DNA of 48,946 nt. It comes from Gammaproteobacteria bacterium. Lineage in GTDB: Bacteria; Pseudomonadota; Gammaproteobacteria; PS1; Pseudothioglobaceae. The translations under genes were made by a program, and so were the position numbers. Positions 1-48,946 of this stretch are shown here, piece by piece; the stretch's first letter is position 1; the number at the start of each line of letters is the position of its first letter. The notes under the pieces are model-generated. The model searched no databases and was not told the origin of the DNA. It saw nothing but the letters and a program-made list of their open reading frames with translations. The DNA lies in contig JASLYC010000010.1 of the NCBI GenBank assembly GCA_030739975.1, forward strand, positions 1 through 48,946, written 5' to 3'.

Positions 1-284
1 ACTAATAAAGCTCCAGCTAATCCAGGTCCTGCAGTATAAGCAATACCGTTAATATCGCTCAGATGTAATTTTGCATCTAGCAAGGATGATTTGATTAATG
101 GTATGACTCTCCTTATGTGGTCTCTAGAAGCGAGCTCTGGAACAACGCCGCCATATTCGGCGTGAATATCTGTCTGCGAATATAGTTGGTGGGCAATTAA
201 ACCCCTATCTGAACAAAACAGGCCTATTCCAGTTTCATCACATGAGCTCTCTATACCAAGGGTAATTAACTTTCTAGGTGTCAC
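1..284 (-). CDS. tsaD: tRNA N6-adenosine threonylcarbamoyltransferase TsaD, N-terminal part (runs off the window edge)
   Basis: Reverse-strand translation from GTG at 284: (M)[62 protein letters not shown]...[15 protein letters not shown]; TsaD/Gcp motifs GIESSCDET and [16 protein letters not shown]. Start overlaps the lptB stop. Confidence 0.93.
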
Positions 285-1009
285 TTTTTTGATTCGCCAA
301 GATATACCTTTTTAACATTTTCGTGCGCCAAGATTTGCTCTTTGTTTCCTTTGGCTATAATTTTGCCTGCATGAAGAACATATGAATGGTCACAAGTATC
401 AAGCATTTCTCTATAATTATGGTCTGTAATTAGTACACCTATACCTTTATCTTTTAGTTGATAGATAATTTTTTGAATGTCCACTACAGAGATTGGATCA
501 ACACCTGCAAATGGCTCATCAAGCAAAATAAATTTTGGACTAAGGGCTAGAGATCTGGCAATCTCAGCACGCCTTCTTTCGCCGCCTGACAGGCTCAAGC
601 CTTTAATGTGGCGGATATGCTCGATATTAAATTCAAACAATAATTCTTCTAACTTATGCATCATTTGTTTCTTATTAAGGCTTTTGTTTAGCTCAAGTAC
701 AGCCAAAATATTTTTTTCAACAGTTAGTTTTCTAAAAATAGAGGGCTCCTGAGGAAGATAACCTAGACCCAAAGAGGCGCGCTGATGCATAGGCAGCTTA
801 GTGGCCCTTTGTTTGCCAATCAAGACTTCCCCTTTGTCGGCTTTTATTAATCCACAAGCGATATAAAAGCAAGTAGTTTTGCCGGCACCATTAGGTCCTA
901 GCAAGCCAACAATTTCTCCACTTTTGACAGTGAAAGAGACGTCACTCACTACCTCAAGGCGGGAATATTTTTTACTAATATTTTGAACAGATAGTATATT
1001 GTTATCCAT
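281..1009 (-). CDS. lptB: LPS export ABC transporter ATP-binding protein LptB
   Basis: Walker [10 protein letters not shown], signature [16 protein letters not shown], Walker [17 protein letters not shown]; LptB-like throughout. Confidence 0.93.
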
Positions 1010-1023
1010 AAATTAATCTTACC

Positions 1024-1809
1024 TTAAATTAGCTTAATTTGCTCGGAACTAAAGGCTTCAATTAACACACCTTTGGTTTCGATAATGAGCGCACCTTGGT
1101 GGTTTATACCTTTAGCAGTGCCAATCATTTTGCTGCCATTGTAGTTTAGTTCAAGTTTCTTATTTAACAAATAATCAAACTCAGCCCATTTAGACTTAAA
1201 AGCACCCAACCCATCTTGCTCGAACTGGTTAGAGTATTTTATAACTTTGTTTATTATATTGACAGTTAAAGTTTCAATTTTTGGAGTAAATTCAAGAATT
1301 CTTGAAAGGTCAGTCCAAGGGGTTTCGCATGAAAAGCTATCATCTAGATTGTTATTAAGGCCGATACCAATAATAACTGACTGGGATTTATTTTGTACGC
1401 TATTTTCAATCAAGATTCCGGCAAGCTTTTTATTATCAAAATAAACGTCGTTAGGCCATTTGAGTTTTAATTTATCGACTCCGTAATCGTCAATTAATAC
1501 ATCAATTATTGCAATTCCGACCACCAAACTTAAGCCATTTAGCGATGTATCTATACCATAATTAATGCGCAAAGAGGTTAATACGCTTGAGTCCTTTTTG
1601 CTTAACCATTGGCGGTCATATTGCCCCTTACCGTTAGTTTGTTCTCTGGCAACACAGATTTGTGATTTATCCGAAATTGGTAATGCAGATAAAAAATCAT
1701 TAGTACTTGGTGTTGAATCTAGAATAAAACACTCAGTATTTATAGAAAGATTTTCACTTACAATAGAATAATCGACCACGTTAAAATCACCAATAATAAA
1801 GACAGCCAT
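1024..1809 (-). CDS. birA: Biotin--[acetyl-CoA-carboxylase] ligase, catalytic domain only (no N-terminal HTH seen)
   Basis: DSTPSTNDFL, AREQTNGKGQYDRQW, LKWPNDVYFDNKKLAGILIE motifs. The listed start overlaps dgkA by 52 nt, so the true start may be further downstream. Confidence 0.88.
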   Translation of the reverse strand: MAVFIIGDFNVVDYSIVSENLSINTECFILDSTPSTNDFLSALPISDKSQICVAREQTNGKGQYDRQWLSKKDSSVLTSLRINYGIDTSLNGLSLVVGIAIIDVLIDDYGVDKLKLKWPNDVYFDNKKLAGILIENSVQNKSQSVIIGIGLNNNLDDSFSCETPWTDLSRILEFTPKIETLTVNIINKVIKYSNQFEQDGLGAFKSKWAEFDYLLNKKLELNYNGSKMIGTAKGINHQGALIIETKGVLIEAFSSEQIKLI

Positions 1810-2114
1810 ACTGCAGCAGAACCTAAATCTTTTGCTTTCCCGGAGAGCTCATGATACTCATTACCAACTCTATCCACCAAAGATTCAACCGCGGTATTTA
1901 TTAGTTCTATTATTAGTACAATAAATATTGGCAAAATCAGTAGCACTCTTTCGATTGATACAGTTGTGACCCAAAAAGATAAAGGTACTAATAAAATGGC
2001 TGCCCAAACCTCCTGTTTGAATGCTGTCTCAGATTGATAACAAGACTTTAAACCTTGGATAGAAAACCTAAATGCACTAATAATTCTTCTGATTCCGGTC
2101 GCTTCATTTTTCAT
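1758..2114 (-). CDS. dgkA: Diacylglycerol kinase
   Basis: 118 aa; FSIQGLKSCYQSETAFKQE and ELINTAVESLVDRVGNEYHELSGKAKDLGSAAV, typical DgkA. Confidence 0.93.
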   Translation of the reverse strand: MKNEATGIRRIISAFRFSIQGLKSCYQSETAFKQEVWAAILLVPLSFWVTTVSIERVLLILPIFIVLIIELINTAVESLVDRVGNEYHELSGKAKDLGSAAVWLSLLLVILTWSIILL

Positions 2115-2171
2115 GCTCTATGCTTCAAACGTATAAAATAGGGATATTTTTATTTTACACGTAATTATTTT

Positions 2172-2915
2172 ATGAAATTAGCGCTCGGTGTTGAATACTT
2201 AGGGACACAATTTCATGGCTGGCAACTTCAGAAGCCTGGAATCAGAACAGTGCAGCTCGTTGTAGAGGAGGCTCTTTCTAAGGTTGCTGATAAAAAAATA
2301 AGGGTTCACTGCTCAGGCAGAACAGATGCAGGTGTTCATGCACTTGAACAGGTTATTCATTTTGAGACTGATGTGAAACGTGAAAACAAGGCATGGCTTT
2401 ATGGCGGCAATGTCAACCTACCTAGCGACGTTAATTTTAAATGGGTAAGGAGTGTTGAAGATGAATTTCATGCACGCTTTGATGCTTTTGCAAGGCAATA
2501 TTATTATAAGATACATAACACCAATGTTCGCTCATCGTTACTTGCATCAAGATCATTATGGGAGCCTAGAAAGTTAAACATAGAATTAATGAATTTAGCT
2601 GCCAAGCGTCTGATTGGTGAGCATGACTTTTCCTCTTTTAGAGGTAACCTATGTCAAGCAAAATCGCCTATCAAAAATATAGAGCATATTATTTTTACAA
2701 AGAATGGATCTAATATAACTTTAGATATTAAGGCTAACGCTTTTTTACACCATATGGTACGCAACATTGTTGGAACCTTATTAAAGGTAGGTAGAGAAGA
2801 AAGAGATATAGAATGGGTTAGTGAAGTATTAGAATCTAAACAACGCAGTAAAGCTGGACCAACTGCCGAACCTCAAGGGTTATACTTTGTTAAAGCATTC
2901 TATAATAAATTCTAG
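2172..2915 (+). CDS. truA: tRNA pseudouridine(38-40) synthase TruA
   Basis: YLGTQFHGWQ, CSGRTDAGVHALEQVIHFET, FLHHMVRNIVGTLLKVG. Confidence 0.95.
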   Translation: MKLALGVEYLGTQFHGWQLQKPGIRTVQLVVEEALSKVADKKIRVHCSGRTDAGVHALEQVIHFETDVKRENKAWLYGGNVNLPSDVNFKWVRSVEDEFHARFDAFARQYYYKIHNTNVRSSLLASRSLWEPRKLNIELMNLAAKRLIGEHDFSSFRGNLCQAKSPIKNIEHIIFTKNGSNITLDIKANAFLHHMVRNIVGTLLKVGREERDIEWVSEVLESKQRSKAGPTAEPQGLYFVKAFYNKF

Positions 2916-4645
2916 GATATAAGGTGCTTCAAAGGACTCTTAGAGGCAGCTTCTTCATCTCCAAGCTCTTTCCAAGCATGCCGAAGTGCATCAGTGCGGC
3001 GCTCATAAAATCGATTCTCTCCAAACTTAGCAACAAAACCAGAGCGCTTTAATACCCTCTCAATTCCTTCCATGCGTGCAAACAGAATTTCGACACCGTT
3101 AGCTGAACTTCTTTCTACAAGCCCAGACAGGGTCTCTTCACCACTAGCATCAATTTGGTTAATTCCTGCCATATCTACGATAATATATTTTAGGTACTCC
3201 TGTTTTTCAGCAATAAGCCTCAATATTCTATCCTCAAAATATCCAGCGTTAGCGAAATAGAGTGAACCTGAGTACTTAACAATTGACACGACCTCGCAAC
3301 GACCTAGATCGTTATCTAGTGCATTAACAAACATGTTCGATCCGTCATGAGCTGAAAGCTCGACAAATCTCGGCTCCATAGTGCGAAAAAGGAATAATCC
3401 TAAAGACAATATAACCCCAATAACAATTCCATTTTCAAGGTGTGGGGCAAATATAAGTGTCAAGACGAATGCGGTCACGGAGACAATCGCATCATGCTTC
3501 TCAACCTTCCACGCATGCCTTATAGGTTGAAACTTAATTAGATTGTAAACAGCCATAATTATTACTGCCGCTAGGGTTGCCTGTGGCAGATGGAAAAGTA
3601 GTGGGGTTAACCATAACAAGGTAATACCGACAATAATAGCTGTTACTACTGATGAAAATCCAGTAATAGCTCCAGCAGATATATTTACCGCAGAACGTGA
3701 AAAAGACCCAGAAACTGAATATCCTTGACATAAGCAAGAGACAACGTTAGATATACCTTGACCAATCAACTCTTGGTCGGCATCAAGTCTCTGTTTAGTT
3801 TGTGCAGCCATAGCTTTTGCAATTGAAATTGCCTCCATAAACCCGATTAAACCAATAGTTATGGCTGTAACTACCAAAGAAGACATAATTGATATATCGA
3901 TTACAGGTATAACAATTGTGGGGAGACCTTCAGGGATTGAGCCGACAATTGCTCCGCCATAATTTTCATGGAACCCTAATAACCAAGATAGGAAAGTGGT
4001 TATGGCTACCGCAAAAAGAATTCCCGGTAATTTTGGGGTATATTGTTTGACTCCAATAATTATAATAAAAGCCAATATAGACATTGCTAGTGTAATTAAA
4101 TGCGTGTCGTCATACGCATTAACAAGTACACTCCATACCTGTTCATATGTCTGCCCGCCACTAGGCTTTACAACACCAAAAATTTTGTCTAACTGAGAGG
4201 CTCCAATAATAATAGCAGCGGCATTAGTAAAACCAACAACAACTGGATGGGATAAGAAGTTAATAATGAAGCCTAATTTAAAAGCTCCAAGTAAGAACTG
4301 AAAAATTCCCACCATCAAAGCCAATAATGATGCATAAGCAATATAGGTATCTGGGTTAGTAGCATATGACTGAAGTGATGCCGCAGTCAGAAGAGACACA
4401 ATTGCAACCGGACCAGTACCAAGTTGTCTTGAAGAACCCATAAGTGCAGCAATCATGACAGGCAAGAATGAAGCATACAGACCATACTGAGCTGGTAAAC
4501 CAGCCAACTGTGCATAAGCCATAGATTGGGGAACTAAAACCAAAGCAACAGTTAGGCCAGCAATAAAATCGGCTCTAAGAGTTTCAGGATTTTTTAGTTC
4601 ATTTATCCATGCCAAAAATGGCAAAAATTTTGCAAATCTATTCAA
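2912..4645 (-). CDS. SulP/SLC26 family anion transporter with C-terminal STAS domain
   Basis: LVPQSMAYAQLAGLPAQYGLYASFLPVMIAALMGSSRQLGTGPVAIVSL and a STAS-like tail (YIIVDMAGINQIDASGEETL). Confidence 0.9.
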   Translation of the reverse strand: MNRFAKFLPFLAWINELKNPETLRADFIAGLTVALVLVPQSMAYAQLAGLPAQYGLYASFLPVMIAALMGSSRQLGTGPVAIVSLLTAASLQSYATNPDTYIAYASLLALMVGIFQFLLGAFKLGFIINFLSHPVVVGFTNAAAIIIGASQLDKIFGVVKPSGGQTYEQVWSVLVNAYDDTHLITLAMSILAFIIIIGVKQYTPKLPGILFAVAITTFLSWLLGFHENYGGAIVGSIPEGLPTIVIPVIDISIMSSLVVTAITIGLIGFMEAISIAKAMAAQTKQRLDADQELIGQGISNVVSCLCQGYSVSGSFSRSAVNISAGAITGFSSVVTAIIVGITLLWLTPLLFHLPQATLAAVIIMAVYNLIKFQPIRHAWKVEKHDAIVSVTAFVLTLIFAPHLENGIVIGVILSLGLFLFRTMEPRFVELSAHDGSNMFVNALDNDLGRCEVVSIVKYSGSLYFANAGYFEDRILRLIAEKQEYLKYIIVDMAGINQIDASGEETLSGLVERSSANGVEILFARMEGIERVLKRSGFVAKFGENRFYERRTDALRHAWKELGDEEAASKSPLKHLIS

Positions 4646-4739
4646 TTCTCTTCTCGATAAAATTAATATTATCCCTCTGATATATATTGCAACATAGGGG
4701 CATAATAAAGAATATAAGAGTTATATTATATAATAATAA

Positions 4740-4769
4740 TTACATTTTTTGTGTTCGATTTTGTATAAT
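4740..4769 (+). promoter_or_regulatory. Candidate sigma-70 promoter for the BicA-like gene
   Basis: TTACAT (4740-4745), 18-nt spacer, TATAAT (4764-4769), in the divergent intergenic region about 75 nt before the 4844 ATG. Not tested. Confidence 0.4.
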
Positions 4770-4843
4770 GTATCATTAGTTATTTCTACCTATCTTAGCC
4801 TTAATTTTTCATAAATATTTTTTGTAATTATTGACACTAAATA

Positions 4844-6448
4844 ATGAAATTAATTGAAAACTTACACTTTAATAATATTCGCGGAGATATAACTGGAGGA
4901 ATAACTGCAGGTGTTGTAGCTCTTCCTTTTGCTATTGCTATGGGTTTGGCTTCTGGAGCTGGCGCTATTGCTGGACTCTATGGAGCAATCATTACTGGTT
5001 TTTTTGCTGCACTATTTGGTGGCACTGGAGCTCAGGTCTCTGGACCAACAGGCCCAATGACAGTTGTCATGGCAATTATTGTTACAAAGTACATTGCGCT
5101 GTATCCTGAAACTGGCTTGGCTCTTGCATTTACAACTGTCTTTCTTGGTGGACTGTTTCAGATTTTATTCGGTATCCTTAAGCTAGGAAGATTTATTAAC
5201 CTGATACCGCACCCTGTAACTTCTGGGTTTATGACTGGTATTGGAGTAATCATTATTATCTTGCAGATACCTCAAGTGCTAGGCTTTTATAACATTAAAG
5301 GCTCCACAATCGACATTTTTTCTCAGTTAATTAACATGGAAAGCTATTTTGTTAATACTGGTGCATTGTCAATCGCTTTTATTACTCTAGTGATTGTCTA
5401 CCTCCTCCCTAAAAAGATAGGAAAGATTATACCTTCGCCGTTATTTGCTCTTGTCGCTGGCACAATAATTTTGCTACTCTTCCCTCAATATTTTGCCTCA
5501 AATTCTGAGCCCTTAAATGCTATGATATTGGGAGACATTCCTACCGGACTGCCGAGCTTTCATTTTCCAGTTTGGGAGGTAAGCATGGTGGCCGATATGA
5601 TCGCATCAGGCTTAATGTTAGCGGTACTAGGATCAATAGACTCTCTACTTACTTCATTGGTTTCTGACGAAATAACTCGCACCCACCATAAGTCAGACAG
5701 GGAATTAATTGGGCAAGGTATAGGTAACACATTCTCTGGCTTATTCGGAGGTTTGCCTGGTGCTGGTGCAACAATGAGAACTATGACAAATGTCAGAGCT
5801 GGTGGACTAACGCCGATATCTGGAGCTCTACATGCAGTATTATTATTGTTTATTGTTCTTGGCGGTGCACAGTATGCACAGGCTATACCTTTAGCAGTTT
5901 TAGGCGCAATCCTAGTTAAAGTAGGTACAGACATTATTGACTGGAACTACTTAAAAAGTTTATCGTCCGCTCCAAAGGCTGGCGTCCTAATTATGTTAAC
6001 TGTGCTTTTAATTACAGTGTTCTATAACTTAATGGCTGCTGTAGCTGTTGGACTTATAATGGCTAGCTTAATATTTTTACAAAGGATGACAGATATTCAA
6101 TTAGCTAGCATTGTTAGTATTCAAACTATAGAAGATGCTGATCACCTTGACGAAGAACATCAAGAGTTTATACGTGCTGGAAACACATTATTCTATCAAC
6201 TCAATGGACCACTAAGTTTTGGCTCTGCAAAGGGTATAGTTAGAGATTTTTCTTCAAAAGTTAACTATGACAGGGCAATAATTGATTTATCAAATGTGCC
6301 CGTTATCGATTACACAACATCAAGAGGCATTGCAGAGATATGTATTATTTGCAAGGAAAAGACAGCCGAAATTACAATTATTGGTGCCAATGCTAAGGTT
6401 AGGCAATTCTTAGAAAACATTGGTATTGAGAAAAACATAGTAAATTAA
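4844..6448 (+). CDS. SulP family transporter, BicA-like (possible bicarbonate transporter)
   Basis: N-terminus MKLIENLHFNNIRGDITGGITAGVVALPFAIAMGLASGAGAIAGLYGAIITGFFAALFGGTGAQVSGPTGPMTVVMAIIV matches the cyanobacterial BicA pattern as I recall it; STAS-like C-terminus. Confidence 0.82.
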   Translation: MKLIENLHFNNIRGDITGGITAGVVALPFAIAMGLASGAGAIAGLYGAIITGFFAALFGGTGAQVSGPTGPMTVVMAIIVTKYIALYPETGLALAFTTVFLGGLFQILFGILKLGRFINLIPHPVTSGFMTGIGVIIIILQIPQVLGFYNIKGSTIDIFSQLINMESYFVNTGALSIAFITLVIVYLLPKKIGKIIPSPLFALVAGTIILLLFPQYFASNSEPLNAMILGDIPTGLPSFHFPVWEVSMVADMIASGLMLAVLGSIDSLLTSLVSDEITRTHHKSDRELIGQGIGNTFSGLFGGLPGAGATMRTMTNVRAGGLTPISGALHAVLLLFIVLGGAQYAQAIPLAVLGAILVKVGTDIIDWNYLKSLSSAPKAGVLIMLTVLLITVFYNLMAAVAVGLIMASLIFLQRMTDIQLASIVSIQTIEDADHLDEEHQEFIRAGNTLFYQLNGPLSFGSAKGIVRDFSSKVNYDRAIIDLSNVPVIDYTTSRGIAEICIICKEKTAEITIIGANAKVRQFLENIGIEKNIVN

Positions 6449-6475
6449 GGACAGAAAAATAACGATACTACTAAG

Positions 6476-6958
6476 TTAAAAGTCTTCATCCCAATCCACT
6501 ATTATCTTTTGCTTATCTATATCTACTGAAACCAGGTAAGGTTCAATATATGGCACCCAGTGCTCTACCCTTCCATTTACTATAATGACATGGTTTGAGC
6601 CTGTATCAACAAGACTGTCAACCCTGCCCAGATAAACTCCTTCTGTGTTTATCACCTCAAGACCGATTAAATCTTCCCAGTAATGAGTGCCATCTTTTAG
6701 TTCGGGCAATTGTGACTTTTCAATGTATATATCGACACCGATAATTTTCTCGGCCTGTTCTGGATTGTCAACACCCTTGAGCTGAGCAACGATAGTTTTG
6801 CCCTGCTCTCTACCGTTAATTATTTCTATAGTTTTCCATTTACCGGCAATTTGCACGTGCCATGGCTGATAAGAAAGGATGTTTTTTCTTGGTTCTGTAT
6901 GTGAAAATATTTTTACCCAGCCCTTAACACCAAAAAGGCCGTTGATCTTACCGAACAA
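6476..6958 (-). CDS. rimM: Ribosome maturation factor RimM
   Basis: GKINGLFGVKGWVKIFSHTEP; HYWEDLIGLEVINTEGVYLGRVDSLVDTGSNHVIIV; follows rpsP. Confidence 0.93.
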   Translation of the reverse strand: MFGKINGLFGVKGWVKIFSHTEPRKNILSYQPWHVQIAGKWKTIEIINGREQGKTIVAQLKGVDNPEQAEKIIGVDIYIEKSQLPELKDGTHYWEDLIGLEVINTEGVYLGRVDSLVDTGSNHVIIVNGRVEHWVPYIEPYLVSVDIDKQKIIVDWDEDF

Positions 6959-6989
6959 CAGCCTCTCTTTAGAGTTTTTTATGGCTGAT

Positions 6990-7490
6990 TTATTCAGCAG
7001 CCTTTTCCTCTTTGGTTGATTCTTTCTCGGTTGAATCTTCTGCTGCCGCTTCAGGCTCTTCCGCTGGCTTTGCCTCTGCTTCTTCTGCTGCTTTAGCCTC
7101 TTCTGCTGCTTTAGCTTCTTCTGCTGCTTTAGCTTCTGCTTCGGCTTTAGCCTCTTCGTCAGCTTTAGCTTTAGCCTCTGCTGCTAACTTTGCTTCAATA
7201 GCTTTAGCTTTAGCTTCCTGCGCTGCTATACGTTTATCGCGGATTGAAGGGTCCTTGTACTCTTTTACGAGTTGCTTTACACGGTCTGAGATTTGTGCTC
7301 CCTGTGATACCCAGTAATCCAATCTATCTTCTTCGAGTGAGAGCCTAACTTCTTGTCCACGAGCAACCGGATTAAAATATCCAATACGCTCAATATAGCC
7401 ACTGTCTCTACGCTTCCTAGAGTCTGTCGCTACAATGGAATAAAAAGGTTTTTTCTTGGCTCCACCTCGGGCTAGTCTAACTTTAACCAT
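6990..7490 (-). CDS. rpsP: Ribosomal protein bS16 with a long Ala/Glu/Lys-rich C-terminal extension
   Basis: [45 protein letters not shown]; 166 aa, about twice the usual S16 length. Confidence 0.95.
7060..7215. repeat. In-frame approximately 15-bp tandem repeats encoding (A)EEAKA units in the rpsP tail
   Basis: Plus-strand text repeats 'tcttctgctgctttagc' around 7078-7138 with degenerate copies on both sides. Confidence 0.8.
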
Positions 7491-7536
7491 CGGTTTTTTG
7501 CTCCTTTTTTATATTGTTTGCTTTAAAGGCGACGAA

Positions 7537-8952
<1,416 letters not shown>

Positions 8953-9041
8953 TCACTATATGACACATTAACCCGTAAAGCAAAAAATAATTATCAATAA
9001 AATGATAAAATTATACGCTTTATTTATTCTATCAAAACAAA

Positions 9042-11597
9042 ATGAAATCAGCATATCTTAAACATATCGAAGAACGAAAAAATGAAGAACTTCCTCCATT
9101 AGCACTAAATGCTCAGCAAACACAAAAGGTAGTTGAAAACCTTATTAATGGAGTTGAAACTGATTTCTACCTAGACCTACTAACAAACCGTGTGCCTCCA
9201 GGTGTCGATGAGGCAGCATATGTCAAGGCTGGATTCCTTTCAAGTGTTGCAAAAGGCCAACAAGAGTGTGCGGGAATCAGTCAAGAGGATGCAACATTCT
9301 TATTAGGAACTATGATGGGTGGATACAATATTACACCTTTGATTGAATTATTGGATATAGCTGTAACCCAACAGGCTGCATGTGATGCTCTTTCAAACAC
9401 ATTACTTGTTTATGAAGCTTACCAAGAAATATTAGATAAATCGAATAGCAATCCTTTTGCAAAAAAGGTTGTTGACGCTTGGGCAAATGCTGACTGGTTT
9501 ACATCCAAAGATGAACTGCCAAAAGAAATTCAACTTACTGTATTTAGAGTTGAAGGTGAAATTAATACAGATGACCTTTCTCCAGCAACAGAGGCATGGT
9601 CTCGACCAGATATCCCTTTACATGCAAAGTCAATGCTAACTAAAAAGTTAGACAACCCAATATCAACTATTGAAAAACTTAAAGGTAATGGTCTGCCATT
9701 GGCATTTGTTGGAGATGTTGTAGGTACTGGTTCTTCAAGAAAATCAGCTATCAATTCGGTGCTATGGCATATGGGAAATGATATTGACTATGTCCCTAAT
9801 AAGCGCTCGGGTGGGGTCGTTCTTGGTGGAAAAATTGCGCCTATATTTTTTAATACAGCTGAAGACTCTGGAGCGCTACCAATTGAATGTAACGTATCTA
9901 AAATGAAGATGGGTGATGTAATTACTATTCATCCTTATGACGGCAAGGTAACAAATCAAAATGGTTCAATAATATCTATTTTTGAATTAGCCCCCACAAC
10001 TATGCCTGATGAAGTACGAGCTGGAGGCAGGATACCACTAATTATTGGTAGAGGATTAACAGACAAGACACGTCAAGACTTAGACCTTCCTGTAACTGAC
10101 ACTTTTCTTAGACCTCAAGATGCTAGCGCTAGTAATAACGGCTTCACTTTGGCACAAAAAATTGTCGGCAAGGCTTGTGGAGTTGAAGGCATCAGGCCTG
10201 GAACTTACTGTGAACCGAGGATGACTACTGTTGGCTCTCAAGACACAACAGGAGCGATGACTCGTGATGAATTAAAGGAGCTTGCTTGTTTAGGTTTCTC
10301 GGCAGATCTGGTTATGCAAAGTTTCTGTCATACAGCAGCCTACCCTAAACCTGTCGACCTAGAACTTCAACACTCACTTCCAGATTTTATGCAGTCTCGT
10401 GGAGGTGTAGCGTTAAGGCCTGGTGACGGAATTATACATTCATGGCTAAACCGCATGCTACTTCCAGACACAGTTGGAACTGGTGGCGACTCGCATACAC
10501 GTTTCCCGATAGGGATTAGCTTCCCTGCAGGCTCTGGTTTGGTAGCCTTTGGTGCTTCAATTGGGGTAATGCCACTTGATATGCCTGAGTCTGTATTGGT
10601 AAGGTTTACTGGGTCAATGCAAAAAGGTATAACCCTTAGAGATCTTGTGAATGCCATACCATATGTTGCTATTCAAAGGGGCTTGTTGACTGTAGAAAAA
10701 TCAGGCAAAAAGAATATATTTTCAGGCAAAATTCTAGAAATTGAAGGTCTTGGAGATCTTAAAGTAGAGCAAGCCTTTGAGTTGGCTGATGCTTCGGCTG
10801 AAAGGTCAGCAAATGGTTGTACGATAAAACTAAATAAAGAGCCAGTAGAGGAATATTTACAGTCAAATATTACTTTGTTGTCTTCAATGATTAATGCTGG
10901 ATATGAAGATAAAAAAACTATACTAAAACGTATACAAGGTATGCAAAAATGGCTTGATTCTCCTGAGCTTCTCTATGCAGATAGCGACTGTGAATATGCT
11001 GAAGTTATTGAGATCAACCTTGATGAAATAAAAGAGCCGATACTTGCATGCCCTAATGATCCGGACGATGTCAAGTTACTATCAGAAGTTGCTAATACCT
11101 CAATAGATGAAGTGTTTATTGGTTCATGCATGACCAATATTGGACACTTCAGAGCAGCTGCACAATTGCTAAAAGATAAGTCAGAACTCTCTACAGAGCT
11201 TTGGATTGCACCACCAACAAGGATGGACGAAGCACAATTAAAAAAGGAAGGCGTGTATGACACTTTTAGTGCAATCACAGAGCACACTGAACTACCTGGT
11301 TGCTCTCTATGTATGGGTAACCAAGCAAGAGTTAAACCTGAAACAACCGTGGTTTCAACATCGACAAGAAACTTTCCTAACAGGTTAGGAGATAACTCAG
11401 ATGTATACCTATCTTCGGCTGAAATTGCTGCCATTGCTGCAAAACTAGGTCATATACCTACTGTAGATGAATATCAAAAAGAGATGGAGGGTATTGAACC
11501 AATGTCCGGAGACATATACCAGTACCTAAACTTTGATAAATTGGAAGAATACAAAAACGAAACAAAGAATATACCTATAGACAGTATTCTTAGTTAA
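9042..11597 (+). CDS. acnB: Bifunctional aconitate hydratase 2 / 2-methylisocitrate dehydratase (AcnB)
   Basis: 851 aa; [81 protein letters not shown]. Confidence 0.96.
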
Positions 11598-11614
11598 TAA
11601 TAAAAAAATACCCA

Positions 11615-11645
11615 ATAAAAAAGCCGCAATTTGCGGCTTTTTTAT
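11615..11645. terminator. Bidirectional Rho-independent terminator between acnB and rpmG
   Basis: AAAAAAGCCGC-AATTT-GCGGCTTTTTT; A-tract and T-tract on the two sides; convergent genes. Confidence 0.88.
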
Positions 11646-11661
11646 TTTAATTAATTAAGGA

Positions 11662-11817
11662 TTATTTAATCTTTGATTCCTTATACATTACATGTTTTCT
11701 GACAACCGGGTCAAACTTCTTAACTTCAACCTTTTCAGGGTGTAGTCTCTTGTTTTTAGTTGTAGTGTAGTAGTGCCCAGTCTTGGCTGATGAAACTAAT
11801 TTTATCTTTTCTCTCAT
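11662..11817 (-). CDS. rpmG: Ribosomal protein bL33
   Basis: Hand translation: [51 protein letters not shown]; not in the ORF track because of its size. Confidence 0.93.
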
Positions 11818-11826
11818 AACTTACTC

Positions 11827-12063
11827 CTAAACCTTTTCACCACGTGAGCGTATCTCTTCAAGAACTACATCAATACCTTTTTTATCAATAACACGAAGAC
11901 CTTTTGCAGATAACTTTAGTTTTACAAAGCGATTTTCTTTCTCTACCCAAAAACGGTGAGTGTGTAGATTTGGATAAAAACGACGGCGCGTTTTATTGTG
12001 TGCATGGGACACATTATTGCCACTAATTGGACGTTTACCTGTTACTTGACATACCTTAGCCAT
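11827..12063 (-). CDS. rpmB: Ribosomal protein bL28
   Basis: [41 protein letters not shown]; start set at the internal Met of the track ORF. Confidence 0.94.
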
Positions 12064-12175
12064 GTCGACACCTATCAAAAAACTTAAAGGGGCTAATTAT
12101 ACTCAATAATTAAGCTTTTTTATACTAAATTTAGTATTTACTATTGATGCAACTAACTGTATTATATCCAACCTT

Positions 12176-12265
12176 GGAGGGATGGCAGAGCGGCTGAATG
12201 CACCGGTCTTGAAAACCGGCAAGGGTTAATACCCTTCTAGGGTTCAAATCCCTATCCCTCCACCA
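12176..12265 (+). tRNA. tRNA-Ser(UGA), CCA encoded
   Basis: GGAGGGA/TCCCTCC acceptor, CCGGT-CTTGAAA-ACCGG anticodon arm (anticodon TGA), long variable arm, GGTTCAAATCC T-arm, ACCA 3' end. Confidence 0.94.
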
Positions 12266-12410
12266 TTAAATCTCGCCAATAAGGCATCCTAATTTACAAT
12301 TCTACTTTTCTTGGTATTGCACATAATTGCATATTTTTTGGTGGCACCTTATTTAACAGCTCCTTATTGCTAGTTGCATTTTTTTCCCCCCACGATTTAT
12401 TTGGTATATC

Positions 12411-13262
12411 ATGAAAGTAATTGGGAATAAAGGCCAATATATATTGAAAAACAATAATTCTAAAATCATAGAGTCTCTTTTATCTCCAGATGAGATTTCG
12501 CCATATATAACGCTTAATCCAAATTCAAATGTACCAGTTGTACTTGTCTGTGATCATGCTGGTAACAGATTTCCACGCTCACTTGGCACAATGGGTCTTG
12601 ATTACTTAGATAGGATTAGCCATATTGCAATTGATATTGGCGCTGGTAATACTACTGAGAGTCTTGCAAAAAAGCTAAATGCCACTGCAGTCCTGTGCCA
12701 ATATTCGCGCTTAATTGTAGATTGTAATCGTAAACTAACAGATAATACCGCCTTCATTGAAAATAGTGATGGAATAGATATACCTGGTAACCAGAACCTT
12801 AAAAACAATACAAAGAAGGTTCGAGCATCTGAAATCTATTGGCCATACCACGATGCTATAGATACTCAGATTTCTCGCCTAAAGGATCAAGGTATTAGCC
12901 CAATAATTATCTCTATTCATAGCTTTACTCCTACACTTGAAGGTCATGAAAGAGAATGGGAAATTGGTGTCCTATGGGATAAAGACCATATTACTGCAAA
13001 TTTTTTTCTAGCAAACCTTAAAGATGCAGGTTTTTTGGTTGGTGATAACAAGCCGTATTCAGGAAAACACCCTGAAGACTTCACAATTGATTATCATGCC
13101 GAAGCAGTCGGCTTGCCCCATGTAGGCCTTGAAATTAGACAAGATATTATCAATCATGATGAAGGCGTTGAACATATATCAAACATCTTACAAGAAATAG
13201 TTAAGTCATTAACAGCAACTACTAAACCAAGCAATATTCAAACAAATAAATCTTTAAGATGA
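12411..13262 (+). CDS. N-formylglutamate amidohydrolase family protein
   Basis: VPVVLVCDHAGNRFPRSLGTMGL, HIAIDIGAGNTTESLAKKL, YSRLIVDCNRKL, SIHSFTPTLEGHEREWEIGVLWD, GLEIRQDII. Confidence 0.85.
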   Translation: MKVIGNKGQYILKNNNSKIIESLLSPDEISPYITLNPNSNVPVVLVCDHAGNRFPRSLGTMGLDYLDRISHIAIDIGAGNTTESLAKKLNATAVLCQYSRLIVDCNRKLTDNTAFIENSDGIDIPGNQNLKNNTKKVRASEIYWPYHDAIDTQISRLKDQGISPIIISIHSFTPTLEGHEREWEIGVLWDKDHITANFFLANLKDAGFLVGDNKPYSGKHPEDFTIDYHAEAVGLPHVGLEIRQDIINHDEGVEHISNILQEIVKSLTATTKPSNIQTNKSLR

Positions 13263-14395
13263 CGCTTGATACTCCACAATTTACACTTGGCATCGAAGAA
13301 GAATATCTTTTGGTTGATAAAGAAACCCGAAGTCTAGTTATAAATCCACCAAAATCTTTATTGAAAGATTGTAAGAAATTACTGGGCAATCAGGTTACCA
13401 ATGAATTACTACTATCACAAATTGAAGTTGGCACAAAAGTATGCCATAACATACAAGAGGCTCATGATGATCTTGTCAAATTGCGCAAAAACATTGTAGA
13501 AGTAACAGCTCGGCATGGTCTAGCTCCAATTGCCTGTTCAACTCATCCATTTAGTCGTTGGTCTGAGCAAGAACAAACACCAAAAGACCGTTATGAGTTA
13601 CTGACCAGAGAGATGCAGGCAGTAGCTAGAAGAATGCTTATCTGTGGAATGCATGTACATGTCGGCATTGATGACAATGATCTACGTATTGATTTAATGA
13701 GTCAACTTAGCTATTTTTTACCTCACCTACTCTCATTATCTTGCTCATCTCCATTTTGGAATGGTGAAGATACTGGACTTAAAAGTTACCGCCTAACTAT
13801 ATTTGATAACCTTCCAAGAACAGGTATTCCTTCAGACTTTCATAGTTATTCTGAATATGAGGAGCACATTGAAATCTTAACTAATGCTGGTGTCATGGAA
13901 GACTCAACTAAAATTTGGTGGGATATAAGACCAAGCGCAAAATACCCTACTCTTGAGACACGCATTATGGATGTATGTACAAGAACAGATGATGCAATTT
14001 CATTAACAGCTTTGGTTGTTTCTACGTTACGTGCACTTTACCGCCTAAGAATGAAAAATCAGCGCTGGAGAGAATATAGTTCTATGCTTATTAGGGAGAA
14101 TCGTTGGCGTGCAATGCGTTACAGTTATGATGAGGGGCTTATTGATTTCGGTAAAGGTAGTATTGTTCCATTCGAGGAATTATTAGATGAATTTATAGAA
14201 ATTTCACTAGAAGATGCAAAAATACTTGGATGTGAAAAAGAAGTTATGGCTGCAAAAAATATATTGAACCGAGGAACAAGCGCTCATCGACAGCTTGATA
14301 CATACAAGTTATCCATTAATGCAGGTAAAAATAAAGAAGAAGCGCTAAAAGATGTGGTAGATATGCTGATTAAAGAAACTGCCGCAGATTTATAA
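13259..14395 (+). CDS. Carboxylate-amine ligase, YbdK/GCS2 family
   Basis: FTLGIEEEYLLVD, GMHVHVGIDD, WWDIRPSAKYPTLETRIMDVCT; 4-nt overlap with the upstream gene. Confidence 0.87.
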   Translation: MTLDTPQFTLGIEEEYLLVDKETRSLVINPPKSLLKDCKKLLGNQVTNELLLSQIEVGTKVCHNIQEAHDDLVKLRKNIVEVTARHGLAPIACSTHPFSRWSEQEQTPKDRYELLTREMQAVARRMLICGMHVHVGIDDNDLRIDLMSQLSYFLPHLLSLSCSSPFWNGEDTGLKSYRLTIFDNLPRTGIPSDFHSYSEYEEHIEILTNAGVMEDSTKIWWDIRPSAKYPTLETRIMDVCTRTDDAISLTALVVSTLRALYRLRMKNQRWREYSSMLIRENRWRAMRYSYDEGLIDFGKGSIVPFEELLDEFIEISLEDAKILGCEKEVMAAKNILNRGTSAHRQLDTYKLSINAGKNKEEALKDVVDMLIKETAADL

Positions 14396-14539
14396 AGTAT
14401 CTAGTAATTTTATTACAAATAATTTGCTTGCCTCATAATAATCAATAAAGCTACTTAATCACCGTTATGATTACTTAATAACTAAAATTGGTGATGCAAT
14501 ACGTGACCCCTTGGCCAACAAAATAACTAACAGAAATAT

Positions 14540-14983
14540 TTATTTTTCTGGGATTGGAAGATAAGGCAACATTTCAACAACATGAGAGTAGCCATCTGCG
14601 CCAAGTCCAGCCACCACAGCATCTGCAGCAGGCGCCACAAATGTATTGTGCCTAAAAGACTCCCTTAAATGAGGATTCGAAATATGAAGCTCAATTTTGT
14701 ACCCAGAGAAAGACTTTAATGCATCATGGATTGCAATAGATGTATGAGTATAAGCAGCTGCATTTATGACGATTGCATCAATTTTATTTTTTATTGCATC
14801 CTGAATCCATCCAACCATCTCACCTTCATAGTTTGACTGCATAAACTTAACATCGATACCTTTTTTGTTCCCAATTTCAATACATTTTGTTGCAATATCA
14901 TCGAGCGTTTCATAGCCATAAATTTCAGGCTCACGGGTTCCAAGTAAATTTATGTTTGGACCATTAATTACGTATACTTTCAT
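14540..14983 (-). CDS. aroQ: Type II 3-dehydroquinate dehydratase
   Basis: MKVYVINGPNINLLGTREPEIYG, NAAAYTHTSIAI, ELHISNPHLRESFRHNTF; start moved to the internal Met. Confidence 0.9.
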   Translation of the reverse strand: MKVYVINGPNINLLGTREPEIYGYETLDDIATKCIEIGNKKGIDVKFMQSNYEGEMVGWIQDAIKNKIDAIVINAAAYTHTSIAIHDALKSFSGYKIELHISNPHLRESFRHNTFVAPAADAVVAGLGADGYSHVVEMLPYLPIPEK

Positions 14984-14987
14984 AATA

Positions 14988-15455
14988 TTATGCAACTTTG
15001 TTAAGTTTTTTTGAAATAGCATTAATAGCAATTACATAACTATAAACACCAAGACCACTCACAAAGCCCATTTGGCCTTCTGGCACCTGCAAAGGTTTTG
15101 TTATGTCCGCGCCCTGCTTGAAAATATTTGCAATGTGCACCTCTATTACTGGCTTCTTCTGAAGGGTCAATGTTTTAATGGCAAGACAGTGTTTTGCAAA
15201 TTCTGCAGTTAATGCGTGAGAATATCCTACAGGATTAATAATGACCGCATTAAAATCTTCGGAGTCTTTAAGTAAAAAACCGAGCAGCTCATCCTCATCA
15301 TCAGTTTGACGAAAATCTAACTCAATATTTAGGCCTTTACAAACATTTTTACATTTCTCTTTTATTGCGCTAAGAGTAATCTCTCCATAGAATTCATCAT
15401 AAATGCTCAAGTCTGCCAAACCTGGGCCATTCAAAATTAATAATTTGTTTTTCAT
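14988..15455 (-). CDS. Type II dehydroquinase-like paralog with altered active-site positions
   Basis: LILNGPGLADLSIYDEFYGEITL, VIINPVGYSHALTAEFA, VIEVHIANIFKQGADITKP align with AroQ motifs; directly upstream of aroQ with a 4-nt gap. Confidence 0.75.
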   Translation of the reverse strand: MKNKLLILNGPGLADLSIYDEFYGEITLSAIKEKCKNVCKGLNIELDFRQTDDEDELLGFLLKDSEDFNAVIINPVGYSHALTAEFAKHCLAIKTLTLQKKPVIEVHIANIFKQGADITKPLQVPEGQMGFVSGLGVYSYVIAINAISKKLNKVA

Positions 15456-15554
15456 TATTGTGTTTATTATATTTTTTTAATACACATGAATTAAGTAAGT
15501 TTCTGCGCTAGATTATTACATAAAAACAAGGAATTGTTAATTATTATTAACTAG

Positions 15555-16286
15555 CTAGTCGACATAAGGTCCGTACTGGATGATAGGCTCAAGGTGTGGC
15601 TTACCAGAGGCATACATCAGCCTGCACTCTGAATGAGCATTTAGTGTGATGGATTTATTGTTAGTATCGAACAGGACTGATTGTGCTTTAGTTAAGTTAT
15701 TGCCTTGTATTTCAACAGACCCACTTATTAAGTAGATTAGACCACTCTTTCCTTCAATATCTTGAATTTTATAAGTTCTTTGATCTTCAATAGCAATGTA
15801 TTCATATTTAATGTTGTTTTGCATTTTTACAGGAGATTTGTCGCCCACAATAATAGTCCTTGATACACCATCAATAGATATTATTGGTAGCTCTACAGCA
15901 TCCACGAGTTGGTAGGTTGGTTCAATAGTTTTCAGTTTTTTTTCTAAACTTATCCAAAACTGTATACCATTATTAGGCCCATCCCCCTCAGGCATCTCTG
16001 AATGGCTTATGCCTCTTCCTGCGCAAAATATTTGTGCCCCACCAGGGCTCACAACTGAATCATTTCCAAGGTTATCTTTGTGCCTCATAGAACCACTAAA
16101 AAGAAACGTTATAGCTTCAAAACCTCTATGTGGGTGAGTATCAAAGCCTTGGCCCTGCTCTACAGAGAAGTGGTCAAACAATACAAACGGGTCATGATTC
16201 ATCCTCCTGCTACTTACAGGGAACAGTCTGTTTACTTTAACACCCTGACCTTCCATAGTACTTGTTGAGTCTAGTACTTCAATCAT
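15555..16286 (-). CDS. Pirin family protein
   Basis: [62 protein letters not shown]. Confidence 0.9.
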
Positions 16287-16929
16287 TACTAGATATTCCG
16301 TATCTAGAACGATAATCTTCTATTCTAGTGATTAGTTTTTTATCGTTGTTAGATTTTAGATAATCGACAATATGCGACAGACTTATAATGCTTATAACTT
16401 TAATTCCAAAATTTTGCTCCACCTCCTGGATGGCGGATAGTTCGCCATTACCCTTCTCTTGGCGATCCAGCGCAACAATAACTGCCTTGGTATTAGCGCC
16501 ATTACTGGTTATTATGTCTTGGGCCTCTCTTATTGCGGTACCGGCCGTTATTACGTCATCTATTATTAGAATATCTCCAACCAGCTGGTGTCCTACTATG
16601 TTGCCGCCCTCGCCATGATCTTTTGCCTCTTTTCTATTGAAGCTATAGGGGACAGATTTATTGAACCTATCGTTAAGCGCGATCGTCGTAGCAGCAGCCA
16701 AAGGAATGCCTTTATATGCAGGCCCAAATAGTACATCAAACTCTATACCACTAGCATCAATTGCTTGTGCATAAAATTGCCCAAGCTTGGACAAATGCTG
16801 GCCCTGATTAAATAAACCTGCATTGAAAAAGTAAGGGCTAACACGGCCTGACTTTAATGTAAATTCACCAAACTTCAGAGCGCCTGTTTCTAAAGTAAAG
16901 TTTACAAAATCCTTTTGGTACTGTTCCAT
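16279..16929 (-). CDS. pyrE: Orotate phosphoribosyltransferase
   Basis: [54 protein letters not shown]. Confidence 0.95.
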
Positions 16930-17011
16930 ATTAATTTCTTTGTATTAGGGCCAATGCTTAATTGTGTTAAATCAGAAAATTAAAGCACAGGTCTCGATTA
17001 AAATAATTGCA

Positions 17012-17776
17012 ATGAGAATTATAACAATTAATGTTAACGGAATACGTGCAGCTGAAAGAAAAGGTTTCTTTCATTGGATGCAACAACAAAAAGCTGACGT
17101 GGTTTGTTTACAAGAAATAAAAGCCCAAGAAGACCAGTTAGACGAAAGGTTCTACCCCCAAGGTATGCATACATATTACAATCCTGCCCAGCGCAAAGGT
17201 TATAGCGGCACTGGAATATATTGCAAAGTTTCGCCCGATAGGGTCGTTCATAGCTCCTGGGAGGATTTTAATTTCGAGGGACGCTTTATTCAGGCTGACT
17301 TTGGTGACCTAAGTGTTATTTCTATATATATACCTTCTGGCTCATCTAAACAAGAAAGACAGGACTTTAAAATGGAGTTTATTAATGAACGCTTTCTGCC
17401 TTACCTAGAAAAACTTCAAAATGATGGTAGAAAATACATTATCTGTGGCGACATAAATATAGTACATAAGAGGATTGACATTAAAAACTTTAACAGCAAT
17501 AAAAATCGCTCAGGATGCCTGCCAGAGGAAAGGGATTGGATGGACAATCTGTTTGATAAAGTTGGATTTATTGATGCATTCAGAGAAATCAATACCGAGC
17601 CTGAACAATACACTTGGTGGTCTAATAGGGGTCAGGCATGGTCAAATAATACAGGATGGAGAATCGACTATCAGATACTGAGCGGAAACCTAAAATCTTC
17701 TCCTATAAGGGTCGAAATTTATAAGAAAGAGAGGTTTTCTGACCATTCGCCACTTATAATTGACTACAATCTATGA
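17012..17776 (+). CDS. xthA: Exodeoxyribonuclease III (AP endonuclease)
   Basis: MRIITINVNGIRAAERKGFFHWMQQQKADVVCLQEIKA, GDINIVHKRIDIKN, DYQILSG..SDHSPLIIDY; start moved to internal Met. Confidence 0.92.
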   Translation: MRIITINVNGIRAAERKGFFHWMQQQKADVVCLQEIKAQEDQLDERFYPQGMHTYYNPAQRKGYSGTGIYCKVSPDRVVHSSWEDFNFEGRFIQADFGDLSVISIYIPSGSSKQERQDFKMEFINERFLPYLEKLQNDGRKYIICGDINIVHKRIDIKNFNSNKNRSGCLPEERDWMDNLFDKVGFIDAFREINTEPEQYTWWSNRGQAWSNNTGWRIDYQILSGNLKSSPIRVEIYKKERFSDHSPLIIDYNL

Positions 17777-18471
17777 TTAGAGAACCTAAAAGACCAATTA
17801 AAACAATCCAAAGCTTTGTTCGACGTTCCAGTAAGCTGACACCAGGGCAAAGAAACGGAATCGATAAATTATGGTCACAGTATGGCATAGATATATCAAA
17901 AAATTCTATAATAGACCTAGATAAAAAATTTTCCAATAATCACCCCAAAGTACTAGAAATAGGCTTCGGCAATGGCGACAGTCTATTATCTATGGCCATA
18001 AAAACTCCTAATAAAAATTTTTTAGGGGTAGAAGTTTACGAGGCTGGCATAGGTAGACTGATTAATGAAGCACACAAATTAAGCATTAACAACCTTAGAG
18101 TTGTAAAGTTTGATGCTGTTGAATTGCTAAATAATCACATAGATGATGACAGCTTTGAAACTTTTCAGCTATTTTTCCCTGACCCATGGCATAAGAAAAA
18201 GCACCACAAAAGAAGAATTGTCGATTCTGACTTTTTAAATTTAATATCAAAAAAAGTAATAAAAAATGGCACAATCCATATGGCAACGGACTGGGAACAC
18301 TATGCTCAACAAATGATGGATTCAATGGAAAACCATAAAAACTTTAAAAACCTCTATGGAGCCCATATATATTCACCGAGGCCTGAAATTCGTCCAATAA
18401 CTAAATTTGAGAGAAGGGGCCAAAATCTTGGGCATAAGGTTTGGGATTTAATGTTTATTAATAATAAATAG
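17773..18471 (+). CDS. trmB: tRNA (guanine-N7-)-methyltransferase
   Basis: VLEIGFGNGDSL, LGVEVYEAGIGRL, LFFPDPWHKKKHHKRRIV. Confidence 0.94.
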   Translation: MIREPKRPIKTIQSFVRRSSKLTPGQRNGIDKLWSQYGIDISKNSIIDLDKKFSNNHPKVLEIGFGNGDSLLSMAIKTPNKNFLGVEVYEAGIGRLINEAHKLSINNLRVVKFDAVELLNNHIDDDSFETFQLFFPDPWHKKKHHKRRIVDSDFLNLISKKVIKNGTIHMATDWEHYAQQMMDSMENHKNFKNLYGAHIYSPRPEIRPITKFERRGQNLGHKVWDLMFINNK

Positions 18472-18479
18472 GATAAAAA

Positions 18480-18935
18480 ATGATATTTTCTTTATTTGTT
18501 GTAATGACTCTGGTTGAGATATATGTATTAGTGACTGTGGGAGAAGCTATAGGTGGATTTTCTACAGTCCTACTGGTTGTTGTGACAGCGCTAATTGGTT
18601 CAACACTTTTGAAACAGCAGGGCTGGTCTGTTATGGCTAAAGCTCAGCAATCTATAGATAACGATCAAACACCGGCATTTGAAATGCTAGAGGGTGTTGT
18701 AATACTAGTTTCTGGTGTGTTATTGTTGACTCCAGGTTTTATAACTGATGCTGTAGGTTTGTTGGGTCTAATGCCGTGGTCAAGGGGGTACTTTATTGAC
18801 CAATTTTTGTCAAAGAATGCACAAAAAATATTTACCCAAAAAAATACCGTCTTTATTCACAGAAATAGACAGCAAAATAGTCACCAGAAAGAAACCAAAA
18901 AGGACACCATTGAAGGTGAATTTTGGGAGGATTAG
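18480..18935 (+). CDS. fxsA: FxsA family membrane protein
   Basis: IFSLFVVMTLVEIYVLVTVGEAIGGFSTVLLVVVTALIGSTLLKQQGWSV, LLLTPGFITDAVGLL. Confidence 0.9.
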   Translation: MIFSLFVVMTLVEIYVLVTVGEAIGGFSTVLLVVVTALIGSTLLKQQGWSVMAKAQQSIDNDQTPAFEMLEGVVILVSGVLLLTPGFITDAVGLLGLMPWSRGYFIDQFLSKNAQKIFTQKNTVFIHRNRQQNSHQKETKKDTIEGEFWED

Positions 18936-20131
18936 CTAAATTTAATGACGACTCTCTTGCTGATTGGCTTAGCTGGCAAGAGTCACTACATTCACAAGTC
19001 ATTGATCTTGAACTTAGTCGAGTTGACAATGTTTATCGTTCGCTGTTCCCTGATGGTGTTCCGTTTAAGGTTATAACTGTTGCTGGCACTAATGGCAAAG
19101 GCTCAACTATAGCTTTTATTGATAATATATATCAGCAGTCTGATTATGTCGTAGGAAAATTCACCTCACCACACATTACTAAATACAATGAACGCTTTGC
19201 AATTGATGGAATAAATGTCAGTGACCAAGATATATGTAAAGCCTTTTCTCATATCGAATCTCATAGAGGTTCAATATCTTTAACCTACTTTGAGTTTTCT
19301 ACCCTAGCTGCATTAGTTATTTTTACTAATCATAATGTTGAAATAGCTTTATTAGAGGTTGGCTTAGGTGGTAGGCTTGACTCTGTAAATATAGTTAACC
19401 CTGATGTTAGTGTGATTACTAACATTTCAATAGATCATGTTGACTATCTAGGTGACACTAGGGAGCTTATAGGGTTTGAGAAGGCTGGAATTATGAGGCC
19501 AAACGTGACTTGTATCTGCGGTGATAGTAATCCTCCAGAGTCAATAGCAAAACACGCAAAAAGCATTGGTTCTCAAGTTATTTATGTAGATTCTCCTTAT
19601 GTAGGAGAAATTAATATGCCTGGAGAACACCAAAGAATTAATGCCGCGGTAGCAATTAAAGCTATAGAACAACTTCAAAATAACAAACCAGTAACTAAGA
19701 TACAGGTTTCTGAAGGGGTAAGAAATGCCTCACTAAATGGGAGATATCAACAGATAACGATAAATAATAAGAGTCTTATACTTGATGTAGCACATAACGA
19801 AGCCGCTATAGCTGTTCTAGCAGAAGAGCTAAGGAAAGAAAATACCCCAACAATTGCAATATTTTCTGCCCTAAAAGACAAAAATATTAGTGCCATGGTT
19901 AATCAAATTAGCAAGATTATTGGTAAATGGATACTAGTACCTCTTGACACCGATAGAGCAATACCTATAACAGAATTGGAAAACACTTTCAGTCCATCTG
20001 ATAATGTAACTGTATCTAATAATATGGAATTAGCCATTAACCAGGCAATTAACTCAAATAGTTATAAGAGAATTGTAATTTTTGGATCATTTCATACTGT
20101 AACTGATGCGGCAAAGGTTCTTAATATATAG
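18923..20131 (+). CDS. folC: Bifunctional folylpolyglutamate synthase/dihydrofolate synthase
   Basis: VAGTNGKGSTIAFID, LEVGLGGRLDSVNIV, ILDVAHNEAA. Exact start uncertain. Confidence 0.93.
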   Translation: MGGLAKFNDDSLADWLSWQESLHSQVIDLELSRVDNVYRSLFPDGVPFKVITVAGTNGKGSTIAFIDNIYQQSDYVVGKFTSPHITKYNERFAIDGINVSDQDICKAFSHIESHRGSISLTYFEFSTLAALVIFTNHNVEIALLEVGLGGRLDSVNIVNPDVSVITNISIDHVDYLGDTRELIGFEKAGIMRPNVTCICGDSNPPESIAKHAKSIGSQVIYVDSPYVGEINMPGEHQRINAAVAIKAIEQLQNNKPVTKIQVSEGVRNASLNGRYQQITINNKSLILDVAHNEAAIAVLAEELRKENTPTIAIFSALKDKNISAMVNQISKIIGKWILVPLDTDRAIPITELENTFSPSDNVTVSNNMELAINQAINSNSYKRIVIFGSFHTVTDAAKVLNI

Positions 20132-20229
20132 AACACCAGTATTCATTAGAGCATCCATTCAGCTAGAACAATACTATCGATAAAATCTTGTAAAATTGCT
20201 ATTAATTACTAAATTTATGTGAAACGTAT

Positions 20230-21078
20230 ATGGGTGATTTTTTTGCTGGGATTGGAAGAGTATTTGGCATATTAAACTGGTCCGACTGGCTAACAATTGC
20301 AATACTTATAGGGTTCATGTTGTTGGGATATAAGCGTGGCCTAGCAAGAGAATTAATCAACTTCGCTTTTTTCATTGCTACTATCTTTATTTCGTGGCTA
20401 CTCTACCAGGGCCTAGCCAACAGTACATTGATAACTTGGCTAGTTCTTTCACAGAAGTCGTACTTAACAATTTCATTTAGCATTATATTTATTGGTCTAT
20501 TGATTCTAAAAATGGGAATATATAAAATAATTGAAAAATCAACATCCATTACCAACCCTTGCTCTTTAAATATAATCTTTACCCGTGCCATGTTCTTTGC
20601 GTTGGCTTTGTTTTTTAGTTGGCAATATATAGGTGTAGTCTCCCAGGTTGATTCTGTAAAATATATCATTCCTAATGATTCGTTAAGGATGAACTTATCA
20701 TTTGTTGTTATTTTTAGCTTAATTACTGGTACCTTTTTCTTGCTCGCAAAAGTTTTTAATATATCGGTCGATGACAGTAAACCGTGCTTACTGGCGCCGT
20801 TTTTCGAAAAAATATTGGGACTATTACATGGATCTGACAATATTCTTAATGCGCGCAATATAAACAGCATTCAGAACAAAGTCTTGGGTAGCCTTACTGG
20901 GCTTATTAAGGGGGCAATATTTGTACTGGTTCTGGTATTAATTTTGCAAAACGTGAGCTGGGTATCTCAGCAATATTTTTGGATTGAGACTGATGGAGCT
21001 TTAAGATTTTTCCAAGATATTGCTACATCAATTAAGCCAACACTGTCTCAGTACTTTTTGTTTATAGAAATAGAATAA
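20230..21078 (+). CDS. CvpA family membrane protein, enlarged
   Basis: N-terminus NWSDWLTIAILIGFMLLGYKRGLARELINFAFFIATIFISW and C-terminal LGSLTGLIKGAIFVLVLVLIL are CvpA-like; located immediately before purF. Confidence 0.8.
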   Translation: MGDFFAGIGRVFGILNWSDWLTIAILIGFMLLGYKRGLARELINFAFFIATIFISWLLYQGLANSTLITWLVLSQKSYLTISFSIIFIGLLILKMGIYKIIEKSTSITNPCSLNIIFTRAMFFALALFFSWQYIGVVSQVDSVKYIIPNDSLRMNLSFVVIFSLITGTFFLLAKVFNISVDDSKPCLLAPFFEKILGLLHGSDNILNARNINSIQNKVLGSLTGLIKGAIFVLVLVLILQNVSWVSQQYFWIETDGALRFFQDIATSIKPTLSQYFLFIEIE

Positions 21079-21089
21079 GGAATTAATTT

Positions 21090-22607
21090 ATGTGTGGAAT
21101 TGTTGGGATATTATCTACTACCAATAAGAATACTGCGGTATATATTTACGACGCTTTAACGATACTTCAGCATCGTGGACAAGACGCTGCAGGAATTGTT
21201 ACTTCACATAAGGGCCGTTTCTATATGCGTAAATCTAATGGCTTAGTAAGAAACGCATTCAGAACTAGACATATGGCTAGTCTGATTGGAGATATGGGTA
21301 TAGGTCATGTCCGTTACCCAACCGCTGGGAGCTCTTCTGGAGCAGAGGCACAACCATTCTATGTGAACTCGCCATACGGTATAGCTTTTGCACATAATGG
21401 CAACTTAACAAATACTAAACAACTTGAAAAAGAATTATTTGAACAAGATCTTCGCCATATAAACACCAATTCAGACTCTGAAATATTGCTAAATGTATTT
21501 GCAAGTGAGTTGGCAAAAATACAAAAACAGCGGATCGACCATGAAGATATATTTAGTGCTGTCAACAAGGTACACAAACGCGTTCGCGGAGCATACGCCA
21601 ATATCGGCATGATCCCTGGTTATGGCATATTCGGTTTCCGTGATCCGCACGGAATTAGGCCTCTAATTCTTGGCAAAAGAACTACCAAAGATGGAACTAA
21701 ATATATGCTTGCATCCGAGAGTGTGGCTCTCACAGCTCTTGGCTATCAAGTTATTAGGGATGTTAGGCCAGGAGAAACTGTTGTAATTGATAGAAAGGGT
21801 AATTTACACTCAGGGCATTGCTCTGACAACAAAGAACACACTCCATGTATCTTTGAGTTTGTCTATTTTGCTAGGCCAGATTCAATAATTGACAGTATCT
21901 CTGTATATAAATCTAGATTAAGAATGGGCGAAAAGCTAGCGCTTAAAATCCAAAATATATTAAATAAAGAAAGAATAGATGTAGTTATCCCTATACCTGA
22001 TACATCAAGAACTAGCGCTCTTCAGGTTGCATCTAAACTTAAAATTAAATATAGCGAGGGTTTTATAAAAAATCGCTATATAGCACGCACATTTATAATG
22101 CCAGGACAGAAACAAAGAAAGAAATCAGTACGACAAAAGCTTAGCGCTATCGAGTTAGAGTTTAAAGGCAAAAATGTATTGCTAGTTGATGACTCTATTG
22201 TTCGAGGTACGACAAGTGAACAGATAGTGCAAATGGCTAGGGGTGCTGGAGCTAACAAAGTATTTTTCGCATCAGCTGCACCCCCTGTAAGGTTTCCAAA
22301 TGTCTACGGTATAGATATGGCCAGCAAAAAAGAGTTTATTGCTAATAACAAAACTACTAGTCAGATTTGCAAATCAATAGGTGCAGATAAGCTTATCTAT
22401 CAAGATTTAGATGACTTAGTCTGGTCAGTGCAGCAAGGTAACTCAGATATAAAGTCTTTTGACTGCTCTTGTTTTGACGGCAAATATATTACCAACGACG
22501 TAGACAAGCAATATCTTGAAGAAATAGAATCATTAAGGTCTGACTCAAACAAGGAAAAAAACAATATCAACGAAAGCTCTGAATTAATTTGTAATGATGT
22601 AGAATAG
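21090..22607 (+). CDS. purF: Amidophosphoribosyltransferase
   Basis: MCGIVGILS, LQHRGQDAAGIVT, GIGHVRYPTAG, VLLVDDSIVRGTTSEQIV. Confidence 0.96.
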   Translation: MCGIVGILSTTNKNTAVYIYDALTILQHRGQDAAGIVTSHKGRFYMRKSNGLVRNAFRTRHMASLIGDMGIGHVRYPTAGSSSGAEAQPFYVNSPYGIAFAHNGNLTNTKQLEKELFEQDLRHINTNSDSEILLNVFASELAKIQKQRIDHEDIFSAVNKVHKRVRGAYANIGMIPGYGIFGFRDPHGIRPLILGKRTTKDGTKYMLASESVALTALGYQVIRDVRPGETVVIDRKGNLHSGHCSDNKEHTPCIFEFVYFARPDSIIDSISVYKSRLRMGEKLALKIQNILNKERIDVVIPIPDTSRTSALQVASKLKIKYSEGFIKNRYIARTFIMPGQKQRKKSVRQKLSAIELEFKGKNVLLVDDSIVRGTTSEQIVQMARGAGANKVFFASAAPPVRFPNVYGIDMASKKEFIANNKTTSQICKSIGADKLIYQDLDDLVWSVQQGNSDIKSFDCSCFDGKYITNDVDKQYLEEIESLRSDSNKEKNNINESSELICNDVE

Positions 22608-22638
22608 CGTCTATTATTGTTAATGTGATATTCCAAAC

Positions 22639-23802
22639 ATGAAGGATACAAAATTCAATACTAAAGCGATACGCGAGGGATATAGGAGCACCCAAGAGCA
22701 AGAACACTCGGAAGCTATATTCTTAACATCAAGCTTTGCATTTGAGTCTGCTGAACAGGCAGAAAGGCGTTTCTCTAATGAGGAGCCAGGTAACATTTAT
22801 ACAAGATTTACTAACCCTACTGTTGAAGCATTCGAAAAAAAGCTTGCTTCACTAGAGAATGCTGATGCATGTGTTGCTACTTCCAGTGGTATGGCGGCAA
22901 TCTTTGCAACTATTATGTCATTGCTTAAGTCAGGTGACCATATAGTAGCATCTCGCAATATGTTTGGAACCTCCATTGTACTGCTTAACACTATTGTTTC
23001 AAAATTCAATATAGAAATTAGTTTTGTAGATCTTGGCAAGCTTGATGAATGGGAATCATCAATAAAAAACAACACTAAACTTTTTTTACTGGAGACCCCT
23101 TCTAACCCATTAGGGGAGGTGGTTGATTTAGAGTTGTTATGTAATATCGCTAAACCTAATAATATATTAGTTGCGGTTGATAATGCAATACTAACCCCGG
23201 CACTTCAAAATCCAATATCTTTGGGTGCAGATATAGTTATACATTCAGCAACAAAATACATTGATGGACAGGGTAGATGTTTAGCTGGAGCGGTAGTTGG
23301 AAGTAAAGACATTATCGAACAGGTTCATACATTTGTACGTGCTACTGGTCCTAGCTTGAGTGCATTTAATGCATGGCTAGTATATAAAGGTCTAGAGACC
23401 TTAAGTTTGAGAATGAAAGCGCACTGTGATAATGCTATGAAGCTGGCTAACTGGCTTGAACTACAAAAAAATATTGAAAAGGTATATTATTTAGGTCTAG
23501 AGTCGCATCCTAGTCATGAACTTGCTAAAAAACAGCAGTATGGTTTTGGCGCTATTGTGTCTTTCAAAGTTAATGGTGGCAAGAATGAAGCATTTAATAT
23601 TATTAATAAAACAAAAATGCTTTCTATTACTGCAAATTTGGGCGACACAAAATCTACAATAACACATCCAGCATCAACAACTCATGGGCGTTTAAGTGAT
23701 GATGAAAAAATACGCTCTGGGATTGAAGACAACTTAATTAGGATTTCTGTTGGGTTGGAATGTATAGATGACGTTATAGATGATATAAATAGGGGCCTTT
23801 AG
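22639..23802 (+). CDS. metZ: O-succinylhomoserine sulfhydrylase (PLP)
   Basis: TKAIREGYRSTQEQEHSEAIFLTSSFAFESAEQAE, SATKYIDGQGRCLAGAVVG; next to purF as often seen in proteobacteria. Confidence 0.9.
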   Translation: MKDTKFNTKAIREGYRSTQEQEHSEAIFLTSSFAFESAEQAERRFSNEEPGNIYTRFTNPTVEAFEKKLASLENADACVATSSGMAAIFATIMSLLKSGDHIVASRNMFGTSIVLLNTIVSKFNIEISFVDLGKLDEWESSIKNNTKLFLLETPSNPLGEVVDLELLCNIAKPNNILVAVDNAILTPALQNPISLGADIVIHSATKYIDGQGRCLAGAVVGSKDIIEQVHTFVRATGPSLSAFNAWLVYKGLETLSLRMKAHCDNAMKLANWLELQKNIEKVYYLGLESHPSHELAKKQQYGFGAIVSFKVNGGKNEAFNIINKTKMLSITANLGDTKSTITHPASTTHGRLSDDEKIRSGIEDNLIRISVGLECIDDVIDDINRGL

Positions 23803-23842
23803 GTATAATTTTTTTTATTGACAAATAACTGGAACAAAATCA

Positions 23843-24352
23843 ATGCAGAACTCTTTTTCATATGAAGAACTTATAAGTTGTGGTGACGGCGAGCTGTTCG
23901 GCCCTGGAAATGCACAACTTCCTAAGCCCCCTATGCTAATGTTTGACCGCATAACACATATATCTACCGATGGCGGTGAATACGGAAAGGGTGAAATTAT
24001 CGCTGAACTAGATATTAAGCCGGAGCAATGGTTCTTTGGATGTCACTTTAATAATGACCCTGTTATGCCTGGATGTTTAGGTGTGGACGCGATGTGGCAA
24101 TTAATTGGTTTTTATTTGGGATGGCTTGGCGGTCCAGGGAGAGGCCGAGCTCTTGGTGCGGGCAACATAAAGTTCACCGGACAGGTACTTCCAGATGCAA
24201 AAAAGATTACCTATAGGGTAAACTTGTCACGAGTTATTGCGCGTAAACTATATATGGGTATTGGAGACGCAACCATGGAAGTAGATGGAAAAGTTATATA
24301 TGAAGCTACCAACTTAAAGGTTGGCTTGTTTACTGACACGAGTAGCTTCTAA
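23843..24352 (+). CDS. fabA: 3-hydroxydecanoyl-ACP dehydratase/isomerase
   Basis: [59 protein letters not shown]. Confidence 0.96.
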
Positions 24353-25569
24353 TGAAAAGAGTTGTTGTTACAGGTATGGGAATTGTTTGTAGCTTGGGTA
24401 ACAACAAAGAGGAGGTCTTGGAGTCTCTAAAAACTGCAAAATCAGGCATTAAGTTCGATCAGTCTTATGCCGACATGGGGCTAAGGTCACAAATTTCTGG
24501 AGCTATCTCTGAATTAGACACAAGCGACATTATTGATCGCAAAATGAAGCGCTTTATGGCTGATGCAGCCATCTATAATGCTATAGCGCTTGACGAAGCC
24601 ATTAGACAGTCTGGGCTTGCCCAGGAGCAAGTATCTAACCAGCGCACTGGCCTAATAATGGGCTCTGGAGGTGCAAGTAACCAGAATGTTGTAGAGTCTG
24701 CCGATATTTTAAGAGAGAAAGGTATAAAACGTGTTGGCCCCTACAGAGTACCTCGCACTATGGGCTCAACCACTTCAGCGTGCTTATCTACTTTATATAA
24801 AATTAAAGGAATCAACTATTCAATCAGCTCTGCATGTTCAACAAGTGCGCACTGTATAGGTAATGCCATGGAACAAATTCAAATGGGCAAGCAGGATGTT
24901 GTATTTGCTGGAGGTGGAGAGGAGTTAGACTGGTCATTGACTATGCTTTTTGATGCTATGGGTGCATTATCTTCAAAGTTCAATGATAAGCCTGAAATAG
25001 CTTCTAGAGCATTCGATACTGATAGGGATGGATTTGTTATATCTGGAGGTGGCGGAGCTCTGGTACTTGAGTCACTCGAACATGCACAATCAAGAGGTGC
25101 AAACATAATTGCTGAATTAACTGGGTATGGTGCAACATCGGACGGCTATGATATGGTTGCGCCAAGCGGCGAAGGTGCAAAAAACTGTATGCTTATAGCA
25201 ACATCTACGGTAGATGGCCCTATAGACTATATTAATGCTCATGGCACTTCAACTCCTGTTGGAGATGTCAAGGAACTTGCCGCTATCAAGTCAGTTTTTG
25301 GTGACAATATACCTTACGTAGGGTCAACCAAATCTCTATCTGGTCATGCTCTAGGAGCTGCTGGAGTTAACGAATCAATATATTCTTTATTGATGCTCCA
25401 AAACGACTTTTTAGCTGAATCTGTAAATATAGATAATCTTGACCCAGAGGCTGAAGGCATTCCTATAGTACAAACAACTACCATACAATCACTCAACAGG
25501 GTAATGTCCAATAGCTTTGGTTTTGGTGGAACCAATGCATGCCTAGTGTTTGAGAAATTTATTCAATAA
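24352..25569 (+). CDS. fabB: Beta-ketoacyl-ACP synthase I
   Basis: [71 protein letters not shown] overlap with fabA. Confidence 0.95.
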
Positions 25570-25620
25570 CAACAAATCAAGCCTTACCTTAAAAGATACA
25601 TAGGCTCATTAGTGCGCTAG

Positions 25621-26541
25621 CTAAGGTCGAGAATCGATCTCTTTCTTTTCCTTCTCAGATGGAAGCATGTCCTCTTTAGTTATGCCTAAAGCAAGTATCA
25701 TTGAGCTAGCAACATATATAGAAGAGTAGGTACCAATGATTACCCCTATAAGCAATGCAAGGGCAAAACTATTAATGATTTCACCTCCAAGCAAAAACAA
25801 TGCTACAAGAACAAGTAAAGTTGTAACGGATGTCATAATAGTTCTTGAAAGTGTTTGGTTTAATGCACCATTAACAATTTTCTTTGGGTCATTATGCCTT
25901 GTAGCTAAAAAGTTTTCTCTTATCCTGTCAAAAACAACTATTGTATCGTTTAAGGAATAACCAATAACCGCTAAGATTGCAGCAAGAACTGTCAAATCGA
26001 ATTCGATTTGAAATAAAGAAAACACACCAAGAGTTATAATTACGTCATGGATGAGTGCAGAAATAGAACCCAAGGCGAAACGATATTCGAACCTGAAAGC
26101 AACATAAATAAGTATCCCTATTAGGGCATATAGCATTGCTAAACCGCCATCATTGGTCAACTCTTCGCCTACCTTTGGACCAACAAACTCAACACGCCTA
26201 ATGTCTGCTCCATCACCTAATAATCTGATAATTTTGCTGCTAATCTTTGCCGATGAAGCTCCTTGAGGTTCGAGACGAATTAAAATTTCATTTGTAGATC
26301 CGAAATATTGAACGTTAGCGCTATTGTATTTTTCTTTGGCTAGTGTTTCACGGACATCATCTAAATTAACAGGGCTACTATAACCAACCTCAATCAGAGT
26401 ACCGCCAGTAAAATCAATACCAAACTTTAAACCCTGGGAGGCAAGTGAAAATATCGAGACCGCGACAATTATAGCTGAAAAAATAATCGCATAAGTACGC
26501 TTACCAATGAAATTAATTTCTGGAAGACTTAACAACTTCAT
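25621..26541 (-). CDS. secF: Protein translocase subunit SecF
   Basis: GLKFGIDFTGGTLIEV, LTVLAAILAVIGYSLNDTIVVFDRIREN, LNQTLSRTIMTS. Confidence 0.95.
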   Translation of the reverse strand: MKLLSLPEINFIGKRTYAIIFSAIIVAVSIFSLASQGLKFGIDFTGGTLIEVGYSSPVNLDDVRETLAKEKYNSANVQYFGSTNEILIRLEPQGASSAKISSKIIRLLGDGADIRRVEFVGPKVGEELTNDGGLAMLYALIGILIYVAFRFEYRFALGSISALIHDVIITLGVFSLFQIEFDLTVLAAILAVIGYSLNDTIVVFDRIRENFLATRHNDPKKIVNGALNQTLSRTIMTSVTTLLVLVALFLLGGEIINSFALALLIGVIIGTYSSIYVASSMILALGITKEDMLPSEKEKKEIDSRP

Positions 26542-28391
26542 ATTGATAGCTCCTTAACTTTTCTTTCACCATATATTATATTAATAATACCTCTAGATAC
26601 AACAATAGCGGTAAACATAGAAGTAACTATACCTATAGATAATGTTATAGCAAATCCCTTTATAGGTCCGGTACCAAAGCTAAAAAGCACCAATGACGCA
26701 ATCAATGTTGTGATGTTTGCATCAGCTATAGTAAGTAATGCCTTATCGTAACCAGCAGAGATTGCTTTTTGAATGTTGGTGTTTGCTCTTAGCTCTTCCT
26801 TAACCCTTTCAAAGATAAGTACATTAGCATCAACAGCCATACCAACTGTAAGAACTATTCCTGCAATGCCAGGCAGTGTCAGTGTTGCTTGGATGATCGA
26901 TAATACGGCAACAATCATAACTAAATTAAGTGTCAATGCAACATTGGCTACCAAACCAAATAATCTATAACGGATAGCCATAAAAATCAATACTAGCAAG
27001 AATCCAGAAATAACTGACAGTATTCCTTTCTCTATATTGTCTGCACCCAAGCTAGGCCCTATAGTTCTCTCTTCAATAATTTCAATCGGAGCTGACAGTG
27101 ATCCGGCCCTTAATAGTAAAGCTAGATTGCGAGCCTCACGACTACTATCAATTCCAGTAATTTGAAAACGATTTGAGAAGGTTCCCTGTATTGTTGCTGC
27201 ATTTATTATATCTTTTGTGGTTGTTCTCTTTTTAATCGTACTTCCATTTACAGAGATGGTTTCAATTTTATTTTCAATAAATACTACAGCCATACGGTGG
27301 TGCAAATACTTCTTCGTAGTTTCAAGCATAGCCCTACCTCCAGGGCTATCGAGAGTTATATTCACCATAGGAACATTATTCTCTTGGTCAATACCTGATG
27401 CCGCTCCAGTAATATTTTCTCCTGTTGCAATTACTCTAGTTTTTAGTAACAGCGGTCTACCATCTTTGAAATAAAATAATTTAGAGCCGATTGGTGTTTT
27501 GCCTGACTGTATAGCTGTTTGAGTGTCATTCTTCTCATCAACCAATCTAAATTCAAGTGTTGCTACAGCTCCAAGTATTTCTTTAGCTCTAGCTGTATCT
27601 TGAACTCCTGGCAATTGAACAACTATACGGTTTGACCCCTGCTGCTGAATAATTGGCTCCGCCACTCCAAGCTCATTTACTCTATTTCTTAGTGTAGTTA
27701 TATTTTGTTTTAGGGCGCCCTTAGTTACTTCTCTTTGTGCACTTTCGCTTATTGCAAATGTAGATGTCAATTCATCCTCACCATCAATATCAACTATTAC
27801 TAGGTCGCCAACTTCTGATTTAATAAGCGATAGGGCCTTTTCCTTTAGTGAAGAATGTTTAAAGCTTACAACAATTGTTTCGTTATCTTTCTTTATACTT
27901 TTGTATAGTCGATCTGCTCTTAACAATGCACGCAACTCATTATGGTACTTATCTATAGATCTTGATAATACAGCCTGCATATCTACTTCTAGTAGGAAAT
28001 GAACACCACCCCTTAGGTCTAAACCAAGAGACATAGCCTTGCCACCAAAATCTGACAACCATATAGGTACAGAAGGTGCAAGATTAAGTGCTACAACGTA
28101 ATTACGTCCAAGCTCATCCTTTAAAGATTCTTTTGCTGATAACTGTGAACTATTGTTATTAAATCGAACCAAAATACGTCGGTTTGATAATCCTGCAGAC
28201 TTGTAATCAATATCTTGACTCTTAAGTATTCCTTCAATCTTGTTTAAGTCAGTTTGGCTAATTACATTATCGCCAGCACTTGAAACTTGTACAGCAAGGT
28301 CTGATCCAAAAATATTTGGTAAAGCGTATAGAGCTGATATTAAGAGAAAAAAAGCGATTAAGGCATTCTTCCATCCAGGATAATGGTTCAT
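26538..28391 (-). CDS. secD: Protein translocase subunit SecD
   Basis: MSLGLDLRGGVHFLLEVDM, PGVQDTARAKEILGAVATLEFRLVDE, GIVLTVGMAVDANVLIFERVKEELR. Confidence 0.95.
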   Translation of the reverse strand: MNHYPGWKNALIAFFLLISALYALPNIFGSDLAVQVSSAGDNVISQTDLNKIEGILKSQDIDYKSAGLSNRRILVRFNNNSSQLSAKESLKDELGRNYVVALNLAPSVPIWLSDFGGKAMSLGLDLRGGVHFLLEVDMQAVLSRSIDKYHNELRALLRADRLYKSIKKDNETIVVSFKHSSLKEKALSLIKSEVGDLVIVDIDGEDELTSTFAISESAQREVTKGALKQNITTLRNRVNELGVAEPIIQQQGSNRIVVQLPGVQDTARAKEILGAVATLEFRLVDEKNDTQTAIQSGKTPIGSKLFYFKDGRPLLLKTRVIATGENITGAASGIDQENNVPMVNITLDSPGGRAMLETTKKYLHHRMAVVFIENKIETISVNGSTIKKRTTTKDIINAATIQGTFSNRFQITGIDSSREARNLALLLRAGSLSAPIEIIEERTIGPSLGADNIEKGILSVISGFLLVLIFMAIRYRLFGLVANVALTLNLVMIVAVLSIIQATLTLPGIAGIVLTVGMAVDANVLIFERVKEELRANTNIQKAISAGYDKALLTIADANITTLIASLVLFSFGTGPIKGFAITLSIGIVTSMFTAIVVSRGIINIIYGERKVKELSI

Positions 28392-28418
28392 CTTTTATGA
28401 ATCTCCGAGCAAAATTAA

Positions 28419-28751
28419 TTAATTAGCACTGCCCTTTGGCATTTTTTGGTTTATACCTTGCTTTTGTACTTTGACAATAACACCTTTAGAGATTTCTAGA
28501 TCAGCAAACGAATCATCGACCGAAATAATTTTACCAACTACGCCACCGTTTGTAACAATCTCGTCACCCTTCTTTAGTTCAGCTAGTAGGGATTTGTGGT
28601 CTTTGGCTCTCTTTTGTTGTGGCCTGATAAGCAAAAAATACATCAACACAAACATAACCAGTAAAAATGGTATTCCACCTAGAGAGCCGGCACCTGCTAG
28701 AGATCCTTCAGCTGCAAATGCTGGGGTAATAAATATATCTAATAAATTCAT
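28419..28751 (-). CDS. yajC: Preprotein translocase subunit YajC
   Basis: MYFLLIRPQQKRAKDHKSLLAELKKGDEIVTNGGVVGKI. Confidence 0.95.
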   Translation of the reverse strand: MNLLDIFITPAFAAEGSLAGAGSLGGIPFLLVMFVLMYFLLIRPQQKRAKDHKSLLAELKKGDEIVTNGGVVGKIISVDDSFADLEISKGVIVKVQKQGINQKMPKGSAN

Positions 28752-28771
28752 CTTAGTAACTCCTTATATAG

Positions 28772-30136
<1,365 letters not shown>

Positions 30137-30143
30137 TTATACT

Positions 30144-30431
30144 ATGTTCGATTCATTTACAGGCATTGATGCTTGCAAACTATTGGCTGATGGAGCACAG
30201 CTAGTTGATGTTAGGTCAAGCCTAGAATTTTCAAAGGGCTCTCTACCTGATGCAATAAACTTACCTTTACAATCTATAATGTCTGCAGATAACTTTCTTG
30301 AGCGCTCTAAACCGGTTATCTTGTATTGCGTTTCTGGAGCAAGATCGGCCACTGCAAAAAACTATCTAGAACAGATAGGCTTTAAGGAGGTCTACGATCT
30401 AGGCTCATTTCAAAACTATTGCTGCCAGTAA
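30144..30431 (+). CDS. Rhodanese-like domain protein
   Basis: QLVDVRSSLEFSKGSLPDAINLPL, VILYCVSGARSATAKNYLEQIGFKEVYDLG; Cys followed by a VSGARS active-site loop. Confidence 0.88.
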   Translation: MFDSFTGIDACKLLADGAQLVDVRSSLEFSKGSLPDAINLPLQSIMSADNFLERSKPVILYCVSGARSATAKNYLEQIGFKEVYDLGSFQNYCCQ

Positions 30432-30466
30432 TACATTTTTTTGGTTTGTAATGTAAACTTACATAT

Positions 30467-31096
30467 ATGAGAGTAAAGAGTAGCTGGCACAAGTCTTCTG
30501 TAAAGACCATTGAGGATATTGGAAGTGCTATGGCTTTTAATTCATGGCGCATAACAAAAAATCAACTTGAGGATTTAATTAACGAGGGTTTTATTGTTGA
30601 AAAGGAACAACTTTTTGATGTTATATCAGAATATTTATGCTTTATTGTCCAGTGCATCGATCGTTTAGTTGCTGAAAAACTTGTAACTAAACAAAGAGAA
30701 AAACTTATAACAAAAATCGCAAAACAGTCAGCATTCTATTACCAAGAAAATAAAGCTGACCGTATTGGTGAGGGAAACCATTGGAAAGATTTTATTGATA
30801 TATATAACTCTCGCTCAAAAGACTATTCGGACTATGGGTTCAATAATGGTGAGCCAGACTATAGCTTTTATAGATATTTCGCAGAAAAAATCCAAAAATC
30901 TATGACCGATACTGATAGCAAATGGATAGTCCAACAAATGATTGAGATTCAGGCTCCTAAGACTTACAAGGAGGTAGAAACAAGTGTAAATAATCTAATT
31001 TCTGTTAGCAAAATTATCAGTAAAGATCAAAAAGATAAACAGAAAATAAGCAAAGTGCCGCGCTCAAAGCGTCCATCAACCAGTAGAGATATTTAA
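30467..31096 (+). CDS. Hypothetical protein, family not recognised
   Basis: Uninterrupted 209-codon ORF in a gap between assigned genes; no family motif recognised. Confidence 0.65.
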   Translation: MRVKSSWHKSSVKTIEDIGSAMAFNSWRITKNQLEDLINEGFIVEKEQLFDVISEYLCFIVQCIDRLVAEKLVTKQREKLITKIAKQSAFYYQENKADRIGEGNHWKDFIDIYNSRSKDYSDYGFNNGEPDYSFYRYFAEKIQKSMTDTDSKWIVQQMIEIQAPKTYKEVETSVNNLISVSKIISKDQKDKQKISKVPRSKRPSTSRDI

Positions 31097-31105
31097 AATA
31101 AAAAG

Positions 31106-32275
31106 CTAGTCATTCAAATAATTAAAACCACACTCTAGATCTTTAATAAGGTCATCTGGGTCTTCTAGGCCTATGTTAAGGCGAACTATATGCCTACCTT
31201 GATATTTAACTTTTCCTTCTCTTTTATATTTACCAACAGTAATTAAACTTTTAAAGCCGCCCCAGCTAAAACCAATACCAAACATGTTTAACGCATTAAC
31301 AAACAATGCCATATCGTCTTCAGAATAAGCCTTTTTAAAGACAAACCCAAAAAGACCTGCGGATCCGCTGTAGTCTCTTTTCCATAAATGGTGCTGTGGG
31401 TGAGAATCTAGTGCAGGATGTAGTACTATGTCGACAACTGTTTTACTTTGCAGCCACCTAGCAACCTTTAACGCTGACTTCTCGTGAGTCCTAAGCCTCA
31501 CATTCAGTGTCCTAAGACCTCTTAACGCCAAGTAACAATCCTGGGGGTTAGTGTACTTCTCCATAGAGTGATAAAAATCGTGGTATTGTTTGGAGTATTT
31601 TTCATTTACGGTTACACATCCCATCAACATATCAGAGTAGCCACAAATATATTTGGTTGCTGAATGAATGGAAATATCTATCCCTAAATCTAGTGGCCGC
31701 AGAAATATAGGTGTGGCCCATGTATTGTCGATAACAGTAGTAATATTTCTTTGTTGGGCAAATTTTGAGATTGCTCTAATGTCCTGCATTTCAAATGTAT
31801 TAGATCCAGGAGACTCTAAAAAAATTAATTTTGTATCGCTACTTACATATTCAGAGATATTTGCGCCAACATTGGAAGGTATGTGTGTAGTTTTAATGTT
31901 GTATCTATCTAAAACACTATCGCAGAATCTCGCTGTAGGGCCGTACACGTTGTCACAAAGAAGAATTTCATCTCCACTCTTAGTAAGAGTCATTAGGGTA
32001 TTTATAATCGCGCTCAAGCCAGATGAAAATGCAAAAGAAGAGTGCCCGTTCTCAAGTTTACATAGCGCAGACTCGAAATCTTTCTGGGTTGATAGTCCGC
32101 CAGTCCCGTAGGTTACTCCTGGGTATTTATCACTTCTTGCAAGAACTAAATCTTCATAACTTTCAAACAAAACAGTGGAACCACTCTGTATGCTTGGGTT
32201 AATAGTTTTTATTTGTTTCCCGCCATGAATTCTAGTGTATTCATCCCAAGAAACTATTTCACTATTTTTTTTCAT
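31106..32275 (-). CDS. Cystathionine beta-lyase-like Cys/Met metabolism PLP enzyme
   Basis: TVIDNTWATPIFLRPLDLGIDISIHSATKYICGYSDMLMGCV; metC-like FSWGGFKSLI. Confidence 0.87.
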   Translation of the reverse strand: MKKNSEIVSWDEYTRIHGGKQIKTINPSIQSGSTVLFESYEDLVLARSDKYPGVTYGTGGLSTQKDFESALCKLENGHSSFAFSSGLSAIINTLMTLTKSGDEILLCDNVYGPTARFCDSVLDRYNIKTTHIPSNVGANISEYVSSDTKLIFLESPGSNTFEMQDIRAISKFAQQRNITTVIDNTWATPIFLRPLDLGIDISIHSATKYICGYSDMLMGCVTVNEKYSKQYHDFYHSMEKYTNPQDCYLALRGLRTLNVRLRTHEKSALKVARWLQSKTVVDIVLHPALDSHPQHHLWKRDYSGSAGLFGFVFKKAYSEDDMALFVNALNMFGIGFSWGGFKSLITVGKYKREGKVKYQGRHIVRLNIGLEDPDDLIKDLECGFNYLND

Positions 32276-32358
32276 TAATTATTGAATGATAGTTAATGAT
32301 GCTTATGATAAACACAAAAAGAATCCATATCCAACAAAATTATTCAACTAAAAGATAA

Positions 32359-32384
32359 CATACCCATTTGTATATAAGGGTATG
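32359..32384 (-). terminator. Possible weak terminator or operator hairpin after the ABC transporter operon
   Basis: CATACCC / GGGTATG 7-bp inverted repeat with 12-nt loop; on the minus strand a T-rich stretch (TTATCTTTT) follows. Confidence 0.35.
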
Positions 32385-32406
32385 GATACAAGTAATAACT
32401 GGTTAA

Positions 32407-33168
32407 CTAGATAGCTAGGTACTGAGCCCTAAGCTCTTCGTTATCTAAAAGTTCTTGAGCTGTGCCATCAAAAACAATCTCTCCATTATCAAGTATCAAT
32501 GCCCTGTCAGCAAGCCTAAGTGCTGCAACAGCATTCTGCTCAACAATAATAGTTGTTATTCCGAGCTTCTTAATGTCAATAAGAATACTTTCAATTTCCT
32601 GAACAATAACAGGGGCGAGACCTTCGTAGGGCTCATCAAGAAGCAATAACTTAATATCACGGGCTAGCGCTCTTGCTACCGCAAGCATTTGTTGTTCTCC
32701 GCCAGAGAGAGTGGCCCCGTCTTGGTCTCTCCTTTCTCCTAGCCTTGGAAAGTGTTCATATATTCGCTCAGTTGACCAACCAACTGGCTCCTCTATCTGG
32801 GCCAATTTTATGTTCTCTTCAACAGTAAGGCCTCCAATAATACATCTATCTTCTGGCACTAAGGCAACACCCCTTTGGGCGACCTCAAAGTCCTTCATTG
32901 TATGTAATGGTTCATGGTCAAGCCAAACTTCTCCGCCTCTAAGTTCTGGCTCAGTTGCACGGGCAATTGAGCGGAGAGTGCTTGTTTTCCCAGCACCATT
33001 TCTTCCGAGAAGCGCTACTATCTCGCCCTCACGGATATCAAAGTTAACACCCTGAACAATATAACTCTCGCCATAATATGAATGCAAATCCCAACAAGAA
33101 AAAAAAGCCGGGTCTGAGCCTGTAGTTTTGGTTGTTTGGAGTACAGGTGCTACCTCATTAGAAGTCAT
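32407..33168 (-). CDS. HAAT-family ABC transporter ATP-binding protein (LivF-like)
   Basis: GRNGAGKTSTLRSI, TLSGGEQQMLAVARALARDIKLLLLDEPYEGLAPVIVQEI. Confidence 0.9.
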   Translation of the reverse strand: MTSNEVAPVLQTTKTTGSDPAFFSCWDLHSYYGESYIVQGVNFDIREGEIVALLGRNGAGKTSTLRSIARATEPELRGGEVWLDHEPLHTMKDFEVAQRGVALVPEDRCIIGGLTVEENIKLAQIEEPVGWSTERIYEHFPRLGERRDQDGATLSGGEQQMLAVARALARDIKLLLLDEPYEGLAPVIVQEIESILIDIKKLGITTIIVEQNAVAALRLADRALILDNGEIVFDGTAQELLDNEELRAQYLAI

Positions 33169-33929
33169 AATTCGGCACCCCCCAAATATGCCTCTCTAAC
33201 CAATGGATTAGCCTTAATCTCATCTGGTGTACCTGTTGCAATAATTGCACCTCTTGCTAATACAGAAATTTTATCTGCAACACTAAAAACCACATGCATA
33301 TCATGCTCAATAATGATTTTTGTCATTCCACCTTCCTTAATTTGTTTCAGTAGTTCAATAGTCTGGTTTGTATCATGCCTAGCCATTCCAGCTGTAGGCT
33401 CATCCAACAATAATAGCTCTGGTTTCTGCACCAAACACATAGCTAACTCAAGCCTACGCTTATCGCCACGAGATAAGCTTGACGCTATAGTATCTTTTCT
33501 GTCTAGCATTCCTATAGTTTCTAGTGCACCGATTGCTTCATTTTCAATTTCCTCTTCATCAGAAAGACTCTTAAAAATTGACATCTTATATGATCCATCA
33601 CGCTTAGAAAGCGCTGGCAACATAACGTTTTCAAGTAGGCTTAAGTCAGGAAATATTTCTGGAGTTTGAAAAACTCTTGTAAGTCCTATTTGGTTAATTT
33701 GATGGGGCTTTTTGCCAATAATCTTTTCTCCCCCATTAAAGGTAACTTCTCCAGTATCAGGAGCAAGTAGTCCGACACAAACATTAAGTAAAGTCGATTT
33801 TCCAGCGCCGTTAGGTCCAATTATTGCATGCACCTTACCTCTCTCAATCTCTAAATTAATGTCGTTAAGTGCAAGTAAACCTCCAAAAGATTTGTTTACA
33901 TTTTCTATTCTTAATACGGTTTCAGCCAT
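33165..33929 (-). CDS. HAAT-family ABC transporter ATP-binding protein (LivG-like)
   Basis: [48 protein letters not shown]; start placed at [11 protein letters not shown], nine codons into the track ORF. Confidence 0.88.
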
Positions 33930-35070
33930 CACTTGACTCCTTTGCAGTAGCTTCACTTTCTTCTATATTTTTCTTATTCATTATGCTATCTTTAATTCTC
34001 TGCAACCCCTCCATAACTCCGCCTGGTAGGAATATAACAATGAGCATAAATAGCAATCCCAAAGTTAAATGCCATCCCTCGCCAACAAATGGCATTGTTA
34101 ACGATGTTAGAAGGCTCTCTCCCCATTGTGGCATAAATGAGAAAAAATTATTTAGTACTGATTCGTTTATTGAAGAAAAAATATTCTCCAAATATTTGAT
34201 TATTCCTACACCAAGTAGAGGCCCATATACTGTGCCAACTCCGCCAAGAATTGTCATTAATATGACCTCTCCAGAGGCTGTCCATTGCATCCTCTCCGCT
34301 CCAGCTAGTGGGTCAGTTACTGCCATTAAGGAGCCTGCCAAACCAGCAAACATGCCAGAAATGACAAATGCAGTAATAAGGTAAGGTCTTGTATCGCTTC
34401 CAATATATTTCATTCTCTTCTGGTTGGACTTTATTCCTTTAAGTTTCATACCAAAAGGTGACCTAAAAATTTTCAAATAAATGAAAAAAGCTAAAATAAG
34501 CATAACCGCACAAAAATAAAATCCTGAATAGCCATTCATTGAAATCCCGAAGAAATCTGTAGAGGGTAGTCCTTCAGGTACTTCTCTAGAGAATGCCACA
34601 TCTATAACTCTTGGGTCATGCATTGTTAATTGCAATCCTGTCTCTCCATTAGTAATTGGCATCAGGACAGAGTATGCAAGGTTATAAAACATCTGGGCAA
34701 ATGCAAGTGTCAGAATAGAGAAATAAATTCCTGACCTTCGTAAACTTACATAGCCTATCCCGGCAGCTATAATTCCAGCCATCAAGATAGAAAAAAACAT
34801 CGCCGGAATGACATTCATAGTTAATAATTTAAAAGACCATACAGCAGTATATGAGCCAACCCCAAGAAAAACTGCATGCCCGAAAGATAGATACCCAGTC
34901 AAACCAAATAAAATATTATAGCCAATAGCAAAGATTCCAAAAATGGCAAATTTTTGTAAAAGGTCAGGATAATTTGCACCAATAGGGTCAAGCCATATTG
35001 GCATAGACAATACTGCTGCAGTAAATATTAACATTGTCGTTGCAATATTTTGTTTTTTAAATATGTTCAT
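33922..35070 (-). CDS. HAAT-family ABC transporter permease (LivM-like)
   Basis: [52 protein letters not shown]. Confidence 0.9.
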
Positions 35071-35072
35071 AA

Positions 35073-36089
35073 TTATTCATCCATGACGCCTTTGCGTCCC
35101 ATTAATCCTCTAGGCCTAGTTAATAGAACAATAACTGCAACTAAGTATATGATTATCTGTTCTATTCCAGGTAATATACTGCTTACTGCTGTCATTGCGG
35201 CCAAAGACTGAAGAACTCCGAGAAGGAATCCAGATGCTACAGCACCTCTAAGTGAGCCCATACCCCCAACAACTACTATCACAAATGAAATTACTAAAAA
35301 GTCCATTCCCATATGATAATCTGGAGGCAAAATAGGTGCATACATCGCTCCCGCAACACCTGCAACGATAGCTGCTAATGCAAAAATTATAGTAAACTTT
35401 CTTTGTATATTGATACCTAAAAATCCTACCATTTGTCTATCCGCCATACCAGCACGGACAACCATTCCAAAGGTTGTTAGGTTTAAAAAAGAAAAAACAG
35501 CCGTAATAATTCCAACAGAAGAGATAAGATAAATTATTCTCCACCAAGGATAAACTAAAGTATCTCCAAGGCCTATCCATAAACCAACTTGTGCCGAACC
35601 AGATACAATGTCTGGGGCTGGTGTTGGGATAGGGTTAGCTCCATAGAAATGACGAATAATTTCTTGCAACACAATTGCCAAACCAAAGGTGACTAAGATC
35701 TGTTCTGCGTGCGACCTTTTATAAAAAAACTGTATTAAGCCACGCTCCATTGCAAGTCCAACCAGTAGCATAATAGGCACCGCAAAGAATAATGATAGTG
35801 GAACGGCGTAGTCTATAATTGCTAGGCCCGTATCTCCCATCCATATCTCTAGATATGGTTGCTCTATATATGCATCAAAATATGTAATATTTGGGTCTAA
35901 GATCTTCTTCGAAATTGTGACCACTTTTTGAAAACTGACCGCACAAAATGCGCCGATCAAAAAAAGTGCTCCGTGAGCAAAATTTACTACACCGAGCGTA
36001 CCAAATACAAGCGTCAAACCTAGCGCAATAAGGGCATATGCAGCACCCTTGTCTAGGCCGTTTAGTAATTGAATTAAAATTGCATCCAT
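35073..36089 (-). CDS. HAAT-family ABC transporter permease (LivH-like)
   Basis: [58 protein letters not shown]. Confidence 0.9.
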
Positions 36090-36125
36090 GATAAATATGT
36101 ATTAACGAAATAACAATAACAAAAA

Positions 36126-36155
36126 ATGCTGGTCGCGATTTCTCGGGACCAGCAT
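36126..36155 (-). terminator. Intra-operon hairpin (attenuator or mRNA 3' stabiliser) between SBP and permease genes
   Basis: Minus strand: ATGCTGGTC-C-CGA-GAAA-TCG-C-GACCAGCAT followed by TTTTT. Confidence 0.8.
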
Positions 36156-36170
36156 AAAGTATATATCAAA

Positions 36171-37511
36171 CTATACTTTGTATGGACCTAGTTCACCACC
36201 AAAGATAGATGCATCGTACTCAACATCGGCACGAGGAACTTCTTTAACAATGTCAAGCAAGTCGTAAGAACTTGTAGGGTTTTGGTTACCACGCACAACA
36301 AGAACATTCTTGAAGCACTGGTGGTCTTCAGCGCGATACTCTGTTGCACCGTTACCCATACCATCAAACTCAAACCCTTCAAGCTGTCTAATAACTTCAG
36401 GCGGATAGAAGGTTCCTGCATTTTCACATGCATTAGCGTAAAGTAAAGTTTGCACGTAACAAGTCTGAGCTGCCATTGAAGGTGGGAATCCGTATTCCTT
36501 ACCAAAAGACCTAACGAAAGCCTTAGAGCCTTCATCCTGTAACTGCCAGTCCCAGTTTGCAGTACCAAGAATACCTTTCAGGTTATCTCCAGCACCTTGA
36601 GCCATCAAACGAGAGTATAGAGGTACGATGATCTCAAAATTCTTTCCTTCAACTTGCTTATCACGTAAACCAAACTGAACTGCCTGAGTTAGTGAGTTAA
36701 TCATATCCTTACCGTAGTGGTTAAGAATAAGCGTATCCGCACCAGAATTCAATACAGGCGTAATGAATTGTGAAAAGTCTCCTGCACCAACCGGGGTTCT
36801 AACTTTTGCAGTTGTTGACCATCCTAAGCCTTCAGTAGTTTCTTGAATAGATTGCTCTTGAGTCCATCCCCATGTATAGTCAGCTGTTAAATGGTAAGCC
36901 TTGCGTTCAGTACCCATCTCATCCTTTAATACTGGACCTAAAGCAGAACCAGACATCTTAGCATTAAAGAAGTGACGGAAACCATAACGACGCTTATCTT
37001 TACCTGTAGTATCGTTAGAGTGTGTTAATCCAGCCATAAATACAACGCCAAGCTCTTGAGCTAAACCTTGAACAGCAATAGCTACACCAGATGAAGAGCC
37101 TCCAGAGAACATAATGACGCCATCTTTCTCAATCATACGTTTTGCCGATGCACGTGCTGCATCAGATTTGGTCTGTGTATCACCAGTTACGTAAGTAACC
37201 TTTTTACCTAGAATACCATTGCCACGAAGATTCATTGGCTTCATAGTATTCATCATGCCGCCATCACCCTCACCATTTAAATGCTTAACAGCCAATTTGA
37301 ACGCTCTTAATTCATCAGCGCCCTCGTCAGCGTATGCGCCTGTCTGTGGGACATTAAATCCTAAAGTAACACTAGATTTGTAGCCAGGATCATTAGTGAA
37401 ATTTGCAGCATATGCGCCCTTAGAGAAAACCATAGGTGCAACGGAAATAGCTGCTCCAGTCTTAATAGCTTGTCTACGGGTTATAATGTTTTTATTTGAT
37501 TTATCCTTCAT
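36171..37511 (-). CDS. HAAT-family ABC transporter substrate-binding protein with Tat signal
   Basis: N-terminus ITRRQAIKTGAAISVAPMVFSKGAYA; VTLGFNVPQTGAYADEGADELRAFKLAV; periplasmic binding protein fold type I features. Confidence 0.88.
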   Translation of the reverse strand: MKDKSNKNIITRRQAIKTGAAISVAPMVFSKGAYAANFTNDPGYKSSVTLGFNVPQTGAYADEGADELRAFKLAVKHLNGEGDGGMMNTMKPMNLRGNGILGKKVTYVTGDTQTKSDAARASAKRMIEKDGVIMFSGGSSSGVAIAVQGLAQELGVVFMAGLTHSNDTTGKDKRRYGFRHFFNAKMSGSALGPVLKDEMGTERKAYHLTADYTWGWTQEQSIQETTEGLGWSTTAKVRTPVGAGDFSQFITPVLNSGADTLILNHYGKDMINSLTQAVQFGLRDKQVEGKNFEIIVPLYSRLMAQGAGDNLKGILGTANWDWQLQDEGSKAFVRSFGKEYGFPPSMAAQTCYVQTLLYANACENAGTFYPPEVIRQLEGFEFDGMGNGATEYRAEDHQCFKNVLVVRGNQNPTSSYDLLDIVKEVPRADVEYDASIFGGELGPYKV

Positions 37512-37690
37512 TGTTTTACTCTCCTTTATTAAAAGATTTGTTTACTAACTAAACGAAAAAAAACTCTTACTAGTTAATAGATACAATAACCTTACTAATG
37601 GTGAGTTTTTTAAGTTCGTGACATCAAATAATACAGTAATGAAAAAAAAATAGTTTCATATTATGATTTTGTTTCAAAATATGAATGTAC

Positions 37691-37705
37691 GGTTCAGATT
37701 GAACC
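37691..37705. promoter_or_regulatory. Short palindrome upstream of the SBP gene, possible operator
   Basis: GGTTCA-GAT-TGAACC perfect inverted repeat, about 180 bp upstream of the SBP start. Confidence 0.35.
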
Positions 37706-37867
37706 TAATTGATTATTCAAAGCAAAACTTCACTATTTGGAATTATGTGTGAAGTAAACTATTGATTTTTAAGAAAAAAAATATACTATAAAGAATGTAA
37801 ATTAATAAAAATAAATACCTAATATTAGTAATAAAAGATAAATACTAATTGTCTTTACATTATAATT

Positions 37868-38434
37868 TTATCTCTTGATCTTGCTCAAAACTTCTCTCAA
37901 ACCTTTCTTGTTGGCAAATATTTCTTCCCTACTTAGGCCTTCCATTTCGTGAGGGAAGATTAGCCAGTCATCGGTCTCATGTAGATAATAATCTGGAACA
38001 ATTTTAGTTCTGTTTTTGTTTGGCTTGTACCATGGAACGGCAATACGAATATCATTGGGTGTGTTTTTTCTTGACTTTAACTTTAAGGTATCAATGATGG
38101 CCTGAACGCTCTTTCCAGAATCTAATACATCGTCAACCAATAACAACCTGTCTTCAGCATTAATGTTTCGAATAAGATAACTTAGGCCATGGATACGAAC
38201 TGACTTTTTTTGTTTATTAAGGCCTTGATATGATGAAGTTCTAATGGAGATATGATCGGTATCATTGCCAAGATAAGACAATATCTCTTGAATTGCAATG
38301 CCTACAGGAGTCCCACCTCGCCAAACACCTACAATAAAGTCTGGCCTAAAGCCACTATTATGAATTTGAACTCCAAGCTTAAAAGAATCCGACAAAAGCT
38401 CATTTGCACTTATGTAAATTTTATCTATAGGCAT
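37868..38434 (-). CDS. Purine phosphoribosyltransferase-like protein
   Basis: FIVGVWRGGTPVGIAIQEIL, DRLLLVDDVLDSGKSVQAIIDTL (PRPP-binding motif). Confidence 0.85.
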   Translation of the reverse strand: MPIDKIYISANELLSDSFKLGVQIHNSGFRPDFIVGVWRGGTPVGIAIQEILSYLGNDTDHISIRTSSYQGLNKQKKSVRIHGLSYLIRNINAEDRLLLVDDVLDSGKSVQAIIDTLKLKSRKNTPNDIRIAVPWYKPNKNRTKIVPDYYLHETDDWLIFPHEMEGLSREEIFANKKGLREVLSKIKR

Positions 38435-38736
38435 AGCAAATTATACGAAAAGAAATAATTCGCTATTATACTAACAATATATGTGAACTTTTCAACATAG
38501 ATATAACACAAATATAATCGATACCATAAAGTGAAATATCATTCTCACGGAATGAACAAAATAACAAATTAAATTGACGTGGCTTATAACAGGGTGTGTC
38601 TTATGTTCTATTGTTTGTAATAATCTTACTTTTAGATGATATTTACAAATAATTCCTAAAAGAACATTCGCATGGCTATATCTTGTCTTGTGATTGGATG
38701 GTTCTTTTATTTAATTAATACTAAAGGAGAATATTT

Positions 38737-38847
38737 ATGGATCGTAGAAAATTTATTCAAGGTGCGGCAGCTGGTGGTGCAGTAGCAGCATCAACTCTAT
38801 CTGCACCGGCTATTGCTGGTAGCAAAGATATATCTTTAGCTTTTTAA
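38737..38847 (+). pseudogene. 36-codon remnant: Tat signal peptide of a lost secreted protein
   Basis: Hand translation MDRRKFIQGAAAGGAVAASTLSAPAIAGSKDISLAF*, preceded by an AAAGGAG Shine-Dalgarno; no mature domain follows before the convergent gene. Confidence 0.75.
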
Positions 38848-38874
38848 ACCCTTAAATAAAGTTTTTTCAAACAC

Positions 38875-39540
38875 TTAACTAAAGTATTTGACAATCTCTT
38901 CTAGAGGCTCTCTTGTTGTTCTGTAGCTGTTGACTTTGTGTGACTTGTCCTCATAACCAAGAGACATTCCGCAAACTAATACCTGTCCATCAGAATAACC
39001 TAGCTCACTTTTTACAATCTCAGGGTATTCTGCCAGTGCAGCCTGAGGGCATGTTGCAAGTCCTTCTGCAACAGCTGCTAGCATTATCGACTGAAGGAAC
39101 ATGCCATAATCTAGATAAGAACCTTTTTCCATAACATTGTCAATAAAAAATAGCAACATTACAGGTGCATCAAAGGCCCGGTAATTAGAGGCCCACTGAT
39201 CTAACTGTCTCTGCTTGTCTTCTCTTTGTATCTCAAGTGTCGAGTACATGAGTAGACCGCAATCTTTCCTTCTTTGTTTGTATTTTTCTTCCCACTCTTT
39301 AGGGTAGTACTGATAGTCCATAGAGCCCTTGTTGCCAGACCTAAAAGTATCCTCCATCTTCTTTTCAATATTTTTTTTACTTTCTCCAGTAATAACAGCT
39401 ACCTGCCATGGCTGGGTATTTACTCCTGATGGTGCAGTTTTAGCCTGTTCTAATATATTGTTAATAATCTCAACTGGAACTTCTTTATCCAAAAAGGCAC
39501 GGGTTGATTTGCGACTTAATAAAGCTTTTTCTACGTTCAT
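38875..39540 (-). CDS. Nitroreductase family protein
   Basis: ALLSRKSTRAFLDKEVPVEIINNILEQAKTAPSGVNTQPWQVAVITG; QSIMLAAVAEGLATCPQAAL. Confidence 0.88.
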   Translation of the reverse strand: MNVEKALLSRKSTRAFLDKEVPVEIINNILEQAKTAPSGVNTQPWQVAVITGESKKNIEKKMEDTFRSGNKGSMDYQYYPKEWEEKYKQRRKDCGLLMYSTLEIQREDKQRQLDQWASNYRAFDAPVMLLFFIDNVMEKGSYLDYGMFLQSIMLAAVAEGLATCPQAALAEYPEIVKSELGYSDGQVLVCGMSLGYEDKSHKVNSYRTTREPLEEIVKYFS

Positions 39541-41417
39541 TATCTTTTTCCTATTTGTTCTTTTACTTCATCTAAAATTGCTGGATCATCTATAGTAGAT
39601 GGCACAACATATTCCTCTCCATCGACAATCTGTCTCATGGTTTTTCTTAATATTTTTCCTGATCTAGTTTTTGGCAGCCTTTCTACAATTATTGTTTCCT
39701 TGTAACAAGCTAGAGGGCCAATCTTATCTCTGATTAATTTGACAAGGCTTTTTTGTGTATCGGCATTAGATTCTGTGACTCCTGATTTTAGTATTGCAAA
39801 GCCTAGTGGCACCTGACCCTTAAGATTGTCATTAATACCTACAACTGCACACTCAGCAATAGAATCATGTGATCCAATAATTTCCTCTATCTCTCCTGTT
39901 GATAGTCTATGTCCAGAAACATTGATTACATCATCGGTACGACCCATAACAAACAAATATCCATCATCATCAAAATATCCTCCATCACCGCTAACATAGT
40001 ATCCCGGGAAGGTTTCTAGATACCCCGACTTAAACCTGTCTAGGTCTCCCCATATAGTTGCAAGACAGCTTGGAGGTAGTGGCAACTTAATGCTAATATT
40101 TCCTTGTTCATTTCTTCCTAGCTCTTTACCGTTATCATCAATAATGTGTATATCGAATCCAGGTGCAGGAACTGTTGCTGAACCCGGCTTGATAGGCATT
40201 CTTTCTATGCCTGTCATGTTTGATGCGATAGCCCATCCGGTTTCGGTTTGCCACCAATTATCTATAACAGGAATATTCAAATTGTTCGACAACCATTCAT
40301 ATGTTGGAGGGTCTAGCCTTTCACCAGCTGCAAATAAGTTTTTCAGTGAGCTCACGTCATAATTCTTTATTAGTTCTCCGTTAGGGTCTTCTTTTTTAAT
40401 AGCCCTATATGCAGTTGGTGCTGTAAATATAGATTTAACTTTATACTCAGAAATAACTCTCCAAAAGGCGCCAGCGTCTGGAGTCATTATTGGCTTACCT
40501 TCAAACAATATAGTCGTACAGCCTTGGATAAGTGGTGCGTAAACGATGTAGGAATGACCAACAACCCACCCCACATCAGAAGCTGCCCAATATACATCTC
40601 CTGGGTTTGTATCATAAATTGCGCTCATACTGTACTTCATTGCTACTGCATGACCACCATTCTCTCTAACTATACCTTTTGGTTTGCCAGTTGTACCAGA
40701 TGTGTAAAGTATATAAAGTGGGTCATCTCCTCTTACTTTGACGCAATCAGCTTCGCTTGCAATTTTACAAGCGCTTTCCCAGTCAATATCTCTGCCATCT
40801 ATCATGCTAGATTGAGACTGCTCTCGTTGATAAATAATGCATTTATTGACTTTATGTTTGGCAAGCTCAATAGCACCATCTAGAAGTGGCTTATATTCAA
40901 TAACCCTATTAATTTCAATTCCACAGGAAGCGCTAAGTATGAGTTTTGGCTTTGCATCATCAATTCTTACTGCTAATTCTGGAGAGGCGAAACCGCCAAA
41001 TACCACTGAATGGATTGCACCTAGTCTGGCACACGCTAACATAGCAAAAACAGATTCAGGAATCATTGGCATATAAATTATTACCCTGTCCCCTTTTTCT
41101 ACGCCCTGCGCCTTTATCATGCCGGCACATTTTGCAACCTCTTTCCTTAGCTCGCTGTATGTATAACTCTTTTTAGTATCTGTAACAGGTGAATCGTATA
41201 TGATTGCAGTTTGCTCACCGCGGCCATTGTTTACATGGTAATCAACTGCCATGTGACAGGTATTCATTTTGCCATCTGAAAACCAATGATTGATTCCTTC
41301 TGAGTCCTGAGATAATATTTTTTGTGGAAAATCAAACCATTCAAGATCTTTGGCTTTTTCGCTCCAGAATAATGCTGGATGGTCTATAGACTGCTTATAT
41401 TCGCTAATATATGACAT
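39540..41417 (-). CDS. prpE: Acyl-CoA synthetase, propionyl-CoA synthetase-like
   Basis: YTSGTTGKPKGIVRENGGHAVAMKYSM, NWWQTETGWAI, GRTDDVINVSGHRLSTGEIEE, KTRSGKILRKTMRQI. Confidence 0.85.
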   Translation of the reverse strand: MSYISEYKQSIDHPALFWSEKAKDLEWFDFPQKILSQDSEGINHWFSDGKMNTCHMAVDYHVNNGRGEQTAIIYDSPVTDTKKSYTYSELRKEVAKCAGMIKAQGVEKGDRVIIYMPMIPESVFAMLACARLGAIHSVVFGGFASPELAVRIDDAKPKLILSASCGIEINRVIEYKPLLDGAIELAKHKVNKCIIYQREQSQSSMIDGRDIDWESACKIASEADCVKVRGDDPLYILYTSGTTGKPKGIVRENGGHAVAMKYSMSAIYDTNPGDVYWAASDVGWVVGHSYIVYAPLIQGCTTILFEGKPIMTPDAGAFWRVISEYKVKSIFTAPTAYRAIKKEDPNGELIKNYDVSSLKNLFAAGERLDPPTYEWLSNNLNIPVIDNWWQTETGWAIASNMTGIERMPIKPGSATVPAPGFDIHIIDDNGKELGRNEQGNISIKLPLPPSCLATIWGDLDRFKSGYLETFPGYYVSGDGGYFDDDGYLFVMGRTDDVINVSGHRLSTGEIEEIIGSHDSIAECAVVGINDNLKGQVPLGFAILKSGVTESNADTQKSLVKLIRDKIGPLACYKETIIVERLPKTRSGKILRKTMRQIVDGEEYVVPSTIDDPAILDEVKEQIGKR

Positions 41418-41533
41418 AACTTATTTAAGAAAAAATTATCGAATTTAAATTCTACCATAAGTTTATTTTAACTCGTCGAATGAGAGCTATTATTTCACTA
41501 TATGAAAATATATAATTAACAAAATAGAAAAAA

Positions 41534-42826
41534 TTAATAGTGGTAGTTTAGCTCTATCCCGACCCTCTCATATCCATCTAAAATGCTAAATTCTCTGTCT
41601 GAACTTGCAATAATTTTGGTCCCATTAATTGACGAAGACCACTGATCACTAATATCCCAATCAATGCCAGTTGATAGTAATTTCATATCACCATTAGAGG
41701 TAGAGGATGCCAAAATATTCCACTTATAGTCACTGTTATCAAAAGTATCATTAACGCTCAAAGAGTAACTTAAGTTGTGCCGCCTTGTGCTAACATTTTG
41801 AGTCAGGGTTGGTGTTAAAAAATCTGAATAATAATCAACTAAATGTTTTGAGTTAATTGTAAATAGCCATTGCCTGTCTTCTTTTTGCCTATCTAGAGCA
41901 ATACCCCAATCAATTCTATCAACACTTACAAGACTGCCTGAACGATTATGCTTTAGATTATTTTTATATGCAATGTCATATTTAATTAAGTAGCCTTCTA
42001 TAGCCTGATTGGCACTATAACCCAGCAACTGATAAGGGTGCGCTTTACTATCGCCATTGGCGATATCTTTTAGTGCGCTGTTTGGCACTAACCTTGCTAA
42101 GTATATTGAGCTATCTCCAACATCATCTTTCAGGTCAAATCTCAGACCAAATTCTGAGTTAGACTTGTCATTCAAGTTAACGTTTGCAATCTTTGTGATG
42201 TTTGGACTTTGATTATAAAACAAACTCAGGTTTGAGTTGTTCCAATAACGAGTGGTGCTTATTAACCACTGCGATTCTGGTATTGGATCAGTCAAGCTAG
42301 CAATTGGATTTATAACATCTAGGGGTCCGCCCTCAATCTCGCCCCACCCGATTGTGTATTTTCCGAGTTTAGTGCTCCATTTTTCTGAGCTGAACTGTGT
42401 AAATGCACGCTCAACTTCAATGTCGCTAATTTCTGTAGCATAACTTGAATCATTTGGCCAATAGCGCTTAGCATTTATTTGTAGTTCGCCATAACCTGAC
42501 CTTGGCAATAAGCCTTTAATATCCAGTGTCAGTTCAGTCCTTTGTTTTGTTGTTTCCCAGTTATCTGCAGGATTAACTGACAATTTATGTGACAACTTAA
42601 CCCCTAGACCAGGATACTTATTATTGTTAGTCTCTTCAGCTTCAAAGACGTCGTCACTGTCACTATAACTATCTAGCTCCTGCTCAACAGAGTCAAAAGA
42701 CAATTCATCTTTAAATAAAGATTCTTCTGCCATGACTGTTGGGACACTAAAAAAGTAATATAAAAAAAATAAACTGGCAACACCACTAGCGCATACTTCA
42801 CATTTTTTATACTTAAGTTGTGACAT
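41534..42826 (-). CDS. Predicted outer-membrane beta-barrel protein (DUF1302-like)
   Basis: Signal-like N-terminus, alternating amphipathic strands, terminal aromatic residue (VGIELNYHY); gene neighbourhood. Confidence 0.6.
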   Translation of the reverse strand: MSQLKYKKCEVCASGVASLFFLYYFFSVPTVMAEESLFKDELSFDSVEQELDSYSDSDDVFEAEETNNNKYPGLGVKLSHKLSVNPADNWETTKQRTELTLDIKGLLPRSGYGELQINAKRYWPNDSSYATEISDIEVERAFTQFSSEKWSTKLGKYTIGWGEIEGGPLDVINPIASLTDPIPESQWLISTTRYWNNSNLSLFYNQSPNITKIANVNLNDKSNSEFGLRFDLKDDVGDSSIYLARLVPNSALKDIANGDSKAHPYQLLGYSANQAIEGYLIKYDIAYKNNLKHNRSGSLVSVDRIDWGIALDRQKEDRQWLFTINSKHLVDYYSDFLTPTLTQNVSTRRHNLSYSLSVNDTFDNSDYKWNILASSTSNGDMKLLSTGIDWDISDQWSSSINGTKIIASSDREFSILDGYERVGIELNYHY

Positions 42827-42852
42827 CGTGTTATTTCTAGTTCATGTAAAGC

Positions 42853-43773
42853 TTATTTGGTTTGCCCTCTAAGGTCGATTAAATATTTCTCACGAAATGC
42901 TTGGTCAGTTAAGGCTCTTTGGGTTAAAAAGGAAGGCTCAATGTTAATATTAAAGTTTATTGCTTCAATTTTCATGTTAGTTAATCTCTGAGTTACCAAG
43001 TTCATGAAAGTTAAACTACGCGACATCCATATATCGTTTATTTTTTCAACTTTACCTGCATCTAGTTGCTTTATTGGTTTTTTGTTTTTGTCAAACATTT
43101 GCATCTTTAGAGTTATAAATCTATCAAGGTCAATCCATGACCTAGTTTTGCCGTAACGACTTTTGTTTAATCTATGTGGCTTCGGTGTTGACTCAATAAT
43201 AGCAACACTACGACCTCTAAACTTGCCTTCACCTAAAATTTTATAACTATAGTCATCTAGTTTCCCGGTTTCCTGATCCTCTATAGTTATTTCAGTACCA
43301 AACAGGCTTGCTGATTCTGTTTCTTCATCATCATTACTGCTCGTACTCATACGTTTAACTTTGCCCAAAGCAGAAAGATAAATCCAAGTTTCATTATCTC
43401 TGTCACTATCATCATAAGTAAAAGAAAGCATGCCGATACCTCTCTCGTTTGCTGGCTCTAAAATAATTGCTATTGACTTAACATCTTTATTATTGAGCCC
43501 AGTATTTACTTGAGCACTTTCAACAACCTTTATTCTAGCTTTTTTTGCACATTTTAATTTACCGCTGCTGATTCCGTATTTACAGGTAGTTAGAATTATT
43601 TTAGTAAATGCTGAGTCGGTAGTTTTGCGACGTGATTCATCGGCAAGTTCAGCTATCTCGCGAGCACTTAAATTTGTTTTTGCATTAACATCTATACTAG
43701 TAATAATTAATACAAACACCAATAAAATTGGTGTCGCTAAACTATATATATATTTGCTTGATAAAGGACCCAT
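42853..43773 (-). CDS. LolA-like outer membrane lipoprotein-sorting protein family
   Basis: LSFTYDDSDRDNETWIYLSALGKVKRMSTSSNDDEETESASLFGTEITIEDQE; RSWIDLDRFITLKMQMFD; next to an RND gene. Confidence 0.72.
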   Translation of the reverse strand: MGPLSSKYIYSLATPILLVFVLIITSIDVNAKTNLSAREIAELADESRRKTTDSAFTKIILTTCKYGISSGKLKCAKKARIKVVESAQVNTGLNNKDVKSIAIILEPANERGIGMLSFTYDDSDRDNETWIYLSALGKVKRMSTSSNDDEETESASLFGTEITIEDQETGKLDDYSYKILGEGKFRGRSVAIIESTPKPHRLNKSRYGKTRSWIDLDRFITLKMQMFDKNKKPIKQLDAGKVEKINDIWMSRSLTFMNLVTQRLTNMKIEAINFNINIEPSFLTQRALTDQAFREKYLIDLRGQTK

Positions 43774-46442
43774 TACTTAACCTCACTAAAGTTCAAATTT
43801 TCATCTATATTTTGTTGCCCAAATTTAGGCTTAAATATCATAATCAGCGCTGGAAAGAATAACAAGTCGCACAACAACGCCACAAAAATTGCCAGAGAGC
43901 CGAAGTTTCCAATTTTCGCTAATCCCAAATGGTCGCTAAAGCTTAGCATATAAAACCCACACCCCAAAATAAGCGTAGTAAAGGTGACAGCCTGGCCAAC
44001 CTCTTTTATTGTATTGATTAGAGCTAGTCTCATATTGCTATTTACTGCCAGGGCCATCCTATAGTGAGTTATAAAGTGTATTGTATCGTCAACAGCTATA
44101 CCTATAATTAGCGGTGCAATTAATAATGTATCTGTATCGAGCGGTATACTAAGTAGCCCCATCAGACCGAACGCTAAAGTTGCAGGTATAAGGTTTGGTA
44201 TTATTGACAATAGTCCTGCCTGAACTGAACCCAAGGTCAAAACTAACAGTGAACTTATCACAACAACTGCAACAGCCAAACTCTTGAATTGATTGCGACT
44301 TAGGTTGTCAGCAAGTTTCATCATCAGGGCAAAAGTACCTGTAATTTCCACTTGCATATCTGGATAACGTGTTTTTAGAGCCAAGAAACCATTATCAATA
44401 TCTTTTTTAATTCCCTCGAAGAAGTCTTTATATTCGTTTGAACCGGCATTCTTCAATGTAACACTTATATGTGTCTTAGAGTAATCATCACTAACCAAAG
44501 CTCTACGGTCTTCAGGGTTTGCACTATTAAATAGATATAACAATTGAGACACTGCAATTTGTGAGTCTGGAATGGTGCGGTATTGCTCGCTACCTCTCAT
44601 AATTTTATGCGTATCTTTAACTAAATTTGCTAATGAATTTGTACGAATAATATAATCATATCTCATTTGTATGTTGTCCTGCAATTCACTGATTGCCTGC
44701 AAAACTTTTGGATCCATGACAGCATCTGACTCTCCCATATCAATCATAATAATCATGCCTCCAGTTCCCATCATATGTTCATCTACAATGTCATATGCTG
44801 CCCTTATAGGTACATCTTCAGAGAACAATTCTACAAGGTTGGAGTCTATTTTGACCTGTGTAGCGCCATACAAACATATCCCGAATACTCCTACAAATAA
44901 AGCCACTAGGCTGTATCTTCTCTTAAAAACCAGTGCTGGAATTTTATCTAATAGTGGCTGTAACCATGCCGCACTAAAAAGCCATGTGAGGCCTGATAAA
45001 TTGGATATATATTTTATCGGCTGAAAAATAAAATTAATAATCCGTGAAGCCAATTTTTTGTATTTACTTAAAAGCCCAACATGACTGCTTGGTTCGGCCA
45101 TAGGGTGCCAGTAGTCCAATAGAACCGGTAATAAATATATAGTGTAAATAAATGCTAGGCCTACCCCAGCTGCAGAAGATATGCCAAAAACAATGAACTG
45201 CTCCATCCCAGTAACAGACATAGAAGCCATCCCGGCCATTGTTGTTATTGTTGTTAATAATATAGGTACCCCAGTTTTTCTGTATGCATGACTGAGCGCC
45301 TGATTATGATCTTCCCCATCTCTTCGAAAGAAGATGTAGCTACTCATAACGTGTACGCAATCTGCAACGCCAACTGCTACAATGAGCATGACTGTTAGAG
45401 TTATAAGTGAAGATGACTCTATATCTAACCAGCTAAGAGTTCCAAGAACAAACATAATGCTCATCCCAATTGCTAACTGTGGCAAAACAACCGCACTAGC
45501 GGAACGAAACAGTGTCCAAAGCAGTAAGTTTATTATTACAACCATACCTATAAGTAAATAACCTGCATGTATCATTGTGTCCCACGCAAGCTCAATCATA
45601 GAGGCCCCGCCTATTGGATAAAAGTCAAAATTTTCTAATAGATGTGGTTGGCTATATATTGCAGATATTGCGGGCATAAATGTGAGATAAATAGCTGGAT
45701 CCATCTCCTCAAACTCAATCTTATTTACGGTTGCGAAATCATCAACTGTAGACTCGAAACTGTCATAAGAGCTGTCCCACTCATCATCCAGGAATAGGTT
45801 GCCAGTCTCATCAACTGGGGAAATCTTTGGAATAGTTCCAAAATCAGTAGTAATTGATATGGCTCCAAATCTATAGTCTTTGGAAAACATAAATAGTGGT
45901 AAGTTGGTTTGTGAACTGGCTAGTGACTTTATCGTATTGAGTGTCTCTGTGTCACTTGGTATATCTTTGGGAACTAATAGTGGAGCACTCAATACATCGT
46001 CATTATTCTGCTGTATACGTATATTAGTTAACGATTGAACACGCTTGATGTGCTTTAGTTCATTGTATTCTTCAGGCTTTAGCCCAAACTTATCGACCCA
46101 AACTCTATCATCTATATCGTCAAGATTATTTAGAATATTAGTAATCTCAGCAACCAGCGACAATGAGTTGTGTGAAAACACGTCCCCGTCTTTTGCTTCA
46201 TAAACTATGAACAGGCCATCGTCACTGCCGAACTGTTCACGAAACTCGTCAAGAGACTCTAGAGCCTTATCTCCCTTCTGGAACCATGACTCTATAGAAA
46301 AATTAAAGCTAAATTGACTAGTGCCAATAGCCATAAAAACGGTTGACAGTAGGGCGAATAAAATAACTGTCTTACGGTACGATCGTAACTTATTTGGAAC
46401 TTCACTAAAATATTGATTAAAGCCTAGTAATAAACTTTTCAT
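43773..46442 (-). CDS. MMPL/RND superfamily exporter
   Basis: 889 aa with two RND repeats; VGVADCVHVMSSYIFFRRDG, GIAVDDTIHFITHYRMAL. Confidence 0.88.
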   Translation of the reverse strand: MKSLLLGFNQYFSEVPNKLRSYRKTVILFALLSTVFMAIGTSQFSFNFSIESWFQKGDKALESLDEFREQFGSDDGLFIVYEAKDGDVFSHNSLSLVAEITNILNNLDDIDDRVWVDKFGLKPEEYNELKHIKRVQSLTNIRIQQNNDDVLSAPLLVPKDIPSDTETLNTIKSLASSQTNLPLFMFSKDYRFGAISITTDFGTIPKISPVDETGNLFLDDEWDSSYDSFESTVDDFATVNKIEFEEMDPAIYLTFMPAISAIYSQPHLLENFDFYPIGGASMIELAWDTMIHAGYLLIGMVVIINLLLWTLFRSASAVVLPQLAIGMSIMFVLGTLSWLDIESSSLITLTVMLIVAVGVADCVHVMSSYIFFRRDGEDHNQALSHAYRKTGVPILLTTITTMAGMASMSVTGMEQFIVFGISSAAGVGLAFIYTIYLLPVLLDYWHPMAEPSSHVGLLSKYKKLASRIINFIFQPIKYISNLSGLTWLFSAAWLQPLLDKIPALVFKRRYSLVALFVGVFGICLYGATQVKIDSNLVELFSEDVPIRAAYDIVDEHMMGTGGMIIMIDMGESDAVMDPKVLQAISELQDNIQMRYDYIIRTNSLANLVKDTHKIMRGSEQYRTIPDSQIAVSQLLYLFNSANPEDRRALVSDDYSKTHISVTLKNAGSNEYKDFFEGIKKDIDNGFLALKTRYPDMQVEITGTFALMMKLADNLSRNQFKSLAVAVVVISSLLVLTLGSVQAGLLSIIPNLIPATLAFGLMGLLSIPLDTDTLLIAPLIIGIAVDDTIHFITHYRMALAVNSNMRLALINTIKEVGQAVTFTTLILGCGFYMLSFSDHLGLAKIGNFGSLAIFVALLCDLLFFPALIMIFKPKFGQQNIDENLNFSEVK

Positions 46443-46520
46443 AGGTATATAGAGTTAGCAACTTATGAGCAATTATAGTTTATATTGATACTTTGTTATA
46501 ATTAACAAAGTTAGTGATGA

Positions 46521-47516
46521 TTAAAAACCAAACTTAGATTTTAGACTAATATATTCAATATCTTTAATTCTCGGGCCAAACGCACTAACAACAATTGACG
46601 AAGCGTTATTGGCAAATTGTGCTGCCCAACTACACCCACGTCCATTAACAAGAGCATATAAAAAAGCTCCAGCAAACATATCGCCAGCGCCATTAGTATC
46701 AATAGCGTTTGTGTTTACCCCTTTATTGTAGCTTATATCCTGTCCATCATAGGTTAGAGAGCCGCCAGGACCACGAGTGATAACAAATGTTTTGGCATAC
46801 TGCTTAAGAGATTGAGCTGCGGCTTCAATTGTATGTGTATTAGTAAATCTTCTTGCCTCATCAGAGTTACAGAAAAGTAAATCAATCCCATCACCTATAA
46901 CACTTTTTAAATTCTCTGAAAAAAGTTTAACAATCAAAGGGTCTGACAAACTCAGCGAAGTTTTTACATTATTCTGTTTCGCAAAATTCATAGCTTCTAT
47001 TGCAACATCTGTTCTGTTCTGGTCAGAAACCAAATATCCTTCCATATATAACCATTCAGAATTGGCTAATGACTTTTTATCAATCTCTTGGGTAGTTAGA
47101 TTAAGGCTGGCCCCAAGATATGTATTCATTGTTCTTTCAGCGTCAGGAGTAATCATTGCAAGACATTTTCCTGTTATGCCTTTTTCAGATTGAACATTAT
47201 GAAAATCGACGCCGGTCGATTTTAGATCTTTTATAAAAAAATCTCCATCTTTGTCGTCTGCTACCTTAGCAGAGTAAAACGCTTTTAAGCCTAATTTACT
47301 AGTAGCTACTATAGTATTACAGGCAGACCCTCCACAACTTCTACTGACTGGGCTTGTTTGGGAAGTAATGGAATTCATTAATTCATCCTGACGTTCTTCG
47401 TCAACTAGAGTCATTACCCCTTTTTCTACATTATTATCTTTTAGAAATTTATCATTAACTACGACCTCTGTGTCTACTATTGCAGCACCGATTCCATAAA
47501 TGTTGTATTTAGCCAT
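46521..47516 (-). CDS. PfkB family kinase, adenosine kinase-like
   Basis: YGIGAAIVDTEVVV, SRSCGGSACNTIVATSKLG, DTNGAGDMFAGAFLYAL. Confidence 0.88.
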   Translation of the reverse strand: MAKYNIYGIGAAIVDTEVVVNDKFLKDNNVEKGVMTLVDEERQDELMNSITSQTSPVSRSCGGSACNTIVATSKLGLKAFYSAKVADDKDGDFFIKDLKSTGVDFHNVQSEKGITGKCLAMITPDAERTMNTYLGASLNLTTQEIDKKSLANSEWLYMEGYLVSDQNRTDVAIEAMNFAKQNNVKTSLSLSDPLIVKLFSENLKSVIGDGIDLLFCNSDEARRFTNTHTIEAAAQSLKQYAKTFVITRGPGGSLTYDGQDISYNKGVNTNAIDTNGAGDMFAGAFLYALVNGRGCSWAAQFANNASSIVVSAFGPRIKDIEYISLKSKFGF

Positions 47517-47639
47517 TCTTTACCTATATATTTATAATGCTTTTTATATTTCAATGCGCATTATAATTTAAACGTCGTAGTTCGTTGTTATATTTATTTG
47601 AGTCAGTAATAACTATTATAGAAAAGATTTTAGCTAGAC

Positions 47640-47674
47640 AAAAAAATACCCCGCAACGCTATTGGTTACAGGGT
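47640..47674 (-). terminator. Rho-independent terminator of the rRNA operon
   Basis: Minus strand ACCCTGTAAC-CAATAGC-GTTGCGGGGT (10 bp, two G-U) followed by ATTTTTTT. Confidence 0.8.
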
Positions 47675-47689
47675 AATTTTGGAATTAAA

Positions 47690-47808
47690 AGCCTAGCAAT
47701 GTCCTACTCTCACATGGGGAGACCCCACACTACCATCGGCGCTAAGTGGTTTCACTTCTGAGTTCGGGATGGGATCAGGTGGGTCACACTTGCTATTGTC
47801 GCTAAGCA
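47690..47808 (-). rRNA. rrf: 5S ribosomal RNA
   Basis: Minus strand TGCTTAGCGACAATAGC...CCCGAACTCAGAAGTGAAACC...GCGCCGATGGTAGTGTGGGGTCTCCCCATGTGAGAGTAGG...GCTAGGC. Confidence 0.95.
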
Positions 47809-48027
47809 TACTGGTTGTCTGACAATGAAATATAATTCAAGCCAAACGAAATTAAAAGTTTTTATACCGCCACCTTTTGGTGGGACATAACAAAAAAATA
47901 CACGAGCAAAGTTTGTAATCACATTTTAAAAGTTAAAAATGAATGTTGAAAAAACATCAAGTTAACTTATTTATTGGCATATTGCCATTTGACACAACAA
48001 CATCTCCAAATAGTTTGGGTGTTATAT

Positions 48028-48946
<919 letters not shown>

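Follow-up and report, generated by a model that had tools for sequence, protein, structure and literature searches.

A type II dehydroquinase paralog without most catalytic residues is encoded directly upstream of aroQ in Thioglobaceae and other gammaproteobacteria and is probably a non-catalytic partner of AroQ

The gene pair and its relationship to type II dehydroquinases

The window analyzed here, i.e., the whole stretch of 48,946 nucleotides from contig JASLYC010000010.1, carries two adjoining genes of the type II 3-dehydroquinate dehydratase family (Table 1), for which we use the names PAR (the dead paralog) and COMP (the AroQ encoded beside PAR). The mechanically called aroQ open reading frame starts at a TTG codon at position 15031 and overlaps PAR; homology to AroQ begins at the ATG codon, and the protein is therefore 147 aa long and separated from PAR by only 4 nt. 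At the end of the contig, positions 47691 to 48946 hold 5S rRNA together with a 23S rRNA gene of which only the 3' part is present, indicating that the contig breaks inside an rRNA operon.

Table 1. Features of the PAR-aroQ pair in the window; active-site residues are numbered as in the Mycobacterium tuberculosis enzyme
Feature	Position	Strand	Length or content	Basis
PAR (dead dehydroquinase paralog)	14988..15455	(-)	155 aa, upstream member of the pair	ORF, Pfam DHquinase_II, AlphaFold2 fold
aroQ (COMP, partner AroQ; type II 3-dehydroquinate dehydratase, active-looking)	14540..14983	(-)	147 aa	ORF, Pfam 4.4e-52
Gap between PAR stop and aroQ ATG, TAA-TATT-ATG	14984..14987	(-)	4 nt	Sequence
PAR residues 12-24, lid-loop segment	15384..15422	(-)	GLADLSIYDEFYG; Asn12 to Gly, lid Arg19 missing	Alignment columns, reference residues PMC6011038
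PAR residues 81-101	15153..15215	(-)	Longer helix, 7-residue insertion at the Asp88 site of AroQ; no Asp	Alignment
PAR residues 105-120	15096..15143	(-)	EVHIANIFKQGADITK; Glu99 and His101 kept, Ser103/Arg108/Arg112 lost	Alignment

The sequence-only reading had taken the upstream open reading frame for a homologue of AroQ, with coordinates that proved correct, and this assignment was borne out by the Pfam DHquinase_II profile (76.3 bits, E value 2.5e-21, cut-off 23.3), of which positions 1 to 137 of 138, i.e., the full domain, were covered by PAR residues 4 to 147. The neighboring AroQ scored 175.9 bits against the same profile. PAR fell far below the cut-off of the NCBIfam aroQ equivalog model TIGR01088 (80.4 versus 169.85 bits). 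As a side observation, the partner AroQ of the window passed the thresholds of three further type II models of NCBIfam and, with 163 bits, lay slightly under that of TIGR01088, so that equivalog-based naming could fail for the COMP clade. A single-chain AlphaFold2 model of PAR (pLDDT, 82.8; pTM, 0.83), with a predicted helix at residues 84 to 98, had type II dehydroquinases as its best PDB matches (TM, ∼0.8), and the modeled PAR retains the flavodoxin-like type II dehydroquinase fold. Thus, PAR shares fold, length, and overall alignment with type II AroQ (PF01220, TIGR01088).

Loss of the active site and selection on PAR

In type II enzymes, the lid residues Arg19 and Tyr24 and Asp88 of a neighboring subunit are essential, while Asn75, His81, His101, Ser103, Arg108, and Arg112 act in binding or catalysis (PMC6011038, PMC10772564). 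The motifs quoted in the sequence-only reading proved correct, and the alignment showed the lid-loop arginine and the downstream arginine to be missing from PAR, as that reading had stated. The loss goes further: Asn12 (replaced by Gly), Ser103 (replaced by Ala), Arg108, and the general base Asp88 are gone together with Arg19 and Arg112, and the stretch of the window PAR that corresponds to the Asp88-bearing part of AroQ holds no Asp at all. Nor are the arginines supplied from nearby positions, since the only Arg in the entire protein, R49, lies elsewhere, within DFRQ. PAR therefore differs from type II AroQ in lacking most catalytic residues, including the lid Arg, Asp88, and Arg112, whereas its partner is an ordinary type II member by its active-site residues.

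This contrast extends to the other pairs described below, in which the PARs kept 2 to 6 of 11 active-site residues (n = 26) and every partner AroQ (26/26) kept all 11; the complete set was also present in 81 of 85 other AroQs. Tyr24, His81, Glu99, and His101 are kept in the window PAR. The retention of Tyr and His emphasized in the sequence-only reading thus holds for this protein and fails as a family trait, with Tyr24 and His81 each missing in 17 of the 26 PARs and His101 replaced by Arg in 6. Moreover, the lid loop is wholly deleted in L071 (the pair of genome G440) and L075, and similarly shortened in L164. The Arg or Asp matches seen in the PARs of L052, L070, L076, and L077 are few, fall in variable gapped loops, and depend on the alignment. 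Asn75 (25/26) and Glu99 (26/26) are conserved, as is a PAR-specific signature composed of NGPGL[SA]D, Asp-Asp replacing Asn-x after the FRQ strand, and K-P-V-I-E-V-x-I-x-N-I-F. Considering these residue and lid-loop losses across orthologues, the known dehydroquinase mechanism is ruled out for PAR as a family. Judged from the aligned sequences, PAR is a paralog of type II dehydroquinase that is catalytically dead, i.e., a pseudoenzyme.

PAR evolves faster than AroQ, with a median dN/dS of 0.25 compared with 0.07 among Thioglobaceae pairs with dS between 0.1 and 1 (pairwise NG86 estimates, the comparisons not being independent). These ratios indicate that PAR is under purifying selection and less constrained than AroQ. 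In addition, all 26 genomes have an open PAR reading frame of full length, and divergent lineages of gammaproteobacteria, in part with genomes as small as ∼1.5 to 1.7 Mb, have retained PAR together with AroQ.

Distribution and history of the pair

In all, 26 PAR-aroQ pairs were found, 18 from Thioglobaceae (SUP05 relatives) and 8 from other gammaproteobacteria, and this recurrence indicates that the pair is not due to chance. Gene order and strand were identical in all 26, with PAR adjoining aroQ. Within the family, 18 of 83 genomes carried PAR, each time directly upstream of aroQ and at a spacing of −4 to +4 nt (−4 to 0 nt in all but the window pair). Nearly all of the 26 pairs had genes overlapping, abutting, or at most 16 nt apart, the exception being L070 (121 nt, counted to the first listed start). 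Seven pairs came from the genome collection and belonged to Woeseiaceae and other gammaproteobacteria (L070, L071, L073, L075, L076, L077, and L078), their genomes containing exactly two DHquinase_II genes each, and one further pair (G467) came from the family of G440. In an even sample of 369 genomes of the class, PAR was confined to G000 and G440, and partner-clade AroQ likewise occurred only in these two PAR-bearing genomes; the pair is therefore rare and patchy. Neither PAR nor the partner AroQ was found alone where flanking DNA was visible. A partner-type AroQ in G457 sits at a contig edge with its upstream gene outside the contig, and the AroQ closest to the COMP clade, that of G129, has no PAR beside its gene. 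Relatives of PAR were not found in viral contigs. Distant matches (L080 to L133; 27 to 37% identity; Bacteroidota, Desulfobacterota, Bdellovibrionota, and others) were rejected as ordinary AroQs with an NGPN-type motif, and TGA codons that seemed to lie in frame in certain proteobacterial AroQs were normal stops inside the alignment (checked for L193).

Phylogenetic analysis placed all PARs in one clade (support, 100/100) and all COMP proteins in another (100/98), the latter separate from the native AroQs of both Thioglobaceae and f154. The partner AroQ groups apart from the native AroQs of Thioglobaceae, and a local duplication of their aroQ was therefore rejected. PAR may have arisen as a tandem copy of the partner AroQ, a PAR+COMP clade not being rejected (p-AU = 0.379), although PAR branches are long. 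In both gene trees, G001 grouped with G065, G069, and G070 and not with its genus mate G000, which fits transfer or inheritance of both genes as a unit. Pairwise distances of PAR and COMP were correlated (r = 0.89 for all pairs and 0.58 among distant lineages), as is expected for any two coinherited genes. The neighbors of the pair varied by lineage (pirin with a pyrE-like gene, rapA, the ATP synthase epsilon chain, an aminotransferase, and others), and conservation is therefore limited to the pair itself.

Three Thioglobaceae genomes without PAR (G030, G064, and G077) have the native slot dsbD-aroQ-accB-accC filled (dsbD, accB, and accC being names assigned from the sequences), while aroQ was absent beside accB-accC in six genomes with the cassette (G000, G001, G003, G013, G020, and G440). 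A search of 14 genomes, among them carriers of PAR, gave no type I dehydroquinase. Considering the empty native slot and the lack of a type I enzyme, the pair has displaced the native gene and supplies the sole recognizable dehydroquinase in the genomes checked. Separately, neither a type II nor a type I dehydroquinase was detected in four genomes of genus g3 in the same family (G025, G034, G060, and G078; completeness, 89 to 97%); either their assemblies have gaps here, or the enzyme that normally catalyzes this step is absent or of another kind.

Possible role of PAR beside AroQ

The invariant pairing, joint travel, and replacement of the native gene suggest that the dead copy assists AroQ as a helper subunit. 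On these genomic grounds, we consider PAR to be, with somewhat better than even confidence, a non-catalytic and probably obligate pseudoenzyme partner of the adjoining AroQ, probably in a mixed oligomer. A more specific version, which we advance tentatively, is a heteromeric type II dehydroquinase in which AroQ depends on PAR, or is under its allosteric control, in a mixed dodecamer, the two-gene form spreading horizontally and replacing the single-gene enzyme. Adjacency and cotransfer are also compatible with a functional link in which the two proteins do not touch. Single-copy AroQs elsewhere work without a partner, and this, together with the complete active site of the partner AroQ, suggests that the latter may be active alone.

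Mechanistically, PAR and AroQ would be made in step through translational coupling and would most likely coassemble as AroQ trimers and PAR trimers (or as mixed trimers) in a tetrahedral dodecamer, within which PAR may stabilize or allosterically control AroQ. In the type II dodecamer, which consists of four trimers, each active site takes Asp88 from a neighboring subunit on the other side of the intra-trimer interface (PMC10772564). Since Asp88 comes from the neighboring AroQ subunit and the window PAR has no Asp there, a PAR subunit inside an AroQ trimer would cost activity, and separate homotrimers of each protein, joined via the inter-trimer face, are favored. The C-terminal helix of the partner AroQ is unusual, with Ala135 replaced by Val in 73% and Ala138 and Ala139 replaced by Leu, while PAR keeps ordinary residues at these positions; residues of this helix make inter-trimer contacts in the Corynebacterium glutamicum enzyme (PMC10772564), so these differences are in line with a joining of AroQ and PAR trimers. 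A further peculiarity of the partner AroQs is Pro104 (positions 14672 to 14674 of the window), present in all of them, rare in other AroQs, and equivalent to P105 of the C. glutamicum enzyme, in which replacement by Ile or Val lowers activity (PMC10772564). Having retained Asn75 and Glu99, the PAR pocket could accommodate a ligand and serve as a sensor.

The sequence-only reading had left the function of the paralog between a different substrate and regulation of AroQ, possibly in a mixed oligomer. The tie to AroQ is strongly supported by adjacency in 26 of 26 pairs, clades of their own, movement as a unit, and replacement of the native aroQ, while a different substrate handled by related chemistry is disfavored because orthologues have lost Tyr24, His81, His101, or the entire lid loop; PAR may still bind a ligand without converting it. 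The broader idea of neofunctionalization, by which PAR binds or converts another metabolite (e.g., a shikimate-pathway or quinate-like compound) and shares only regulation with aroQ, with no contact with AroQ, could draw on the conserved PAR-specific pocket signature and the retained Asn75 and Glu99; however, the acid-base residues Tyr24, His81, and His101 vary freely and several PARs have no lid loop, losses that do not resemble a conserved new active site, and PAR was found only beside COMP-clade AroQ and not alone, which renders this explanation unlikely.

Slightly less probable still is a purely structural or folding role, chaperone-like or as a scaffold to other enzymes, that leaves catalysis unchanged. 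Translation of PAR just before AroQ, its retained fold, and the loose conservation of its active-site region relative to scaffold glycines and core would suit such a role, but the near-invariance of Asn75 and Glu99 seems more than a scaffold requires. As for a functionless duplicate in decay, the lost catalytic residues and rapid evolution of PAR are what recommend it; it already conflicts with what selection and conservation show, i.e., full-length reading frames throughout, dN/dS well below 1, and maintenance across lineages that include small genomes, and we regard it as highly improbable. A non-catalytic partnership with AroQ thus remains our preferred reading.

Pairs of an enzyme and its dead paralog are best worked out in trypanosomatids, and HisZ, a comparable non-catalytic protein, is related to histidyl-tRNA synthetase and not to its partner HisGS. 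In trypanosomatids, the AdoMetDC prozyme and the deoxyhypusine synthase paralog DHSp heteromerize with the active copy and activate it (PMC5201418; PMC3663545, ∼3000-fold). Like PAR, they are dead paralogs of metabolic enzymes; they differ in being eukaryotic and in belonging to unrelated enzymes, and for PAR such complex formation and activation are putative. In bacterial HisZ-HisGS, a non-catalytic regulator controls a small biosynthetic enzyme in a hetero-oligomer (PMC9734150, PMC10795190), whereas PAR is a paralog of its own partner. Candida albicans Aro1 keeps an inactive type I dehydroquinase domain, with the reaction carried out by a type II enzyme (PMC9074039), and thus resembles PAR in that a dead dehydroquinase is retained alongside a working type II enzyme; it differs in its unrelated type I fold and fused multienzyme context, its type II enzyme being encoded by a separate gene, DQD1. 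Known type II dehydroquinases are described as homododecamers (PMC10772564), and a dead or paired type II dehydroquinase was not found in the open-access literature, most subscription papers being outside this scope.

PAR-aroQ therefore represents a small bacterial case of an enzyme with a dead paralog in a central and thoroughly studied pathway, whose dehydroquinase step is an antibacterial target. Natural replacement of a single-gene enzyme by a two-gene form offers a direct test of why a homomer turns heteromeric, in which close genomes with and without PAR can be compared and the loss of catalytic residues is graded, up to full deletion of the lid loop. If true, a heteromeric dehydroquinase would place a regulatory site for shikimate flux at a step for which no such control is known.
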